DNA from: an uncultured Rubrobacteraceae bacterium
GTDB lineage: Bacteria; Actinomycetota; Rubrobacteria; Rubrobacterales; Rubrobacteraceae
Reading direction: 5' to 3'
NCBI GenBank assembly: GCA_902806085.1
Contig: CADCVH010000010.1
Coordinates: 62,001 to 126,000, forward strand
DNA: 64,000 bases
In this document: in pieces, positions 1 through 64,000 of the stretch
Layout: each line of letters begins with the position of its first letter
Numbering within the stretch: position 1 is the stretch's first letter
Position numbers and translations under genes: made by a program
The notes under the pieces: model-generated
The model's database searches: none
What the model saw: the letters and a program-made list of their open reading frames with translations, nothing else
Told to the model about the DNA's origin: nothing

Positions 1-264
1 GACGAGGCGGCCGAGGTGGTGCGGAGAACCCGGGAGGGCCTCTGCCGGGTCGGGTTGCCCGGGGAAACCACCCACTACGCCTTCTGCACCAACGGCAGCG
101 GCACGGCCGGCAGGCTCGGTATCCCCACGGTCGGCTTCGGGCCGGGCGACGCGGAGCTGGCCCACCGCGCCGACGAGCATGTGGAGGTAGGCCAACTCGT
201 AGCGGGGGCGAGGGGCTACGCCGCCATCGCCGAGCGGCTGACCGCCGGGGAGACCGGGGCGTGA
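1..264 (+). CDS. M20-family metallopeptidase, C-terminal end (YgeY-like)
   Basis: The reading frame is open from the first base of the window and stops at 262-264, so only about 87 C-terminal residues are present. The segment has the style of an M20/ArgE/DapE-type amidohydrolase C-terminus: a TNGSGTAGRLGIPTVGFGPG stretch followed by HRADEHVEV, where the conserved late metal-ligand His lies in this family. It overlaps the next gene by 4 nt, so the two are translationally coupled. In Escherichia coli the ygeX (diaminopropionate ammonia-lyase) and ygeY (M20 peptidase) genes are also neighbours, which supports the assignment. The substrate cannot be read from this fragment. Confidence 0.72.
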   Translation, partial: DEAAEVVRRTREGLCRVGLPGETTHYAFCTNGSGTAGRLGIPTVGFGPGDAELAHRADEHVEVGQLVAGARGYAAIAERLTAGETGA

Positions 265-1427
265 GCATCAGGACGCTCGTCAACCCGAACGCCCGGGAGA
301 TCCTCGACGCCCCGGTCCCGGACAGGGCTCCCCTGCGGTTCCACCGCCGGCTGCCCGGCTACGGGGAGACGCCGCTCGTGGACGCGCCGGGGATCGCCGA
401 GTCTTTGGGCGTGGGCAAGGTCCTCGTGAAGGACGAGTCGAATAGGTTGGGGCTGCCCGCCTTCAAGGTGCTCGGCGCGTCGTGGGCGGTCTACCGGGCG
501 CTGGAGGAGCGCCTCCCGGGGGGCGAAGGCTTCGGGGGTTGGGGGGCCGTCGAGGAGCTCCGGGAGAGGATCGCGCCGCTGCGGCCCCTCGACCTCGTGG
601 CGGCCACGGACGGCAACCACGGCCGCGCGCTGGCGCGCGTGGCCGGGCTCCTGGGGCTCGGGGCAAAGATCTTCGTGCCCGAGGACATGGCCGCCGCGCG
701 CCGGGAGGCCATAGCCGGCGAGGGTGCCGAGGTCATCGTGGTCCGGGGCACCTACGACGAGGCCGTCGAGCGCTCGGCCGAAGAGGCGGGGGAACACGGG
801 CTCGTCGTGTCCGACATGTCCTGGCCCGGCTACGAGCGGATACCTGGGTGGGTGATCGAGGGCTACTCGACCATGCTCTGGGAGATCGACGACCAGCTCG
901 AAAGGCGGGGAGAGGCGGGGCCGGATCTCGCGGTGGTGCAGGTCGGCGTCGGCGCCTTCGCCGCCGCCGTGACCCGCCACTTCCGCAGTCCGGTGAGGTC
1001 GCAGCACCCGAAGCTGCTGGGCGTGGAGCCGGCGGGCGCGGATTGCTTGCTCGAGTCGGTGGCGGCGGGGCGGATCGTGCCCGTGCCGGGGCCGCACGAC
1101 TCCATCATGGCGGGCCTCAACTGCGGGCGGCCCTCGCTGGTTGCCTGGCCGGCCGTGTCGGGGGGCGTAGATGTCCTCGTCGCCGTGGACGACGGGCCCG
1201 CTCGCGAGGCGATGCGCCTGACGGCCGCCTCCGGAATCGTGTCGGGCGAGACCGGGGCGGCGGGCCTCGGCGGGCTGCTCGAGCTCCTTCGCGGCGGGGG
1301 GAGCCGCGGGCGCGAGGAGGCGCGCCGGGCGCTGGGCGTGGGCGGGGAGAGCCGCGTCCTGCTCTTCAACTGCGAGGGCGCCACCGACCCCGACGGTTAC
1401 CGGCGGGTGATGGCCGGGGCGGGGTAG
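261..1427 (+). CDS. dpaL: diaminopropionate ammonia-lyase
   Basis: A 388-aa fold-type II PLP enzyme that would convert 2,3-diaminopropionate to pyruvate and two ammonia. The PLP lysine is Lys69 in PAFKVLGAS, which matches the family's FK-x-LGAS motif. A glycine-rich phosphate-binding region (VGVGAFAAA) follows, then the EPAGADCLLES and MAGLNCG stretches typical of DpaL. Length matches the family (about 390-400 aa). The GTG start overlaps the upstream peptidase stop by 4 nt. Together the pair suggests catabolism of an uncommon amino acid or its peptide. Threonine dehydratase-like enzymes are the main alternative, but the overall match favours DpaL. Confidence 0.88.
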   Translation: MSIRTLVNPNAREILDAPVPDRAPLRFHRRLPGYGETPLVDAPGIAESLGVGKVLVKDESNRLGLPAFKVLGASWAVYRALEERLPGGEGFGGWGAVEELRERIAPLRPLDLVAATDGNHGRALARVAGLLGLGAKIFVPEDMAAARREAIAGEGAEVIVVRGTYDEAVERSAEEAGEHGLVVSDMSWPGYERIPGWVIEGYSTMLWEIDDQLERRGEAGPDLAVVQVGVGAFAAAVTRHFRSPVRSQHPKLLGVEPAGADCLLESVAAGRIVPVPGPHDSIMAGLNCGRPSLVAWPAVSGGVDVLVAVDDGPAREAMRLTAASGIVSGETGAAGLGGLLELLRGGGSRGREEARRALGVGGESRVLLFNCEGATDPDGYRRVMAGAG

Positions 1428-1459
1428 CCGGGCTGTGACGCCCCTCCGCTCCGGGGTTA

Positions 1460-1595
1460 CTGACAAAAGGCCGTAGAGCTTGCTGACACGTCGCTGACAA
1501 GAAGACGCGGCTACAGACAACGTCGTGTGGTTCCTACAACCCGCCCCGGGTCCGCCGGTCCACGCAAGTAAGGTACACTGTAGCAATGTGTAGCA
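1460..1595 (+). promoter_or_regulatory. repeat-rich control region upstream of the Crp/Fnr gene
   Basis: The 223-bp gap before the regulator holds three copies of CTGACA (1460-1465, 1483-1488, 1494-1499), the last two inside GCTGACA. Further down is a direct repeat TGTAGCA at 1579-1585 and 1589-1595, spaced exactly 10 bp, next to a possible -10 TACACT (1574-1579). Such phased repeats are typical of regulator binding, and autoregulation by the downstream Crp/Fnr protein is an obvious but untested idea. Confidence 0.4.
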
Positions 1596-1650
1596 GGTAC
1601 GACACCGGGGGAACGGGGACGCAGTGACGGACGTTAGCGGGGGGCTTTAG

Positions 1651-2346
1651 ATGGACGTGGATCCTTCCCTGTCGGAGTACACCGAGCTCCAGGAGCAGGA
1701 GAGCCGCTCGCTCCTGCGGCTGATAGAGGAGATGGGTATCGCCACCGCCGACCGGACCTACAGGCCTGGGGACGCCGTCTACCGCCAGGGCGAGTACGGC
1801 GACGCGCTCTACGTGCTGGTCTCCGGCGTCCTGAAGCTCTTCCGCCCCTACTCGGGCAGCAAGGAGGCGACGCTTCGGCTGCTCACCTCGTGGGACATCT
1901 TCGGGCACCTGGCCTTCGCCGGCGAGGCGCGCCAGCGCGCCTACGCCGAGGCCGTCACCGAATGCCGGGTCACCAAGATCCCCAAGGTCTTCGTCGAGCG
2001 GGCCGTCAGGCAGGAGCCGCGGGTGGCGTTCAAGATCATGACGCTCCTGGAGCTGCGCCTGGTGCAGTACGAGGAGCTCGTCAAGTGCCTGCTCCCCCGC
2101 GAGACGGAGGTACGCCTCGCCAACCTTCTGCCGATCCTGGCCCAGAAGTTCGGCGACCGCCAGGACGGCGTCGTCACCATAGACCTCCGCCTGACCCATC
2201 AGGACCTGGCTGCGATGGTCGCCTCCACCCGCGAGTCCGTCACCAAGGTCCTCAACGAGATGCGAAACCGCGACCTCATAGAGGTCGACGCCGGGCGCAT
2301 CACGCTCAAAGACTGGCGGGCACTCGTCAAACTGAGCGGGCCGTAA
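1651..2346 (+). CDS. Crp/Fnr family transcriptional regulator
   Basis: A 231-aa protein with a cyclic-nucleotide-binding-like beta-barrel (about residues 20-130; YRQGEYGDALYVLVSG matches the family's G-x-x-G-x-x-L-Y-x-x-x-x-G) and a C-terminal HTH_Crp domain. The recognition-helix region is LTHQDLAAMVASTRESVTKVL, near residues 178-198. The barrel lacks the RxSS-type cAMP pocket and I see no N-terminal cysteine cluster for an Fe-S sensor, so the effector is unknown. It is preceded by a long repeat-containing upstream region and probably transcribed alone. Confidence 0.88.
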   Translation: MDVDPSLSEYTELQEQESRSLLRLIEEMGIATADRTYRPGDAVYRQGEYGDALYVLVSGVLKLFRPYSGSKEATLRLLTSWDIFGHLAFAGEARQRAYAEAVTECRVTKIPKVFVERAVRQEPRVAFKIMTLLELRLVQYEELVKCLLPRETEVRLANLLPILAQKFGDRQDGVVTIDLRLTHQDLAAMVASTRESVTKVLNEMRNRDLIEVDAGRITLKDWRALVKLSGP

Positions 2347-2410
2347 GCCGGCACGCTACGGCTTCGCCTCCGCTTCCGGCACGGCGCCGCACGCCTCCGA
2401 AGGCGCTTCG

Positions 2411-2438
2411 CTGACAAGCTGAAATGCTTCTGTAATAG
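2411..2438 (+). promoter_or_regulatory. putative promoter of uppP
   Basis: CTGACA (2411-2416, one mismatch to TTGACA), a 16-nt spacer and TAATAG (2433-2438), about 40 nt before the uppP start codon. Judged by eye only. Confidence 0.45.
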
Positions 2439-2476
2439 TATGCGGGCCGCGTTCGCTAGACCGAAGGACGAGAGTC

Positions 2477-3313
2477 TTGCTGGAGCTTTTACAGGCCGTA
2501 CTGCTGGGCGTCGTGCAGGGGCTCACGGAGTTCTTGCCCGTCTCGAGCTCGGGGCATCTGTTGTTGGGGCAGTATTTTCTTGGGCTGGATCAGGACCGCT
2601 TCGGGCTCTCTTTCGACGTGGCGCTTCACATGGGGACGCTGCTTGCGGTGGTCTCGTACTTCTGGCGGGATTTGCTGCGGATGGCGCTCGCGTTCTTCCG
2701 GTCCTTCGTCGGTCGGGACCTGAGAAACGACGCCGACCAGAGGATGGCCTACCTCATAATCGCCTCCACGGTGCCGGCGGCCCTGATCGGGTTCTTCCTC
2801 GAAGACTTTTTCGAGGGGGAGACGGTGCGCTCTCCCTGGGTGGTGGTCTTCAACTTCGTGCTGATCGGGGCGCTGTTCATAGTGGGGGAGGTTGTCGGGG
2901 CCCGAACCCGGCGGGCCGACAAGCTGGGTTTCGGGGAGGCGGTCGGCATCGGGTTCGCCCAGGCCGCGGCGCTCGTGCCGGGGGTCTCGCGATCGGGGGC
3001 GACGATGACGCTCGGCCTGTTTCTGGGGCTCAGGCGCGAGGAGGCCGCGCGGTTCTCTTTCCTGATGAGCGTGCCGATCATCGCCGGGGCGGGTGGGCTG
3101 AAGGTGGGGGAGGTGATCTCGAACGGCATGAGCCTCTCCCAGACGCTCCTCTTCGTGGTCGGCTTCGTGACCTCGGCTGCGGTCGGGTACGTGACGATCC
3201 GGTTCCTGCTGAACTACCTCACGAACCACAGCTTGCGGGCCTTCGCGTTCTACCGCTTCGCGGTCGCCGGCGTGGTAACGGTCTTGCTCCTGATAGGCGT
3301 GGGGGGCTTTTGA
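2477..3313 (+). CDS. uppP: undecaprenyl-diphosphatase UppP (BacA)
   Basis: A 278-aa integral membrane phosphatase that dephosphorylates undecaprenyl diphosphate, recycling the lipid carrier for peptidoglycan and other envelope polymers. Both signature motifs are present: EFLPVSSSGHL near residues 18-28 and PGVSRSGATM near residues 172-181, which form the active site facing the periplasm. Several hydrophobic helices span the rest, and the length is normal. The TTG start is the first in frame and places the first motif at its usual position. Overproduction of this family gives bacitracin resistance in other bacteria. The promoter of the next gene overlaps its stop codon. Confidence 0.96.
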   Translation: MLELLQAVLLGVVQGLTEFLPVSSSGHLLLGQYFLGLDQDRFGLSFDVALHMGTLLAVVSYFWRDLLRMALAFFRSFVGRDLRNDADQRMAYLIIASTVPAALIGFFLEDFFEGETVRSPWVVVFNFVLIGALFIVGEVVGARTRRADKLGFGEAVGIGFAQAAALVPGVSRSGATMTLGLFLGLRREEAARFSFLMSVPIIAGAGGLKVGEVISNGMSLSQTLLFVVGFVTSAAVGYVTIRFLLNYLTNHSLRAFAFYRFAVAGVVTVLLLIGVGGF

Positions 3314-3339
3314 CAAACGCCGCGTCCCTCTGGTACTTT
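3310..3339 (+). promoter_or_regulatory. promoter of pheA overlapping the uppP stop codon
   Basis: A perfect -35 TTGACA (3310-3315) contains the uppP TGA stop. An 18-nt spacer and -10 TACTTT (3334-3339), preceded by TGG, follow. It would give pheA its own transcript with a leader of roughly 135 nt. Confidence 0.6.
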
Positions 3340-3386
3340 GAAACCATCATGCGACGCCCTCTTCCGACAGCGCGGCGATTTACCGG

Positions 3387-3427
3387 GGAGGGGCGCGCCC
3401 GCTCCTGACGCGCGGTTCCGCCCCTCC
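3387..3427 (+). promoter_or_regulatory. inverted repeat in the pheA leader
   Basis: GGAGGGGCG (3387-3395) pairs perfectly with CGCCCCTCC (3419-3427) across a GC-rich loop. A 19-codon reading frame (ATG 3349, stop 3406-3408) ends inside the loop. It has only one Phe codon, so a classical phenylalanine attenuator is not supported, but the leader is clearly able to fold. Confidence 0.4.
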
Positions 3428-3479
3428 AGACCACCCGAGCCGGGATCGTCAACACCCAAGAACGGAGGACACGGACGCC

Positions 3480-4682
3480 GTGATTCCATCGGAACCCTTA
3501 CGCGAAAACGCGGAACAGCAACTGGACGAAGAAGGCGGCCGCGCCGCCGCGGCGGACGACGCCGAGATGGACGATGCCGAGATGGACGATGCCGAGATGG
3601 ACGATGCCGAGATGGACGAGCTTCGGGCGGGGATAGACGCGGTGGACGCCGAGATCGTGCGCCTGCTCGACCGGAGGGCGTCGCTGGCGCGCAGGATCGG
3701 CGAGTTCAAGCAGCAGAGGGGGATGGCCGTGTACGCGCCGGCACGGGAGCGCGTGGTGCTGGACCGGGTGACGGCCCTCGGCGACGGCGAGTTCCCGAAG
3801 CGGGGCCTCGAGGCCGTCTTCCGCGAGATCATCTCCACCTCCGTCTCCCTCGAGACCCGCCTGAAGGTGGCGTACCTGGGCCCCGAGGCGACGTTCACCC
3901 ACGAGGCGGCCCTGCGGTCGTTCGGGACCAGCATCGAGTTGCAGCCCCAGGCGACGGTGGCCGAGGTCTTCGCCCGCGTGGAGAGGGGGGAGGCCGAGCA
4001 CGGGGTCGTCCCCGTCGAGAACTCGATGGAGGGCGCGGTCACCCACACTCTCGACGAGATGATGAACAGCCCGCTGAAGGTCTGCGGCGAGGTCTACCTT
4101 CCCGTCTCCCAGAACCTCCTCTCCGCCGAGAGTTCCCCGGAGAAGATCGAGCTCGTCTGCTCGCACCCGATGGCGCTTGCCCAGGCGGCCTCCTGGCTGC
4201 GGCGGGAGCTGCCAGGCGCGCGCCTGGAGGAGGTCGAGTCCACCGCCGAGGCGGCCCGCCGCGCGGCCTTCCAGCCCGGGGTGGCCGCGGTTGGGAGCGC
4301 GTTGGCGGCCGAGGCGCACGGGCTAAAGGTGCTGGCGCGGAACATTCAGGAGGCCAGGACGAACACGACGCGGTTCATCGTGTTGGGGCGTTCGTGGGCG
4401 GCCCGCACCGGGAGGGACAAGACCAGCGTGGTGTTCTCTGTCAAAGACAGGCCGGGGGTGCTAAAGGAGGCGCTCTCGTCGTTCGCGTCGCAGGGGATCA
4501 ACCTGACCCGCATCGAGAGCCGCCCGAGCCGCAAGCGCGCCTGGACCTACGTCTTTTTCGCGGACTTCAAGGGGCACCCGGACGAGGAGCGGGTAAAGCG
4601 GGCGCTCGAGGCGCTCGAAGAGCATTGCCCTTACGTCGGCCTGATCGGGGCCTACCCGGAGGTCCGGCCGGAGTTCTCCTGA
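3480..4682 (+). CDS. pheA: bifunctional chorismate mutase / prephenate dehydratase (P-protein)
   Basis: A 400-aa enzyme for two steps of phenylalanine synthesis. After an acidic N-terminus (about residues 1-45) comes an AroQ-type chorismate mutase helix domain (LRAGIDAVDAEIVRLLDRR, about 46-130). The prephenate dehydratase domain starts at VAYLGPEATFTHEAA, and the catalytic-type NTTRFIVLG motif is near residue 300. A C-terminal ACT domain carries GALxxAL/ESRPS-like elements (GVLKEALSSF, RIESRPSR) for phenylalanine feedback. A GTG start at 3480 has a GGAGG 11 nt upstream. Four tandem 15-bp repeats fall just before the mutase domain and contain in-frame ATG codons, so the start could lie inside them. 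Confidence 0.93.
   Translation: MIPSEPLRENAEQQLDEEGGRAAAADDAEMDDAEMDDAEMDDAEMDELRAGIDAVDAEIVRLLDRRASLARRIGEFKQQRGMAVYAPARERVVLDRVTALGDGEFPKRGLEAVFREIISTSVSLETRLKVAYLGPEATFTHEAALRSFGTSIELQPQATVAEVFARVERGEAEHGVVPVENSMEGAVTHTLDEMMNSPLKVCGEVYLPVSQNLLSAESSPEKIELVCSHPMALAQAASWLRRELPGARLEEVESTAEAARRAAFQPGVAAVGSALAAEAHGLKVLARNIQEARTNTTRFIVLGRSWAARTGRDKTSVVFSVKDRPGVLKEALSSFASQGINLTRIESRPSRKRAWTYVFFADFKGHPDEERVKRALEALEEHCPYVGLIGAYPEVRPEFS
3558..3617 (+). repeat. four tandem 15-bp units within pheA
   Basis: Four direct copies of GAYGCCGAGATGGAC, encoding (DAEMD)x4 immediately before the chorismate mutase domain. Copies 2-4 are identical and copy 1 differs at one base. The unit length is a multiple of three, so copy-number change would keep the frame. 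Each unit also carries an ATG. Confidence 0.95.
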
Positions 4683-4690
4683 CCCCCTCC

Positions 4691-4915
4691 ATGGACTTCA
4701 AGGCCGCCGCGAGGGAGGTGCTCAGAGAGGTGGGTCACCCCCTGCACTACGGGGACATCACCGAGATCGCGCTCGAGTCCGGTTACCTGCAAAGCGCGGG
4801 CCGCACGCCCCAGAACACCATGCGCGCCCGCCTCTCCGTGGACGTGCGCGACAACCCCGAATCGCCGTTCGTCCAGACGGCCCCCGGCGTCTACGCCCTG
4901 CGGCCCGCGAATTGA
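4691..4915 (+). CDS. HARE-HTH domain protein, 74 aa
   Basis: A short protein that is almost entirely one HARE-HTH (HB1/ASXL) winged-helix domain: MDFKAAAREVLREVG, then the core LHYGDITEIAL, then RTPQNTMRARLS, and PFVQTAPGVYAL, where the wing strand normally lies. The family is known from RNA polymerase delta subunits, restriction systems and chromatin proteins, where it is thought to bind DNA or sense modified DNA. It starts 8 nt after pheA and is probably in the same transcript, although no strong ribosome-binding site is visible. A free-standing domain without a partner enzyme is uncommon. Confidence 0.72.
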   Translation: MDFKAAAREVLREVGHPLHYGDITEIALESGYLQSAGRTPQNTMRARLSVDVRDNPESPFVQTAPGVYALRPAN

Positions 4916-4927
4916 GCCCCACCGAGA

Positions 4928-4936
4928 TGCTATATT
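4928..4936 (+). promoter_or_regulatory. extended -10 promoter
   Basis: TG (4928-4929), one base, then TATATT (4931-4936): an extended -10 element 37 nt before the ATG of the next gene, which has GAGGAG (4962-4967) as ribosome-binding site. Confidence 0.55.
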
Positions 4937-4972
4937 GGCGCCCAAGCATTTTTTCAAGGTCGAGGAGATACC

Positions 4973-5986
4973 ATGGTCGAGGTAGGGGATAGGGCGGTAG
5001 AGGCCGCCTGGAAGCTCAGGAACCTGAAGGACTTTGACCGGCGGCTGGAGCGGGCCGCCGCGAGGCTGGACGAGGTCACCGGCGGGCTCGCCGCCATGAT
5101 CGTCTACGAGACGGCCCTCATGAAGAGCGGGCGCCCCCCCGAGGAGGTGCGGGAGAAGGTCCGCTCCTTCCGCGGGACCTTCGAGGACGAGGAGGAGCCG
5201 CTAACGATGGCCCACGCCAGCGGCATAATGAACGTCGAGGGCAACGACTGGTTTTTCGGGGACAACGAACTGCGGGTCCTTACCGGCAAGCTCCTCGGCC
5301 AGTTCCAGCACCGGGTCGCCCAGTACAACTACGTGGACGAGAGGGAGGTGCTCAGGCGCTGGGCCGACGGCTACGACACCCGCCTCTTCGTGCGGCGCAG
5401 GATCTTCGAGACCGAGCCCATAATCGGCGTGGTCGGCGGCCTGGACTTCTCCCTCCTCCAACACCTACGCGTCGCCGCCGGCGGCGACACCCTCGTCCCG
5501 ACCGCCGAGGTCGCCCGGGCGCTCGAAGCCCTGGGCTTCGGGCTCGACCCGGCAGACCCTTACGAGACGCTCGCCGCCGCGGAAGACCTCGCGCTGCGCC
5601 TGGACCTCCCCGCCCCCGTGGTGGGCGAGATGCTCGCGGAGCTCGGCCGCGAGGGCTTCGAGGACTACCCGGAGCCCCCGAGGGAGCAGGCGCCCGACGC
5701 CGCCTCGGCGACGCCCCAGGACGAGGCCGTCGCCTCCGAGGGCGGGCCAGTCTCCGGCGGGGCGGCCGACGAGCCCCGGGCGCAGAAGCCGGTCCCCCCG
5801 GAGCGGGGCGAGCGCTCGGAGGTGGCGGCTGACCCCGCGGCGGGAGAGGAGCCGTCCAGGGTCCAGGACCCGCAGGCCAAGGACGCGCCGGCGGTCGCGG
5901 AGGAGGAAGGGCCGGCCAGGGGGGCGACGCCCCCGGAAGCCGGCCGGGAAGACCAGCCCGGAACCTCCGGGCGGGAGGATGCATAG
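4973..5986 (+). CDS. protein of unknown function with acidic, Pro/Ala-rich tail
   Basis: A 337-aa soluble protein that I do not recognise. Residues 1-230 look folded: an amphipathic helical start (RLERAAARLDEVTGG), a region with ASGIMNVEGNDWFFGDNEL, then a segment EREVLRRWADGYDTRLFVRRRIFE. The last 100 residues (about 235-337) are low-complexity, rich in Pro, Glu, Ala and Gly, and are probably disordered. No catalytic motif or membrane segment is visible. The ATG at 4973 has a good Shine-Dalgarno, and an extended -10 lies upstream, so expression is likely. The tail resembles those of proteins that dock to a partner, but nothing in the sequence says which. Confidence 0.7.
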   Translation: MVEVGDRAVEAAWKLRNLKDFDRRLERAAARLDEVTGGLAAMIVYETALMKSGRPPEEVREKVRSFRGTFEDEEEPLTMAHASGIMNVEGNDWFFGDNELRVLTGKLLGQFQHRVAQYNYVDEREVLRRWADGYDTRLFVRRRIFETEPIIGVVGGLDFSLLQHLRVAAGGDTLVPTAEVARALEALGFGLDPADPYETLAAAEDLALRLDLPAPVVGEMLAELGREGFEDYPEPPREQAPDAASATPQDEAVASEGGPVSGGAADEPRAQKPVPPERGERSEVAADPAAGEEPSRVQDPQAKDAPAVAEEEGPARGATPPEAGREDQPGTSGREDA

Positions 5987-5999
5987 AAGGGCGCCGAGG

Positions 6000-6008
6000 T
6001 GGTAGAAT
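6000..6008 (+). promoter_or_regulatory. extended -10 promoter before the cold-shock fusion gene
   Basis: TG (6000-6001), one base, TAGAAT (6003-6008). A leader of about 85 nt would precede the start codon at 6100, a length compatible with leader-based control as in other cold-shock genes. Confidence 0.55.
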
Positions 6009-6099
6009 GCCGGGCGGAATCATCGAGGGACATCGTCGATCACCGTTCGAAAACCACCTCTCGTAACCGACGGCAGGGCAAGAAGGAGCAGGCGGTAGC

Positions 6100-6765
6100 A
6101 TGGCAGACTCCAGAAAGCGCATAGCGTTGAAACCCCACATGGACAGCATCCGGGAGTGGGTGGAGGCGGGCAAGACGGACGACTGGATCGCCGACGCCCT
6201 CGGGACGAGCGCCTCTTCGGTGCAGTCCTTCCGTTCCCGCAACGACATCTACCGCCGAGAGCGGGGCCCCCGGGAGCCCGAGGTCCTCTTCGAGGGCGTG
6301 CTCGACCACGGCGAGAACGACGGCTGGGGCCTCTGGCTGGATCCCGCGGTCGCGGAAGACCCGATCTGGAAAGAGCACTGGGCCGGTGTCGAGGCCGTGG
6401 TCGTCAAGGTCGCCGAAGACTCTATAGTCCTAGAACCGGACGCGGGCGAGACCGGCGAGACCGGGGGGGGCGCCGAGGGCCAATCCTGGACGCTCGTCGC
6501 GGCCAACGGCCGGGGCGAGTCCGACGAAGGGCCGGAGGAGGCGGGGGAGACGGCCGGGCCCGAGCGGGAGCAGGGGCGGGTCAAGTGGTTCGACCCGGAG
6601 AAGGGCTACGGTTTCCTGGTGCGCCCGACGGGCGACGACCTGTTCGTGCACCACTCGGAGGTCGAGGGAGACCCGTCCGCCCTCTCGCCGAACGGTGAGG
6701 TCGAGTACGAGGTCGGCCGCAACGACCGCGGCCCCAACGCCCGCAGCGTGCGCACCCTGGGGTAG
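6100..6765 (+). CDS. HTH-like plus cold-shock-domain fusion protein
   Basis: A 221-aa protein with an N-terminal helix-turn-helix-like segment (about residues 10-50: HMDSIREWVEAG, DDWIADALGTSASSVQSFR). A middle region around 65-110 may form a small beta domain (FEGVLDHGENDGWGLWLDP). An acidic linker leads to a C-terminal cold-shock domain (about 155-221). That domain carries both RNA-binding motifs, KWFDPEKGYGF (RNP1-like) and DLFVHHSEV (RNP2-like). A regular CspA is about 67 aa, so this is a larger architecture. It may couple sequence-specific DNA recognition with single-strand nucleic acid binding; that role is inference. Confidence 0.78.
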   Translation: MADSRKRIALKPHMDSIREWVEAGKTDDWIADALGTSASSVQSFRSRNDIYRRERGPREPEVLFEGVLDHGENDGWGLWLDPAVAEDPIWKEHWAGVEAVVVKVAEDSIVLEPDAGETGETGGGAEGQSWTLVAANGRGESDEGPEEAGETAGPEREQGRVKWFDPEKGYGFLVRPTGDDLFVHHSEVEGDPSALSPNGEVEYEVGRNDRGPNARSVRTLG

Positions 6766-6779
6766 ACCCCCGGGGCCGG

Positions 6780-7445
6780 CTACTCCGCCCTGATCGTGTC
6801 CGGGCCCCCTTCGCCCGGCAGGTGAACGGTAGAGGCGAGGTCCAAAAGCTCCGGGCCCGGGCCGTTTCGCCCCCAGCCTATGCGCGTGATCGAGGCGTTC
6901 GCCGCCCGACGCCTTCCGGGCAGAACCTCCGGGCCGAACCTGTCCCGCAGGAACGCCCGCATCGCGCCCCCGTGGGAGACCACGACGATTCGCGCCCCGT
7001 CCGGATGGTTGGCCCTTAGCTCGGAGATCGCCGCCTCGAACCGCCCCATGACTTCCTCGTCGGTCTCCGCGCCGGCGAAGGCCCAGCGCTCTTCCTCCGG
7101 CAGGGCGAGAAACGTCTCGGCAAACTGCGGATTCTGCGCCTCCTGCTCGACCCAGGTGTGGCCTTCGAGGACGCCGCCGTGCCGTTCGCTCAGGCCCGCC
7201 AGCGGGACGACCTCGTCGCGATAGCCGGCCTCCCGGGCGATTATCCGGGCGGTCTCGAAGGCCCGCGCGAGCGGGCTGGAGTACAGGGCGTCGAAGGGTT
7301 CTCTGGCCAGGGCCCGTCCGGCGAGGGCGGCCTGCCAGCGTCCTTCGTCGGAGAGGGGGAACTCCATCTGGCCCTGCCAAACGCCTTTCGCGTTTGCCGT
7401 GGACTGACCGTGGCGCACCAGAAGTAGCTCCTGTCGTTCGGGCAT
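6780..7445 (-). CDS. histidine phosphatase family protein (phosphoglycerate mutase-like)
   Basis: A 221-aa enzyme with the phosphohistidine motif LLLVRHGQSTAN near the N-terminus, a second arginine region (SPLARAFETARII), and the late catalytic His in VVSHGGAMRAFL. This places it in the branch-1 histidine phosphatases (dPGM/CobC/broad-specificity phosphatases); the substrate cannot be told. I chose the ATG at 7445 over the one at 7463. TATCTT lies between them and could serve as a -10 giving a leaderless transcript, and the protein then begins MPERQELLLVRHG, as homologues do. The gene converges with the cold-shock fusion gene. Confidence 0.88.
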   Translation of the reverse strand: MPERQELLLVRHGQSTANAKGVWQGQMEFPLSDEGRWQAALAGRALAREPFDALYSSPLARAFETARIIAREAGYRDEVVPLAGLSERHGGVLEGHTWVEQEAQNPQFAETFLALPEEERWAFAGAETDEEVMGRFEAAISELRANHPDGARIVVVSHGGAMRAFLRDRFGPEVLPGRRRAANASITRIGWGRNGPGPELLDLASTVHLPGEGGPDTIRAE

Positions 7446-7472
7446 GGGCACAAGATAGAGCATGGGGGCCGT

Positions 7473-7500
7473 GCGGGCAAATGCCCGCCGATGCTAAACT
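7473..7500 (+). promoter_or_regulatory. palindrome plus extended -10: candidate operator
   Basis: GCGGGCA (7473-7479), AA, TGCCCGC (7482-7488) is a perfect inverted repeat. Six bases further on is an extended -10, TGC then TAAACT (7495-7500). The palindrome occupies the -35/-10 spacer region, where a repressor would block transcription. It lies in the divergent gap between the phosphatase gene and the unknown gene at 7539. Confidence 0.5.
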
Positions 7501-7538
7501 CTGCGGGTTCCTGGAGCTAGTTTGGAGGACGTGCCGCG

Positions 7539-8393
7539 GTGTTCTGGAGGGGCGAAGAGGAGGCGCCGGGGGCGCCCGAGGGGAACGCCGAAGCGGGTCG
7601 TGCCGGGCCGATTCGGGTGCCCCCCGACGCGCCCCGCCCGGCGACGATCCTGCGGATCGCGGGCGAGCTGGAGGAGCGCGGGGGCCGCATCCTGGAGCTT
7701 TTCAAGGAGATCCGGTCCCCCCTCGGCCAGGTCGTGTTGCCGATCCACCTCCTCAAGGACGAGGAGGCGTTTTTCGTGGAGGTCGCGACGGGCCCGTGGG
7801 ACAGGCGCAGCGAGCGCGAGGTGGCCGAGCGGGCCGCCGTGCTGCGCAACTCCGAGCACGCGGACGCGGATCTCGAGCTCCTGAGCGCCTACCCCGTGCC
7901 TGACGACCTGCGCTTCTTCTGCGGACGCTCGCCCGCCGCGCTGCTGCAACTGGACCTTCTCAGGCTGCGGTCCGATCGCCCCGAGGAGGCCGCGGCGGTC
8001 TTCCGCGAGGTCGCGAGCCGGCACTGGGGCGTTGACCTGGACTTCGGGCCCGACTACCTGCCCCTCGCCGAGGACCTGCTAACGGCGGCCCTGGCCGGCG
8101 AGGAGCCCGACGGGCGCACCCCGCCCGTCTCCGAGGGCCTCGTCGCCGGCGTGGGCGGCTTTCTGGGCGAGACGATCCGCAGGAAGGCAGGCCACGGGGC
8201 GGCCTGGCGCGGGGGCGACGAGTGGGGGGAGGGTCCCGTGGTGGAGGTCGAGGGCTTCGTCCTCGACCCCTTCGGCAAGGCCGGGGCGTTCCTGCGCGAA
8301 GGCCCCGAGGAGTCCCTGGCCTTTTACGCCAACTACGTTCTGGGGCTGCTAGAAGGGGACCGGACCCACGGGGCCCCGGAACCTCAGGAGTAG
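7539..8393 (+). CDS. conserved-looking protein of unknown function
   Basis: A 284-aa soluble protein without signal peptide or membrane helix. The first 45 residues are rich in Pro, Ala and Gly. The rest looks folded, with a helical stretch ATILRIAGELEERGGRIL and a C-terminal half containing VAGVGGFLGETIRRKAG, VVEVEGFVLDPFGKAGAFL and a final helix. A glycine-led GFLGETIRR followed by an immunoglobulin-like VEVEGF...DPF occurs in several uncharacterised bacterial proteins, but I cannot assign a family. GTG start with GGAGG 11-15 nt upstream. Its 3' end overlaps the convergent glutaredoxin gene by 10 bp. Confidence 0.65.
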   Translation: MFWRGEEEAPGAPEGNAEAGRAGPIRVPPDAPRPATILRIAGELEERGGRILELFKEIRSPLGQVVLPIHLLKDEEAFFVEVATGPWDRRSEREVAERAAVLRNSEHADADLELLSAYPVPDDLRFFCGRSPAALLQLDLLRLRSDRPEEAAAVFREVASRHWGVDLDFGPDYLPLAEDLLTAALAGEEPDGRTPPVSEGLVAGVGGFLGETIRRKAGHGAAWRGGDEWGEGPVVEVEGFVLDPFGKAGAFLREGPEESLAFYANYVLGLLEGDRTHGAPEPQE

Positions 8394-8632
8394 CGCCTGC
8401 GGAGCTCCCTGATGATGTGCGTGGAGTCCACGAGAACCTCGTCGTCGATGGTGAGGATGGGGATCGCGCGCTGGCCGGAGAGGCGGATCACTTCCTGCCG
8501 CCCGTCCTCGTCGGCGTTGACCGACTCGTAGCCCAACCCCAACCTGTCCAGCTCCTTCTTTACCCTGCGGCAGTAAGGGCAGTAGCTGCCCGTGTAAAAC
8601 TTGATGCCGGTCTTCTCTCTTGTGGTATCCAA
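8384..8632 (-). CDS. glutaredoxin-like protein
   Basis: An 82-aa thioredoxin-fold protein with the dithiol motif CPYC (Cys18, Cys21), the cis-proline loop RAIPIL and the DSTHIIREL glutathione-site region. It would reduce disulfides or glutathionylated proteins; actinobacterial relatives (mycoredoxins) use mycothiol instead of glutathione, so mycoredoxin is an alternative name. The TTG start has AGGAG seven bases upstream. The gene converges with, and overlaps by 10 bp, the unknown gene on the other strand. Confidence 0.88.
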   Translation of the reverse strand: MDTTREKTGIKFYTGSYCPYCRRVKKELDRLGLGYESVNADEDGRQEVIRLSGQRAIPILTIDDEVLVDSTHIIRELRRRYS

Positions 8633-8691
8633 AGAAACACTCCTCTATGAAAATATACGGACGTTCAGATTATACCCTTGGGGCGGGGCGG

Positions 8692-9168
8692 TTAAAGCGC
8701 CGGGGCGGGCGGGTCGAGGCCGAAAACGACCTCCACCTCGACGGGCGCGTCGAGGGGAAGCTCGGCGACGCCCACGGCCGAACGGGCGTGGAGCCCCGCC
8801 TCGCCGAATAGCTCTCCGAGAAGCTCCGAGGCGCCGTTTAGGACGTCGGGCTGGCCGTTGAAGCCCGGCGTGGAGGCGACGAAGCCGGTGACCTTCACGA
8901 CGTCGCGCAGGTTCGCCAGGCCCCCGGCCATCTCGGCCGCGGCGGCGACGGCGTTCAGGGCGCAGAGCCTGGCGGCCTCCTGGGCCTCTTCGAGCATGAC
9001 GGCGGCGCCTACCTTGCCGGTGCGGTGCAGTTCGCCGTCGCGGAAGGGGAGTTGGCCGGCCGTGAAGATCAGGCCCCCGGTCCGCGTGGCCGGCACGTAC
9101 GAGCCGGCGGGGGTTGGGACGGGCGGGAGCTCCAGGCCGAGCTCCCTGAGGCGGGCCTGCGGGTCCAT
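8692..9168 (-). CDS. RidA/YjgF family protein
   Basis: A 158-aa member of the Rid superfamily, which hydrolyses reactive enamine/imine intermediates released by PLP enzymes. Visible features: the GLIFTAGQLPFRDG strand, the long helix EEAQEAARLCALNAVAAAA, then VVKVTGFVAS and a C-terminal VGVAELPLDAPVEVEVVF. The usual catalytic Arg position (family S-R-x-x-V-x-V) is occupied here by SAVGVAEL, as in RidA-like subfamilies without deaminase activity; its chemistry is therefore uncertain. It starts directly after the flavin reductase stop and forms an operon with it. Confidence 0.87.
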   Translation of the reverse strand: MDPQARLRELGLELPPVPTPAGSYVPATRTGGLIFTAGQLPFRDGELHRTGKVGAAVMLEEAQEAARLCALNAVAAAAEMAGGLANLRDVVKVTGFVASTPGFNGQPDVLNGASELLGELFGEAGLHARSAVGVAELPLDAPVEVEVVFGLDPPAPAL

Positions 9169-9663
9169 CTAGCGGAGGGCCTCCTCGTATTCGCCCGGGT
9201 CGTAGATGAGGGGGTAGCTCGGGTCGAGGGTCTCACCGGCCGTGACCTCCCCGATGATGACCGTGTGGTCGCCGGCGCGGGCGCGGTCCATCACGCGGCA
9301 GTCGAGGAAGGCGAGGCAGTCCAGGAGGTGGGGCGAACCGCTCGGGGTCAGGCCGTAGGGGACACCGCGCAGCTTGTCGTCGTACTCGCCGCTGGTCTCG
9401 CCGAAGTGGGTGGCCACGTTCACCTGGTCGTCGCGAAGGACGCTCAGGGCAAAGGTCTCGCTCTCGAGGATGATGTCGTGGGTGTAGCGGTCGCTTCGGA
9501 CGGCCACGGCCACGCACGGGGGGCGTTCCGAAGTTTGCGTCACCCATGAGGCGGCCATGGCGTTGGATTGGCGGCCGCGGCGGGTGCCGAGCACGTAGAC
9601 GCCGTGGGTCAGGTGGCGCAGGGCGCCGAGGACTGAGCTTCGCTCGTGGGGGTCCCTGTCCAA
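9169..9663 (-). CDS. flavin reductase family protein (FMN-binding split barrel)
   Basis: A 164-aa flavin reductase-like domain protein. It has the opening helix LRHLTHGVYVLGTRRG, the NAMAASWVTQTS stretch that contacts flavin, PPCVAVAVRSDRYTHDII, and the later GDHTVIIGEV. Members reduce FMN or FAD with NAD(P)H, often to feed a monooxygenase; no monooxygenase gene is nearby. The TTG start at 9663 follows GAGAGGAGA. Its stop touches the RidA start, so the pair is co-transcribed from a promoter whose -10 is TAGAAT (complement of 9691-9696). Confidence 0.87.
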   Translation of the reverse strand: MDRDPHERSSVLGALRHLTHGVYVLGTRRGRQSNAMAASWVTQTSERPPCVAVAVRSDRYTHDIILESETFALSVLRDDQVNVATHFGETSGEYDDKLRGVPYGLTPSGSPHLLDCLAFLDCRVMDRARAGDHTVIIGEVTAGETLDPSYPLIYDPGEYEEALR

Positions 9664-9690
9664 ATCTCTCCTCTCGGGTTCGATGCGGGT

Positions 9691-9713
9691 ATTCTACCAA
9701 GAGTGGGTATACT
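9691..9713. promoter_or_regulatory. divergent promoter pair
   Basis: On the minus strand TAGAAT (complement of 9691-9696) serves the flavin reductase-RidA pair. On the plus strand TATACT (9708-9713) serves the PrsW-like gene, 35 nt before its GTG start. The two -10 elements are only 11 bp apart, so the promoters overlap. Confidence 0.55.
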
Positions 9714-9747
9714 TGCGGCCCATAAACTCGGATGGAGGGGTACAGGA

Positions 9748-10737
9748 GTGTCGCTGAGCGCCTCGCTCGTAGGGATCGGCATCGTCCAGACGTTGCTTTA
9801 CTTGTTCTTTATACGGGCCATCGACCTGTACGAGCGGGAGTCGTTGCGGTACGTGATCCCGGTCTTCATCTGGGGCTTCGCCGTCGCGACCACGGTCTCG
9901 CTCGTCTTCAACACCATAGCCTCGGTCACGATAAGCAACCTCGCCGGCAACCAGGCCGCGTCCTTCCTGACGGCCGTCTTCGTCGCGCCGCCGGTCGAGG
10001 AGACCGCGAAGGGTTTGGCGCTGCTCATAGCGTTTCTCGTGGCCTACGTGGCGGCGCGGAGGCGCGGGCTCGTGGAGTTCGCGGGGGTCATGGACGGCAT
10101 CGTCTACGGGTCGGCGGTCGGCTTTGGGTTCGCCATCGCCGAGGACATCCTCTACGGGCTGCAGTTCGGGTCGGAGACGTTTGTCGTGCGCAGGATCTTC
10201 GGCGGCTTCGCCCACGCCGCGTTCACCTCGCTCACCGGCATCGGGATCGGCCTCATCCCGTGGGTCAGCGGCGGGTTCTTGAAGGTGCTGCTGCCGCTCG
10301 TCGGCCTGCTCGGGGCCATCCTGCTGCACGCGACGTTCAACTTTACGGCGACCGTGTTCGGGCCGGTGGCCTACGGGGTGCTGCTCCTCGTGATCCTGCT
10401 CTACGTGGTGACCATAGTCGTGTGGCTGACGATGGAGCGGCGCATGATCCGGGACGAGCTGCGCGAGGAGGTGGGCGCCGGGACCATAACGCCGCAGGAG
10501 TACTCCATCCTGCCGAGCTACTTCCGCAAGACGGGCTACTACCTGGGCCTGATCTTCTCGGGCCGGATCTCCACGTGGCGCCGCGCCCGCAAGGTCCACG
10601 GGGCCGCCGTGGACCTCGCCGTCTCTAAACGCCTCGCCCGGCGCTCCGACACCGACCTCCGCCGGGACCGCGTACTGGCCCTGCGCAACAAGGTCGCGGC
10701 GTCGAGGGGAGGCGCGGCCCTGCGGACGGGCGCCTGA
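9748..10737 (+). CDS. PrsW-family intramembrane metalloprotease
   Basis: A 329-aa polytopic membrane protein with the hallmarks of PrsW proteases: PPVEETAKG (EE motif), AIAEDILYG (E with surrounding helix) and GGFAHAAFTSLTG (His), then a second His in LLHATFNF. These acidic and His residues form the presumed active site inside the membrane. In Bacillus subtilis PrsW cleaves an anti-sigma factor; here no sigma/anti-sigma pair is close. GTG at 9748 was chosen because GGAGGGG sits just upstream and TATACT lies 35 nt before it. A cytoplasmic basic tail of about 90 residues follows the last helix. Confidence 0.85.
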   Translation: MSLSASLVGIGIVQTLLYLFFIRAIDLYERESLRYVIPVFIWGFAVATTVSLVFNTIASVTISNLAGNQAASFLTAVFVAPPVEETAKGLALLIAFLVAYVAARRRGLVEFAGVMDGIVYGSAVGFGFAIAEDILYGLQFGSETFVVRRIFGGFAHAAFTSLTGIGIGLIPWVSGGFLKVLLPLVGLLGAILLHATFNFTATVFGPVAYGVLLLVILLYVVTIVVWLTMERRMIRDELREEVGAGTITPQEYSILPSYFRKTGYYLGLIFSGRISTWRRARKVHGAAVDLAVSKRLARRSDTDLRRDRVLALRNKVAASRGGAALRTGA

Positions 10738-10760
10738 CCGCGGCGCGGCCCGCCTCCGGG

Positions 10761-11336
10761 TTGGTGCTCGCCGGCGGGGGGAGCCGCAGGATGGGCCGGG
10801 ACAAGCTCCCCCTGACCGTGGGCGGCGAGCCCCTGGTCGGGCGGGTCATCGACGCCCTCTCGCGCCGGTGCGACGAGGTGATCCTGGCGGGCCCCTGCCC
10901 CGACCTCCACCGCGACGTCCGCCGGGTCCGGGACGACCGCCCGGGTGAGGGCCCGCTCGCCGGCATGGAGGCCGGCCTCTCGGCTGCCCGCTTCCCGCTC
11001 GTCTTCGTCGCCGCCGGGGATATGCCCTTCCTGAGCTCCGAACTGGTCTCGTACCTCCTGGGCGCGCTCGCCCGGCGCGAGGTTCAGGCCGTTGTTCCGC
11101 TCTACGAGGAGGGATCGCACCCGCTCTGCGCCGCGTACGACAGGGATATCCTGCCGCGCCTGCGTTCCGCCCTCGACGACGGGGTGCGGGCCGCGCGCGG
11201 GTTTCTGGGACGCCTGGAGCGGGTCGCCTACGTCGAGGATGCGGACCTCCGCCGGTTCGGGGACCCCGACCTTCTCCTCATGAACGTCAACTCTCCGGAG
11301 GATCTGCGCCGCGCCAGGGACGCGGCCGGCGGTTGA
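10761..11336 (+). CDS. mobA: molybdenum cofactor guanylyltransferase MobA-like
   Basis: A 191-aa nucleotidyltransferase with the MobA signature LAGGGSRRMGRDKLPL at the N-terminus, GDMPFL as the metal-binding region, and a C-terminal NVNSPEDL that matches the family's N-x-N-T-P-x-D. It would attach GMP to molybdopterin, giving the bis-MGD cofactor. TTG at 10761 or GTG at 10764 are equally plausible starts. It begins 23 nt after the PrsW gene and overlaps the next gene by 4 nt. Confidence 0.85.
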   Translation: MVLAGGGSRRMGRDKLPLTVGGEPLVGRVIDALSRRCDEVILAGPCPDLHRDVRRVRDDRPGEGPLAGMEAGLSAARFPLVFVAAGDMPFLSSELVSYLLGALARREVQAVVPLYEEGSHPLCAAYDRDILPRLRSALDDGVRAARGFLGRLERVAYVEDADLRRFGDPDLLLMNVNSPEDLRRARDAAGG

Positions 11337-11932
11337 GCGGTCCTGCTTTGTTGGGTGTGCTCCGCGGGCTCCGCGACCTGCTAACGGTCTACCGGGGCGG
11401 GGACCTGCGCGGAGGCGATCCCGGGAGCGGGAGGACGACCGTCGCGGTCGTGCTCGGGACCCAGGTGTTGGCGGGGGGGAGGCCAAGCCGGACGCTCGAG
11501 GCCAGGGTCCGCCACGCCGCCGGGATGTACGCCGGAGGGGAGGTCGACCGTCTGGTGGTCACCGGTGGGCTCGGTAAGCACCCGCCGACCGAGGCGGAGG
11601 TGATGGCCCGAATCCTGCGGGCGGCCGGGGTGCCGGAGGAGGCCATCCTGAGAGAGGACGGGGCCGAGAGCACCTGGGACTCCGCCCGGTTCGTGGCGAA
11701 GCTGCTGGCGCGGGAGGGGGTACGGGAGGTGTTGGTGGTGACCGACCCGCTGCACTGCGTGAGGACCGCCGCGTCCTTCGAGAAGGTTGGCGTCATCGCA
11801 AGATCGGGGCCCGTGTATAGTAGCCCGATGTGGCGCGACCCGTGGTTGCGCAGGGGTCAGTTTTTCAGGGAGAGCGGGGCTCTGGTCTGGTACGGGATGA
11901 GGCACGGGGTAGGGGGGCGCTCCCGGCGGTAG
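11333..11932 (+). CDS. YdcF/DUF218 family protein (SanA/ElyC-like)
   Basis: A 199-aa DUF218 domain protein. The family pattern is visible: a strand ending in VVLGTQVLAGGRPSRTLEAR, LVVTGGLG, a SESTWDSA-like element (AESTWDSARFVAKLL), VLVVTDPLHCVRT and a late W-rich end. Relatives (YdcF, SanA, ElyC) affect envelope integrity or bind nucleotides, and the biochemical role is not settled. Unlike SanA it has no clear N-terminal membrane anchor. TTG start overlaps the mobA stop by 4 nt, so it is translationally coupled. Confidence 0.8.
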   Translation: MSGPALLGVLRGLRDLLTVYRGGDLRGGDPGSGRTTVAVVLGTQVLAGGRPSRTLEARVRHAAGMYAGGEVDRLVVTGGLGKHPPTEAEVMARILRAAGVPEEAILREDGAESTWDSARFVAKLLAREGVREVLVVTDPLHCVRTAASFEKVGVIARSGPVYSSPMWRDPWLRRGQFFRESGALVWYGMRHGVGGRSRR

Positions 11933-11934
11933 CC

Positions 11935-12777
11935 GTGGGGGTGTTGGCCGTCTCGTCGGCGGCGGTGATGATCCGGCTCGCCGGGGCGCCGGCCCTCGCG
12001 GTCGCCTTCTGGCGCTGCGCCCTTGGCGTCTTGATCCTGTTGCCGCCCGCGCTGATCCGGGGGGACCGTTTTCCGAGGGGAAAGACGCTGTACGTCGGGA
12101 CGGCGTCCGGCGTGGCGCTCGGGGCGCACTTCGGGTTCTGGATCTCTTCTCTCGACTACACGAGCGTCGCGGCCAGCGTGGTGCTGGTGAGCAACACGCC
12201 GGTCTTCGTGGCGATACTGGCCTACCTGCTCTTCGGGGAGAAGACCACGCCCGTCTCCTTCGCCGGCATCCTGGTCGCGCTGGGGGGGACGGCCGTGATC
12301 TCGCAGGACGGGTCCGTGGGGTCCGCGGCCCTGTTCGGCAACACGCTGGCGATCGTGGGTGCCCTGACGTTCACGGTCTACGTCCTGGTCGGGCGCTCCC
12401 AGCGCTCCGCCGCCGAACCCGTCGGCGTCCTGCCGTACTCGATCGTGCTGTACTCGGCCGCGGCACTTGCCCTGCTCCCCGCGGCCTTACTCTCGGGCGA
12501 CAGGATCTGGGGGTATTCGGGGGAGACGTGGTTCTGGTTGGCGGCGATAGCCGTGGGGCCCCAGATCCTGGGCCACACCGTCTTCAACTGGGCCCTGCGC
12601 TACGTGGAGGCTTCCGTGATCTCCGGCACCGTGCTCGCGGAGCCGGTCGTGGCTGCGCTCCTTGCCTGGTTCGTGCTCTCCGAGGAGCCCGGGACCGCCA
12701 CGGTCGTCGGCGGGGCCATCGTGCTAGCCGGGATCTTCCTGCTCCTGCGGGGCCGCCGGGCGGTGCCGGCCCCGTAG
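11935..12777 (+). CDS. EamA/DMT family transporter
   Basis: A roughly 280-aa membrane protein with ten hydrophobic segments in two EamA repeats. The first repeat includes AVSSAAVMIRLAGAP, FWRCALGVLILLP and SNTPVFVAILAYLLFGEK; the second ends with EPVVAALLAWFVLSEEP. The substrate (metabolite or amino acid export) is unknown. The frame is open from 11830, but starting there would overlap the previous gene by about 100 bp. GTG at 11935 or 11941 avoids overlap but shortens the first helix, so the true start is uncertain. Confidence 0.85.
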   Translation: MGVLAVSSAAVMIRLAGAPALAVAFWRCALGVLILLPPALIRGDRFPRGKTLYVGTASGVALGAHFGFWISSLDYTSVAASVVLVSNTPVFVAILAYLLFGEKTTPVSFAGILVALGGTAVISQDGSVGSAALFGNTLAIVGALTFTVYVLVGRSQRSAAEPVGVLPYSIVLYSAAALALLPAALLSGDRIWGYSGETWFWLAAIAVGPQILGHTVFNWALRYVEASVISGTVLAEPVVAALLAWFVLSEEPGTATVVGGAIVLAGIFLLLRGRRAVPAP

Positions 12778-12853
12778 GGCGGTCGGGATCACACCGAAGG
12801 CGGGGTAGGATGTTGTATTCTGGACACCGACGCCAGGCTGACAGGGGAGCATT

Positions 12854-13492
12854 TTGGGACCGATAAGAACGGGGCTTTTCTACGGCGCGCTGGCCGCGGC
12901 CGTCGCGCTCGTGGCGGAGCTCTACTTCCTCGTCCTTGACCCGTCCGAGACGGCGGGCTGGGTGCTCGCCGTGATCGGCTCCTACCGCACGCGCCTCACC
13001 CTTGCGGCCTTCCTGTTCCTGGGCATCCTGGCCGCGCTCAGGATGCGGCCCGTGAGGCTCGACCCCGACGCCTCCTACCGCTCCCTCTTGCTGCGCGACG
13101 GCGCCCTGGCGGCCACGGTGGTCGCGGTCGTCGTGGGCCTCGTCCTCTCCATCACGACCCTCATGCAGGCGACGGTGCTCGCGGACAACATGCGCGCCTA
13201 CGCCCGGGAGGCCGCCCCGGAGATCGTCTCTTACGTGAACGGAACGCGCGATGAGATACAGGACCGCCGCAGGGAGGAGGGCCAGTCCCCCGAGGAGGTC
13301 AACGACGTGCCGCCCCCGGCCGACGCGGCCGAGGTAGAGGAGTCGCTGGGCCCGCCCGCCCCCCGGGACCTCGGCCGCTCGCTGGCCAACTTCGTGCTCC
13401 GCGCCGTGCTCCTCGGCACGGTCGGCGGTTTCGTCGGCCTCCTGCGCGGCCGGTCCAAGACCGGGCCGGACGGGGCGCCCGGACCCGGATGA
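12854..13492 (+). CDS. membrane protein of unknown function
   Basis: A 212-aa protein with three N-terminal hydrophobic helices (about residues 8-28, 48-63, 80-105). A soluble segment of about 75 residues is rich in Glu, Pro and Asp ([16 protein letters not shown]), and a final hydrophobic helix lies near residues 180-200. It has no recognisable family. TTG start with AGGGGAG just upstream. The gene overlaps cbiB by 4 nt and is therefore probably the first gene of the cobalamin operon transcript, though nothing in its sequence links it to corrinoids. Confidence 0.62.
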
Positions 13493-14424
13493 GGCCCACC
13501 CGCGGGCCGGCGGTCGCGGCGGCCCTCCTGCTGGACGCCCTCTTCGGGGAGCCGCCGGAGAAGTTCCACCCGACGGTCTGGATGGGGCGCGCGACCTCGG
13601 CCTACGAAAAACGCGCCCTGAGGTTAGAACATCCCGTAGCCCGCCGCGCCGCCGGCGTCTTCCTCGCCGCGTCCCTCCCGACCCTCGCCTTCCTCTCGGC
13701 CCGCTCGTTTCTCGGCCTCGCGCCCCCGGGCCTTCGCCCGGCGTTGGAGGCCGGCCTGATCTCGACCACGCTCTCCATGCGCGGCCTCGCCACGGCGGCC
13801 GGCGCGGTCGGAGAAGAACTGGCCGGGGAGGGCCTGGACGCCGCCCGCGGCCGGGTCGGGGAGTTCGTCGGGCGGGACACGGCGGACCTGACGAGGGAGG
13901 GCGTGTGCCGGGCGGCCGTCGAGTCCGTGGCCGAGAACACGGGCGACGGGGTCGTCGGGCCCATGTTCTACGGGTTGCTGTTCGGCGCCCCCGGCGCCCT
14001 CGCTTACAAGGCCGTGAACACCCTCGACTCGATGGTCGGGTACCGGCACGGGCGTTACCTGGAGCTCGGCTGGGCCGGCGCCCGCCTCGACGACCTCGCA
14101 AACCTCGTGCCGGCCCGCCTCACGGTCGTGGCCGCCGCGGTGGCGTCCGGGGCCCCCGCAAAGACCCTCACGACCGCCCTCGGGTACGGTGCGCTCTCCT
14201 CCAGCCCCAACGCCGGCTACGCGGAGGCGGCCTTCGCCGGCGCCCTCGGCCTGCGCCTTGGGGGGACGAACGTCTACGGCGGGGTGGCCCGGCCCGGGGC
14301 GGTCCTCGGGGACGGGCGGGCGCCCGCCGCAGACGACATCCGGCGTGCCGTTCGGCTGATGCGCGGGCTCTGCGGCCTGCTCGCCGTCGTGGCCCTGCTC
14401 GTTGGGCGGGGCCGGCTTGGTTGA
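13489..14424 (+). CDS. cbiB: adenosylcobinamide-phosphate synthase CbiB/CobD
   Basis: A 311-aa membrane enzyme that condenses adenosylcobyric acid with (R)-1-amino-2-propanol phosphate. Family landmarks are present: [20 protein letters not shown] at the N-terminus, [20 protein letters not shown] in the middle, [14 protein letters not shown], and [22 protein letters not shown]. Length is normal. The ATG overlaps the upstream stop by 4 nt and the gene overlaps cobC by about 23 nt, so translation of the operon is tightly coupled. I use cbiB for clarity because cobD has two meanings. Confidence 0.95.
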
Positions 14425-15487
14425 GGGGTGGGCCGGCCACCCGGGCTCGCGCCACCACGGGGCGCACGGCGAGGCCGTTTCCCGGACGCTCGGCGTTCGG
14501 GAGGCGGGCTTTCTCGACTTCAGCCAGAACATCAACCCGCTCGGCGCCCCGCCGGCCGCGCTCGAGGCGGCCCGGAAGGCGCTGGACGAGGACACCGGAC
14601 GCTACCCCGACCTCTCCTACGCCCGCCTGCGGGAGGCGCTCGGCGGCTACCTCGGGGTTGAACCCGGCAACGTCGTGCCGACCAACGGCGGGGCGGAGGC
14701 GCTCTTCCTGGCGGCGCGGGCCGCAGGCCGGAGCGGGACCGCGCTCGTGCTGGAGCCGACGTTCAGCGAGTACGCGGCGGCGGCCGGGGCGGCCGGCATG
14801 CGGGCCGTGCGCCGCGTCTGCCGCCGTCCCGAGAACGGCTTTGGTATCGACGCGGATGCTCTGGCGGATCTGGACGGGGTGGCCGTCGTCTTCCTGTGCA
14901 ACCCGAACAACCCGACCGGCGGGGCACTGGGACGCGGGGAAGTCTTGAGGATAGCCGATCGGGTGCGGGAGGCCGGGGCGGTCCTGATCCTGGACGAGGC
15001 CTTCGTGGACTTCGTCCCCGAAGCGAGCGTCGCGGACAAAGCGGACGACGGTCTCTTTGTCGCGAGATCCTTCACGAAGTTTTTCGCCATACCGGGCCTC
15101 AGGCTCGGGTGCCTCGTCTGCCCGGACGCCTCGCGGGTGCTGGAGCTCCAACCTTCCTGGCCGGTGAACGCCGTCGCCGCCGCGGCCGGCATCGCAGCGG
15201 CACGGGACGGGGACTTCGCGCGCAGGACCGTCGGGGAGGTCGCCCGCCTGCGCGAAGGGCTCTCGGCGGCTTTGGGCGCGCTGCCAGGCCTGGAGGTCTT
15301 CCCCGGTGCGGCGAACTTTCTTCTCGTCCGCGGGCCCGAGGCCGTGCCGGAGCGACTGGCGCGGCGGGGCATCCTGGTACGCGGGTGCGGGCCGTTCGCG
15401 GGGTTGGGCCCGGGTTTTTTCCGCGTGGCCGTGCGAGACGAGGGGGAGAACGGGGTCCTCGTGGACGGCGTCCGGGGGGCGTTGTAG
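14402..15487 (+). CDS. cobC: threonine-phosphate decarboxylase / cobalamin-type aminotransferase (CobC/CobD)
   Basis: A 361-aa fold-type I PLP enzyme related to histidinol-phosphate aminotransferase. It has an HGAHGEAV start, [10 protein letters not shown] (family N-x-N-P-x-G), [16 protein letters not shown], and the PLP lysine in [14 protein letters not shown]. In Salmonella the equivalent (CobD) decarboxylates threonine phosphate to the aminopropanol phosphate used by CbiB, which fits its position. TTG at 14402 or 14417 are possible starts; both overlap the cbiB end. Its stop codon sits within the unusual start region of cobU. Confidence 0.9.
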
Positions 15488-15489
15488 GC

Positions 15490-15999
15490 GTTCGGGCGCT
15501 CATCATCGGCGGCGCCCGGAGCGGCAAGAGCCTCATGGCCGAGCGCCTGGCCGAAGAGCTGGGCGGGGATCGGGTGCTGTACGTGGCGACGGCGGTCCTG
15601 GGGGACGACCCGGATCTGCGTCGGCGGGTTGCCCTTCACCGGGTGCGCAGGCCGGCTGGGTGGGGCACGGTAGAAGCCGGGGATCTCGCTCGGGTCCCCC
15701 ACGAGGCGCCGTCCTGGGACGCCGTGCTGCTCGACTCCCTGACGCTGTGGGTTTCCGCGCGGCTCTTTTCGGTAGGCGAGGAGGAGACGCTGCGGGCCTT
15801 CGACGGTTTTCTGCACGAGATCTCGGCCCTCCCGACGCCTTTCGTGCTGGTGGGCGACGAGGTCGGGCTCGGGGTGGTGCCCGAGGGGGAGGCGGCCAGG
15901 GCCTTCAGGGACGCTTTGGGCCTCGTCAACCAGCGGGCCGCGGCGGCGGCGGAGGAGGTCCACCTGTGCGTGGCCGGGGTCGGGGTCAGGATCAAGTAG
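15490..15999 (+). CDS. cobU: adenosylcobinamide kinase / guanylyltransferase (start codon unclear)
   Basis: About 169 aa. The N-terminal P-loop LIIGGARSGKS is diagnostic for CobU, followed by YVATAVLGDDPDLRRRVALHR (guanylylated His region), LLDSLTLWVS and GDEVGLGVVPE. It phosphorylates adenosylcobinamide and adds GMP. No ATG, GTG or TTG lies at the expected N-terminus. The codons just before the P-loop are GTT, GTA, GGC, GTT. The nearest upstream in-frame start is GTG at 15385, 103 nt inside cobC; the first downstream ATG (15535) lies beyond the P-loop. I set the start at GTT 15490, where homologues begin MRALIIGG; this is inferred. Confidence 0.82.
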   Translation, partial: VRALIIGGARSGKSLMAERLAEELGGDRVLYVATAVLGDDPDLRRRVALHRVRRPAGWGTVEAGDLARVPHEAPSWDAVLLDSLTLWVSARLFSVGEEETLRAFDGFLHEISALPTPFVLVGDEVGLGVVPEGEAARAFRDALGLVNQRAAAAAEEVHLCVAGVGVRIK

Positions 16000-16731
16000 A
16001 TGCGCGCCCTCCTGTCCTTCTTCACCGTCTACCCCGTCCCCGGAGCCTCCCTAAAAGACGCGGCCCGCGCCTCCCACCTCTTGCCGCTGATCGGGCTCTT
16101 CACGGGGGTTCCGGCCGCCTTGCTGTTGCTGCTGGCCTTCGTCATGCCGCCCTCCGTCGCCGCTGTCCTGGCGCTCGGGGGCGTGCTGCTCGCGGCCGGC
16201 TTCCACCACGCCGACGGGGTCCTAGACGTCGGGGACGCCCTGATGGTCCACGGAGACCCCGCGAGGCGGAGGGCCGTCCTGAAAGACGCCAGGGTCGGCA
16301 TCGGGGGCCTCGGCGCCCTCTTCCTGGTCTACGCGCCCGCCGTCGCCGCGCTGGCCGCGCTGGCGGAGGCCTCGCCTCCGCGCGCCGCCGCGGCCCTGAT
16401 CGCGGGCGAAGTCGCCTCCCGCTCCGCCATGCTCCTGATGATGGCCTTCGGCCGCCCCGCCGAGACGACCTCCTCTTCGATGCCCTTTGTGGAGGCGCTC
16501 GCGGGACCTCGCACGACGCCCGCCGTTGTTCTCGCCCTGCTGGCGCCGCTCCCGTTCGTGTTGCCGGCGGGCTCGGTAGGCATCCTCGCGGTCACGTGCG
16601 TCCCCCTGACCGCCGCCCTCGGACTCTATGTTTCGGGCCGCGCCTTCGGCGGCATAGGCGGCGACCCTATCGGGGCCACGGGCGAACTAACCCGAACGAT
16701 CCTGCTCGTCGCCCTCTGCGCAACGGCCTAG
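16000..16731 (+). CDS. cobS: adenosylcobinamide-GDP ribazoletransferase (cobalamin synthase)
   Basis: A 243-aa polytopic membrane protein that joins adenosylcobinamide-GDP and alpha-ribazole, completing cobalamin. It has the family core FHHADGVLDVGDALMVHG near residues 68-85, with DARVGIGG after it. Also present are an N-terminal LLSFFTVYPVPG, and a GGIGGDPIGATGELTR motif near the C-terminus. ATG at 16000 directly follows the cobU stop with no spacer. It closes the four-gene nucleotide-loop operon. Genes for corrin ring synthesis are not in this window, so the strain may salvage corrinoids or encode the ring genes elsewhere. Confidence 0.94.
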   Translation: MRALLSFFTVYPVPGASLKDAARASHLLPLIGLFTGVPAALLLLLAFVMPPSVAAVLALGGVLLAAGFHHADGVLDVGDALMVHGDPARRRAVLKDARVGIGGLGALFLVYAPAVAALAALAEASPPRAAAALIAGEVASRSAMLLMMAFGRPAETTSSSMPFVEALAGPRTTPAVVLALLAPLPFVLPAGSVGILAVTCVPLTAALGLYVSGRAFGGIGGDPIGATGELTRTILLVALCATA

Positions 16732-16755
16732 CCCCGGCCGCAAAAGAGCCGGGGC
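16731..16755. terminator. stem-loop after the cobalamin operon
   Basis: GCCCCGGC (16731-16738) pairs perfectly with GCCGGGGC (16748-16755), a 9-nt A-rich loop between. It lies between convergent genes. No U-run follows, so it is at best a weak or factor-assisted terminator. Confidence 0.45.
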
Positions 16756-16800
16756 CAGAGCCAGAAAGCCGACAAGCCGAAAGCCGCCGCAGGCGGCGTG

Positions 16801-17532
16801 CTAGCTCGACAGGTCGTCGCCCGGCTGCATGACGTGGACGGTCACGTCCGGGGCTATCTCGCCGAGGTGCTCCCGGAGCTTCTCCGGGGTGCCGGTGAAG
16901 AACGGGAGGACGTCCGGGCTGTAGTGGATCGGCACGACGTGACCGACGCCGAGGAGGCGGGCGGCGTGGGCGGCCTCGAAGGGGCCCATCGTCAGCCGGT
17001 CGCCGATCGGGAGGAGGGCGAGGTCCGGGTGGTAGAGCTGCCCGATAAGCTGCATGTCCCCGAAGACGGAGGTGTCCCCCGCGTGGTAGAGGCGGAAGCC
17101 GCTCTCGAACTCGACCACGTAGCCTATCGGCTCGCCGCCGTAGATCAGGGACCCGTCCTCCGCCTGGATGCTGGAGGAGTGGAAGGCGTTGGTGGCCGTG
17201 ACCTTGATGCCCCCGACCTCGGCCGCCCCGCCTTTCTGGATGGGCTGGCCGTTCTCCACGCCCTGACCCTGAAGGTAGGAGAAGATCTCGAAGTTCGACA
17301 CCACGGCAGCACCCGTCTCCCGCGCGATGGGGATCGTGTCGCCCATGTGGTCGGAGTGCCCGTGGGTCAACAGTATGGTGTGGACGTCGCCGGCCTCTTT
17401 CAGGTCTTCGGGCGTCGTCGGATTGTCGGTCAGGAACGGATCTATAAGGATCTGCTCGCCCCCGGGCGTCACGAACCTGAAGGCCGAGTGGCCGAGGTAG
17501 TTGATCCTGGTTCCGCCAAGCATCTCTTCCAC
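16801..17532 (-). CDS. UPF0173-type metal-dependent hydrolase
   Basis: A 243-aa metallo-beta-lactamase-fold protein. The metal-binding motif THGHSDHMGD lies near residues 57-66, with the LYHAGDTSVFGDM aspartate region and a final VVPIHYSPD histidine. The short opening INYLGHSAFRF is characteristic of the YtkL/UPF0173 group. These proteins are likely hydrolases, but their substrates are unknown. GTG at 17532 has GGAGG about 7 nt upstream; ATG at 17523 is an alternative. It stands alone and converges with cobS. Confidence 0.9.
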   Translation of the reverse strand: MEEMLGGTRINYLGHSAFRFVTPGGEQILIDPFLTDNPTTPEDLKEAGDVHTILLTHGHSDHMGDTIPIARETGAAVVSNFEIFSYLQGQGVENGQPIQKGGAAEVGGIKVTATNAFHSSSIQAEDGSLIYGGEPIGYVVEFESGFRLYHAGDTSVFGDMQLIGQLYHPDLALLPIGDRLTMGPFEAAHAARLLGVGHVVPIHYSPDVLPFFTGTPEKLREHLGEIAPDVTVHVMQPGDDLSS

Positions 17533-17627
17533 GGTTTTCCTCCGTTTCTACGCTTTACGAGCCGAAAAAGAACACCCGGGCGTTTACCCGATTCGGTGCC
17601 CACGGAAACGGTCCGGACGGCGAAGGA

Positions 17628-17633
17628 TATAAT
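17628..17633 (+). promoter_or_regulatory. -10 element of the YdcZ-like gene
   Basis: A perfect TATAAT, 50 nt before the ATG at 17684. No convincing -35 was seen. Confidence 0.45.
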
Positions 17634-17683
17634 TCCGCGGGCTCCGGGATGACCGGACGCGCATCTAGAGATCTCGGAGGGAT

Positions 17684-18106
17684 ATGAAGGCAGTGGTTCT
17701 GCTCGCGGTGCTCGCGGGCCTGTGCGTGGCGGTCCAGACGAACCTTACGGCGGCGGCCCAGCGCGCCCTGGGTGCCCCGGTTCTCGTCGCGATCTCGGGC
17801 CTCTGCACGAGCCTGACGGCGCTCGTGGTCGCCCTTAGCATCGCCCGACCGGAGTTCACGGGCCGGGCCGTCGGCTACGCCGTGGCCTCCGGGGTGCTCG
17901 GGGCCGTGATCGTGGGCGCCATAGCGATAGCCGCCGCCCAGGGGGGCGTCGCCCGGGCACTCTCCCTCGTGATCGCCTCCCAGCTCGTCTTCGGCCTCAT
18001 CCTGGACGCCTCCGGCGTCTTCGGCGACGGCCCGGACGTCGGCCTACTGAAAGTGGTCGGGGTGGCCCTCATCATCGCCGGGGGCGTGCTGGTTATAAGG
18101 TTTTAG
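17684..18106 (+). CDS. YdcZ/DUF606-type small DMT transporter
   Basis: A 140-aa membrane protein with four or five hydrophobic helices: residues 2-20, then GAPVLVAISGLCTSLTALVVAL, GVLGAVIVGAIAIAAAQGG, VIASQLVFGLILD and a last helix ending VIRF. Size and pattern fit the DUF606/YdcZ family, half-length relatives of EamA transporters that probably dimerise. The substrate is unknown. GGAGG lies a few bases upstream of the ATG. Its TAG stop falls inside the first unit of a tandem repeat array. Confidence 0.8.
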   Translation: MKAVVLLAVLAGLCVAVQTNLTAAAQRALGAPVLVAISGLCTSLTALVVALSIARPEFTGRAVGYAVASGVLGAVIVGAIAIAAAQGGVARALSLVIASQLVFGLILDASGVFGDGPDVGLLKVVGVALIIAGGVLVIRF

Positions 18107-18163
18107 GTATAAGGTTTTAGGTATAAGGTTTTAGGTATAAGGTTTTAGGTATAAGGTCTTGGG
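18094..18163 (+). repeat. tandem 14-bp (2 x 7) repeat array at the ydcZ-like stop codon
   Basis: Five head-to-tail copies of TATAAGGTTTTAGG: units at 18094, 18108, 18122 and 18136 are identical, and the fifth (18150-18163) is degenerate. Each unit is two heptamers, TATAAGG and TTTTAGG. The gene's last codons and TAG stop (18104-18106) are part of unit 1. It is strikingly AT-rich against the surrounding sequence, and related heptamers occur near 19.56 kb and 43.2-43.3 kb. Confidence 0.95.
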
Positions 18164-18235
18164 CGCGAGGACTGGCCTGCGGGGAGCAAGGCTGGTCGCG
18201 TCCGCCGCCACATATATGCGAGTGGCCGGCCGGGA

Positions 18236-19174
18236 TCACGAAGTTGCCCACACCTCTGCGACGTCCAGCATCTCCGTGCCCACACGCCCGGCGCCGACCC
18301 GCGTCGCGAGGAGCCCGGTGGACACCCGCTCGACGAAGCCCCACTCCCAGATCGCCCGGGGGTCGACGCCCGTGAGGCGGGAGAGGTGGGCGCACCGCTC
18401 GCGGCCGAGCCTCATCGCGTCGCCGCCCAGCAACCCGCCGCTCCACTCCCTCAAGAGGATGCCGAGGTCGTAGGCCGGCTCGGCCAGCAGCCCGTCCGGG
18501 TCCACGAGCTTGAACCGCGCACGCCCCCGCGTTCCTTCGCCCGCCCGCAGCGCGTTCGCGTCGTGCGCGTCCCCGTGGACCAACACGGAGGCTGCGGGGT
18601 CAAAGGCGGCCCGGCGGGCCTCGGCGAACGCTTGGGCCCGCTCCACCACCCGCCTGGAGCACGGCCGGTTCGTCTCCTCCCAGGTGGCGGCGATGAACCC
18701 GGAGAGCCAGCGGGCCTTCTCCGACCCCGTTTGCAGGCCCGGCGGGGGCGGCGTCTCCCACGCGCCTCGCAGCGTCGCGCAGAGGATCTCCACCCGATCC
18801 GGTACGGGCAACCCGGATTCGCGGAGCGAAGGCCCTAGCCGCTCCTGCAGCATGGCGTGACGTCCCTCGTCATGCTGCAGCAGCCGCGCGTACCCGCGTC
18901 CTTCGGCGGCCAAGAGCACCCGGACCTCGCCCGCGAAGGATCCGTAGGGCGGCATCTCGAGCTTGACGACGGCGTCTTCGCCAACGTGGCTCTTGGCGGC
19001 GGCCACGTAGGACTCCGAACCCCCGGAGAGGGTGGCCCCGACGGTCACCCCCCAGTCGCGCTCCAGCTCCCGGATCAGGCGGCTTAGGCCGACCAACCAC
19101 CGGCGCCCTTCGGCGCCCTGGTACAGCGCCTTCTGGCGCACCGCCTCCGGCACGGCGATGCCCCCGCCGCTCAT
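18236..19174 (-). CDS. aminoglycoside phosphotransferase-like kinase, APH(6)/hydroxyurea type
   Basis: A 312-aa small-molecule kinase. It has the catalytic loop VLVHGDAHDANALR near residues 195-208 (Brenner-type HGDxHxxN) and the metal-binding DPDGL region followed by AEPAYDLGILLREW. That arrangement is typical of the APH(6) streptomycin kinase / hydroxyurea phosphotransferase family. The N-terminal lobe has GATLSGGSESYVAAA and a lysine in VVKLEMP. Most chromosomal members have not been shown to give drug resistance, so the real substrate is open. The ATG at 19174 was chosen over longer frames, which run into low-quality coding sequence. Confidence 0.8.
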   Translation of the reverse strand: MSGGGIAVPEAVRQKALYQGAEGRRWLVGLSRLIRELERDWGVTVGATLSGGSESYVAAAKSHVGEDAVVKLEMPPYGSFAGEVRVLLAAEGRGYARLLQHDEGRHAMLQERLGPSLRESGLPVPDRVEILCATLRGAWETPPPPGLQTGSEKARWLSGFIAATWEETNRPCSRRVVERAQAFAEARRAAFDPAASVLVHGDAHDANALRAGEGTRGRARFKLVDPDGLLAEPAYDLGILLREWSGGLLGGDAMRLGRERCAHLSRLTGVDPRAIWEWGFVERVSTGLLATRVGAGRVGTEMLDVAEVWATS

Positions 19175-19235
19175 GCGTCGCTTCCCGAGGACCCCGTACC
19201 GACAGGGATGCCGGGGTCCCCGGGTCGGTGCGGGT

Positions 19236-19373
19236 TCAACCCCACGCTTCGCGGCACGGGAAGGGCGCCTGCTGCTGCACTCCGGGGCGCGCCCTTCTGG
19301 GGCCGTAACCCTCCAACCGCTCCCGTTCGTCGGTGAGCTCGACGCGCCGAGTACGGCGTTTCCCTTCTCCCAT
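19236..19373 (-). CDS. possible 45-aa protein
   Basis: A short minus-strand frame starting at ATG 19373 with GGGAGGGG about 9 nt upstream. The product is highly basic and polar (MGEGKRRTRRVELTDERERL start) and has no recognised motif. Only the good ribosome-binding site supports it; chance occurrence in GC-rich DNA is quite possible. Confidence 0.22.
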   Translation of the reverse strand: MGEGKRRTRRVELTDERERLEGYGPRRARPGVQQQAPFPCREAWG

Positions 19374-19558
19374 CGTCGTCCCCTCCCGCACGATGCGCCG
19401 TGGGGAGCAAAGATGCCACATGTGGTGGTCGGAGTCCACCACATCGGCCCCGACGTTGCCCGGCGGGTTCTGTTAACTGGGCGACGGATACGAGTAGCGT
19501 CTGCCTTGGCCAGGTCAGCGAGAAGGGTTGTGGTCGGGCCAGGAGGTTTCGCCCGAAG

Positions 19559-19579
19559 CCCAAAACCTGTAACCTGTAG
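19559..19579 (-). repeat. three degenerate heptamer repeats
   Basis: Read on the minus strand: CTACAGG, TTACAGG, TTTTGGG, adjacent and in phase. They end five bases before the GH15 start codon, so on the plus strand they form the very 5' region of that gene. They share the NNNNRGG form of the arrays at 18.1 and 43.2 kb. Confidence 0.7.
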
Positions 19580-19584
19580 CCTTC

Positions 19585-21393
19585 ATGGGCTACCTACCGA
19601 TAGCCGAGCACGGCGTTATAGGCAATTTGCATACGGCGGCGCTCGTCGGGATGGACGGGACCATCGACTGGCTTTGCCTGCCGGCCTTCGATTCCCCGAG
19701 CGTGTTTTGCTCCATCCTCGACGACGAGAAGGGCGGGCACTTCCGGCTCCGGCCCGAAGAGTACGAGCGGAACCAGCAACTTTACCTTCCGGACTCCAAC
19801 GTGTTGCTGACGAGGTTCCTCTCGCGGGAAGGTATGGCGGAGGTGATCGACTTCATGCCGATCCTCTCCAAGCCGGGGGACCGCTCCAGGCTGGTGCGCC
19901 AGGTCAGGGTCGTCCGCGGGTCGATGGCCTTCGAGGTGGAATGCCGCCCCGCCTTCGACTACGCCCGCGGCGACCACCACCTCTCGATCGGCCAGTCCGG
20001 CGCCGTCTTCAACGCCGCGAACGCTTCGCATTCCTCGCTGGGCCTCTCGGCGGACGTGCCGCTCGAGAAGAGGCCCGGGGACGCCGCCGGGGCGCGGTTC
20101 GTGCTGGGAGAGGGCGAGCGGGCCACGTTCGTGCTCTCGGAGGTCGAGGAGGGGGAGGGGCCGGGGCCCGTGTTCCGGCGGGACGCCTTCGAGGAGAGCC
20201 TGCGCGCGACGCTCGCGTACTGGCGGCGTTGGATCTCGGGCAGCACCTACTCGGGCCGGTGGCGCGAGTACGTCCACCGCTCCGCCCTCGTCCTCAAGCT
20301 CATGGTCTACGACCCGACCGGCGCGCTAGTCGCCGCCCCGACGATGGGACTGCCCGAGAGGATCGGCGGGGCCCGCAACTGGGACTACCGCTACGCGTGG
20401 CTTCGGGACTCCGCCTTCACGCTCTACGCCCTGATCTCCATCGGCTTTGAGGCCGAGGCGAACCGCTTTATGGACTGGCTCCGCGACCGCTGCGCCGCGG
20501 ACGAAGACGGCCTCCTGCAACCCCTCTACGGCATCGACGGCCGCGCAGAGATCGAAGAAGAAGAGCTGCACCACCTGTCGGGGTACATGGGCTCGAAGCC
20601 CGTGCGCCTCGGCAACGCGGCTTACGGCCAGCTCCAGCTCGACCTCTACGGGGCGATCCTGGACGCCGCCTACCTCTACAACAAGCACGGCGCCCCCCTC
20701 GACTACGACCTCTGGAAAAACCTCCGGCGCATCCTCGACTGGCTCGTGGAGAACTGGCGCCTCGAGGACGAGGGCATATGGGAGGTCCGCGGCGGGCGGC
20801 GGCACTTCGTCTCCTCCAAGGTGATGAGCTGGGTGGCCCTGGAGCGGGCCGTCAGGATCTCGCGCCAGCGCGGCCTGCCCTCGGGCAACGGGGGAGAGGG
20901 ACGCTGGATCGCCGAGCGCGACAAGATCTACGAGGAGATCATGGAGAAGGGCTGGAGCCCGGAGAAGAAGAGCTTTGTCCAGCACTACGGCGGCGACGCC
21001 CTGGACGCCTCGCTCCTCCTCATGCCGCTGGTAAAGTTCGTCGGTCCCACGGACCCGCGCTGGCTCGCCACGCTCGACAGCATCCAGGAGGAGCTGACCT
21101 ACGACACCCTGGTCGAGCGCTACAAGACCGACAAAGCCGCGCCCGACGGCCTCGTCGGCGACGAGGGCAGCTTCAGCATCTGCTCGTTCTGGTTCGTGGA
21201 GTGCCTCACCCAGGCCGGCCGCCTCGACGAGGCCCGCCTCGCCCTGGAAAAGATGTTCTCCTACGCCAACCACCTCGGCCTCTACGCGGAGGAGATCGGC
21301 TCCTCAGGCGAGGCCCTCGGCAACTTCCCCCAGGCCCTGACGCACCTCTCCCTGATAAGCGCCGCCGTCCACCTCGACCGCGCCCTGGGCTAG
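19585..21393 (+). CDS. glycoside hydrolase family 15 protein (glucoamylase/trehalase-like)
   Basis: A 602-aa enzyme with the GH15 (alpha/alpha)6 toroid. The N-terminal domain starts MGYLPIAEHGVIGNLHTAALVG and DGTIDWLCLPAFDSPSVF. The catalytic domain has RNWDYRYAWLRDSAF, the substrate-proximal W-L-R-D motif, and the late acid in SFSICSFWFVECL followed by LGLYAEEIGSSG, where the family places its catalytic glutamate. Actinobacterial relatives include GH15 trehalases and alpha-glucosidases. The trehalase role is attractive for an organism that may accumulate trehalose, but the sequence does not decide. Weak ribosome-binding site; heptamer repeats sit directly upstream. Confidence 0.93.
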   Translation: MGYLPIAEHGVIGNLHTAALVGMDGTIDWLCLPAFDSPSVFCSILDDEKGGHFRLRPEEYERNQQLYLPDSNVLLTRFLSREGMAEVIDFMPILSKPGDRSRLVRQVRVVRGSMAFEVECRPAFDYARGDHHLSIGQSGAVFNAANASHSSLGLSADVPLEKRPGDAAGARFVLGEGERATFVLSEVEEGEGPGPVFRRDAFEESLRATLAYWRRWISGSTYSGRWREYVHRSALVLKLMVYDPTGALVAAPTMGLPERIGGARNWDYRYAWLRDSAFTLYALISIGFEAEANRFMDWLRDRCAADEDGLLQPLYGIDGRAEIEEEELHHLSGYMGSKPVRLGNAAYGQLQLDLYGAILDAAYLYNKHGAPLDYDLWKNLRRILDWLVENWRLEDEGIWEVRGGRRHFVSSKVMSWVALERAVRISRQRGLPSGNGGEGRWIAERDKIYEEIMEKGWSPEKKSFVQHYGGDALDASLLLMPLVKFVGPTDPRWLATLDSIQEELTYDTLVERYKTDKAAPDGLVGDEGSFSICSFWFVECLTQAGRLDEARLALEKMFSYANHLGLYAEEIGSSGEALGNFPQALTHLSLISAAVHLDRALG

Positions 21394-21498
21394 TTGTGCT
21401 GTTCTGCCCGATGGCTTGCGTTCCCGACCGGATCGCGGAGGGAGAGGCTGCATGGTGGAGATCCTAGGGGTTCACGGGGCCGGACGGGAGCCGTCGTC

Positions 21499-22080
21499 TT
21501 GATCGCGGAGAAGCTGCCGGACTTCGGGTTGGATACCTCCGGACGCCTTGGATCCCACTTTCGCGCCCTCGGTGCCGACGACTTCCGCACCGCCGCCCGG
21601 TACGTCCGGGACCTCCCCTACGGCAGGAACTCAGACAGGTCCGCTTTTTCTCTCGTGCTGACCGAGGGTCGCGGAACGTGCAGCACGAAGCACGCCCTGC
21701 TCGCCGCCCTCGCGCGCGAGCACGACGCCGACGTGGAGCTACGGCTCGGCGTCTACCTCATGGACGGGGCGAACACGCCCGGCGTCGCTGACGTTCTCGA
21801 CGCCCACGGGCTCGCCGGCCTGCCGGAGGCGCACTGCTACCTGGCCTACCGGGACGAGCGTGTGGACGTTACGGGTGCCGGGGCTAATGCCGTCCAGAGG
21901 CTTCTCCGCGAAGAGGCAATAGAGCCGGAGCAGATCGGCGCGTACAAGGTGGACATGCACCGGGACTTCGTGCGTACGTGGGCGGCGGGGCGGGGCCTGG
22001 ACCCAGAACGTGCGTGGACCGCACGGGAGGAGTGCATCGGCGCCCTCTCGGGCCGGGGCGTGCCCCAGAACGGGGGATAA
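21499..22080 (+). CDS. transglutaminase-like protein
   Basis: A 193-aa protein with a probable papain-like transglutaminase fold. Cys is in GRGTCSTKHALLAAL, His in PEAHCYLAY and Asp in ERVDVTG, spaced as a Cys-His-Asp triad. Bacterial members act as peptidases or amidases; no signal peptide is present, so it is probably cytoplasmic. TTG at 21499 gives the start MIAEKLPDFGLD; a longer frame from 21394 would add a poor N-terminus. It follows the GH15 gene by 105 nt and may share its transcript. Confidence 0.72.
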   Translation: MIAEKLPDFGLDTSGRLGSHFRALGADDFRTAARYVRDLPYGRNSDRSAFSLVLTEGRGTCSTKHALLAALAREHDADVELRLGVYLMDGANTPGVADVLDAHGLAGLPEAHCYLAYRDERVDVTGAGANAVQRLLREEAIEPEQIGAYKVDMHRDFVRTWAAGRGLDPERAWTAREECIGALSGRGVPQNGG

Positions 22081-22162
22081 CGCTGCGGCGAACTGCCATC
22101 AGGCAGGGCGGCGGTACGGATCTCCTCGACACCCGACCAACCGGAGGGCCGGAAGCCGACCG

Positions 22163-23557
22163 CTAGAACACCATCCCTATAATTGCCAGGATGGCGACGG
22201 AGATCGCGACGGGCGCCAAGGCGCGGCGTGTGATCTCGCCCTCCCGCCCCACGAGCCCGGTCGCCGTCGCCGCCAGCACGATGCGCTGCGGCGCGAGCAG
22301 GCTCGCGTGGCTCCCCGACACGTTCTGCGAGGCCGCCGCGAGCGACTCCGGTATTCCGAGCCCCCGCGCCGCCTCGACCTGCAGCGGCATGAAGAGCGCG
22401 TTTGAGGCTGCGTTGGACCCCGCCAGCGCCCCACCGAAGGCGCCCAGAACGGGCAGGACCGCCGGGTACAGGCCGCCGAAACGCCTGGCCTCGGAGGCGA
22501 GCACCCCGGCGGCCCCTCCGTCGGCCAGGACCGCGCCCGCGAGCACGAACGTGAGCACCGCGCCGGCGGTCGGCAACCACTGCCGCCCCGTCTGCCGAAC
22601 GGCCCCACCGAACCGCGCGCTCCCGACCGCGAACAACGCGGCGGCGAAGACCGAGCAGGCCAGAAGCGGTAGCCCGGGCCCGTCCAGCACCGGCCCGACC
22701 CAGGCCAGGGAACCCGGGTCTCCCGCCGCGTTTATGAGGACGAGCAGCGCGAGGAGAAACGCGTAGGGGAGCAGCGCGCGAACCGGGGCGCCCCCGGCCC
22801 TGTCTCTACGCCGCCCGAGGAAGACCGCCGCGGCGACTAGCCCGCCGACCGCGCCCGAAAGCTCGGGTACGAGGAACAGGCTCGTCGCCAGCGTCCCGCC
22901 GCCGGCCGCGAGGCCGAGCAGGGCGGCCTCCGCGCCGCGACGCCGGACCCCGGACCATCCGCCGGCGAGCGCCACCGCCGCCACGCCGTAGACGGGGAAG
23001 AGGGGGAGGCTGAGGAGGGCGCTCCAGTCGGAGAGCTCGCCGAAGCCCATCCCGGCTAGGTCGGCCCCGATCACGGTCCCCACCCCCAGGGCGCCCCACG
23101 GCACGGCGCACTGCCCCCAACTCGCCAACACCGCCGCCTTTACGGGAGAGAAGCCGGCGGCCAAAAGGATCGGGGCGCTGATCACCACCGCCACCCCGAA
23201 CCCCGTCACCGACTCGAAGAACGGCGCCACCCCAACCACCACCCCCGCCGCCAGCGCGACCGGGTCCGGCTCCAACCTCCCCAGAAACCGCGAAACCTCC
23301 TCCACCGCCCCGCCCGCCGCGAGCACGTTGTAGAGCAGCAACCCGCCAAAGAGAACGAACAATACCCGCCCCGACGTCCCAACCCCCCCGCCCAAAGCCC
23401 CCCAGAGCCCAGATCCCCCAAACACCAGAGCCCCGGCAACCGCCGCCCCGAGCGTCGCCACCCCCACCCACACCGCCGGCCTGCCGAGCACCAGAAGCCC
23501 CACGCCCGCCACCACGAACGGCGCCGCCGCCACGAGGAATGTCAGCACATCTACCAT
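22163..23557 (-). CDS. L-lactate permease family transporter (LctP/LldP)
   Basis: A 464-aa polytopic membrane protein with around twelve hydrophobic helices. The family's hallmark FFESVTGFGVAVVISAP lies near residues 110-126, with GFSPVKAAVLASWGQCAVPWGALGVGT after it, and a late GSNAASNALFMPLQ and ASQNVSGSHASLLAPQRI. It would take up L-lactate, D-lactate or glycolate by proton symport. ATG at 23557 avoids overlap with the divergent regulator. Only 20 bp separate the two start codons, so the regulator very probably controls it. Confidence 0.88.
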   Translation of the reverse strand: MVDVLTFLVAAAPFVVAGVGLLVLGRPAVWVGVATLGAAVAGALVFGGSGLWGALGGGVGTSGRVLFVLFGGLLLYNVLAAGGAVEEVSRFLGRLEPDPVALAAGVVVGVAPFFESVTGFGVAVVISAPILLAAGFSPVKAAVLASWGQCAVPWGALGVGTVIGADLAGMGFGELSDWSALLSLPLFPVYGVAAVALAGGWSGVRRRGAEAALLGLAAGGGTLATSLFLVPELSGAVGGLVAAAVFLGRRRDRAGGAPVRALLPYAFLLALLVLINAAGDPGSLAWVGPVLDGPGLPLLACSVFAAALFAVGSARFGGAVRQTGRQWLPTAGAVLTFVLAGAVLADGGAAGVLASEARRFGGLYPAVLPVLGAFGGALAGSNAASNALFMPLQVEAARGLGIPESLAAASQNVSGSHASLLAPQRIVLAATATGLVGREGEITRRALAPVAISVAILAIIGMVF

Positions 23558-23577
23558 GATAGAATGACTTCTACCAA
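23551..23577. promoter_or_regulatory. compact divergent control region, permease / regulator
   Basis: An extended -10 (TGA then TAGAAT, 23560-23565) lies 12 nt before the regulator's ATG and overlaps the permease start codon. TCTACCA occurs twice (23550-23556 and 23570-23576), and TAGAA/TTCTA (23560-23564 and 23569-23573) forms a short inverted repeat. These are candidate binding sites for the XRE-cupin protein. Confidence 0.5.
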
Positions 23578-24183
23578 ATGGCGGAGAACAGTGCAACAGC
23601 GGCGTTGGGGGTGGTTGAGGCGGTTTCGTCCGGCCGGCTGGGCGGGCGCGTCAAGGAGTTGCGCCGCGGCCGGGGGCTGACCCTTGAGGAGTTGGCCGAA
23701 CGGTCGGGGGTGAGCCGGGCCATGATCTCCAAGCTGGAGCGCGGCGAGAAGAACCCGACGCTGGTCGTCGCGGCTAGGCTCGCCGAGGGGCTCGGGGTAA
23801 CCCTGTCTCGTCTCGCGGGCGCCGAAGAGCGGCGCGAGGTCGTGGTGGTGCCGAGGGAGAGGCGCATGGTCATGCGCGATCCAGAGACCGGCTTCGAGCG
23901 GCAGTTGCTCTCCCCGACCTTCTCCGGCCGGGGCGTCGAGTTCGTCCGCAACGTGGTCCCGGAGGACGGCACCTCGGGCGAGTTCCCCCCGCACCGCAGG
24001 GGCGTGCAGGAACACCTCGTCGTCGAGAAGGGAGAGCTCCGCGCGAGGCTCGGTGGTGAGGAGTACCGGCTCCGGGAGGGCGACGCGCTCTACTTCGAGG
24101 CGGACGTGCCGCACCGCTTCGACAACGTGGGCGCGGGGGAATGTTCCTACTACCTCGTCATAAACTCAGCAGGGGCCGTCTGA
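23578..24183 (+). CDS. XRE-family regulator with C-terminal cupin
   Basis: A 201-aa regulator. The helix-turn-helix (about residues 22-80) reads LRRGRGLTLEELAERSGVSRAMISKLERGEKNPTL in type, ending with GLGVTLSRL. The cupin domain (about 105-200) contains PPHRRGVQEHLVVEKGEL and GDALYFEADVPHRFDNVG. The HTH binds DNA and the cupin probably binds a small carboxylic or amino acid effector. Divergent placement 20 bp from a lactate permease suggests local control of substrate uptake. The -10 position implies a leaderless mRNA starting at or near the ATG. Confidence 0.9.
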   Translation: MAENSATAALGVVEAVSSGRLGGRVKELRRGRGLTLEELAERSGVSRAMISKLERGEKNPTLVVAARLAEGLGVTLSRLAGAEERREVVVVPRERRMVMRDPETGFERQLLSPTFSGRGVEFVRNVVPEDGTSGEFPPHRRGVQEHLVVEKGELRARLGGEEYRLREGDALYFEADVPHRFDNVGAGECSYYLVINSAGAV

Positions 24184-24228
24184 AGCGGTGGGTAGGGGAG
24201 GTGGCCGTTTCGAAGGCGCGGTCGCGCC

Positions 24229-24705
24229 CTACGAGGCCTCGATCAGCCGCCCCTTGACGACCCTGGCTTCGCGTCCGGCGCGGTGGCCGCGGTAGAAGTC
24301 CAGGCGGTCCATCGCCGAATCGAAGCGGGCCAGCGCCCGGTTCGCGGGCATGGGCTTCGGCTCCCCGTAGCGTCCTTCGAGCCAGCCGGACGCGTAGGCT
24401 TCGGTATGGTCCGGGGGCTTCCACGTTGCCGCCCCGGCGGAGACGGGCAGGACCTCCGACCCGCAGGCCGGGCAACGGTACACGCCGTCCGGCAGGAGCC
24501 GCATCTCCGGGTGGCCGCACTCGCAGGCGTGCCGGCCCGCGGTGCCGGGGAGGGCGACGATGCGCCGCAGCATCTCCAGGAATTCTCCACCGAGGACGCC
24601 GCCGCACGTCCCGCACCGCGCCGAGTTGCGGCCGAAAGCTGCGAGAGACGAAGTTTCGCAGAAGGGACAGGTCAGGGGGTTGGTGTTCGAGGTCGCCTCA
24701 TCCAT
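24229..24705 (-). CDS. zinc-ribbon protein of unknown function
   Basis: A 158-aa protein with two probable zinc ribbons. The first has CPFC near residue 13 and CGTC near 32; the second has CECG near 61 and CPAC near 80. The C-terminal half (KPPDHTEAYASGWLEGRYGE, then a helix with DRLDFYRGHRAG) is distinctive but not in a family I recognise. Similar short ribbon proteins occur in actinobacteria as conserved hypotheticals. Candidate -10 GATAAT lies upstream on the minus strand near 24750. Confidence 0.68.
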   Translation of the reverse strand: MDEATSNTNPLTCPFCETSSLAAFGRNSARCGTCGGVLGGEFLEMLRRIVALPGTAGRHACECGHPEMRLLPDGVYRCPACGSEVLPVSAGAATWKPPDHTEAYASGWLEGRYGEPKPMPANRALARFDSAMDRLDFYRGHRAGREARVVKGRLIEAS

Positions 24706-24854
24706 CTCGGTTCCTCTCCTATCGGCTCGACCCTACCTCCGTAATTATCCACGCCAGGGCCTGTATCTCATCGTACAAACAGGGGAAATTCGGCTCACCA
24801 AAAGGAATTAGTCCCTCCTAGCCCAAATGAGGGAGGCCCGTTGTAGGGTGGTCC

Positions 24855-26018
24855 TTAGAGGCCGAATTCGCCCGAGGCGAGTTGGGCGAGCACCCGCTCT
24901 CGCAGGGCTTGGACGTCGCCGTCGCCGAACGCCTCTTCGAGGGGGCGGAGGGCGTCGCGGGCGCCCTGGGGCTCGGGGGCGTTGGCCGGCAGGACCTTGC
25001 GCGACCCGTCGCCGAGCTCGAAGAGGCGCTTGCGCCCGCCGCGTTTGCCGCGCTTGGAGCGGTCCTCGCCGTCCACCTCGACGATGTCCAGGGAGTAGTC
25101 GATCATGGGGGCGTCCGCGATGGCGCCGCCGACGCCGTAGGCGTCGCAGACGGGGTTCAGGTGCAGGATGTAGTCCACGTCGATGCCGCCGGAGGCGAAG
25201 ATCTTGACGTGGGAGAACCCGTGGCGGTCCAGCTCCCACCGGACCTCGCGCATCAGGTCCCGAAAGTCGCCCCGGCGGTTGCCGGGCGTGTCCATCCGGA
25301 TCGCCGAGATGGTCTCGGGGATGGCGCGGGCGGCCAGGAGGGCGCCGAACTTCTCGTCGTCGAAGGTGTCGATGATTATGGTGCGCGGGACCTCGGGGTC
25401 GACGGCCTCGTCGAAGGCCCTGGCGGCCTCGGCGGTCGAGCCGATCAGGAGCACGAGCGCGTGCGGGGTCGTGCCGGTTGCGGGTATCCCCAGGCGGCCG
25501 ACGGCCAGGTCCACGGCGACCAGGTCGCACCCGCCGAGGTAGGCGGAGCGTTCGATCATGGGCACTATGGCCGGGTGCATCCTGCGCGCCCCGAAGGAGA
25601 TGACGGGACGCTCCCCGGCCGCCAGCCGGCACCGCGCCGCACCCGTGGCGATGCCAGAAGCCTGGCAGAGCAGCCCGAGGAGGGCCGTCTCGTGCTCGGC
25701 GAAGGCGCTGTAGGGGCCGGATATCGTCAAGATCGGCTCGTGCGGGCGGCAGATCGTGCCCTCCGGCACCGCCCTGACCTCGACCGGCAGATCCTCAAAG
25801 AGGTACGCGACCTCGTCCAGGCCGGCGACGACGAACCAGGCGTCGGGGTCCGAGGTCTTGTAGGCGAGCTCGGCGTGGACCGGGGTGTCCTCCAGGCCGC
25901 GCGAGCGGAGCACCTCCATCGTGCGGTGGAAGTAAGAGTCGGCGACGTCGGCGTTCCGAATCTCCGCGTCCGTAGCCGAGTTGAACCTGCGACCGCCCGC
26001 GTCCCTAGCCTCGCCCAA
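24855..26018 (-). CDS. pncB: nicotinate phosphoribosyltransferase
   Basis: A 387-aa enzyme of NAD salvage, making nicotinate mononucleotide from nicotinate and PRPP. It opens FNSATDAEIRNADVADSYFHRT, as in the short archaeal/actinobacterial class. It also has EPILTISGPY, FGARRMHPA (family SFGxRR), GTTPHALVLL, FDDEK with the RMDTPGNRRGD phosphoribosyl region, and KIFASGGIDVDYI. I chose TTG at 26018 (SD-like GGGGGACGGGG upstream) because the frame's first ATG at 26117 overlaps the divergent ggt gene. Length then matches the class (about 390 aa). Confidence 0.88.
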   Translation of the reverse strand: MGEARDAGGRRFNSATDAEIRNADVADSYFHRTMEVLRSRGLEDTPVHAELAYKTSDPDAWFVVAGLDEVAYLFEDLPVEVRAVPEGTICRPHEPILTISGPYSAFAEHETALLGLLCQASGIATGAARCRLAAGERPVISFGARRMHPAIVPMIERSAYLGGCDLVAVDLAVGRLGIPATGTTPHALVLLIGSTAEAARAFDEAVDPEVPRTIIIDTFDDEKFGALLAARAIPETISAIRMDTPGNRRGDFRDLMREVRWELDRHGFSHVKIFASGGIDVDYILHLNPVCDAYGVGGAIADAPMIDYSLDIVEVDGEDRSKRGKRGGRKRLFELGDGSRKVLPANAPEPQGARDALRPLEEAFGDGDVQALRERVLAQLASGEFGL

Positions 26019-26056
26019 ACCCCGTCCCCCCGTTTTCGCCCGACCGTCCTCTCGCG

Positions 26057-26062
26057 TATGAT
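26057..26062 (+). promoter_or_regulatory. -10 element of ggt
   Basis: TATGAT, 8 nt before the ATG at 26071, so the transcript would begin at or next to the start codon (leaderless). Confidence 0.5.
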
Positions 26063-26070
26063 AGCCAATA

Positions 26071-27624
26071 ATGAACGCTCCGGGCCCAAAGACCTCCTTC
26101 GCCGCCTCCGCCGGCACCCCCTACGCCGCCGAGGCCGCCTCAGAGGTCTTCCGCGCCGGGGGCAACGCCGCCGACGCGGCGGTCGCCGCCGCGGCCGCCG
26201 TAAGCGTCACCGAGCCCCTGATGAGCTCCGTCGGAGGGGGCGGCTTCGCCCTGGTCCGGGTCCCGGGCGGGGGCGCGGAGCTCGTCGACTACTACGACGT
26301 GATGCCCGGCAAGGGACTTCCGGCGTCGGCGTTCGGGGCCGGGGGGAACCCGCAGTCCGTTACGCTGAAGTACGGCGCGGGGGTGGAGTCCATAGTCGGC
26401 GGGGCGGCCGTCTCAGTGCCGGGCTCCCTGCGCGGGTGGGAGATGGTGCTCGGGCGGCACGGTCGGCTGGGCCTCGCGGAGGCTCTCGCGCCCGCGGTCC
26501 GGCTCGCCCGCGACGGTTTTCGGCTCTGCCGGACCTCTGGCCTCTGGTTCGGGGTCGCCGAGGAGGTGCTCAGGCTCACGGACGAGTCGCGCCGGCAGTT
26601 CTGCAAGGGCGACCGCGTCTACCGGGAGGGCGAGGAGATGCGCTTCCCGGAGCTCGCGGACACGTTGCAGGCGGTCGGGGAGTCGGGCGCGGACCTTTTC
26701 TACGAGGGGGATCTCGCGCGCAAAGTCTCCGCCTACGTCCTGGGGATGGAGGGCATCCTGACGGAGCGGGACCTCGCGGAGTACCGGCCCGTGGTGCGCG
26801 AGCCGATGAGCGTGCGCTACGGGCCGGGGCAGATGTACACCAACGGGCCGCCCTCGGCCGGCGGGCCGACGCTCGCCCAGATGCTGCGCGTCGTCTCCGC
26901 CTACGACCTGGCCTCCATGCCCGGCGAGGAGTACGTGTCCGTCATGGCCGGCGCGATGAGGTTGGCCCTCGAAGACCGGCAGGCCCGGTACCTCGACGGC
27001 TCGGAGAACGAGGGCGTGGCCGCCAGGCTGACCGGCGAGGAGTACGCCAAGGCCCAGCGCCGGCGCATCTTCGAGGGCTTCGGGTCCCCGCACACCACGC
27101 ACCTCTCCTGCGTGGACGCCGAAGGCCTCGCCGTCTCCATAACCGCGAGCATGGGCTACGCCTCCGGGCTCGTCGTCCCCGGCACCGGCATCCCGCTCAA
27201 CAACAGCCTCGGCGAGCCGGAGCTCAACCCGAAGGGCTTCCACGCTCTTGAGCCCGGCGAACGCCTCATCTCCAGCATGAGCCCGACCGTCGTCTCGTCC
27301 GCGGAGGGCGGGATCGTCGCGCTCGGGTCCCCGGGGGCCTCGCGCATACCCACCGCGATCCTGCAGACGCTCATTAACGTACTGGATTTCGGGATGACGG
27401 TCGAGGATGCGGTGCTCGCGCCGCGCTTCCACGCGGAGGGCGACCTCTTCGCCTTCGAGGCCGGGTCGCCCCCCGCGGACCCGGAACGCTTCGGGCGCAT
27501 GCTTCCCTACGAGGAGCCCAACATGTACTTCGGGGGGGTAAACGCCGTCAGGCTCACGACCGAGGGGGACTTCGAGGCGGCGGCGGACCCGCGTCGTTCG
27601 GGGGGGGTCTCTTTTGCCTCCTAA
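26071..27624 (+). CDS. ggt: gamma-glutamyltransferase
   Basis: A 517-aa Ntn-hydrolase that cleaves and transfers gamma-glutamyl groups. The precursor should self-cleave before Thr342 in HTTHLSCVD, releasing a small subunit of about 176 aa; SSMSP near residue 410 and GSPGASRIPTAILQ match the substrate-binding stretches. No signal peptide is visible, so it may be cytoplasmic, unlike the periplasmic E. coli enzyme. In a mycothiol-type organism the donor need not be glutathione. The gene overlaps the arginase gene by 11 nt, linking glutamyl and arginine/ornithine metabolism. Confidence 0.93.
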   Translation: MNAPGPKTSFAASAGTPYAAEAASEVFRAGGNAADAAVAAAAAVSVTEPLMSSVGGGGFALVRVPGGGAELVDYYDVMPGKGLPASAFGAGGNPQSVTLKYGAGVESIVGGAAVSVPGSLRGWEMVLGRHGRLGLAEALAPAVRLARDGFRLCRTSGLWFGVAEEVLRLTDESRRQFCKGDRVYREGEEMRFPELADTLQAVGESGADLFYEGDLARKVSAYVLGMEGILTERDLAEYRPVVREPMSVRYGPGQMYTNGPPSAGGPTLAQMLRVVSAYDLASMPGEEYVSVMAGAMRLALEDRQARYLDGSENEGVAARLTGEEYAKAQRRRIFEGFGSPHTTHLSCVDAEGLAVSITASMGYASGLVVPGTGIPLNNSLGEPELNPKGFHALEPGERLISSMSPTVVSSAEGGIVALGSPGASRIPTAILQTLINVLDFGMTVEDAVLAPRFHAEGDLFAFEAGSPPADPERFGRMLPYEEPNMYFGGVNAVRLTTEGDFEAAADPRRSGGVSFAS

Positions 27625-28534
27625 CGCGCGCGAGCCGGTCGGCATCTTCGGGGTGCCGATGGACCTCGGGCAGGACCGCCGCGGCGTGGACGTGGGGCCG
27701 AGCGCCATCCGGTACGCCCGCCTGGAGGCGGCCATCGAGGAGCTTGGGCATCCCGTGACCGACCTCGGTAACGCCAGGGTGCCCATCCCCGAGCTCGTCG
27801 AGAGCGACGAGTCCGTCAAGCACCTCGAGGCCGTGCGGAGCGTGTGCGAGGAGGTGGCGGGGCGGGCCGAGGCGGTAGTCTCAGAGGGGCTGTTCCCGAT
27901 CTTCCTCGGCGGGGACCACTCCATCTCCATAGGAACGGTCTCGGGGGTCGCGCGTTCGGCGGGTGGCCGGACCGGCGTGATCTGGCTCGACGCCCACGCG
28001 GACTTCAACCTCCCTGAGACCTCGCCTTCCGGCAACATCCACGGGATGCCGCTCGCCACGCTCACGGGCATGGGCTCCCCGGACCTGGTCGGGATCGGCG
28101 GCCAGGGCGCGAGCGTCAGGCCGGAGGACGTCGTCCTGATCGGGCTGCGCTCCGTCGACCTCGAAGAGCGCGACCTGCTCCGCGAGGCCGGCGTGCGGGC
28201 GTACACGATGAAGGAGATAGACGCCTACGGCGTCGCCCGCGTCGTCCGCCAGGCCATGAAGTACCTCTCGCACGTCGACCGGGTCCACCTCTCCTTCGAC
28301 CTCGACGTGCTCGACCCGGAGATAGCCCCCGGCGTCGGCACCCCGGTCCGCGGCGGCCTGACCTACCGCGAGGCGCACCTCGTCATGGAGCTGATAAACG
28401 AGGCCGAGGTCGTGACCTCCCTGGACGTCGTCGAGGTCAACCCCATCCTCGACGTCAGGAACGGCACCGCCGCCCTCGCCGTCGAGCTCGTCGGGAGCCT
28501 CCTGGGACGCCGCATCATAGACCTGCCGGCCTAG
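27614..28534 (+). CDS. rocF: arginase (ureohydrolase family)
   Basis: A 306-aa binuclear manganese enzyme converting arginine to ornithine and urea. Metal ligands are all present: GGDHS near residue 98, DAHADFN near 123, and SFDLDVLDP near 226. SGNIHGMPLA after the second motif is the arginase form, favouring arginase over agmatinase. TTG start overlaps the ggt end by 11 nt. It converges with the trkH gene 10 bp away. Confidence 0.9.
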   Translation: MPPNAREPVGIFGVPMDLGQDRRGVDVGPSAIRYARLEAAIEELGHPVTDLGNARVPIPELVESDESVKHLEAVRSVCEEVAGRAEAVVSEGLFPIFLGGDHSISIGTVSGVARSAGGRTGVIWLDAHADFNLPETSPSGNIHGMPLATLTGMGSPDLVGIGGQGASVRPEDVVLIGLRSVDLEERDLLREAGVRAYTMKEIDAYGVARVVRQAMKYLSHVDRVHLSFDLDVLDPEIAPGVGTPVRGGLTYREAHLVMELINEAEVVTSLDVVEVNPILDVRNGTAALAVELVGSLLGRRIIDLPA

Positions 28535-28544
28535 AGGGTCGGCC

Positions 28545-29990
28545 CTAGTCGCGCCAGAACGTCGGGGTCAGGAGGACTAGGACGGTGAACAGCTCCAGGC
28601 GGCCGAGGAGCATGTAGGCCGTGAGGATCAGCTTGGCGGAGGGGGGCAGCGCCGCGTAGAACGCCGGGTCGCCCACCGGGCCGAGGGCCGTGCCCGTGAT
28701 GTTCAGGCAGGCGAAGACCGAGCCGAAGGCGGGGCCTATCGGGATCCGGTGCAGGGTCATGAGCAGCGTGCCGAGCATCAACAGGAAGATGTACACGAAG
28801 AAGAACCCGAGAAACGTCATCCGGACGCGCTCGGGGATGACGCGGCTGCCGAGCTTTAGGGGTGTTACGGCCTGGGGGTGGACCATCCTGAACACGTCCT
28901 GCGTGGCGTGGCGGGCGAGCAGGATCGCCCGGATGACCTTGATGCCCCCGCTCGTCGAGCCGGAGCAGGCCCCGATCGCCATGAACACCATCAGGAGACC
29001 CTGGGCGAGCGGGTCCCACGCCGTCCAGGTCGCCGTGGTGAAGCCCGTGCCCGTCAGGAGGCTGGCGGTATGAAAGAACGCCTCCCGCAGGGCGATGGCG
29101 GGCGCGCCCCGGTCGCCGAAGACGTAGAGGGTGCCCGTAACCACGACCGTGCCCGCGACGATAAACGCAAGGTACCAGATAAGCTCGCGGTTGCCGTAGA
29201 CCCGCCGCAGCCGCCCCTGGGAGGCCTGGAAGTACAGGGCGAAGTTGACCCCCGAGAGCACCATGCCCGCGGCCACGCACAGCTCGACGGCGAGCGAGTC
29301 GAAGGCGCCTATGGAGCCCGAGCGGGTCGAGTACCCGCCCGTGGAGACGGTCGCGAGGGCGTGGTTGACCGCGTCGAACGGCCCCATCCCCGCCAGGGAG
29401 AGGGAGACGATGCCCCCGAGGGTCAGGGCGCCGTAGACGTAGAAGAGGATCTTGGCCGTGTCCTGGATGCGGGGGGTGAGCCTCTCCGCGACCGGGCTCG
29501 CGACCTCGGCCGAGTAGAGCTGGGCCGCCCCGAAGCCCACGAGCGGGGCGACGGCCACGAAGATGAGCACGATGCCTATCCCGCCGGACCACTGGGTCAG
29601 GCTGCGCCACAGCAGCAGGGAGGGGGCCACTTTCTCTGGAGCGCTCACCGTCGAGGCCCCGGTCGTCGTGAACCCGCCCATGGACTCGAAAAAGGCATCC
29701 GTGGGGCCCATCAGGCCAGAGAGCATAAAGGGCGCCGAGCCCGCGGTCGCCACGCACACCCACCCGAGGACCACGATCAGGAAGACGTCCCTCCCCGAAA
29801 TGTACGCGTTCGGCCTGCGGGTCAGGAGGAAGACGGCGGCCCCGCCGAGCAGCGCGACCAGGGCCGGGAGGGCGAAGGCCAGGGTGTTGCCGTCCCCCGT
29901 GACGAGCGAGAAGACGGCTGGGACCAGCATTATGGTCCCGCCGGCGGCCACGACGGCCCCAAGCGCGTTCGCGATGACCCTAGGGTGCAA
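28545..29990 (-). CDS. trkH: potassium uptake protein TrkH
   Basis: A 481-aa membrane subunit of a Trk/Ktr potassium channel-transporter. The four pore loops are seen in order, each with its selectivity-filter glycine: GGFTTTGAST, VSTGGYSTR, TGTGFTT and GSTSGGIK. It needs a TrkA-type nucleotide-binding ring on the cytoplasmic side, supplied by the gene just upstream, which it overlaps by 11 nt. TTG start at 29990. It is the last gene of the four-gene potassium cluster on the minus strand. Confidence 0.95.
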   Translation of the reverse strand: MHPRVIANALGAVVAAGGTIMLVPAVFSLVTGDGNTLAFALPALVALLGGAAVFLLTRRPNAYISGRDVFLIVVLGWVCVATAGSAPFMLSGLMGPTDAFFESMGGFTTTGASTVSAPEKVAPSLLLWRSLTQWSGGIGIVLIFVAVAPLVGFGAAQLYSAEVASPVAERLTPRIQDTAKILFYVYGALTLGGIVSLSLAGMGPFDAVNHALATVSTGGYSTRSGSIGAFDSLAVELCVAAGMVLSGVNFALYFQASQGRLRRVYGNRELIWYLAFIVAGTVVVTGTLYVFGDRGAPAIALREAFFHTASLLTGTGFTTATWTAWDPLAQGLLMVFMAIGACSGSTSGGIKVIRAILLARHATQDVFRMVHPQAVTPLKLGSRVIPERVRMTFLGFFFVYIFLLMLGTLLMTLHRIPIGPAFGSVFACLNITGTALGPVGDPAFYAALPPSAKLILTAYMLLGRLELFTVLVLLTPTFWRD

Positions 29991-31314
29991 AGAGGCGCTC
30001 TACGTCATCCACGGCGCTCTCGATGGTGAAGACGACCGCGTCGTCCCCGGGCTTGAGCGTGTCCGTGCCCGTGGGGATGACGACGTCGCCGTCTCGCAAG
30101 AGGGCGCCGACGATGGCGCCGCGGGGGAAACCGACCTCCGAGAGCGGGCGTCCCGCGACCCGGCAACTCTCCGGAACGCGCAGCTCGATCATCTCGGCCC
30201 CGCTCTCCAGGAGCGCCACGTTCACGACCTCGCCCTTGCGGACGAAGCGCAGGATCGCCTCCGCGGCCAGGGTGCGCGGGGAGATCGTCAGGTCCACCCC
30301 GAGGGCGTCCGCGAGCGGCGTGAACTCGCCCCGGCTGACGCCGGCGATGGTCGTCCGGGCGCCGAGCTGGCGGGCGTACATCGCCGCCAGAAGGTTCGCC
30401 CGGTCGTCGCCCGTGACCGCCACGAACGCGTCCGTGCGGTCCACCCGCTCCTGCAAGAGGAAGTCCCGGGAGATCCCCTCGTCGTGCAGGACGAAGCCGC
30501 GCCTGAGCTGGGAGGCGACGTGGCGCGCCCGCGACTCGTCGCGCTCGATCACCCTCACCAGGATGCCGACCTCCTCCAGCGTAAGCGCGAGCCTGAGCCC
30601 GATCCTGCCCCCGCCGTAGATCGTCACCTCCTTCACCGGCTTCGTGTCGGTCGAGAGGGCCCCGACGACCTCCGAGATGCGCCTGCCCCCGCTGATGAGC
30701 AGGACGTGGTCCCGGCGTTCGAGGACCGTGTCGCCGCGCGGGACGAGCGCCTCGCCCCGCCTCACCACCCCGACGATCAGGCTCTGAGGCGGGAGCCTTA
30801 CGTCCCTGAGGGCGAGGCCCACGGCGGGGGAGCCCTCGGCCAGGATCACCTCCGCCACCTCGATGCGCTTGTCGGCGAAGGTGTCCACGTTGATGGCGCC
30901 GGGCACGAGGAGGGCGGCCTTGATCTCCCCCGCCGCCATCTGCTCGGTGTGGATGACGAAGTCGATGCCGAGCATCTTCTGGGCGAACTCGTCGCTCGTG
31001 TCGTAGTAGTCGGGGTTGTGGATGCGGGCGACGGTGCGTGGCACCCCCTGGGCCTTGGCCGCCAGGCACGCGATGATGTTTACCTCGTCTGAGCTGCTCG
31101 CGGCGATGATCAGGTCGGAATGCTTTATCCCGGCCTCGGAGAGCAACTTCGGGCTCGCGCCGTTGCCGTGGATGACCAGGGCGTCGAGCTGCTCGGTCGC
31201 CTTCTCCACGAGCGCCTCTTCCCGCTCGACGAGGACCACGTCGTGCCCCTCGTGGGAGAGCATCCTGGCCGTGTTGAACCCGACCTCGCCAGCCCCGATG
31301 ATGACCGTGCGCAC
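29980..31314 (-). CDS. trkA: TrkA potassium uptake regulatory subunit
   Basis: A 444-aa protein with the full TrkA layout: two RCK modules, each a Rossmann fold (TrkA_N) plus TrkA_C. The first begins MRTVIIGAGEVGFNTARMLS (GxGxxG nucleotide site) with VERE as the acidic end of beta-2. The second starts near residue 228 (VTIYGGGRIGLRLALTLEE). NAD(H) or ATP/ADP binding by these rings gates the channel, and TrkA_C domains can bind cyclic di-AMP in related systems. It overlaps trkH by 11 nt and is 3 nt from the preceding gene. Confidence 0.94.
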   Translation of the reverse strand: MRTVIIGAGEVGFNTARMLSHEGHDVVLVEREEALVEKATEQLDALVIHGNGASPKLLSEAGIKHSDLIIAASSSDEVNIIACLAAKAQGVPRTVARIHNPDYYDTSDEFAQKMLGIDFVIHTEQMAAGEIKAALLVPGAINVDTFADKRIEVAEVILAEGSPAVGLALRDVRLPPQSLIVGVVRRGEALVPRGDTVLERRDHVLLISGGRRISEVVGALSTDTKPVKEVTIYGGGRIGLRLALTLEEVGILVRVIERDESRARHVASQLRRGFVLHDEGISRDFLLQERVDRTDAFVAVTGDDRANLLAAMYARQLGARTTIAGVSRGEFTPLADALGVDLTISPRTLAAEAILRFVRKGEVVNVALLESGAEMIELRVPESCRVAGRPLSEVGFPRGAIVGALLRDGDVVIPTGTDTLKPGDDAVVFTIESAVDDVERLFAP

Positions 31315-31317
31315 GGG

Positions 31318-32001
31318 CTACCGCCTCCTGCCCGGCGGCCGGCCGGAGAGCGGCGAGGCGTCGAGCCTCTTCTTCGTCCCGCCGACCACGATAACGTCCC
31401 CCTCCCGCAGGACCGTATCCCCGCGGGGGAGCTTCCCCTCTCCCTCCCTGGGTTTCAAGGCCACGACCGTGAGGCCCAGGCTGCGCGAGAGCGCGAGCTC
31501 GGCGAGGGACTTGTCCACCCACTGGCTCGGGACGCGCGCCTCGATCAGGGCCTCGTTCTCCCCGAGGTCCACGTAGTCGAGCATGCCCGGGGATGCCAGC
31601 ACCCGGGCCGCCTGCTCGCCCATCTCCAGCTCGGGCTGTATGATCCTGTCTGCGCCGACCCGTTCGAGGACCCTGGCGTGGAGCTTGCTCGTGGCCCGCG
31701 CAACGATCAGGGGCAGGCCGATCTCCTTGAGGTTCGCCGTGGTCAGTATGCCGGCCTCCACGTGGTTCTCGCCGATCACGACCGCCGCCGCGTCGAAGTC
31801 CTGCACGTTCAGGCCAAGCAAGACGTCCTCGTCCGTGGCGTCCGCCGCGACGAAGTGGACGTTCGGCATGTCGTTCGCAAGGGCCTGGATCAGGCCCTCC
31901 TTGGCGTCCACGGCCAGAACCTCGTGGCCCAAAGAGTCCAGGGTGCCCACCATCGCGATGCCGAGGCGCCCGAGGCCGACGACCAGGAACTGGTGGCTCA
32001 T
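31318..32001 (-). CDS. TrkA/KtrA-type potassium channel regulatory protein
   Basis: A 227-aa single-RCK protein: Rossmann part [17 protein letters not shown] with acidic DAKEG, and a C-terminal TrkA_C domain from about residue 140 ([25 protein letters not shown]). This is the KtrA/KtrC form. Its start codon overlaps the stop of the KimA-like permease gene (ATGA), so it may serve that permease or the TrkH channel. A basic tail (PGRRR) ends it. Confidence 0.9.
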
Positions 32002-33953
32002 CTGCCCCCCACGTGAATCGCGGGCCGGCGCGAGGCCTCGGGCTCGGCCTCCCGAAGTACCTCGTGGGTGACGGGGGCCGTGTCTCCCTCACCGAAGAGG
32101 ATGAACCGGATCAGGTACACGATCGGGTTCCCCTCCGTCCAGCCGAAGTAGCAGTGCGGGGTGCGCCCGGTCTCGTCCCGCAGGTGCAAGAGGAGTGCTG
32201 CGATGGCGTTCGGCACCACGGAGCTTACGGACCGGAGCACCCTGTGACCCCCGATCTCCACGCCGCTCACCTCGAGCACGTCGGTAAACTCCGAGGCGTC
32301 CTCGACGTCCACCTCCAGGAAGAGGATCGGCTGCTCCTCGGGTATGTGGTTGTCCTCACGCTGCTCCTTCTCCTTGCGGGCGTATTCTTCGGGGTCGTCG
32401 TCCCTCCTGCGGCGGTGGGCCACGATGTGGATGTCCCCGCGCCGGGCCGCTTCGCGTATAAACCCGCCGGCCGTCTCGTCTATCTCGATGCGCTCCTGGC
32501 GCAGCTCCGTCGATCGTTGGACCCGCGAGATCAGGGAGACGACGACTATCGCGGCGATAAAGAAAAGGGAGATCACGATACCGTCCGGGCGCCTGAACTC
32601 GTTCGCCGCGAACGCGTAGATGAAGACCAGAAAGAGCACCCCGAAGGCCACGGCCGCGCCCCGGGAGCCCTTGCGCCACGACGCCAGCATCACGGCGAAG
32701 GCCGCCGAGACCATCATCGCCAGCACGCCCGTCGCGTAGGCCCCGCTCTGGGCCTCGACGTCGGCGGCGAAGATGATGGTGACGACGATCGCGATGGCCG
32801 TGTAGACGAGCACGAGCGGCCTCACGGCGCGTCCCCACTCGGGGGCCATGCCGTAGCGGGGCAGGTAGCGCGGGACGATGTTCAGGAGGCCCGCCATCGC
32901 CGAGGCGCCGGCGAACCACAGGATCGCGATGGTGGAGAGGTCGTGGACGGTCCCGAACCCGTCGCCCAGGTACTCGTGCGCGAGAAAGGCCATCGCCCGG
33001 TCCTTCGCCTGGCCCCCGGGCCCGAACTCCGCGGCCGGTATGAGGACCGCCGTCACGAAGCTGGTCGTGATGAGGAAGAAGCTCATGATGAGGGCCGCCA
33101 CCGCGAGCATGCGGCGTGTGTTGCGGATGCGGCCCGCGGGCCTCTCCGGGGCGTCCCCGCTCTCGCCCCGCACGAGCGGCATCATGCTAACGCCGGTCTC
33201 GAAGCCCGAGAGCCCGAGCGCCAGCAGCGGGAAGACTAGCAGCGACTGCCCGAGCATCGTGAGCGGGTTGCCGTAGTTGGCGAAAAGCGCGTCGCGCCAA
33301 CCCGCGAGGTTCCCCGGACCGGCGAAGACCTCGAAGAGGCACACGCCCACGACGACGAGGTTCGTGAGCAGGAAGGCGGCCACCACGACCACCGCGATGC
33401 CGATGGCCTCCTTGAAGCCGCGCAGGAAGACGGCACCGAGGACGGCGAGGAGCACCAGCGTGATCCCTACCTCGTAATCCCTGAGCCCCTCGGGCCAGAA
33501 CGGGTTCTCCACGATGTGCGCCGTGGCGTCGGCCGCCGAGAGGGTTATCGTGACGATCCAGGCGGTCGCGACGAAGCCAAGCAGGCAGAGCACGAATACC
33601 TTGCCCTTCCAGAAAGAGAGCAACCGCTCCAGCATGGAAACCGATCCCTGCCCGGTGGGGCTCTCCGCCGCCACTACCCGGTACATCGGGAGCATCCCGA
33701 AAAGGGTGAGCAGCACGATGAGCAGGGTCGCTATTGGGGAGAGCGCGCCCGCGTTTGCGGCGGCGATGGCCGGGATGTAGCCGAGGGTGGAGAAGTAGTC
33801 CACGCCCGTCAGGCAGACCACCTGCCACCACGGGTGCTGGGCCGACTCGCTCCCCCGCGTCTCGGGGCCCTGCACCTGCTCGATCTTGTGCTCGAGCAGC
33901 CATCGGGAGAGGGCGGTGCCGGAGCGCGCGGATGGAGCCGTAGATTTAGCCAT
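31998..33953 (-). CDS. APC-superfamily permease, KimA-like (probable K+ importer)
   Basis: A 651-aa protein with about twelve hydrophobic helices (residues 40-460) and a cytoplasmic C-terminal domain of about 170 residues. The first helix region has [25 protein letters not shown], which resembles the KUP/KimA group more than ordinary amino-acid permeases. KimA of Bacillus subtilis is a high-affinity potassium-proton symporter controlled by cyclic di-AMP. Position at the head of a trkA-trkA-trkH run strongly supports a potassium role, but amino-acid transport is not excluded. ATG at 33953; extended -10 about 31 nt upstream. Confidence 0.78.
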
Positions 33954-33983
33954 AAGACGCCGGTCGCATCCGACCTACCGCCA

Positions 33984-33992
33984 AGTTTAGCA
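33984..33992 (-). promoter_or_regulatory. extended -10 promoter of the potassium cluster
   Basis: On the minus strand TGC followed by TAAACT (complement of 33984-33989), giving a 5' leader of about 25 nt before the permease ATG. No riboswitch-like leader fits in this space. Confidence 0.55.
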
Positions 33993-34012
33993 TGGTGCCC
34001 GAAGACCCCGAT

Positions 34013-34186
34013 TCAGGTAGTGAGAACACCCATCAACAGGACGAGGCCCAGGGCGACGACGCCGAACAGGACGAGGATGAGGATGAAGATCCGGTCCGCG
34101 CCCTTCTCGGTGGACCTCTGGGGGACGCGGCCCTGACGCCTGTTCCGCCTGTTGTCGGGCCTCCACCCCGATCCTCCGAACCTCAT
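34013..34186 (-). CDS. 57-aa single-pass membrane protein downstream of sucD
   Basis: A small frame starting at ATG 34186, only 9 nt after the sucD stop. The product has a very basic N-terminus of about 32 residues (WRPDNRRNRRQGR within it) followed by one hydrophobic helix, IFILILVLFGVVALGLVLLM, and a 5-residue tail. The positive-inside rule predicts a cytoplasmic N-terminus. No family recognised. Coupling to sucCD and the clean tail-anchor layout support a real gene. Confidence 0.6.
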   Translation of the reverse strand: MRFGGSGWRPDNRRNRRQGRVPQRSTEKGADRIFILILVLFGVVALGLVLLMGVLTT

Positions 34187-34195
34187 GGCAACTCC

Positions 34196-35068
34196 CTACC
34201 CGCCGAGCGTCTCGGAGACGAGCTCCGCCACCTCGGACGGGTTCGTCGCCGCCCGGATGCCGGCCCCCCGCAGGGCCTCGCTCTTGGCCTCGGCCGTGCT
34301 CTCGCCGCCGGAGACGATAGCCCCCGCGTGGCCCATCGTCTTGCCCTCGGGAGCCGTAAAGCCCGCGATGTAGGCGACGACGGGCGTCTGCATCTCCTTC
34401 TGGACGAACTCGGCGGCGAGCTGTTCGGCGTTGCCCCCGATCTCCCCGATCATCACGACGCACTCGGTCTCGGGGTCCTCTTCGAACTTGCCCAGGATCT
34501 CGATAAAGGTCGTGCCGATAATAGGGTCGCCCCCGATGCCCACGGCCGTGCTCTGCCCGATGCCTCTCTGGGTGAGTTCGTTGACGATCTGGTACGTGAG
34601 CGTCCCGCTGCGGCTGACCACCCCGACCCGGCCCGGCGCGAAGATGTCGCGCGGCATTATCGAGACGTTGGCCTTGCCCGGCGAGAGCACGCCGGGGCAG
34701 TTCGGCCCGATGAGCGTCGCCTCTTTCGTCCCGATAAAGTCCGCCACCCGCATCATGTCGTGCACCGGGATGCCCTCGGTGATGCAGCAGATGGTGCCCA
34801 TGCCTGAATCCAGGGACTCGAAGATCGCGTCGGCGGCGAACGGCGGGGGGACGAAGATGACGCTCGCGTTCGCCCCGGTCTCCGCCGCCGCCTCCTGCAC
34901 GGTGTTGAAGACGGGAACCCCGTCGTGGTCCTGGCCGCCCTTGCCGGGCGTCACACCCGCCACGACGTTCGTGCCGCTCTCGAGCATCCGTCCCGTGTGG
35001 AAGGCCCCCTCGCGCCCCGTGATGCCCTGGACCAGGAGGCGGGTGTTGTCGTCTACCAGTATCGCCAT
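34196..35068 (-). CDS. sucD: succinyl-CoA synthetase alpha subunit
   Basis: A 290-aa CoA-binding subunit. Features: [12 protein letters not shown] at the N-terminus, GVTPGKGG, the CoA-binding Rossmann part, [18 protein letters not shown], and the phosphohistidine loop [10 protein letters not shown] near residues 242-251 (active His in GHAGA). It works with SucC in the TCA cycle, with substrate-level phosphorylation of ADP or GDP. ATG at 35068, 3 nt after sucC. Confidence 0.97.
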
Positions 35069-35071
35069 GCC

Positions 35072-36238
35072 CTACCGCCCTCCGTTGCTGTCGCGTGTTC
35101 CGCGCGCGAGCTCCACGGCGCGGCGTGCCGCGTCGAGCATCGTCTCCTCGGTGTGCACGTTCTCCGGCGTGTTCTCCGCCAGGATGCGGCGTCCCTCCTC
35201 CGCGTTCGTCCCGTCCAGGCGGACCACGATGGGGAGCTCTATGCCGCTCCGCTCGATGGCCGAGAGGAGGCCGCGGGCGACCTCGTCGCCGCGCGTGATC
35301 CCGCCGAAGATGTTGAACAACACGCTCTCTACCTGCTCGTTTGACGTGACGATATCGAGCGCGGTCGAGATCTTCTCGGCGTCCGCCCCGCCCCCGACGT
35401 CGCAGAAGTTTGCCGGCTCGCCGCCCGCCTGGGCCACCACGTCCAGCGTGCTCATCACGAGCCCAGCCCCGTTGCCGAGGATGCCGACGTTTCCGTCCAG
35501 CTTCACGTACTGGAGCCCGACCTCTTGGGCCCGCTGCTCCTGCGGGTCGGCCGCCTCCACGTCGTGCAACTCCGCGATGTCCTCGTGCCGGTACAGGCTG
35601 GAGTTGTCCACCGTCACCTTCGCGTCCAGCGTCAGGACCCGTCCGTCCTTCGTCAGCACGAGCGGGTTGATCTCCACGAGGCTCGCGTCCAACCCCTCGA
35701 ACGCCTCGTAGAGGTGGTTAAGCGTGCGCCCCACACCCTTCGCGGCGTCGCCCGAGAGGCCCGCGGCGAACACTATTTCGCGCACCTGGTAGGGCAGGAG
35801 ACCGAGCAGCGGGTCCACGTGCGTCCGCACGATGGCCTCGGGCTTGGTCTCCGCGACCTCCTCGATGTCCACGCCGCCCTCGGTCGAGAACAGGATGAGC
35901 GGCTTCTTCGCGGCCCGGTCCACCGTGATCGAGAGGTAGTATTCCTTCTCGATCTCCGCCCCGCCCTCGACGTACACCCGCCTGACCGTGTGCCCCCGGA
36001 TGTCCATCCCGAGGATGCGCCCGGCGGCCTCTTCGGCCTCCCTGGCGTTGTGGACCACGGCGATGCCCCCGGCCTTGCCCCGTCCCCCGATAAGGACCTG
36101 CGCCTTGACGGCGACCGTCCCGCCCAGCGTCTCCGCCGCCCGGGAGGCCTCCTCGGGGGTGCCCGCCACGATACCAGGAAGCGTCTCCAGGCCGTAGCTC
36201 CTCAACAGTTCTTTGCCCTGATACTCGTAGAGATCCAA
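35072..36238 (-). CDS. sucC: succinyl-CoA synthetase beta subunit
   Basis: A 388-aa ATP-grasp subunit. It starts [16 protein letters not shown], then [14 protein letters not shown] (nucleotide-binding loop), EINPLVLT (metal/nucleotide contact), [14 protein letters not shown] and [14 protein letters not shown] near the end. TTG start at 36238 with a perfect TATAAT 35-40 nt upstream on the minus strand. First gene of a sucC-sucD-small-protein transcript. Confidence 0.97.
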
Positions 36239-36276
36239 GATTCAGACTCCCGCGAAGCCCGCCATGACACGGCGGA

Positions 36277-36282
36277 TTATAC
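36277..36282 (-). promoter_or_regulatory. -10 element of sucCD
   Basis: TATAAT on the minus strand (complement of 36277-36282), directly preceded by TG; about 39 nt from the sucC start codon. Confidence 0.6.
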
Positions 36283-36355
36283 AGAGAGCCCGCCCCCCTT
36301 TTCGCCCTCGGTTTCGCCCCCGGGCCTCCGTTGCGCACCGCGGCAAAGCAAACCC

Positions 36356-36361
36356 TATACT
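36356..36361 (+). promoter_or_regulatory. -10 element of the DUF554 gene
   Basis: TATACT, 10 nt before TTG 36372; a leaderless transcript is likely, which also argues against the longer frame that starts upstream of it. Confidence 0.5.
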
Positions 36362-36371
36362 CTGGCCTGTC

Positions 36372-37064
36372 TTGGGCCTCGGAACCGCCATAAACGTCGC
36401 CGCGGTGCTGGTCGGAGGGGGGATCGGAACCCTCGCCGGCGCGAGGCTGCCCGAAGGCATGCGCGTGACGGCCATGCAGGCCATCGGGATAGTGACGCTG
36501 CTCGTCGGGGTCGCGAACTTTCTGGAGTTCGACAACCCGCTCGTTCCCCTCGTAAGCGTGGTCGCGGGCCTGGTGGTGGGGGAGATGCTCGGCATCGAAG
36601 GTGGTTTGAGGAGGCTTGGGGATTACCTGGAGGGGCGGTTCTCCAAGGGGGAGAGCCCGGTTAGCCGGGCGTTCGTCACGACGAGCCTGCTGTTCTGCGT
36701 AGGGCCCCTCACGGTGATCGGGTCGTTGGAAGACGGGCTTCGGGGGGACTACGGCCTGCTCGTCTTGAAGAGCGGCCTGGACTTTATCGCGGCGATCACG
36801 TTCGCGTCTGTGCTCGGGTGGGGGGTCTTGCTCTCCGCGGGGACGGTGCTCCTCGTGCAGGGGACCCTGACGGTCGGGGCGGGGTTTCTGGAGCCGTTCG
36901 TGACGGACGCGATGATCTCGGCAACCACGGCGACGGGGGGCATCTTGATCGTGGGCCTCGGCCTCGGCCTGCTTGACCTCAAGCAGGTGCGGGTGGCGAA
37001 CATGCTTCCCGCGCTGCTCTTCGCGCCGCTGCTCGTCGCCGCCGCGCCCCTGTGGCCCTTCTAG
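36372..37064 (+). CDS. DUF554 membrane protein (YdfK-like)
   Basis: A 230-aa protein with six or seven hydrophobic helices. DUF554 landmarks: GTAINVAAVLVGGGIGTLAG at the N-terminus, SLLFCVGPLTVIGSLEDGLRGDY in the middle, LDFIAAITFASVLGWGVLLSA, and a final LPALLFAPLL. The family is widespread; its function is unknown and transport has been proposed. TTG at 36372 begins MGLGTAINV, in line with homologues; the frame upstream has no plausible translation signal. Confidence 0.86.
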   Translation: MGLGTAINVAAVLVGGGIGTLAGARLPEGMRVTAMQAIGIVTLLVGVANFLEFDNPLVPLVSVVAGLVVGEMLGIEGGLRRLGDYLEGRFSKGESPVSRAFVTTSLLFCVGPLTVIGSLEDGLRGDYGLLVLKSGLDFIAAITFASVLGWGVLLSAGTVLLVQGTLTVGAGFLEPFVTDAMISATTATGGILIVGLGLGLLDLKQVRVANMLPALLFAPLLVAAAPLWPF

Positions 37065-37147
37065 CTTTCGGCCGGGGTGCTGGTAACATGCTGCTGGCGG
37101 TTGGCGCCAGGGTGCGCCCCGCGTGGTCCGAAGAGAAGGGAGCCCGG

Positions 37148-37366
37148 GTGGAGGGCAGGGACAGGGAATGGCGGGGGAGCCCGCTGGACATCGCGGACAC
37201 GGGCATCGACCCCAAGGGCATCCGGGAGGTCGTGATCGAGCTAGACAACGGCGACTCGGACGTTTTTCGGCCCAGGCAGCGGGACCAGTTCGGGTCGTAC
37301 GAGCTGCACATGATGGCGGTGTACCTGGACACGGTCGCCGCCGACGCCCGCAAGAACTTCAGGTAG
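37148..37366 (+). CDS. small protein, paralogue pair member 1
   Basis: A 72-aa protein with the pattern IREVVIELDNGDSDVF (two strands) followed by a helix, ELHMMAVYLDTVAADA. I chose GTG 37148, which has AAGGGAG five bases upstream. The earlier ATG at 37088 overlaps an extended -10 (TGG-TAACAT, 37081-37089) that probably drives the gene. It resembles the next gene in strand-turn-strand-helix order and length, so the two look like a duplicated family. Function unknown. Confidence 0.6.
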   Translation: MEGRDREWRGSPLDIADTGIDPKGIREVVIELDNGDSDVFRPRQRDQFGSYELHMMAVYLDTVAADARKNFR

Positions 37367-37376
37367 GGGGGCCACC

Positions 37377-37601
37377 TTGCACGGTATCCAGCGAGACAAG
37401 AGGCGCCACGGACCCGCCGCAGAGGACGTCGGCGTTACCAAGATCGTCCTGCGCTACGCCGACGGCCGCGTAATAAACTTCGTGCCCGACGCCGGCCGGG
37501 AGACGTTCTCGGAGGACGACGTTCTTGAGCTGCAGAAGATGATGGACCAGGCCTCCGCAGCCGCGGAGTGGTCCGACATAAACACCCGCCTGGGCTTCTA
37601 G
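37377..37601 (+). CDS. small protein, paralogue pair member 2
   Basis: A 74-aa protein: VTKIVLRYADGRVINFVP, then FSEDDVLELQKMMDQASAAAEW and a short tail. The alignment with the preceding 72-aa protein is direct (IREVVIELDNG against VTKIVLRYADG, then a similar helix). TTG start 10 nt after the first gene's stop. The beta-hairpin plus helix suggests a small binding or adaptor domain; no family recognised. Confidence 0.6.
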   Translation: MHGIQRDKRRHGPAAEDVGVTKIVLRYADGRVINFVPDAGRETFSEDDVLELQKMMDQASAAAEWSDINTRLGF

Positions 37602-37613
37602 GCCCGGAAGCCC

Positions 37614-37856
37614 CTACCGGCCCGGCGCGTCGTCGCCGGGGTCCACGGTGTAGCGGTCGTAGTAGTCCTCCTTGAGGCCGACGTTCTCGCCGGCCATCTC
37701 GCGGCGGCGGAGGTCCCAGAGAACCTGCAGGTCGTGGTCTATTTGCCCGATCCTGGCGCGGTCCCCGGCCTCCGCGTGGTGGGTGCCCTCTCGGGCGAGT
37801 ATTCTCTCTCGCTCCTCGGAGAGGTCCTGGATCTTGCCCATGATGCCCTGCGACAC
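37614..37856 (-). CDS. DUF2630-like small protein
   Basis: An 80-aa helical protein: IMGKIQDLSEERERILARE, then RARIGQIDHDLQVLWDLRRREMAGEN. The QIDHDLQVLWDLRRR part resembles the LDxxWDLLRQRRA core of DUF2630, common in actinobacteria. Function unknown. It has its own promoter (TAGAAT on the minus strand, complement of 37884-37889) divergent from the epimerase gene. Confidence 0.7.
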   Translation of the reverse strand: MSQGIMGKIQDLSEERERILAREGTHHAEAGDRARIGQIDHDLQVLWDLRRREMAGENVGLKEDYYDRYTVDPGDDAPGR

Positions 37857-37883
37857 GTCTGCCTCCCGGCCGTTTTGCGGTGG

Positions 37884-37923
37884 ATTCTAGCCCACGGACC
37901 CGAACGGGGTCTTGATCTACAAT
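37884..37923. promoter_or_regulatory. divergent promoters, DUF2630 gene and epimerase gene
   Basis: Minus-strand TAGAAT (complement of 37884-37889) for the DUF2630-like gene and plus-strand TACAAT (37918-37923) for the epimerase gene, the latter 28 nt before its start. Confidence 0.45.
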
Positions 37924-37951
37924 CTTCCCCGCCACCGTCGGAGGGAGAGAG

Positions 37952-38359
37952 TTGCTAGGCAGGATCTACCACCTGGGCTACGCGGTGGAGGACATCGACG
38001 CCGCCGCCCGCTTCTACGCGCAGAACTTCGGCGCGGAGCCTTCGGAGAAGGAAGTCGTCGAGGAGCAGGGCATCGTGGCCGCGATGTTCGGCGTAGGCGA
38101 GGCGCAGATCGAGCTCGTCCAGCCGACCCGCCCCGACTCGCCCGTCGGCCGGTTCCTCGCCAAGCACGGCGAGGGCTTCCACCACGTCGCCTTTCAGGTG
38201 GACGACCTCGAGGCCGCGCTCGCCGTCCTGAAGGCCAACGGCGTCGAGCTTATAGACGAGAAGCCCAGGATAGGCGCCGGGGGCGCCAGGATGGCGTTCG
38301 TGCACCCGAAGGGCGCCTTCGGGGTGCTCACCGAGCTTGTAGAATTGCCCGAGGGTTAG
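37952..38359 (+). CDS. mce: methylmalonyl-CoA epimerase
   Basis: A 135-aa glyoxalase-fold enzyme interconverting (S)- and (R)-methylmalonyl-CoA. Metal ligands fit the family: His in IYHLGYAVEDID, the middle GVGEAQIELVQP glutamate, His in GEGFHHVAFQVDD, and the late glutamate in GVLTELVEL. TTG start at 37952 with GGAGGGAGAG upstream. It is 21 nt before the mutase gene, so the two act together in propionyl-CoA breakdown. Confidence 0.95.
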   Translation: MLGRIYHLGYAVEDIDAAARFYAQNFGAEPSEKEVVEEQGIVAAMFGVGEAQIELVQPTRPDSPVGRFLAKHGEGFHHVAFQVDDLEAALAVLKANGVELIDEKPRIGAGGARMAFVHPKGAFGVLTELVELPEG

Positions 38360-38380
38360 GGCTACCGGGAGGGACGCTGC

Positions 38381-39976
38381 ATGGACGTCGAGAAAAGCCG
38401 GGACGGACGGCTCACGGAATCCGGCATCGAGGTCAAGCCCCTCTACGGCCCCCCCGACCTCGAAGGCTTCGACTACTCGCGCAAGCTCGGGGACCCCGGC
38501 GAGTACCCGTACACCCGCGGTCCCTACCCCTCGATGTACCGCGGGCGTCCCTGGACCATGCGCCAGTACGCCGGCTTCGGCACAGCCGGGGAGACGAACC
38601 GGCGCTTCAAGTACCTCACCGAGAACGGCCAGACCGGCCTCTCCGTCGCGTTCGACCTGCCCACCCAGATGGGCCGCGACTCCGACCACGAACTCTCTTT
38701 GGGCGAGGTGGGCAAGGTCGGGGTCGCCATAGACTCCCTGCTCGACATGCGCGAGCTCTTCGACGGGATACCGCTCGCGGACGTCTCGACCTCCATGACC
38801 ATCAACGCGACCGCCTCGACCCTGCTCCTCCTCTACTCGCTCGTCGCCGAGGAGCAGGGCGCCGGGGCCGAAGACGTAACGGGGACCACCCAGAACGACG
38901 TTTTAAAGGAGTACCTGGCGCGCGGGACCTACATCTACCCGCCGGGGCCGTCCATGAGGATCACGACCGACATGTTCGCGTACTGCGCGAAGGAGCTGCC
39001 GCGCTGGAACACGATCTCGATAAGCGGCTACCACATCCGCGAGGCGGGTTCGACGGCCGTGCAGGAGCTCGCCTTTACCCTCTCGAACGCCATCGCCTAC
39101 GTCGAGGCGGCCACGAGCGCGGGCCTGGAGGTGGACGAGTTCGCCCCGAGGCTCTCGTTCTTCTTCAACGCCCACAACGACCTCTTCCAGGAGATAGCCA
39201 AGTACCGGGCCGCGCGCAGGATGTGGGCCCGGATCATGAGGGACCGCTTCGGCGCCACCGACGAGCGGAGCCTGAAGCTCCGCTTCCACACGCAGACGGC
39301 CGGCTCCTCCCTTACGGCCCAGCAGGCGGAGAACAACATCGTGCGCACGACCGTGCAGGCCATGTCCGCCGTCCTCGGCGGCACCCAGAGCCTGCACACC
39401 AACGCCTTTGACGAGGCGTTGGCCCTGCCGACCGAGCGCAGCGCCCGCATCGCGCTGAGGACGCAGCAGATCCTGGCGCACGAGGGCGGCCTGACCGACA
39501 CCGCCGACCCGCTGGCCGGCTCGTACTTTATCGAGTCCCTTACCGACGCGGTCGAGGAGGAGGCGTGGGCGTACATCGGCCAGATCGACGACCTCGGCGG
39601 CTCCGTGGCGGCCATCGAGGAGCGGTTCATGCAGCACGAGATCGAGGAGGCCGCCTTCCGCTACCAGCGCGAGATCGAGAGGGAGGAGCGCCTCGTCGTC
39701 GGCGTCAACCGCTACGAAGGCGGGGGGGAGGACGACCCCGACATGGAACTGCACACCGTGGACGAGTCGATCCGCGACCGACAGGCCGACCGGCTCGCCG
39801 AACTAAAGGAATCCCGGGATTCGGCCGCCGTGGAGGGGGCGCTGGCGCGCCTCAAGGCCGCGGCCGAGGGCGACGAGAACATGCTCTATCCCATGCGGGA
39901 GGCGTTATCGGAACTCGCCACCCTCGGCGAGGTCTCCGACACCCTGCGCGGCGTCTTCGGCCAGTACCGGCCCTAG
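38381..39976 (+). CDS. mcmA: methylmalonyl-CoA mutase, large (catalytic) subunit
   Basis: A 531-aa acyl-CoA mutase barrel domain without the C-terminal B12-binding domain. Typical segments: [23 protein letters not shown] (substrate-binding Tyr context), [20 protein letters not shown], and the conserved [17 protein letters not shown] and [13 protein letters not shown] stretches. RGPYPSMY matches methylmalonyl-CoA mutases better than 2-hydroxyisobutyryl-CoA mutases. Catalysis needs a separate small subunit carrying adenosylcobalamin (DxHxxG); it is not adjacent and must be elsewhere. The cobalamin genes at 13.5-16.7 kb could supply the cofactor. Confidence 0.9.
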
Positions 39977-40037
39977 AAGCCCGCCGGAGATTACGCGTAC
40001 CGTATCGCGCTTCACGTTTTGCGCTGTGACCGCGGGG

Positions 40038-40043
40038 TAGACT
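40038..40043 (+). promoter_or_regulatory. possible -10 element before the riboswitch
   Basis: TAGACT directly before the riboswitch; the -35 is not clear. TSS near 40050 would place the aptamer at the very 5' end of the mRNA. Confidence 0.35.
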
Positions 40044-40045
40044 CG

Positions 40046-40132
40046 TCATGCTCATGAAAAAGGCAAACCCGCCGCGAGGCGGGGACGCAAAACTACGGGC
40101 CTCCGGAAACAGAGGCAGCCGAGTCGCCGCGA
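40046..40132 (+). promoter_or_regulatory. cyclic di-GMP-I (GEMM) riboswitch aptamer
   Basis: The conserved GEMM core is present in order. AAAGGCAAACC (40059-40069) comes first. A GNRA-capped hairpin follows, CCGCC-GCGA-GGCGG (40068-40081). Then come GGACGCAAAACTACGGG (40083-40099), a second hairpin GCCTC...GAGGC (40099-40116), and GGCAGCCGAGTCGCC (40114-40128). The base equivalent to G20 of the Vibrio Vc2 RNA is G, expected for c-di-GMP rather than cGAMP. The intercalating A47 equivalent is retained. GACTCG (40040-40045) can pair with CGAGTC (40120-40125). The Shine-Dalgarno GAGAGGGG (40131-40138) abuts the aptamer, so translational control is plausible. Confidence 0.88.
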
Positions 40133-40141
40133 GAGGGGCAC

Positions 40142-41815
<1,674 letters not shown>

Positions 41816-41840
41816 ATCGCTCCAAGTTCGTAACAGGGAA

Positions 41841-41881
41841 GCGGCGGGGCCGGGGATCGATCCCCGGCCCCGCCGCTTTTT
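41841..41881 (+). terminator. intrinsic terminator of the subtilisin gene
   Basis: A perfect 36-bp palindrome: 18-nt arms 41841-41858 and 41859-41876 with no unpaired centre (a small loop will open), followed by TTTTT (41877-41881). Confidence 0.92.
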
Positions 41882-41928
41882 GCCAGGCCGCCCCGCCGCC
41901 CGTGATCGGGGGTCTGCCGGGGGGCTTA

Positions 41929-41937
41929 TGGTAGTAT
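41929..41937 (+). promoter_or_regulatory. extended -10 promoter of the Mrp gene
   Basis: TG (41929-41930), one base, TAGTAT (41932-41937); leader of about 75 nt to the GTG at 42017. Confidence 0.5.
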
Positions 41938-42016
41938 TGGCCGGAAATGCGGGCTTTTGAGCCCTTTTCGTACGTGTTCTGACGCGCGGGCCTCCGCCCG
42001 CAGGAGGTTGGCAAAC

Positions 42017-43219
42017 GTGGTCGATTGGTTTCGCAAGCGGGCCGTCGGAGACAAGGGCCCGGTGGGGCCGGAGGCCGGGTTGGAGGGCGAGACGGCCGAA
42101 GACCTGGTTGATAGGACGCCCCAGCCCGCAGGGCCCGCCGACGGCTTCTCCGAGGCCGGCGTAAGAGAGGCGTTGCGGGACGTGAGGGACCCCGAGATCG
42201 GGCGCGACCTCATCTCGCTGAACATGATCCGGAACGTCGACATAGAGGGCTCCGGCGTCACGGTGGGCGTTGCCCTGACCACCGCCGGATGCCCGATGAA
42301 GCACCGCATAACGACCGACGTGCGGGACCGCCTGATGGAGATAGAGGGCGTCGAGAGCGTCGAGGTGGACTTCGGCGTGATGACCGACGACGACCGCCAG
42401 AACCTCATGACCTCCCTGCACGGCGGCCCCTCCGAGCTGGCCCCGGCCTTCCGGGACGAGTCCAAGACCCGCATCATCGCCGTGGTGAGCGGCAAGGGCG
42501 GCGTCGGGAAAAGCACCGTCGCCGTCAACCTGGCCGCGGCGCTGGACCGGGCTGGCAAGTCCGTCGAGATCCTGGACGCCGACGTCCACGGCTCCTCCAT
42601 ACCCGTGATGCTCGGCTCGACCGAGAAGCCAAACGTGGTGGGGGGCGTGATCTTCCCGATAGAGTCGGAGACCGGCCTGAAGTTCATCTCCATGGGCAAC
42701 TTCGTGAACGAGGGCCAGGCGATCATCTGGCGCGCCCCGATCGTCAACAAGGCCCTCACCCAGCTCATGCGCGACGTGTACTGGGACGAGCCCGACTTCA
42801 TCATCGTGGACATGCCGCCCGGTACCGGCGACGTGGCCCTCACCGTGGCGCAGATGATCCCCAAGGCCGAGGCCCTCGTCGTTACCACCCCCCAGGCCGA
42901 CGCCGCCCGCGTCGCCGTCAAGGCAGGCAAGATGGCCGTCCAGGCTCACCTCAAGCTCGCCGGCGTCGTCGAAAACATGGGACACGCCGTCTGCCCGTGC
43001 TGCGGGGAAGAGATGAAGATCTTCGGCGGCGACGGCGGCAACCAGGTCGCAGAAGAGCTCGGCTCGACCGTGATGAGCCGCATCCCGATCCTCCCGGACG
43101 CCACGGGCGAACCCGGCAACGCCCTCTTCGACGAGGACTCGGCCCCCGCCCGCGCCTTCGACGAGATAGCCGCCGGCCTCGCCGCCACGAAGGTTCGCCG
43201 CCGGATAAAGGTGCTTTAG
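42017..43219 (+). CDS. Mrp/NBP35-family ATP-binding Fe-S carrier (ApbC)
   Basis: A 400-aa P-loop ATPase. An N-terminal MIP18/DUF59 domain (about residues 50-130; VREALRDVRDPEIGRDLIS, TAGCPMKHRI) precedes the ATPase domain. The deviant Walker A is SGKGGVGKSTVAVNLA near residues 158-173, with DADVHGSSIPVML, DMPPGTGDVAL, and a CPCC pair near residue 330 that can hold an Fe-S cluster. It delivers Fe-S clusters to apoproteins. GTG at 42017 is fixed by a perfect AGGAGG at 42002-42007, 9 nt upstream. Its TAG stop is part of a heptamer repeat array. Confidence 0.93.
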   Translation: MVDWFRKRAVGDKGPVGPEAGLEGETAEDLVDRTPQPAGPADGFSEAGVREALRDVRDPEIGRDLISLNMIRNVDIEGSGVTVGVALTTAGCPMKHRITTDVRDRLMEIEGVESVEVDFGVMTDDDRQNLMTSLHGGPSELAPAFRDESKTRIIAVVSGKGGVGKSTVAVNLAAALDRAGKSVEILDADVHGSSIPVMLGSTEKPNVVGGVIFPIESETGLKFISMGNFVNEGQAIIWRAPIVNKALTQLMRDVYWDEPDFIIVDMPPGTGDVALTVAQMIPKAEALVVTTPQADAARVAVKAGKMAVQAHLKLAGVVENMGHAVCPCCGEEMKIFGGDGGNQVAEELGSTVMSRIPILPDATGEPGNALFDEDSAPARAFDEIAAGLAATKVRRRIKVL

Positions 43220-43247
43220 GTTTAAGGCTTTAGGTTCTAGGCATAAG
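43213..43247 (+). repeat. heptamer repeats at the mrp stop codon
   Basis: From 43214: CTTTAGG, TTTAAGG, CTTTAGG, TTCTAGG, CATAAGG, in phase. The first TAG (43217-43219) is the mrp stop codon. The segment TAGGTTCTAGGCATAAGG (43231-43248) recurs inverted at 43322-43339 with 16 of 18 matches. Confidence 0.85.
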
Positions 43248-43251
43248 GGAA

Positions 43252-43290
43252 AAGAGCTTGGCCCCGCGTAACACGCGGGGCCAAGCTCTT
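43252..43290. terminator. bidirectional terminator between mrp and mdh
   Basis: Arms 43252-43268 and 43274-43290 (17 nt each) are perfectly complementary, and one more T-A pair closes an AAC loop. On the minus strand the stem is followed by TTTCCC, so it works best as the mdh terminator; on the plus strand no T-run follows. Confidence 0.88.
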
Positions 43291-43314
43291 GCTGCAACCA
43301 ATTGTTCCAATTCT

Positions 43315-43339
43315 CCTTGAGCCTAATGCCCAGAACCTA
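43315..43339 (-). repeat. heptamer repeats at the mdh stop codon
   Basis: On the minus strand: TAGG, TTCTGGG, CATTAGG, CTCAAGG. The initial TAG is the malate dehydrogenase stop codon. Mirror image of the array on the other side of the terminator. Confidence 0.8.
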
Positions 43340-44311
43340 CCCGATCAGGCCGAGTCCTTTCACCGCGTCGCGCTCCTCTTTGAGTTCGTTTACCGTGATG
43401 TCGAGCTTGGACTGCGCGAACTCGCCGACCTCCAGGCCCTCGACGATCTCGTAGTTGCCGCCCGAGCATCGGACCGGGAACGAGGAGATCAGGCCCTCCT
43501 CCACGCCGTACTGGCCGCCCGACGGGACCGCCATCGAGCGGAGGCCGTCGGCGCCTAAAGTCCAGTCGCGCGTGTGGTCGATGGCGGCGTTGGCCGCCGA
43601 CGCGGCGGACGACGCGCCGCGCGCCTCTATGATCGCGGCGCCGCGCTTGCCGACCTCGGGCATGTACTCGTTCTCGTACCAGTTCATGTCCACCTTGTCG
43701 ACTGCCCTCTCGCCGTTTACCGTGGCGTTGAAGAGGTCGGGGAACATCGACGGGGAGTGGTTGCCCCAGACGACCAGGTCCTGGACGTCCTCGACGCCTA
43801 CCCCGAGCTTGCGGGCGAGCATCGAGACCGCGCGGTTCTCGTCGAGCCGGGTCATCGCGGTGAAGCGATCGCCCGGCACGTCGGGCGCGTTGCTCATCGC
43901 GATCAGGGCGTTCGTGTTCGCCGGGTTGCCGACGACCAGGACCCGCACGTCGTCGGCCGCGTTGGCGTTGATGGCCTGGCCTTGGGGCTTGAAGATCGCC
44001 CCGTTGGCTTCGAGCAGGTCGGCGCGCTCCATCCCCTTCTGGCGCGGCCTGGCGCCGATGAGCAGGGCGACGTTGGCGCCGTCGAAGGCCTCACTCGCGT
44101 CGGCGGTGACGTCCACGGACTCGAGCAGCGGAAACGCGCAGTCGTGGAGCTCCATAGCGGTGCCCTCGGCAGCCTTCAGCGCCGGCTCGATCTCGAGGAG
44201 CTTTAATCTGATCTTCTCGTCGGGGCCGAGCAGCTGGCCCGAGGCGATCCGGAACAGGATCGCGTACCCGATCGCGCCCGCGGCGCCGGTTACGGTTACG
44301 GTCTTCGGCAT
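43337..44311 (-). CDS. mdh: malate dehydrogenase
   Basis: A 324-aa Rossmann-fold dehydrogenase of the cytosolic/Thermus type. The [17 protein letters not shown] nucleotide loop lies near residues 9-25. [13 protein letters not shown] has a Glu after beta-2, which favours NAD over NADP. The mobile catalytic loop has [15 protein letters not shown], then [10 protein letters not shown], and the proton-relay His in [14 protein letters not shown]. It oxidises malate to oxaloacetate in the TCA cycle. ATG at 44311 has GGAGG upstream (AAAAGGAGGCAACCC). Confidence 0.97.
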
Positions 44312-44405
44312 GGGGTTGCCTCCTTTTGTCTCACAGTTGCTCCTTGATGGGACCCTCGCCCGAATGATAAGGGAACTCGCGCGCCGCTGCCGCTGCCGCC
44401 CACGG

Positions 44406-44411
44406 TAAAAT
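44406..44411 (+). promoter_or_regulatory. -10 element of the nitroreductase gene
   Basis: TAAAAT overlaps the ATG at 44410, which therefore cannot be the start codon of this transcript. Confidence 0.5.
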
Positions 44412-44448
44412 GCCCTCGCGCGTTCCTTCTACACGAGCGGGGAGGACC

Positions 44449-45024
44449 TTGGAGCTAGCAGAGGCAATACGGTCGCGCCAGAGCGTGAACCGCGTAAAGC
44501 AGGACCCGGTGCCGGAAGAGGCCGTGGAGGCCATCCTCGAGAGCGCGGTGCACGCGCCCAACCACAAGATGACGGAGCCCTGGATCTTCCACGTCTTCAC
44601 CGGCAAGGGCAGGGGAGACCTCGCCCGCGCCCGCGCCGAGACGGCCCGGCTGCAGGCCGAGGAAGAGGGCGAAGACGAGGAGATGGCGGCCGGTAGGGTC
44701 AGCCGGGAGCGCAAGAAGGCCTTCCGGGCCCCGGCCGTGGTGGTCGTCGTCTCCCGCGCCGGGCGCGACGAGGTGGAGACCACCGAGAACTACGCCGCCT
44801 GCTGCGCTGCCGTCCAGAACATGCTACTGACCGCCCATTCTTTGGGCCTCGGCGCCATCTGGCGCACCGGACCCGTCGCCTACCACCCGCACATGCGCGA
44901 CTTCTTGGGGCTGCAAGAGGGCGACAGCATAGTCGCCAACCTCTACCTCGGCTACCCCGACATGGGCCAGAGGCCGCGCCGCCGCGAGGACGTCTCCGGG
45001 AAGACGACCTGGCACAGGGGGTGA
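44449..45024 (+). CDS. nitroreductase family protein
   Basis: A 191-aa FMN-dependent oxidoreductase. It opens ELAEAIRSRQSVNRVKQDPVPEEAVEAIL with the FMN-binding RxSxxR-like start, then SAVHAPNHKMTEPW, and a C-terminal AAVQNMLLTAHSLGLGAIWRTG followed by YLGYPDMGQ. Substrates of this family range from quinones to nitroaromatics. TTG at 44449 was chosen over ATG 44410 because TAAAAT overlaps that ATG and GGGAGG lies just before the TTG. Confidence 0.88.
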   Translation: MELAEAIRSRQSVNRVKQDPVPEEAVEAILESAVHAPNHKMTEPWIFHVFTGKGRGDLARARAETARLQAEEEGEDEEMAAGRVSRERKKAFRAPAVVVVVSRAGRDEVETTENYAACCAAVQNMLLTAHSLGLGAIWRTGPVAYHPHMRDFLGLQEGDSIVANLYLGYPDMGQRPRRREDVSGKTTWHRG

Positions 45025-45089
45025 GGGTTGCCGAAACCCGCGGGCGGGTGCGGGCGTAGACAGGGGCGTCACCAAAACAGGGAGACCGC

Positions 45090-45176
45090 ATGAAGACCAT
45101 GATAAGAAGGTTGCTCATCCTCGCCGCCCCGCTGGTGTGGCGCAAGATCAAGGAGCGCCGCAGCAGGGGCCGGTGA
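45090..45176 (+). CDS. 28-aa basic peptide
   Basis: ATG at 45090 with GGAGA six to nine bases upstream. The product has a short hydrophobic stretch (LLILAAPLVW) followed by a strongly basic tail (KIKERRSRGR). Similar very short proteins of hydrophobic helix plus Arg/Lys tail are common in actinobacteria and are usually not annotated. Function unknown; coding status inferred from the ribosome-binding site and composition. Confidence 0.42.
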   Translation: MKTMIRRLLILAAPLVWRKIKERRSRGR

Positions 45177-45258
45177 GCCTTTGGCCCACGAAACACGCCG
45201 TCGAGGCCCGTCGCGGGCAGAAAGCTAGCCAGCGTAAGCTTGGGGCCTTCGGCGCGGC

Positions 45259-46059
45259 TCAATCCTCTATCGCGACCGCCTCGAAGCCGTTCTCCGAGCC
45301 CTTGACGCGGACCACGGGGCCTCCGGGTTCGTGGTACAGGATGACCGGGGCGTTCTTGTTTTCGGCCTCGGTGAGCACCTCGATGCGGTTGCGGCGGGCG
45401 GCCTCCGGGTCGGTGTCCACGCCGGCTATGAGGTCGGGGTTTAGCCAGATCCTGGCGGGCGCCAGGTCGGCGGTGTAGAGCGCGAGGTCGTCGCCGGCCC
45501 CGATCCACACGACCTGATGCCCCTCGGAGTGGCCGCTCCTGACCTCGACCCGCACCCCCGGGACGATCTCCCCGTCCCCCTCCAGCAGCTCGCACCAGCC
45601 CTCCTCCACGCCCTTCTCCACGGCGGGGACGGCCTCCCGCCTGCCGTCGCCTTCGGGCATCTTCCTCGCCTCCTCCAACGCTGCCCGCTGCACGTAGACG
45701 GTGGCGTCGGGGAAGCTCGGGGGCTCAAGCGCCCAGCCGACGTGATCCGCGTCCAGGTGCGAGAGCACGACGTGCGTCACGTCCCCGGCGGCGTACCCGG
45801 CCTCTTTGAGGTGATCCATGAGGTTCTCCGTCCGCTTGAGCTCGTAGCGCCCGACGAGGATTTCGGGCAACTCGGGGCCGAAGCCGGCGTCCAGCAGCAC
45901 GAGGTTCTCCCCGGTTTCCACGAGGATGGGGCGCATGGCGCCCTTGATGCGCGCCTTTTTCGAACCGCCGAAGAGGTTCCCGGCGTCCGTCACGAAAACG
46001 CCGTCGTCGAGCAGGTGTACCCGTGCCGGTCCCGCGTCGAAGCTTCTAACCGTAGCCAA
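45259..46059 (-). CDS. MBL-fold metallo-hydrolase (lactonase-like)
   Basis: A 266-aa hydrolase with the metal motif HLDADHVG (HxDxDH) near residue 108, an earlier LVLLDAGFG, a third His in RSGHSEGHQVV and the metal Asp in LYTADLAPA. The arrangement is like quorum-quenching lactonases and related broad hydrolases; the substrate is not known. TTG at 46059 was chosen: GGGAGG lies 8 nt upstream and the protein begins MATVRSFDAG. The frame stays open far upstream, but only as a shadow of the CAP gene. Confidence 0.85.
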   Translation of the reverse strand: MATVRSFDAGPARVHLLDDGVFVTDAGNLFGGSKKARIKGAMRPILVETGENLVLLDAGFGPELPEILVGRYELKRTENLMDHLKEAGYAAGDVTHVVLSHLDADHVGWALEPPSFPDATVYVQRAALEEARKMPEGDGRREAVPAVEKGVEEGWCELLEGDGEIVPGVRVEVRSGHSEGHQVVWIGAGDDLALYTADLAPARIWLNPDLIAGVDTDPEAARRNRIEVLTEAENKNAPVILYHEPGGPVVRVKGSENGFEAVAIED

Positions 46060-46159
46060 TCTCGCCGTCCTCCCTTGTCCGTGGGGGCGAATGATAGCGG
46101 GACCGGCCGGCGGGCGCTTTAGCCGGCATCGCCTCCGTCCGATAACGGCTAGCGTGGTT

Positions 46160-46204
46160 GGGCCACGGAAAAATCCTTCATCTGGCGTCTGCAAACCGTG
46201 GCCC
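46160..46204. repeat. inverted repeat before the CAP-domain gene
   Basis: GGGCCACGG (46160-46168) and CCGTGGCCC (46196-46204), perfect 9-bp arms around a 27-nt AT-richer centre. The right arm ends 7 nt before the -10 CATACT, so it may be an operator or an RNA hairpin of another transcript. Confidence 0.55.
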
Positions 46205-46211
46205 GAGGGGG

Positions 46212-46217
46212 CATACT
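46212..46217 (+). promoter_or_regulatory. -10 element of the CAP-domain gene
   Basis: CATACT, 7 nt before ATG 46225; implies a leaderless transcript. Confidence 0.4.
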
Positions 46218-46224
46218 GGTCGTT

Positions 46225-47334
46225 ATGGAGAGGATAGAGACAACGCGGCCGTACGCCCGGATCGCCCGCTATCGGTGGTGGGTGGCGGCCCTCGTCGTCG
46301 TGCTGCTCTCTACCCTGATCCTGGGCGGCAGAGGCGACGCCGCCACCGCCTACGACGCCGAAGAGACGGGGTTTCTCGGCCTCATCAACGAGTACCGCAA
46401 AGAGAACGGGCTGCGGCCCCTGATCCTCTCGGACACCCTGACCGTCGCCTCCGAGCACCACTCCGAAGACATGGCCGAGCACGGCTTCTTCGCCCACAAC
46501 ACGGAGAAGAGCTCTTATTACCCCGCGGGTTCTAAGCCCTGGGACCGCATGGAGGCGGAGGGCTACGAGTACAACACCGCCAAGGGAGAGAACCTGGCCG
46601 TCGGCTACGAGACCGCCGAGGAGGCCATGAAGGCGTGGCAGGAGAGCCCCTCGCACAACGCGGCCATGCTCGACGGGAACTACCGCGTGATGGGCGTCGC
46701 CCGCATCAACGCGCCGGGGAGCGTCCACGGCTGGTACTGGACCACCGACTTCGGCGGCCACGTCGACCCGAGCGCCCACGCCCCGGGCAAGGACCCGGAA
46801 CCCCCGAAGCCGGCACCCGCGGACGCGGGGCAGCCGGCCCCCGAAGCCCCGGAGCAGCCCGCCACCCCGCCGCCCGCAGAACCGCGCGAAGAGGCTACCG
46901 CGCCTGATAAGGACGCGAACGAGTTGGAGAACGGCGCCATGGGCAGGCTGGGAGCCTGGAGGCAGGAGGCCAGGGATGGCGCGGACCTTATCCACGAAGA
47001 AGGTTACGCCCGACTGGGCGGATACCACGACGGGCTGGACGATCTGCGGCAGAAGATCCGGGTGGGCGCCGACTCCCGGCTGGCCTACGACCTCAAGGTC
47101 AGGACCGGGGGCGGGCAGCCCGCCGACCGGATGCTCGTACGCCTGCAGGACGGCAAGGGAGAGACCGTCGCCGTCCTGCGCAAACACACGGGGCGGGAGG
47201 CTGTCGGCTGGGAGCGGGAGCGTGTGGACCTCTCGCGCTTCGCGGGGCGGACGCTCTTCCTCAGCTTCCACGCGCAGACCGACGGCGGGCGCCTAACCAC
47301 CTTCCAGGTGGACAGGGTCGACCTGACCCGGTAA
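46225..47334 (+). CDS. secreted CAP (SCP/PR1-like) domain protein
   Basis: A 369-aa exported protein. A signal or anchor helix (WWVAALVVVLLSTLILGG, about residues 18-35) leads to the CAP domain (about 48-180). That domain has LINEYRKENGLRPL, EHHSEDMAEHGFFAHN (first His and HGFFxH), GENLAVGY and WQESPSHNAAMLDGNYRVMGV. A Pro/Ala/Glu-rich linker (about 190-240) connects to a C-terminal beta domain (about 255-369) with TDGGRLTTFQVDRVDL at its end, resembling a jelly-roll. Bacterial CAP proteins are extracellular and mostly uncharacterised. ATG at 46225 is set by the close -10. Confidence 0.87.
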   Translation: MERIETTRPYARIARYRWWVAALVVVLLSTLILGGRGDAATAYDAEETGFLGLINEYRKENGLRPLILSDTLTVASEHHSEDMAEHGFFAHNTEKSSYYPAGSKPWDRMEAEGYEYNTAKGENLAVGYETAEEAMKAWQESPSHNAAMLDGNYRVMGVARINAPGSVHGWYWTTDFGGHVDPSAHAPGKDPEPPKPAPADAGQPAPEAPEQPATPPPAEPREEATAPDKDANELENGAMGRLGAWRQEARDGADLIHEEGYARLGGYHDGLDDLRQKIRVGADSRLAYDLKVRTGGGQPADRMLVRLQDGKGETVAVLRKHTGREAVGWERERVDLSRFAGRTLFLSFHAQTDGGRLTTFQVDRVDLTR

Positions 47335-47343
47335 CGGCCCCGG

Positions 47344-48576
47344 CTAGCCGCGGAGGCGGCTGCCCACGACGTCTTTGAGCGCAGCCGCGAACGTCGCCGG
47401 GTGTTTCAACAGGCTGTAGACGGGGGCGTCGCCAGTAAAGCTCTCGACGAGCGCGCGGCTCGCCCCCCGGTCTCCTTCGCAGGCCTTGAAGAGCGGCTCC
47501 GCAAGGTCCATGTTCGGAAACAGGTTGACGAGCGCGTGGCCGGAGAGGTGCTCGCGCGCCCGCTGACGGCGGAGTTGGCGGGCGTAGCCGGACAGGACGG
47601 AGGCGGAGAAGTCCTTGCGGTTGTGGGCCTCGCGGGACCAGGCGGCGGCCAGGCGGCCTGACTCTATGGCGTAGCCCACCCCCTCGCCGCTTATCGGGTG
47701 GATCAGGCTCGCCGCGTCACCTACGGTCATGACTCCCTGCCCGCTGGTCTTCGCGCCCCACATCCCCATCTTGAGCGACCAGCTCTTCGCCGGGCCCTCG
47801 GGCTCGGCGTCCCTGAGCCACTCGGCGATCTTCGGCTCCTCTAAGAATCGGTCGAAAAAGTCCTTCAGGTTTCGTCCGGTCTTCGCGAGGGCCCTCGTGG
47901 AGACGCCCGCCCCCACGTTGGCCCGGCCGTCCCCGAGGTAGAAGACCCAGCCGTACCCGGCCCCCTCGGCGTTCAAGTCCTCCGTCATGAAGACCTGGAT
48001 GTCTTCCTTGTTGGGCCCGTCCACGCCGCGAAAGTACTGGCGGCGGGCGACCGCGTTCTGGTGGGCCTTCATCTTCGACTCGAAGCCCCCGACGCCGTCC
48101 GCGACCACCACGAGCGGCGCGGCAAAGTCGACGGGAGCGCCGTTTGCGGCCGCGAGGCCCGTGACCTCGCCCGCCGGGGAGCGCAGAAGCTTCGTGGCGC
48201 GCGTGCGTGGCAGGAACTCCGCCCCCGCGGCCTGCGCGCGTTCCAGCAGTTTCAGGTCGGTCTCTTCGCGCCGGATCACGTACCCGTGCGGGCCGTGCAG
48301 CGTGGGGGGGACGTCCTGCCGGATTTCGGCCGTCCGCGTAAAGATGGAGAAGCCGGTGAACCGGCCGTGGTGCGGCTCGTCGAGCCAGTCGCCGAGCCCC
48401 ATCATCGCGACCTCGCCGGCGGCATGGGGCATCAGGCCGTCGCCGCAGGGCTTGTCCCTGGGAAACTCCTGGCGATCCAAAAGCAGGGTCTTCAGGCCAG
48501 CCTTCGAGGCGTAGTACGCCGCGGAGGAGCCGCCGGGGCCGGCCCCCACGACGACGAGATCGTAGCGCTCGCCCAC
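47344..48576 (-). CDS. geranylgeranyl reductase family FAD-dependent oxidoreductase
   Basis: A 410-aa flavoprotein. It has the Rossmann motif DLVVVGAGPGGSSAAYYAS with acidic end LLDR, the family's FPRDKPCGDGLMP, the middle VVVADGVGG, and the FAD-binding GDAASLIHPISGEGVGYAIESG. Relatives reduce double bonds in isoprenoid chains of chlorophyll, archaeal lipids or menaquinone. In an actinobacterium, MenJ-like saturation of menaquinone is the likeliest role. GTG at 48576 has GGGAGG 8-13 nt upstream. Confidence 0.87.
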   Translation of the reverse strand: MGERYDLVVVGAGPGGSSAAYYASKAGLKTLLLDRQEFPRDKPCGDGLMPHAAGEVAMMGLGDWLDEPHHGRFTGFSIFTRTAEIRQDVPPTLHGPHGYVIRREETDLKLLERAQAAGAEFLPRTRATKLLRSPAGEVTGLAAANGAPVDFAAPLVVVADGVGGFESKMKAHQNAVARRQYFRGVDGPNKEDIQVFMTEDLNAEGAGYGWVFYLGDGRANVGAGVSTRALAKTGRNLKDFFDRFLEEPKIAEWLRDAEPEGPAKSWSLKMGMWGAKTSGQGVMTVGDAASLIHPISGEGVGYAIESGRLAAAWSREAHNRKDFSASVLSGYARQLRRQRAREHLSGHALVNLFPNMDLAEPLFKACEGDRGASRALVESFTGDAPVYSLLKHPATFAAALKDVVGSRLRG

Positions 48577-48679
48577 CGTTTTCCTCCCAACGTGTCGTCG
48601 ACTGTGCCAGAATGTTCCGCAACCGCCCCGCCTGGAGCGGGCCACATTATACCCACGCGCCAAAAGAGGAGGCAGCCCC

Positions 48680-48886
48680 TTGGTAGACCGGACCCGCCCC
48701 GCCCGCTACGCCCCCGGTGACCGCGCCGCCCTCAAAGCCACCGGACAACCCGTCCACATCCTGGAAGTCCGCCGGGGCGAGTTCGTCCCCGACTTCGTCT
48801 ACAAGGTCCGCATCCTCGCCGAAAAACCCGCCCGGCCGTACAACCTGTCGGTCCCCGAACACGACCTCTCGGACCTGACGGGGTGA
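48680..48886 (+). CDS. small protein of unknown function, 68 aa
   Basis: A basic, beta-rich protein: RYAPGDRAALKATGQPVHILEVRRG, then VYKVRILAEKPARPYNLSVPEHDL. GDRxxLKxTGQPVHIxE looks like a small SH3/KOW-like barrel, but I cannot assign a family. TTG start with GAGGAGG 8-15 nt upstream. The gap of about 100 bp shared with the divergent oxidoreductase holds TATACC on the plus strand. Confidence 0.6.
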   Translation: MVDRTRPARYAPGDRAALKATGQPVHILEVRRGEFVPDFVYKVRILAEKPARPYNLSVPEHDLSDLTG

Positions 48887-48921
48887 GCACGCAGCCTTTC
48901 GGCGGCGTCGGCCGGAGCGTG

Positions 48922-49971
48922 CTACAAGCCCTCGCTGGTGACGCTCATGTAGGCGACGTCCACGAGGGGGACGCCGGTTTCGAGGGCCCGGTCGATGGCG
49001 CGGGTCAGCACTTCGGCCGCTATGCCGGCGTCGGGGAAGTGGCCGTCGAGGAGGCGGGCGGCGCGGGCTATCTCGTAGAAGGAGAAGCGGCGACGTCCGC
49101 CGGTGAGCCCGTAGACCGCTTCGAGCACCTCGAAGCGCAGGGAGATCAGCTGCTCCAGCCTCCACCGGATCTCGTCCACCGTCAGGTTCATGGTCTGGTA
49201 GAGGCGGGCGATCTCGGCCACCTGGATCAGGGTCGGCGGACGCTTGAGCAGCCGGCCGACGGAGGTCTCGTCGAGGTAGCGCCGCGCGGTTATGCGCGCG
49301 AGCGCGAGCCGGCCTTCGGGCGTATCGAAGTTTGGGAGGGGCCTGAACTTTTCCGCCGCCCGCGGGCCGGATACCCGCACCTCTTCGCCGTTCACAAAGG
49401 CCCGCGGGGTGTGCCCCCCGGCGTAGTAGCCGATCTGGCGGGCCATCCGCGACGCCTCGGGGGCCGGCCGGTCGGTGCGGATCTCCACCCACCGCCTGAC
49501 CGTGCCGGAGTACAACCTCTCCAGGGCCCGCCAGGTCGCGTCACCCCGGAGGTCCACCTCTCCCGGCTTCTCCGTGACGACCGCGACCTCGACCTCGGGA
49601 AGCGAGCCTTCGTACGCCCGGCGGACGGCCAGGAGAAACCCCTCGAACTCCTGGTCTACCGTGCCGGCGAGGTAACGACGCCTCTCGGCCGGAAGGACGT
49701 ACATGAGGCGGCTCTTGATCCTGCGCTCCTTGCCCTCCGCCGCCTTTAGCCGGTCTATGGCCTCGTACAACTCCCGCCGCCTCTGGTAGACGAGCGTCGT
49801 GAGCCGCTCCACCTCCGGGTCCGTGGCGAAGCCCTCCGACCACGACTCGTCGCGGGCGGCGCACGCCGCCTCGTGGGCGTTCTCAGCCCTCAAGACCGAC
49901 CGTTCCTCTTTTTCGCGTTCCGCCTGGGCCTCGCCGAGCTCGCGCTCCAGGGTTTCTATCGTCGAAGGCAT
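48922..49971 (-). CDS. coiled-coil protein of unknown function
   Basis: A 349-aa protein. The first 95 residues are charged and predicted coiled coil (ETLERELGEAQAEREKEE, then LYEAIDRLKAAEGKERR). The middle (about 100-220) is alpha/beta with EVEVAVVTEKPGEVDLRG, and the C-terminal third is helical (LIQVAEIARLYQTMNLTVDE; FSFYEIARAARLLDGHFP). No catalytic motif, membrane segment or known family. It appears to be transcribed alone, ending 35 bp from the unrelated small gene. Confidence 0.62.
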   Translation of the reverse strand: MPSTIETLERELGEAQAEREKEERSVLRAENAHEAACAARDESWSEGFATDPEVERLTTLVYQRRRELYEAIDRLKAAEGKERRIKSRLMYVLPAERRRYLAGTVDQEFEGFLLAVRRAYEGSLPEVEVAVVTEKPGEVDLRGDATWRALERLYSGTVRRWVEIRTDRPAPEASRMARQIGYYAGGHTPRAFVNGEEVRVSGPRAAEKFRPLPNFDTPEGRLALARITARRYLDETSVGRLLKRPPTLIQVAEIARLYQTMNLTVDEIRWRLEQLISLRFEVLEAVYGLTGGRRRFSFYEIARAARLLDGHFPDAGIAAEVLTRAIDRALETGVPLVDVAYMSVTSEGL

Positions 49972-50253
49972 CGCGCTTTCCCCGATCCCACCACTCTCTC
50001 CGACCGAAAATCCATTCTACAGCACCCCCGTTTCCGCGAAAGCCCGGAATCGCCACGGAGGCCGCATGTCCTGCTGGTCTCCGAAGTTGCGCCGGCCACC
50101 GATAACCTCTAGAATTGTTTTTGTAAATATGCGTACTAAAAGAGGGCGCATGGAGTTCGGCACCGGAAGCCGGCCGGAACCGGAAAGTTCAGGAGGCTAA
50201 CCTCCGTCGGGGGATTCGTACGGAGCATAATAGTCGCCCCCTTCGTCGCGGCG

Positions 50254-50583
50254 GTGATACTGCTCGTGATCGCCGGCATCAAGCACCTGCTCGTAATGCC
50301 GGTCGTGTACCCCTCTAACGCCGGTTTTGAGGCCACGCTGCGCGTTCGGTCCCACGCCTTCGCCACGCGGGTTCTCTGGTGGGTGCCCATACTTGGCGCT
50401 CTGGCGGGCTTCGTCTACGGTATCTACCTGTCCATCGTAGGAATTCGCGAGGTTCATTCGACGACGACGGGCAAAGCGGCGCTGGTATTCCTCATACCGG
50501 TGGCGATCGTTCTGCTGTCGTTGGCCGTGATGGCGGCGATACCGGGAGCCTTTATCAGGACGGTGCTCCGGCAGCATGTCTAG
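50254..50583 (+). CDS. Yip1-family membrane protein, 5' end possibly frameshifted
   Basis: A 109-aa frame with hydrophobic helices and the Yip1 C-terminal pattern WWVPILGALAGFVYGIYL, GIREVHSTTTGKAAL and a last helix. GTG 50254 truncates the first helix. The same frame stays open upstream to 50140, encoding FRRLTSVGGFVRSIIVAP, but has no start codon. A good start (ATG 50150, AGAGGG upstream) lies in a different frame and stops after 16 codons at 50198. A one-base change near 50185-50195 would join them, so this may be a frameshifted gene or a sequencing error. Promoter-like AT-rich DNA precedes it. Confidence 0.58.
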   Translation: MILLVIAGIKHLLVMPVVYPSNAGFEATLRVRSHAFATRVLWWVPILGALAGFVYGIYLSIVGIREVHSTTTGKAALVFLIPVAIVLLSLAVMAAIPGAFIRTVLRQHV

Positions 50584-50630
50584 CCCTCCGCGCGAAGAAT
50601 AGCTCGTCAGCCGCCCGTCTATACGGTCGG

Positions 50631-50636
50631 TATACT
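50631..50636 (+). promoter_or_regulatory. -10 element of the isocitrate dehydrogenase gene
   Basis: TATACT, 30 nt before GTG 50666; no clear -35. Confidence 0.45.
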
Positions 50637-50665
50637 ATGCCGATCCAAAGCGAAGGGGGTTGCGC

Positions 50666-51670
50666 GTGGCGCAGACGGTTACTCTTATACCCGGTGACGG
50701 CATCGGGCCGGATCTTACGGACTCCGTAAAGGACGTCATCGGCGCGCTCGACGTCGGGATCGAGTGGGAAATAGCCGAGGCCGGCGAGGCGGTAATGGAC
50801 AGGGAGGGCACGCCGCTGCCCGAGTCCGTGCTCGACTCCATCCGGCGCAACAAGGTCGCCATCAAGGGCCCCCTGACGACCCCGGTCGGGACCGGTTTCC
50901 GCTCGGTGAACGTCGCGCTGCGCAAGGAGCTCGACCTCTACGCCAACATCCGGCCGAGCCTGAGCCTGCCGGGCGTGGAGACGCCGCACGAGAACATCGA
51001 CCTCATCATCTACCGCGAGAACACCGAGGACCTGTACGCCGGCGTGGAGCACATGGTCGGCAAGCACGCGGCCGAGTCGATCAAGATCATCACCCGCGAG
51101 GGCACCGAACGCATCTGCCGCATGGCCTTCGAGCGCTCCAGGGAGCAGGGCCGCAAGCACATCACGGTGGTACACAAGGCGAACATCATGAAGTTCACCG
51201 ACGGCCTGTTCCGCGACGTGTTCTACGAGGTCGCCAAGGACTACGAGAACGACTTTGAGGAGATAGACGACCGCATCGTGGACAACATGGCGATGCAGCT
51301 CGTCACGAAACCGAACCTCTACGACGTCCTCGTCTGCCCGAACCTCTACGGCGACATCCTCTCGGACCTTTGCGCCGGCCTCACCGGGGGACTCGGCGTC
51401 GCTCCGGGGGCGAACATCGGGGAGGAGATCGCGGTCTTCGAGCCGGTGCACGGTTCCGCGCCGAAGTACGCCGGCCAGAACCGGGCGAACCCGCTGGCGA
51501 CCCTGCTCTCGGCCAAGGAGATGCTGATACACCTCGGCCACGCCGAGGCCGCCGACAGCATGCAGACCGCCATCGAGGCCGCCCTCAAGAACCCCGAGAC
51601 CCGCACCAAGGACCTCGGGGGCAGCGCGGGCACGACGGAGTTTACCCGGGCCATTATCACGAACCTGTAG
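50666..51670 (+). CDS. icd: isocitrate dehydrogenase (short type, NADP-like coenzyme residues)
   Basis: A 334-aa beta-decarboxylating dehydrogenase. Substrate motif GFRSVNVALRK (Ser80, Asn82) with LYANIRP marks isocitrate rather than isopropylmalate; YRENTEDLYAGVE, VHKANIMKFTDGLF and the metal aspartates in NLYGDILSDLCAGL follow. Coenzyme region HGSAPKYAG has Lys267-Tyr268, matching Lys344-Tyr345 that give NADP preference in E. coli IDH; NAD enzymes have Asp-Ile. Yet the protein is as short as NAD-IDH and IPMDH. GTG 50666 is better spaced from GAAGGGGG than TTG 50660. Confidence 0.9.
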   Translation: MAQTVTLIPGDGIGPDLTDSVKDVIGALDVGIEWEIAEAGEAVMDREGTPLPESVLDSIRRNKVAIKGPLTTPVGTGFRSVNVALRKELDLYANIRPSLSLPGVETPHENIDLIIYRENTEDLYAGVEHMVGKHAAESIKIITREGTERICRMAFERSREQGRKHITVVHKANIMKFTDGLFRDVFYEVAKDYENDFEEIDDRIVDNMAMQLVTKPNLYDVLVCPNLYGDILSDLCAGLTGGLGVAPGANIGEEIAVFEPVHGSAPKYAGQNRANPLATLLSAKEMLIHLGHAEAADSMQTAIEAALKNPETRTKDLGGSAGTTEFTRAIITNL

Positions 51671-51762
51671 CCGCAACCGATGCTCTCTTCCGGAACCGCG
51701 GGTGACGTGGGCGGGGCGTGCGGCCGCGCCCCGGCGCGGGGCCTGGGGTAGCGCGGGGCGGG

Positions 51763-52884
51763 ATGCGGGTCGCGATCTTCACGGAGACCTTCGTGCCGGC
51801 GCTGGACGGCGTCGTCACCCGGCTTCGCAGCACCATAGACGAGCTTTTGAAGACGGGCGACGAGATGATGGTGATCGCCCCGAGCTACGGCGAGGGCCCG
51901 GCGTACTACCACGACGTCCCGATCCACCGCGTGGCGGGCGTGCCGTTCCCCCCGTACCCGCAGATAATGCTCGCCCCCAGCAACCCGCGCGTGGGCCGGG
52001 CCCTCAAGAAATTCAAGCCCGACCTGATCCACGCCGTAAACCCGTTCGTCCTCGGGAGCGGCGCCCCTTTCTACGCCCACCGGATGGGGGTCCCGCTCGT
52101 CGCCTCCTACCACACGAACGTCACCACCTACGCCCGGTACTACGGCCTCGGGATAGGCGAGAAGGCCGGTCGCTGGTGGACCCGAACGCTGCACAACAGG
52201 GCGCAGGTCAACCTCTGCACCTCCGAGACCACGCGAAAGTACCTCAGCGAAAACGGCGTCGAACGCCTCCACGTCTGGCCCCAGGGCGTGGACACCAGAC
52301 GCTTCCACCCGGCAAAGCGCTCCGAAGGGTGGCGCGCCAAGCTCTCCGGCGGGTATCCCGAGGCCCCGGTCTTGCTCTACGTCGGCCGGCTGGGCCGCGA
52401 GAAGAACATCGGCACCCTGAAAGAGGTCTTGCGCGCGATGCCCGACGCCCGGCTCGCCCTTGTGGGCGACGGCCCGGCCCGCAGGGAGCTCGAAGAAGAG
52501 TTCGCCGGGATGCCGGCGGTCTTCGCCGGCACGCGCCGGGGGGCGGAGCTCACCTCGGCCTACGCGTCGGCGGACGCGCTGGTGTTTCCGTCCACGACGG
52601 AGACGCTGGGCCTGGCGATGCTGGAGGCGCTCTCGTCGGGGCTGCCCGTCGTCGCGGCGCGTGCCGGGGCCTCGCACGAGGTCGTCACCGACGGCGAGAG
52701 CGGCCTGTTGTACGAGCCGGGCGACCCGGCCTCGCTCGTCGCGGCGTGTCGCCGGGTTCTGTTGGACGCCGACCTGCGCGCCCGGCTGCGGGAGGGGGCC
52801 AGGGCCACCGCCGAGGGTAGGGACTGGGAGGCGGCCACCCGGGCCCTGCGCGGGTACTACGACATGGCGCTAGCGACGGCGTGA
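51763..52884 (+). CDS. GT4-family glycosyltransferase
   Basis: A 373-aa retaining glycosyltransferase of two Rossmann domains. It opens RVAIFTETFVPALDGVVTRL, and has PDLIHAVNPFVLG, SYHTNVTTYARYYG, WPQGVDTRRFHP, YVGRLGREKNI and the nucleotide-sugar loop FPSTTETLGLAMLEALSSGLPV. This is the style of bacterial sugar-diacylglycerol (SQD2/MgtA-like) or phosphatidylinositol mannosyltransferases. The acceptor may be a membrane lipid, which agrees with the overlapping GtrA gene. ATG at 51763 chosen as homologues start there. Confidence 0.88.
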   Translation: MRVAIFTETFVPALDGVVTRLRSTIDELLKTGDEMMVIAPSYGEGPAYYHDVPIHRVAGVPFPPYPQIMLAPSNPRVGRALKKFKPDLIHAVNPFVLGSGAPFYAHRMGVPLVASYHTNVTTYARYYGLGIGEKAGRWWTRTLHNRAQVNLCTSETTRKYLSENGVERLHVWPQGVDTRRFHPAKRSEGWRAKLSGGYPEAPVLLYVGRLGREKNIGTLKEVLRAMPDARLALVGDGPARRELEEEFAGMPAVFAGTRRGAELTSAYASADALVFPSTTETLGLAMLEALSSGLPVVAARAGASHEVVTDGESGLLYEPGDPASLVAACRRVLLDADLRARLREGARATAEGRDWEAATRALRGYYDMALATA

Positions 52885-53342
52885 GCAAGCGGGAGAAGAT
52901 CAAGAGCGGGGGCGTCCGGTTCTCGAAGTTCTCCCTCGTCGGGCTCTCCAACGCGGTCGTGGATATCGGGGTGCTGAACCTTTTTCTGTGGTTGCAGCCG
53001 ACCCGGGAGACCACGGTGCTCGTGCTTTACAACGGCGTCGCGCTCGTGCTCGCGAACGTGAACAGTTATATAGGGAACACGCTGTGGACCTTCCGGGGCC
53101 GCGCGGAGCACAACCTGCGCCAGACGACGCTCTTCTTTCTGCAGGCGCTCCTCAACGTCGGGATCAGCACCGGGATCTTCTGGGCGCTTATACACCCGCT
53201 CCTGGTCGACACGGATATTCCCGCGTACCTGGTCGGGAACGTGGCCAAGATCGTCTCCGTCGCGGTGGCGTCGGTGATCAGCTTTTTCATCCTGCGCTAC
53301 GTGGTCTTCTCCCGAAAACGGTGGTTCAATGGGCGCTTGTAA
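52881..53342 (+). CDS. GtrA-family membrane protein
   Basis: A 153-aa protein with four hydrophobic helices: FSKFSLVGLSNAVVDIGVLNLFL, VLVLYNGVALVLANVNSYIGNTLWTF, FFLQALLNVGISTGIFWAL and VAKIVSVAVASVISFFILRYVVF. NSYIGNTLWTF and FxxRYxVF are GtrA hallmarks. Family members are thought to move lipid-linked sugars across the membrane. It overlaps the glycosyltransferase gene by 4 nt, so they probably work on the same glycolipid. Confidence 0.9.
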   Translation: MSKREKIKSGGVRFSKFSLVGLSNAVVDIGVLNLFLWLQPTRETTVLVLYNGVALVLANVNSYIGNTLWTFRGRAEHNLRQTTLFFLQALLNVGISTGIFWALIHPLLVDTDIPAYLVGNVAKIVSVAVASVISFFILRYVVFSRKRWFNGRL

Positions 53343-53357
53343 GAGCAAATGGGCCGT

Positions 53358-53366
53358 GCTAAATTA
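53358..53366 (+). promoter_or_regulatory. extended -10 promoter of the tRNA cluster
   Basis: TG (53358-53359), one base, TAAATT (53361-53366), 11 nt before the first tRNA. Confidence 0.55.
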
Positions 53367-53376
53367 ACGCGGCACG

Positions 53377-53449
53377 CGGAAGTAGCTCAGCTGGTAGAGC
53401 ATCACCTTGCCATGGTGAGGGTCGCGGGTTCGAATCCCGTCTTCCGCTC
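53377..53449 (+). tRNA. tRNA-Gly (GCC)
   Basis: 73 nt. Acceptor GCGGAAG pairs with CTTCCGC; D-arm GCTC...GAGC; anticodon stem TCACC/GGTGA around TTGCCAT (anticodon GCC); T-arm GCGGG-TTCGAAT-CCCGT; discriminator U. CCA is not encoded. Confidence 0.97.
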
Positions 53450-53465
53450 TGGCCGCGGGCCGACT

Positions 53466-53536
53466 GGCGGCATGGCCGAGTGGTTAGGCAAGGGTCTGCA
53501 AAACCCTGCACCCCGGTTCGACTCCGGGTGCCGCCT
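53466..53536 (+). tRNA. tRNA-Cys (GCA)
   Basis: 71 nt. Acceptor GGCGGCA pairs with TGCCGCC; anticodon loop CTGCAAA (anticodon GCA) on stem AGGGT/ACCCT; T-arm CCCGG-TTCGACT-CCGGG; discriminator U, as usual for tRNA-Cys. CCA is not encoded. Confidence 0.96.
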
Positions 53537-53562
53537 CTCGGAGAGGCCCGCCCAGGGGACAC

Positions 53563-53637
53563 GGGCGATTAGCTCAGGGGGAGAGCGCCTTCCTGACACG
53601 GAGGAGGTCAGTGGTTCGAATCCACTATCGCCCACCA
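53563..53637 (+). tRNA. tRNA-Val (GAC)
   Basis: 72 nt plus an encoded CCA (53635-53637). Acceptor GGGCGAT pairs with ATCGCCC; anticodon loop CTGACAC (anticodon GAC); T-arm AGTGG-TTCGAAT-CCACT; discriminator A. Confidence 0.96.
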
Positions 53638-53641
53638 CGCT

Positions 53642-53669
53642 GCGCCGGCTCCTTCGGATCCACCGGCGC
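53642..53669 (+). terminator. stem-loop after the tRNA cluster
   Basis: GCGCCGG (53642-53648) and CCGGCGC (53663-53669) around a 14-nt loop, 5 nt after tRNA-Val; no T-run. It could end the tRNA transcript or be a processing element before thrS. Confidence 0.45.
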
Positions 53670-53731
53670 ACGAACTACCCGGCCCTAACCCAGGTTCCTT
53701 CCCAAGTCTCCCTTCGAAGAAAGGTCCCCAC

Positions 53732-55645
53732 ATGCCCTCCGTTACCCTCCCAGACGGCAAGCAGTTAGAGGTAAAACCAGGTGCCAAGGCCCGCGACGTG
53801 GTCGAGAGCATCGGCCCGCGCCTGGCCCGCGACGCCGTGGTGGCGAAGCTCGACGGCCGGGTAGTGGACCTCGACGCCCCGCTTGACGGCGGCGGCGCCT
53901 TCGAGGTCCTCACGAAGGATGCCCCGGAGGCGCTCGAGGTGCTCCGGCACTCCACGGCCCACGCCATGGCCCAGGCCATCCTCGAGCTCTTCCCCGGCAG
54001 CAAGCTGACCCTCGGTCCGCCCATTGAGGACGGCTTTTTCTACGACGTCGAGGTCGAAGGGCGCATCACCGACGAGGACCTGCCGCGCATCGAGGAGAGG
54101 ATGCGCGAGATCGTCGCGCGCGACCTGCCCATCACCCGCGAGGAGGTCTCCAAGGGCGAGGCGGAGCGGCTCTACAAGGACAACCCGTACAAGCGTGAGA
54201 TCATCGCCGGCCTCGAAGACGGGGACATCACCGTCTACCGTCAGGGGGACTTTCTCGACCTTTGCCGCGGGCCGCACGTCCAGAGCACGGGCAAGCTCGG
54301 GGCCTTCAAGCTTCAGAACATCGCCGGGGCCTACTGGCGCGGGGACGAGAAGAACACGATGCTCACCCGCGTCTACGGCACGGCCTGGCCGACGGAGAAG
54401 GAGCTCAAGGCCTACCTCAGGCGCCTGGAGGAGGCGAGGGCGAGGGACCACCGCAAGATCGGCAAGGACCTCGACCTCTTCGCCTTCTCGCCAGACGTCG
54501 GCGGGGGCATCCCGCTGTTCCTGCCCAAGGGCGAGATGCTGCGGCACCTCATGGAGGGCTACGTGCGCGAGGTCCAGACCCGGCACGGGTACGACCACGT
54601 CTGGACCGGACATCTCGTAAACGAGTCGCTCTACGAGAAGAGCGGACACCTGGAGCACTACGTCGACTCCATGTTCCCGCCGATGGTCGAGGGCCAGACG
54701 CACTACCGGCTCAAGCCGATGAACTGCCCGAGCCACATGACGCTCTTCAACTCCCGCGCCCACTCCTACAGGGACCTGCCCCTGCGCTACGCCGAGTTCG
54801 CCACGCTCTACCGCTACGAGAAGAGCGGCGAGCTCAACGGCCTCACCCGGGTCCGGAGCCTCACCCAGGACGACGCCCACGTCTTCTGCACCGAAGATCA
54901 GGTCCAGGAGGAGTTCGCCAGGGCCCTCGAGATCGTGCGCGAGGTCCTCGACACCTACGGCTTCGACGAGTACCGCGTCCAGCTCTCCCTACGCGACCCC
55001 GACGACAGCAAGTACATAGCCGACGAACAGAAGTGGGCCAGGGCCGAACAGGAGCTCCGGGAGGCGCTCGACGTGGCCGGCATCGACTACGACGAGGAGG
55101 CCGGGGAGGCCGCATTCTACGGCCCCAAGGCCGACTTCATGGCGAAAGACGTGCTTGGCCGGGAGTGGCAGCTCTCCACGATCCAGGTCGACTTCCTGCA
55201 GCCCTCACGTCTCGGGTGCGAGTACGTCGGCGAGGACGGCAAGGAGCACACGCCCGTCCTGCTGCACCGCGCCGTCACCGGCTCGACGGAGAGGTTTCTC
55301 GGCGTTCTCATAGAGCACTACGCCGGCGCGTTCCCGGTGTGGCTCTCGCCCGTGCAGGCGGTCGTCATCCCCGTCGCCGACCGGCACAACGATTACGCCC
55401 GCGAGGTCCAGAAGAGGCTGGCCGAAGCGGGTATCCGGGTCGAGGTGGACGATGCGCAGAACAGCATGCAGAAGAAGATCCGGGAGAACGCCAGGCAGAA
55501 GATCCCGTACCTGCTCATCGTGGGCGACAACGAGAGCGAGGCCGGAACCGTGAACGTGCGCCGCCGGGGCGAGAAGCAGCAGGAAGAGCTGGTCCTGGAG
55601 GCGTTTACGGAGGGCGTTCTGGAGCAGGTGCGTTCGCGCGCATAG
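53732..55645 (+). CDS. thrS: threonyl-tRNA synthetase
   Basis: A 637-aa class II synthetase with every domain. The TGS domain spans about 1-60 (VTLPDGKQLEVKPG). The editing/SAD domain has the HSTAHAMAQAI and DFLDLCRGPHV zinc-type motifs. The catalytic core has YDHVWTGHLVNESL, MNCPSHM (zinc Cys), RYAEFATLYRYEKSGELNGLTRVR and DDAHVF. Motif 3 is GSTERFLGVLIEHYAG, and the anticodon-binding domain is C-terminal (VQAVVIPVAD...). Its mRNA leader is short and shows no T-box. Start ATG 53732. Confidence 0.98.
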   Translation: MPSVTLPDGKQLEVKPGAKARDVVESIGPRLARDAVVAKLDGRVVDLDAPLDGGGAFEVLTKDAPEALEVLRHSTAHAMAQAILELFPGSKLTLGPPIEDGFFYDVEVEGRITDEDLPRIEERMREIVARDLPITREEVSKGEAERLYKDNPYKREIIAGLEDGDITVYRQGDFLDLCRGPHVQSTGKLGAFKLQNIAGAYWRGDEKNTMLTRVYGTAWPTEKELKAYLRRLEEARARDHRKIGKDLDLFAFSPDVGGGIPLFLPKGEMLRHLMEGYVREVQTRHGYDHVWTGHLVNESLYEKSGHLEHYVDSMFPPMVEGQTHYRLKPMNCPSHMTLFNSRAHSYRDLPLRYAEFATLYRYEKSGELNGLTRVRSLTQDDAHVFCTEDQVQEEFARALEIVREVLDTYGFDEYRVQLSLRDPDDSKYIADEQKWARAEQELREALDVAGIDYDEEAGEAAFYGPKADFMAKDVLGREWQLSTIQVDFLQPSRLGCEYVGEDGKEHTPVLLHRAVTGSTERFLGVLIEHYAGAFPVWLSPVQAVVIPVADRHNDYAREVQKRLAEAGIRVEVDDAQNSMQKKIRENARQKIPYLLIVGDNESEAGTVNVRRRGEKQQEELVLEAFTEGVLEQVRSRA

Positions 55646-55663
55646 TTTCAGGATAGTTTCATA

Positions 55664-55693
55664 TAGACACGGGCGACGGGCGAGGGGTATAAT
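55664..55693 (+). promoter_or_regulatory. promoter of the infC-rpmI-rplT operon
   Basis: TAGACA (55664-55669, one mismatch to TTGACA), 18-nt spacer and a perfect TATAAT (55688-55693). The best consensus promoter in the window. The leader is about 100 nt and may carry operon autoregulation. Confidence 0.72.
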
Positions 55694-55797
55694 ATTGGGG
55701 ATAGTTGGGGTTCGCAGTCCTTCCGTTGCAAAAGCAGATCACGTCGAGGGATATACGGGCGGCCCCGAAAACAAGGTTTTGAGAGGAGTGGTGCACA

Positions 55798-56403
55798 GTA
55801 GCGACTGAAGAAGAGCCGCGAATAAACGGCCAGATCCGGGCGCGCAGCGTCAGGTTGATCGCGGCCGACGGCGAGCAGCTAGGCATCAAGCACATCAAAG
55901 AGGCGATCGATCTCGGGGAGAGGGCGGACCTCGACCTCGTGGAGGTCGCGCCGAACGCGGACCCGCCGGTGGTCCGGATGATGGACTACGGCAAGTTCAA
56001 GTACCAGAAAGAGCAGGCCCGCAAGGCCGCCCGCAAAAAGCAGGTCAACGTCAACGTGCGGGAGATCAAGCTCAGGCCCAAGATCGGGGACAACGACTTC
56101 AACACCAAGCGCGGCCACGTCGAGCGCTTCCTGCGCGGCGGCGACAAGGTCAAGGTCACCATTATGTTCCGGGGCCGCGAGGTGCAGCACCCGGCGCTTG
56201 GCGAGAAGCTCCTCAGGCGTCTTGCCGAAGACCTCGACGAACTCGGGCGCATAGAGAGCCAGCCCAACCTGGACGGCCGGAACATGATCATGGTCATGTC
56301 CCCGAAGAAGGTCGTGAAGGAAGAGACCGACGCCGAAGAGCCGCAACCGGAGCCCGAGCCGCAGCGCTCCGGCAGCCGGCGCGAGAGGGCGGCTCGTCGG
56401 TAA
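55798..56403 (+). CDS. infC: translation initiation factor IF-3 (non-canonical start)
   Basis: About 201 aa. The conserved N-terminal strand EPRINGQIRARSVRLIAADGEQLGI precedes DLVEVAPNADPPVVRMMDYGKF and the C-terminal domain with KLRPKIGDNDFNTK. IF-3 keeps the start codon at the P site and prevents subunit association. In frame, no ATG, GTG or TTG precedes this N-terminus after the TGA at 55780-55782; the first TTG (55855) would delete it. GTA at 55798 lies 9 nt after AGAGGAG (55782-55788), so I place the start there. E. coli infC also uses a rare start (AUU) for self-regulation. The tail is Glu/Pro/Arg-rich. Confidence 0.88.
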   Translation, partial: VATEEEPRINGQIRARSVRLIAADGEQLGIKHIKEAIDLGERADLDLVEVAPNADPPVVRMMDYGKFKYQKEQARKAARKKQVNVNVREIKLRPKIGDNDFNTKRGHVERFLRGGDKVKVTIMFRGREVQHPALGEKLLRRLAEDLDELGRIESQPNLDGRNMIMVMSPKKVVKEETDAEEPQPEPEPQRSGSRRERAARR

Positions 56404-56511
56404 AGCAACAGTTTGATACACTCTCACAGTTCCAAAGAGGCGAAACGGCTTCGACTCCCGTGCCGCGAGCCTCTCTGCAGATAATCGGCCAGACGAAACG
56501 CGGAGGAAAAC

Positions 56512-56709
56512 ATGCCGAAGATGAAGACCCACAAGGGCGCCGCCGGGCGCTTTGAGGTAGGCAAGAAGGGCCGCCTCAAACGACGCCGGGCGGGACACAA
56601 CCACATCCTGGAGAAGAAGAGCAGGAAGCGCAAGCGACGGCTCAACACCGAGACCGTCATCCACGCCTCCGACGAGAAGAAGCTTAAGCGTCTTTTGGGG
56701 GTGAGGTAG
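56512..56709 (+). CDS. rpmI: 50S ribosomal protein L35
   Basis: A 65-aa very basic protein opening MPKMKTHKGAAGRF, with GHNHILEKKSRKRKRRL, a textbook bL35. GGAGG is a few bases before the ATG. It follows infC by 108 bp and is immediately followed by rplT. Confidence 0.98.
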   Translation: MPKMKTHKGAAGRFEVGKKGRLKRRRAGHNHILEKKSRKRKRRLNTETVIHASDEKKLKRLLGVR

Positions 56710-57495
56710 ATGGCGCGCACCGCCAGGAGCGTCCACGCCCGCAAGAAGCGCCGGAAGGTGCTGGAGCAGGCCAAGGGCTACAGGGGGACCAAGCACAGCT
56801 CGTACAAGCGGGCCAAGGAGCAGGTCTGGAAGAGCGGCGTCTACGCCTACCAGGGGCGCAAGCAGCGCAAGCGTGACTTCCGGGCGCTCTGGATCCAGCG
56901 CATCAACGCCGGCGCCCGCGAGCACGGCGTGTCCTACTCGCAGTTGATCCACGGCCTGCGCCTGGCCGAGATAGACCTCGACCGCAAGATCCTCGCCGAC
57001 CTCGCCGCCACCGAACCGGAGATCTTTGCCGGCATCGTCGCCCAGGCGAAGAACGCCATGGAGGGCAACCCCGTCGAGTCGCGCGTCGCCGTCGAGCGCA
57101 AGCCCGAACCGGCCCCGGAGCCGAAGCCCAGGGCTCGCAAGAAGCCCGCAGCCGAGGCCACGCCCGCGGCTCAGCCCGCCACCGAACCCGAGCCCACGCC
57201 GGCCACGCAGGCAACGGGTGCCGACGAGCAACCCGAGGTCGAGGCCACGGAGGCCGAGGAGCTCGACGTGGACATCGATCCCATAGAAGAGGGCTCCGGC
57301 GCCGAGGGACGCGTCCTCGTGGAGGACGTTGAGGAGGCCGCGGAAGAGGGGGGCAAGGTACAGGCGACCGACGCCGCGGAGGGCAAAGCCGAAGAGTTGG
57401 GTGTCGACCTCTCCGCCGTCGAGGGCACGGGCCAGGAAGGCCGCATCACCGTGGGCGACGTCGAGAAGGCCGCGAAGGATGGGGAAGACGGCTAA
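56710..57495 (+). CDS. rplT: 50S ribosomal protein L20 with long C-terminal extension
   Basis: A 261-aa protein. Residues 1-118 are standard bL20 (RSVHARKKRRKVLEQAKGYRG, ALWIQRINAGAREHG, YSQLIHGL). The remaining 143 residues are unusual: a Pro/Ala/Glu linker (about 120-180) followed by two similar motifs. These are EELDVDIDPIEEGSG (from residue 183) and EELGVDLSAVEGTG (from 228), each ending GRV/I-x-V-x-DVE. They resemble the peripheral-subunit (E3)-binding domain of 2-oxoacid dehydrogenase E2 enzymes. No stop or frameshift separates core and tail. The 3' end overlaps the methyltransferase gene by 17 nt. Confidence 0.95.
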   Translation: MARTARSVHARKKRRKVLEQAKGYRGTKHSSYKRAKEQVWKSGVYAYQGRKQRKRDFRALWIQRINAGAREHGVSYSQLIHGLRLAEIDLDRKILADLAATEPEIFAGIVAQAKNAMEGNPVESRVAVERKPEPAPEPKPRARKKPAAEATPAAQPATEPEPTPATQATGADEQPEVEATEAEELDVDIDPIEEGSGAEGRVLVEDVEEAAEEGGKVQATDAAEGKAEELGVDLSAVEGTGQEGRITVGDVEKAAKDGEDG

Positions 57496-58177
57496 CCCCT
57501 GGTACGAGATCTCGCCCAAAAGGGCGGCGAAACTAAACGTAAAGAAGCACCGGGAGGCCGAGAGCCTCTTCCTGGCGGAGGGAGAAGCCCTTGTTCGGGA
57601 GTCCCCGTCGCCCCCGGTGCGAACGTTCGAATCCGAGGCCGAAGTGCGCCGCGTGTCGTCGCTAAAGACCCCGGCCGGCCCGGTCGGGGTCTTTCCCTTT
57701 CTCGACGTCTCGGTGGAGGAATTGCTGACCGCCCGGGACCGCGTCATCCTCCTGCACGGCGTCCAGGACCCCGGAAACGTTGGCACCGCGATACGCAGCG
57801 CCCACGCTTTCGGGGCGGGGGTCGCGCTCTCCACCGGCTGCGCCGACCTCTACAACCCGAAGACCGTCAGGGCCACGATGGGCTCCCTCTTCCACGCCCC
57901 GGTCGCCCGGGAACTCGATGCTCTCGACTTCTTGGGCCGCGCCGGTACCGCGGGATTCCGGACGGTCGCGGCGGTGCCGGGCGGGGGAGAGGCGCCGGGT
58001 TCTTTCCTGGCCGGTAAGTCCGTGGTGGTCGTCGGGGCGGAGGGTTCCGGGCTGCCGGAGGCGGTCCTGAAGAAGTGCGATGCCCGGGTCACCGTTCCGT
58101 CGCGGGCGGCCTCGCTGAACGCGGCGGTGGCGGCCTCGATCCTGCTCTACCACGCTTATTCGCGTGTGCTAGGATAG
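57479..58177 (+). CDS. TrmH/SpoU-family RNA 2'-O-methyltransferase
   Basis: A 232-aa SPOUT (trefoil-knot) enzyme. An N-terminal RNA-binding part (LNVKKHREAESLFLAEGEALV, about 18-40) precedes the knot motifs VILLHGVQDPGNVGTAIRSAHAFG (motif 1), VVVGAEGSGLPEAVL (motif 2) and VPSRAASLNAAVAASILLYHA (motif 3). It would methylate a ribose in 23S rRNA or tRNA. The gene sits between rplT and pheS as in many bacteria. ATG 57479 lies inside the rplT end. Confidence 0.93.
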   Translation: MGKTANPWYEISPKRAAKLNVKKHREAESLFLAEGEALVRESPSPPVRTFESEAEVRRVSSLKTPAGPVGVFPFLDVSVEELLTARDRVILLHGVQDPGNVGTAIRSAHAFGAGVALSTGCADLYNPKTVRATMGSLFHAPVARELDALDFLGRAGTAGFRTVAAVPGGGEAPGSFLAGKSVVVVGAEGSGLPEAVLKKCDARVTVPSRAASLNAAVAASILLYHAYSRVLG

Positions 58178-58186
58178 ACGCCCATC

Positions 58187-59215
58187 ATGACGGCAACCGA
58201 CCGCATAGAGGAGCTGAAGAACGCGGCGCTCGCGGCCGTGCGGGCCGCCGATACCACGGCCGCTCTGGAAGAGTTGCGGGTTCGCTATCTCGGCAGGTCG
58301 GCGGAGCTGACCGAGATCAAGAAGAGCATCGGCAAGCTCTCCCAGGAAGAGCGAAAAGGGGTCGGACGTTCGGCGAACCTCGCTTCGCGGGAGATCGAAG
58401 GCGCGCTCGCCGCCAGGACCGACGCGCTCGCCGCCGCTGAACGCGAGGCCCGGCTCCGGAAGGAGGCCGTCGACGCGACGCTTCCTGGCGTGCCTTTCCC
58501 GAGGGGGCACCTGCACCCTTCGCAGAGGATCATCGACGAGGTCGTGGACTTTTTCGTGGGCCTCGGCTACGGCGTTGCGGAGGGGCCGGAGGCCGAGACG
58601 GATTACTACAACTTCACCGCCCTTGGCATCCCGCCGGGGCACCCGGCCCGCACGATGCAGGACACGTTCTTTTTGGACGAGGGGCTCGTGCTCAGGACGC
58701 ACACCTCGCCGGTGCAGGTCAGGACGATGCTCTCCCAGGAGCCGCCCGTCTACGTCGTCTGCCCCGGGCGGACCTACCGGCGGGACTCCGACCCGACCCA
58801 CACGCCGATGTTCCACCAGATCGAGGGTTTGGCGGTGGACCGCGGCCTCACCCTCGGGCACCTGAAGGGGACGCTGGCGGCGATGGCGCGCCACGTCTTC
58901 GGCGAGGACGTGAACGTCAGGCTAAGGCCGAGCTACTTCCAGTTCACCGAGCCGAGCGTGGAGCTCGACGTGAGTTGCTTCCGGTGCGGCGGCAGCGACG
59001 CTCACTGCAAGGTCTGCAAGGGCGCCGGCTGGCTGGAGATGCTCGGCGCCGGGATGGTGGACCCTGACGTCCTCGAGGAGGCCGGGTACGATTCCGAAGA
59101 ATACACCGGCTTCGCTTTCGGGATGGGGCCGGACCGCATGGCGATGGCCAAGTACGGCATCCCGGACCTGCGCCTCTTCTTCGAGGGCGACCTCCGCTTT
59201 CTGCGTCAGTTTTAG
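58187..59215 (+). CDS. pheS: phenylalanyl-tRNA synthetase alpha subunit
   Basis: A 342-aa catalytic subunit. An N-terminal coiled coil (about 1-90) is followed by HPSQRIIDEVVDFFVGLGYGVAEGPE, DTFFLDEGLVLRTHTSPVQVR, GRTYRRDSDPTHTPMFHQIEGL (class II motif 2) and GMGPDRMAMAKYGIPDLR (motif 3). It pairs with PheT as an (alpha-beta)2 enzyme. 10 nt after the methyltransferase gene. Confidence 0.98.
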   Translation: MTATDRIEELKNAALAAVRAADTTAALEELRVRYLGRSAELTEIKKSIGKLSQEERKGVGRSANLASREIEGALAARTDALAAAEREARLRKEAVDATLPGVPFPRGHLHPSQRIIDEVVDFFVGLGYGVAEGPEAETDYYNFTALGIPPGHPARTMQDTFFLDEGLVLRTHTSPVQVRTMLSQEPPVYVVCPGRTYRRDSDPTHTPMFHQIEGLAVDRGLTLGHLKGTLAAMARHVFGEDVNVRLRPSYFQFTEPSVELDVSCFRCGGSDAHCKVCKGAGWLEMLGAGMVDPDVLEEAGYDSEEYTGFAFGMGPDRMAMAKYGIPDLRLFFEGDLRFLRQF

Positions 59216-59234
59216 TTTCTAGAAGGGAAGACCT

Positions 59235-61700
59235 TTGCGCGTTCCGTTGAGCTGGCTCCGCGAGTACCTGGACTTCGATCTTGGCGTGGAAAGGCTCGTC
59301 GAGCTCTTTACCCTCCACAGCCAGGAGATAGACGGCGTCTACCGCCTGGGCGTCGCCGAGGGCGAGGTCGTCGTGGGGGAGGTCGTCGAGTTCGGGCCCC
59401 ATCCCAACGCAGACCGCCTCTCGGTCGCCAAGGTGGACCTCGGCGGCAGGGAGGTCCAGATCGTGGCCGGCGCCCCGAACCCCTACCCCGGCGCCCGCGT
59501 CCCGGTCGTCCTCCCCGGCAGCGTCATGGCCGACGGCACGAAGCTCAAGAAGGCCAAGCTCCGCGGCCTCGAGTCCTACGGCATGATGATGAGCGAGCGC
59601 GAGCTCGGCATCTCCGCGGACCACGGGGGCATCCTGTTGCTCGACGGGTCCTACGAGGTCGGTCAACCGGTCGCGGAGCACTTTCCCGTCGGGGAGACGG
59701 TGATAGACATCGACGTCACGCCAAACCGGCCAGACCTGTGGGGCATGATCGGGGTGGCCCGGGAGCTGGCCGCGATCCTCCAGACCGACTTCCGCATCCC
59801 GGAGCCGTCCTTCGAGACCGGCGGGGAGCCGACCTCGGACTTCGGCCTGCGGGTCGAGGCCGAGGACCTTTGCCCCCGGTACGACCTGCGGCGGGTTTCG
59901 GGCCTGACGCCGGGGGGCGAGGCCCCGCTCTGGATGCGCCGCCGCGTCCATGCCGCCGGGATGCGGCCCATAAACGCCGTCGTGGACGCCACCAACTACG
60001 CGATGCTGGAGACCGGGCAGCCGATCCACGCCTTCGACGCCGAGAAGGTGCGGGAGGGCATCGTCGTCCGGCGGGGGCGGGCGGGAGAGAAGATCACGCT
60101 CCTGGACGGCTCGACGCGCTCTCTTGACGACGAGATGCTCGTCATAGCGGACGAGGAGCGCGGGCTGGTGATAGCCGGGGTCATGGGCGCCGAAGACGCG
60201 GAGGTGGGACCCGGGACCACCGACGCCCTGATCGAGGTCGCCACCTTTGCCGGGCAGAACATCCTCAGGACCTCCCAGCGGCTCGGCCTCCGCACCGACG
60301 CCTCCGGCCGCTTCGAGCGCGGCCTCGACCCGAACACGGTGGACTACGCGATGGAGCGGGTCGCTGGCCTGCTCTCGGGGGTGGCGGGAGGACGCGTCGC
60401 CGACGACACCCTCGGTCATTACCCGGAGCCCGTGCGATCCTGGCGCGTCCCGCTGCGGCTCTCCCGGGCACGGCTGTTGCTTGGGATGCCGGTCGAGGCC
60501 GAGGAAGCGGCCCGGCGGCTGGCGTCGCTCGGGTGCGAGGTCGGGGGGGAGGGCGAGGAGCTCTCCGCCGTCGTGCCGACGTTCCGCCGGGACCTGCGCC
60601 GGGAGGCCGACCTGATCGAGGAGGTCGGGCGCCTCATCGGCCTCGACAAGATCCCAGAGGCCCTGCCCGGCGCCCGCCAGCCCGGCGGCCTCACCCCGGA
60701 ACAACGCAACACGCGCCTCGTCCGTCGCGTTCTCGCGGATCTCGGTCTCTCCGAGGCCATCACGTACCCCTTCGGCCCCGGGCGCTGGACGCGCGACCTT
60801 CGGATGGACGGGGACGGGGAGCCGGGCGTCGTGCGGGTGGAGAACCCGCTAAGCGCGGAGGGCAGGGATCTGCGGCCCACGGTTCTTCCAGGACTGCTAG
60901 ACGCCGCGGCCCGAAACAGGACGTTCGGCGCCCGCGGCGGGGGACTCTTCGAGGTGGGCCGGGTCTTCGCCCCGAGCCCCCCGCCGAAGGGCCTGGACGA
61001 GGCGGCGCTCCACTTCCGCATGACCGGAAAGGTCGAGGCGCTGGGGCCGGACGCCGAGCCGAACAGGCTATCCCTGATGGGCGTGCGGGAGGAGGCGCGG
61101 GTGTGCGTCGTCCTCGCCGGAACCGTGCGGCCGGGCGGATGGAACGTACCGGAGCTCCGCGCCGGATACTTCGAGGCGAAGGGCATGGTGGAGCGTCTCC
61201 TGCCCGGCGCGTCCTTTGAGGCCGGGGCCGCTCCTGACTTCCTGCACCCCGGGCGCTCGGCCGTCGTGTGGGCAGGGAACGAGAGGGCCGGTTGGGTCGG
61301 GGAGCTACACCCGGAGGTATCCGAGAAGTTCGGCCTGGACGGCTGGCCGGTCGCGGCTTTCGAGCTGGAGGCCGGGCTCTGTCGCCCTGACCCGGAGCCC
61401 CGGTTCCGGCCGTTCGTAAACGTCCCGGCCGCCCCGCGCGACCTCGCGGTAGTGGTCAAAGAGAGCGTGCCGGCCGGCGGCATGATCGCCGCCGTGGAGG
61501 GTTTGGGTAGCGAGATGCTCGTGGAGGTCCGGGTCTTCGACGTCTACGAGGGGAGCCAGGTGCCCGAGGGTTACAAGAGCGTGGCGTTAGGGTTCCTCTT
61601 TCAGGGCGAGGAGACGCTCACGGACGAGGAAGTCGACGTCGAGATGGAACGCATCGTGGTCCGGCTCGGGGAGGAGTTCGGGGCGCGGGTCAGGAGCTAG
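59235..61700 (+). CDS. pheT: phenylalanyl-tRNA synthetase beta subunit
   Basis: An 821-aa subunit: an OB-type tRNA-binding domain near 40-150 (VGEVVEFGPHPNADRLSVAKVD), the B3/B4 editing domain (VDATNYAMLETGQPIHAFDAEKV), B5, and a C-terminal ferredoxin-like anticodon-binding domain (KSVALGFLFQGEETLTDEEVD). Length is normal (about 800 aa). TTG start with AGAAGGGA upstream. The 3' end overlaps the convergent acetyltransferase gene by 11 bp. Confidence 0.98.
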   Translation: MRVPLSWLREYLDFDLGVERLVELFTLHSQEIDGVYRLGVAEGEVVVGEVVEFGPHPNADRLSVAKVDLGGREVQIVAGAPNPYPGARVPVVLPGSVMADGTKLKKAKLRGLESYGMMMSERELGISADHGGILLLDGSYEVGQPVAEHFPVGETVIDIDVTPNRPDLWGMIGVARELAAILQTDFRIPEPSFETGGEPTSDFGLRVEAEDLCPRYDLRRVSGLTPGGEAPLWMRRRVHAAGMRPINAVVDATNYAMLETGQPIHAFDAEKVREGIVVRRGRAGEKITLLDGSTRSLDDEMLVIADEERGLVIAGVMGAEDAEVGPGTTDALIEVATFAGQNILRTSQRLGLRTDASGRFERGLDPNTVDYAMERVAGLLSGVAGGRVADDTLGHYPEPVRSWRVPLRLSRARLLLGMPVEAEEAARRLASLGCEVGGEGEELSAVVPTFRRDLRREADLIEEVGRLIGLDKIPEALPGARQPGGLTPEQRNTRLVRRVLADLGLSEAITYPFGPGRWTRDLRMDGDGEPGVVRVENPLSAEGRDLRPTVLPGLLDAAARNRTFGARGGGLFEVGRVFAPSPPPKGLDEAALHFRMTGKVEALGPDAEPNRLSLMGVREEARVCVVLAGTVRPGGWNVPELRAGYFEAKGMVERLLPGASFEAGAAPDFLHPGRSAVVWAGNERAGWVGELHPEVSEKFGLDGWPVAAFELEAGLCRPDPEPRFRPFVNVPAAPRDLAVVVKESVPAGGMIAAVEGLGSEMLVEVRVFDVYEGSQVPEGYKSVALGFLFQGEETLTDEEVDVEMERIVVRLGEEFGARVRS

Positions 61701-62250
61701 GGGGCGTCCACTCGTCGCGCAGGACGCTCATGAGGATGGCGTCGTGGAAACCGTCGGCGCGTTTTACGGCGCGGCGTAGGCGTCCCTCGTGTTGGAAGCC
61801 GAGCCGCTCGTAGGTGGAGATAGCAGTCCCGTTGAAAGCGAAGACGCTCAGGCCCACGCGGTTCAGGCCCAGGTCCCCGAAGGCGTAGCGCAGGATCCTC
61901 TCTATGGCCTCCGCCCCGAGGCCGCGGTTCCGGTCGTCGGGGTGCCCAACGATCACGGAGAGGTCCGCGGAGGCGTTGGCCTCGCTGAGGTTCATCAGGC
62001 TGATGACGCCGACAGGCTCCTCCTCGCCCTTGATGTGGATGGCGAACGAGTCGTCCGTGGTGGACATCTCGCGCTCTTCGAAGAGGCGCCTGACGGCGGA
62101 CCGCCCGAGGGGCGTCGCCGCCCAGCTCGTGAGGTGCCAAATCTCCGGGTCCCCGTACCATTCGGCGTACAGCCGGTAGTTGCCGGGCTCGTGGCGCCGG
62201 AGTTGCGTCCTGTCGCCGTCTAGAGTCTTGGCTTTGCCACCTAGTTGCAC
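61690..62250 (-). CDS. GNAT family N-acetyltransferase (RimJ/RimL-like)
   Basis: A 186-aa acetyltransferase. Motif A with the CoA pyrophosphate loop is present as DDRNRGLGAEAIERILRYAF (R-x-x-G-x-G), followed by LNRVGLSVFAFNGTAISTYERLGFQHEGRLR, typical of the RimJ/L group that acetylates ribosomal protein N-termini, antibiotics or polyamines. The substrate is unknown. It converges with pheT (11-bp overlap). Confidence 0.88.
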   Translation of the reverse strand: MQLGGKAKTLDGDRTQLRRHEPGNYRLYAEWYGDPEIWHLTSWAATPLGRSAVRRLFEEREMSTTDDSFAIHIKGEEEPVGVISLMNLSEANASADLSVIVGHPDDRNRGLGAEAIERILRYAFGDLGLNRVGLSVFAFNGTAISTYERLGFQHEGRLRRAVKRADGFHDAILMSVLRDEWTPPSS

Positions 62251-62286
62251 GCGGGTGAATATACCCGGTTTGCCCGATGGACGCTA

Positions 62287-62295
62287 TGCTAGAAT
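62287..62295 (+). promoter_or_regulatory. extended -10 promoter of the RemA-like gene
   Basis: TG (62287-62288), one base, TAGAAT (62290-62295), 9 nt before ATG 62305: a leaderless transcript is expected. Confidence 0.6.
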
Positions 62296-62304
62296 CCGCC
62301 GACC

Positions 62305-62664
62305 ATGAAGGCGATACCCGACCGCATCGTGACCCTGGGCTTCGGCAAGCACGTACGCGCCGACAGGATCGTCGCGCTCGTCCCCATCGAGGAGGACCGG
62401 GGGCCCGGGCGCCGCACCCTGGTCTACGTGGACGGGCTGCCCGACCCGCTCGTCGCGGGCCGCACCGAAGGGACCATCTTGCGCGACATGGTCGGTGTGG
62501 AGAGCGGGGCCAGCGAACTGCTGCGCGAGCTGCAGGTCCAGATCGGGCAGGTAAGGCCGCTACTCAAGTCCTCGATCCGCTCCGAAGCCGGCCTCGACCT
62601 CGACGAGCTCTCCCGCCGCATAACGGACCTCACCGGAGAGCAGGGCTCCCCACGGATGTTCTAG
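62305..62664 (+). CDS. RemA/DUF370-like protein with C-terminal helical extension
   Basis: A 119-aa protein. Residues 6-55 resemble DUF370/RemA: RIVTLGFGKHVRADRIVALVP, with a later RRTLVYVDG and GRTEGTIL. RemA of Bacillus subtilis is a DNA-binding regulator of matrix genes and forms rings. Here a C-terminal extension of about 55 residues (LLRELQVQIGQVRPLLKS, DLDELSRRITDL) looks like a helical, possibly oligomerising, region. The match to RemA is moderate, so this is a tentative family call. Its last codons overlap the unusual start region of mpg. Confidence 0.6.
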   Translation: MKAIPDRIVTLGFGKHVRADRIVALVPIEEDRGPGRRTLVYVDGLPDPLVAGRTEGTILRDMVGVESGASELLRELQVQIGQVRPLLKSSIRSEAGLDLDELSRRITDLTGEQGSPRMF

Positions 62665-63263
62665 GAACCGCCTTCTACGACCGCGACCCGCGCAAGGTCG
62701 CCGTAGACCTCCTCGGGTGCCTGCTCGTTCACGAAACCCCCGAAGGGACCGCTACCGGCGTCGTGGTCGAGACGGAGGCGTACCGGCCGGAGGACCCTGC
62801 GTGCCACGCCTACAAGGGCCCTACCATGCGCAACCGCAACATCTTTGCCGGGCCCGGCATCGCCTACGTCTACGTCTCCTACGGCATCCACCGCCTGCTC
62901 AACGTGGTCTGCGAAGAAGAGGGGATTGGGAGCGCCGTCCTGATCCGGGCCCTAAGGCCCGTCGAAGGCGTAGAACTCATGCAGGAGAGGCGCGGCCGAC
63001 CAAAGGACCTCTGCAACGGGCCGGGCCGGCTGACCCAGGCCCTCGGCGTGGATATCGCCCACGACGGCCGAGATCTCACCGAGGGACCGCTCACCCTAGT
63101 CCCAGGGGAAGAACCCGGGGAGATCGTGGCGACGACGCGTATCGGCATCTCCCGGGGCGTGGACCTCCCGTGGCGCTACCTGGCCCCCGGCGAGAGGGAC
63201 GTCTCGGTGCGGCCGAAGACTATCGAGGGGCGGGGCTTGCGGCGGGAGCGCTCGCGGGCGTAA
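62658..63263 (+). CDS. mpg: 3-methyladenine DNA glycosylase (AAG/Mpg type; start codon unclear)
   Basis: About 201 aa. Family features: FYDRDPRKVAVDLLGCLLVHET, VVETEAYRPEDPACHAYKG (catalytic Glu in ETEAY), YVSYGIHRLLNVV, LIRALRPVEG and NGPGRLTQALG. It removes alkylated purines in base-excision repair. As in cobU and infC, no ATG, GTG or TTG is present where the protein should start: the codons before GTAFYDRD are ACG, GAT, GTT, CTA. I place the start at GTT 62658, overlapping the previous gene's last codons; ACG 62652 is an alternative. The 3' end overlaps the convergent penicillin-binding protein gene by 44 bp. Confidence 0.85.
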   Translation, partial: VLGTAFYDRDPRKVAVDLLGCLLVHETPEGTATGVVVETEAYRPEDPACHAYKGPTMRNRNIFAGPGIAYVYVSYGIHRLLNVVCEEEGIGSAVLIRALRPVEGVELMQERRGRPKDLCNGPGRLTQALGVDIAHDGRDLTEGPLTLVPGEEPGEIVATTRIGISRGVDLPWRYLAPGERDVSVRPKTIEGRGLRRERSRA

Positions 63264-64000
63264 GCCGGGTGGGTTCCGCGCTCGCGGGCGCGGCGCTGGC
63301 CGGCGCGCTCGACGTGGTCGGCTGCGGGACCGCCCTGGGCTCCTCCGGCGGAGGGCTCGCGCCCGTGACGGCGCTCGGCTCCGTGGTCTCCGGAGCCGGT
63401 GCCACCGCCGGCGGCGTTCCGGCTTCGTTTCCGGATACCTCGACGCCGTCGAAGTCCTCGACCGGCTGGCCGGCCATGGTGTCCTGCATGTAGGTCTTCC
63501 AGATCTCGGCTGGCGTGATGCCTCCCGAGAGGCCGTTGAGATTGCGGGCGTAGTCCAGGGTGTACTCCAGCGTCGTTCCGCCCTCCCCATAGCCCATCCA
63601 GATGCCGGTCACCATCTGCGGCACGTAGCCGATGAACCAGGCGTCGAAGAAATTCTCGCTCGTCCCGGTCTTCCCGGCCACGGGACGCACGCCCAGGGAG
63701 GCGTCCTTGGCGATGCCTTCCGTCACGTCCCCGATCATGAGCTCCGTCGCCTTGTGGGCTATCTCCTCGTCTATGACCTGTTCGCCTTGTGGCTCTTCCG
63801 GCGCCTCGTAGAGGACTTCTTCCTCGTTGCCTGCGTCGCTCACGACCTTCGAGATCGTGGTCGGCTCCACCTTACGGCCCCCGTTCGCGATGGCCGCGTA
63901 GGCCGTCGCCATGTCCAGGGGAGAGACCTCCTGCGTGCCCAGCACGACCGAAGGGTGGGGGTGGGGGCCGAAGTCCGCGGTGACGCCGAGCCGCTTGGCG
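63220..64000 (-). CDS. penicillin-binding protein (transpeptidase domain), C-terminal part
   Basis: The frame is open to the window edge, so only about 260 C-terminal residues are seen. It contains LGTQEVSPLDMATAYAAIANGG, GKTGTSENFFDAWFIGYVP (KTG box of the transpeptidase active site) and WMGYGEGG, all typical of class A bifunctional PBPs (PBP1-type). The last 80 residues are a low-complexity Pro/Ala/Ser/Thr tail. The SxxK and SxN motifs lie outside the window. It builds and cross-links peptidoglycan. The 3' end overlaps mpg by 44 bp. Confidence 0.9.
   Translation of the reverse strand, partial: AKRLGVTADFGPHPHPSVVLGTQEVSPLDMATAYAAIANGGRKVEPTTISKVVSDAGNEEEVLYEAPEEPQGEQVIDEEIAHKATELMIGDVTEGIAKDASLGVRPVAGKTGTSENFFDAWFIGYVPQMVTGIWMGYGEGGTTLEYTLDYARNLNGLSGGITPAEIWKTYMQDTMAGQPVEDFDGVEVSGNEAGTPPAVAPAPETTEPSAVTGASPPPEEPRAVPQPTTSSAPASAAPASAEPTRLTPASAPAASPAPR

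Follow-up and report, generated by a model that had tools for sequence, protein, structure and literature searches.

The infC gene of an uncultured Rubrobacteraceae bacterium, found in a window of 64,000 nucleotides, carries no in-frame ATG, GTG or TTG at its conserved N-terminus, and comparison with related genomes strongly supports a start at the GTA of positions 55798-55800. We propose, with a probability of roughly 0.85, that this GUA is read by the CAU initiator, that an extended Shine-Dalgarno (SD) sequence assists it, and that it serves a self-limiting IF3 loop as AUU does in E. coli. The broader proposal, that the whole family uses a natural GUA start for infC, selected as an IF3 homeostat and workable thanks to an extended SD helix with a bulge, appears likely, with somewhat less confidence.

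The identity of the product was established from its domains and its neighbours.

Positions 55798 to 56403, plus strand: infC, encoding an IF3 of 201 aa (fMet-Ala-Thr-Glu-Glu-Glu-Pro-Arg-Ile-Asn...), with matches to TIGR00168, PF05198, PF00707 and IF3 chains of the PDB.

With 213 bits for the NCBIfam model TIGR00168 (cut-off 60), the product passes the IF3 equivalog test, and both the N- and C-terminal Pfam domains of IF3 (PF05198 and PF00707) are present. R99, K110, R116, R147 and R168 of E. coli IF3, which are important for its activity, have identical counterparts in Rubrobacter IF3. The gene lies between thrS on one side and rpmI-rplT on the other, and infC was found in all 39 Rubrobacteraceae genomes examined. 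The neighbouring rplT (56710-57495) encodes bL20 (a 107-residue domain) followed by a long C-terminal tail, two stretches of which match the peripheral subunit-binding family E3_binding (PF02817, 3e-15). This domain belongs to 2-oxoacid dehydrogenase complexes, and finding it joined to a ribosomal protein is unexpected. Similar tails occur in many relatives, with total lengths of 195-295 aa, unlike the plain 120-aa L20 of genomes L012 and L028.

Three elements delimit the start region.

Positions 55780 to 55782, plus strand: in-frame TGA closing the infC frame upstream, from the sequence and the comparison of relatives.
Positions 55798 to 55800, plus strand: GTA, proposed infC start codon, with 36 GTA and one ATA in 37 genomes and no third-base change on the tree.
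Positions 55855 to 55857, plus strand: TTG, the first in-frame canonical codon, rejected as the start since its position varies in relatives.

After the TGA, the frame reads GAG GAG TGG TGC ACA GTA GCG ACT GAA GAA GAG CCG and continues with CGA ATA AAC GGC CAG ATC CGG into the RINGQIR motif. The GTA is six codons downstream of the TGA, and the 3' end of AGGAG (55784-55788) is 9 nt upstream of it. Counting GTA as codon 1, TTG 55855 is codon 20, while GTG 55788 and GTG 55791 are both outside the infC frame. The first-pass annotation had described a gene without a standard start ahead of this TTG, and was correct on that point as well as in its coordinates for the TGA, the codon run up to GTA and the SD 9 nt before it.

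It had also called for an alignment of the infC start regions of relatives, which revealed the same arrangement almost throughout the family, beyond what chance would produce. The start region is included in 37 of the 39 Rubrobacteraceae genomes, the base for all start-codon counts given here. The order AGGAG-N9-GTA-GCN was found in 36 species genomes covering all 13 Rubrobacteraceae genera, and the remaining genome has ATA. The island AGGAGTGNTNNNCNGTAGC occurs in all 13 genera, in a single copy per matching genome. The distance from SD to GTA is 9 nt in all 36 GTA genomes, including the most divergent one (L118), where the spacer is mostly changed and the SD, the distance and the GTA are kept. 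In the ATA genome (G032, L026), whose sequence is identical to that of the named MAG L035, the distance is 8 nt, and the ATA results from this spacer being one base shorter. The same loss of one base also brings the two GTGs beside the SD into frame in L026 and L035.

These alignments exclude a sequencing or assembly error, in which a lost or gained base would hide a GTG or ATG start. A one-base deletion in the window would indeed put GTG 55788/55791 in frame, and the first-pass annotation had listed such an error for checking. However, the same sequence recurs across all 13 genera, in 36 genomes, some of which, such as that of Rubrobacter marinus (L034), are complete; this refutes the explanation and reduces its likelihood to a negligible level.

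The codon itself is, on this comparative evidence, conserved beyond what coding explains. On an infC tree of 36 genomes, the ATA genome among them, the third base of GTA underwent no change, whereas 30 further four-fold sites in infC changed 3-19 times each. GTA accounts for 42 of the 391 codons (10.7%, ~11%) in 11 other conserved Val columns; in selected window genes, 10 of the 221 codons for Val are GTA. An ordinary internal Val codon would not be expected to show such invariance. Codon 2 is Ala in 37/37 genomes, encoded by GCG, GCC, GCA or GCT; an invariant residue with all four third bases indicates that coding begins at or before this codon. In nine genomes, a TGA lies in frame between the SD and the GTA (GAG TGA TGC ACA GTA), so that the start must follow it, and an upstream in-frame canonical start is absent from 32/37 genomes.

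A start at the downstream TTG 55855, giving an N-terminally truncated IF3, would have the merit of using a standard in-frame start codon, the first to occur. We consider it very unlikely. The first downstream canonical codon varies in kind as well as in position (+17 in most relatives, +19, +36, +47 or +57 in others), and in six relatives (+36 to +57) it falls deep in the N domain; no conserved start therefore exists there. Moreover, codons 5' of the TTG are conserved at the protein level (Ala2, INxQIR), and in all genomes a suitably spaced SD precedes the GTA.

The sequence preceding the GTA is predicted to pair extensively with the 16S rRNA.

Positions 55781 to 55792, plus strand: extended SD GAGAGGA/GTGGT, from RNAduplex and the invariance of AGGAGTG.

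RNAduplex predicts that GAGAGGA/GTGGT forms 12 base pairs with the 3' tail of the 16S rRNA, interrupted by a single bulged C on the rRNA side, and one further pair past a mismatch. Relatives have the usual GGATCACCTCCTTTCT at the 3' end of their 16S rRNA; of 26 genomes, 11 matched the search pattern, and these carry the canonical anti-SD. The computed energy is -17.8 kcal/mol for the window sequence; in relatives it lies between -15.0 and -18.6 kcal/mol, with L118 as the exception (-10.6). Selected genes of the window range from -2.9 to -14.3 kcal/mol; the strength of the duplex is not unique, since values of -18 or lower occur at two other ORF starts, and 10 of 2000 random 22-mers of the window attain -17.8 or lower. 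AGGAGTG is invariant in 36 genomes, and the base after it (-7) is a purine in 35 of these 36. As G and A at -7 both pair with U, the conserved GTGRT is explained without a second reading frame.

This point bears on a reading in which ribosomes begin either at GTG 55788, which is out of frame, or at GTG/ATG 55791 and then move by +1 into the IF3 frame at AGT-A-GC. The invariance of GAGTG, which keeps a GTG available in the other frame in every case, and the in-frame GTGs of L026 speak for it. However, extended SD pairing accounts for the same invariant bases, and these GTG codons share bases with the SD or sit right next to it (0-2 nt), so close that it could not serve them. In addition, the TGA of the GTG frame and the second RTG vary among relatives, no slippery signal was recognised, and L118 has CGT AGC at the presumed site. 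Such a frameshift is thus highly improbable. A conserved mini-ORF overlapping the infC start was also considered and rejected: about eight genomes lack its TGA, and it would begin within the SD. Likewise, a special initiator tRNA reading GUA was discarded, because a search with an initiator-type anticodon-arm pattern returned one tRNA gene, with anticodon CAT.

Upstream of the leader, a promoter was identified.

Positions 55664 to 55693, plus strand: infC promoter TAGACA-18-TATAAT, with 11/12 consensus matches.

A conserved T[A/G]GAC-N-TATAAT promoter lies about 100 nt 5' of infC in the family. Among the 38 family loci listed, in which R. marinus is counted twice, 35 have a -35-like element together with a -10, and 37 have TATAAT or TATACT. 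Given this conservation in nearly all Rubrobacteraceae, a transcript of infC probably starts separately, downstream of thrS. No Rfam leader family, the L20 leader included, was detected at E<=1 in 53000-58500, and the infC leader folds no better than shuffled sequences (z 0.47). With neither an Rfam match nor a fold signal, control of an infC-rpmI-rplT operon by a Bacillus-type L20 leader was set aside.

To place the codon in its lineage, the codon behind the SD was compared in 84 other actinobacterial infC genes; by automatic and approximate calls, doubtful for L039, L049, L062, L123 and L124, it is ATC in 67, ATA in 4, GTC in 3 and ATT in 1. One outgroup gene (L058) has an apparent ATG start. 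The spacing seen in Rubrobacteraceae is kept in several relatives outside the family, for example GAGGAGTGCAAGCAA-ATA-GCT in L072 and AGGAGGTGATGCGGG-GTC in L122. Apparent starts at GTC, another rare GTN codon, were observed in L122, L125 and L038. A search for the pattern SD-GTA-RINxxIR in 396 genomes of the phylum returned 33 Rubrobacteraceae and two others, L133 and L134, which on inspection by hand have ATT starts and were dismissed as GTA cases outside the family. As most outgroup infC genes already have a rare codon at this place, the GTA looks like a substitution within inherited control. The first-pass annotation had suggested an independent version of the E. coli mechanism; the rare start is strongly supported by the conservation of GTA, its independence is not supported, and the control by GTA looks like a variant of a known one, derived from ancestors that already used a rare codon and not invented separately.

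Regarding the mechanism, we infer that the ordinary CAU initiator tRNA decodes GUA as fMet, with an unusually long SD:anti-SD helix keeping the 30S subunit in register. The GUA:CAU pairing would combine a first-position G.U with a third-position mismatch, and IF3 would therefore be expected to destabilise the 30S complex. High IF3 would then lower its own synthesis and low IF3 would raise it. By analogy with other species, such self-limitation through the infC GUA is plausible. IF3 is described as rejecting weak start codons, and a rare infC start as closing a homeostatic loop in E. coli (PMC5472188). In an in vitro survey in E. coli, IF3 accepted nothing but Watson-Crick pairing at the first codon position (PMC10158994), from which GUA with CAU might be a very weak start. 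The codon could also merely keep infC translation low, with no meaningful IF3 feedback: a weak start cuts the yield at any IF3 level, and rare codons set ccpN and cvfC1 low in S. aureus (PMC13009471). Against this, rare codons recur, as different codons across related lineages, precisely at the gene of the factor that discriminates start codons, and those of E. coli and Streptomyces infC are described as autoregulatory (PMC5472188); we regard this explanation as unlikely. IF3 feedback is the likeliest purpose of the GUA, given the rejection of weak starts by IF3 and the parallels in E. coli, Streptomyces and recJ.

If this is true, gene finders restricted to ATG, GTG and TTG would misplace infC throughout Rubrobacteraceae. 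The natural series of codons, GTA and ATA in the family and GTC, ATC, ATA and ATT in its neighbours, allows one to ask what is the weakest start workable for IF3 feedback, and in what way an extended SD makes up for the weakness. In the literature searched, which left most subscription journals outside, no natural GUA start for infC was found.

A rare start codon at infC is textbook knowledge. E. coli infC shares with the present case the gene, the rare near-cognate start and the homology of IF3; it differs in using AUU instead of GUA, and IF3 autocontrol is known there and inferred here. Haggerty and Lovett (1997) reportedly found that mutations in IF3 suppress a GUA initiation mutant of E. 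coli recJ. As far as that account goes, initiation at GUA would likewise be controlled by IF3, in a laboratory mutation of another gene, whereas the start proposed here is natural and conserved. In Streptomyces, infC starts with ATC, and the GTC start of sigR is repressed by IF3 in vivo (PMC5472188). The first offers an actinobacterial infC with a rare start and the second a rare GTN codon, as in Rubrobacteraceae infC; however, the third base is C instead of A, and the GTC start belongs to sigR, not to infC. Finally, Ribo-Ret revealed the AUA start of S. aureus infC, and the same study reports extended SDs in front of rare starts, this one among them (PMC13009471). The arrangement is alike, a rare start behind an extended SD, and AGGAGT in our sequence fits the AGGNGT motif of that study (PMC13009471), but AUA pairs in Watson-Crick fashion at the first position and belongs to another lineage.
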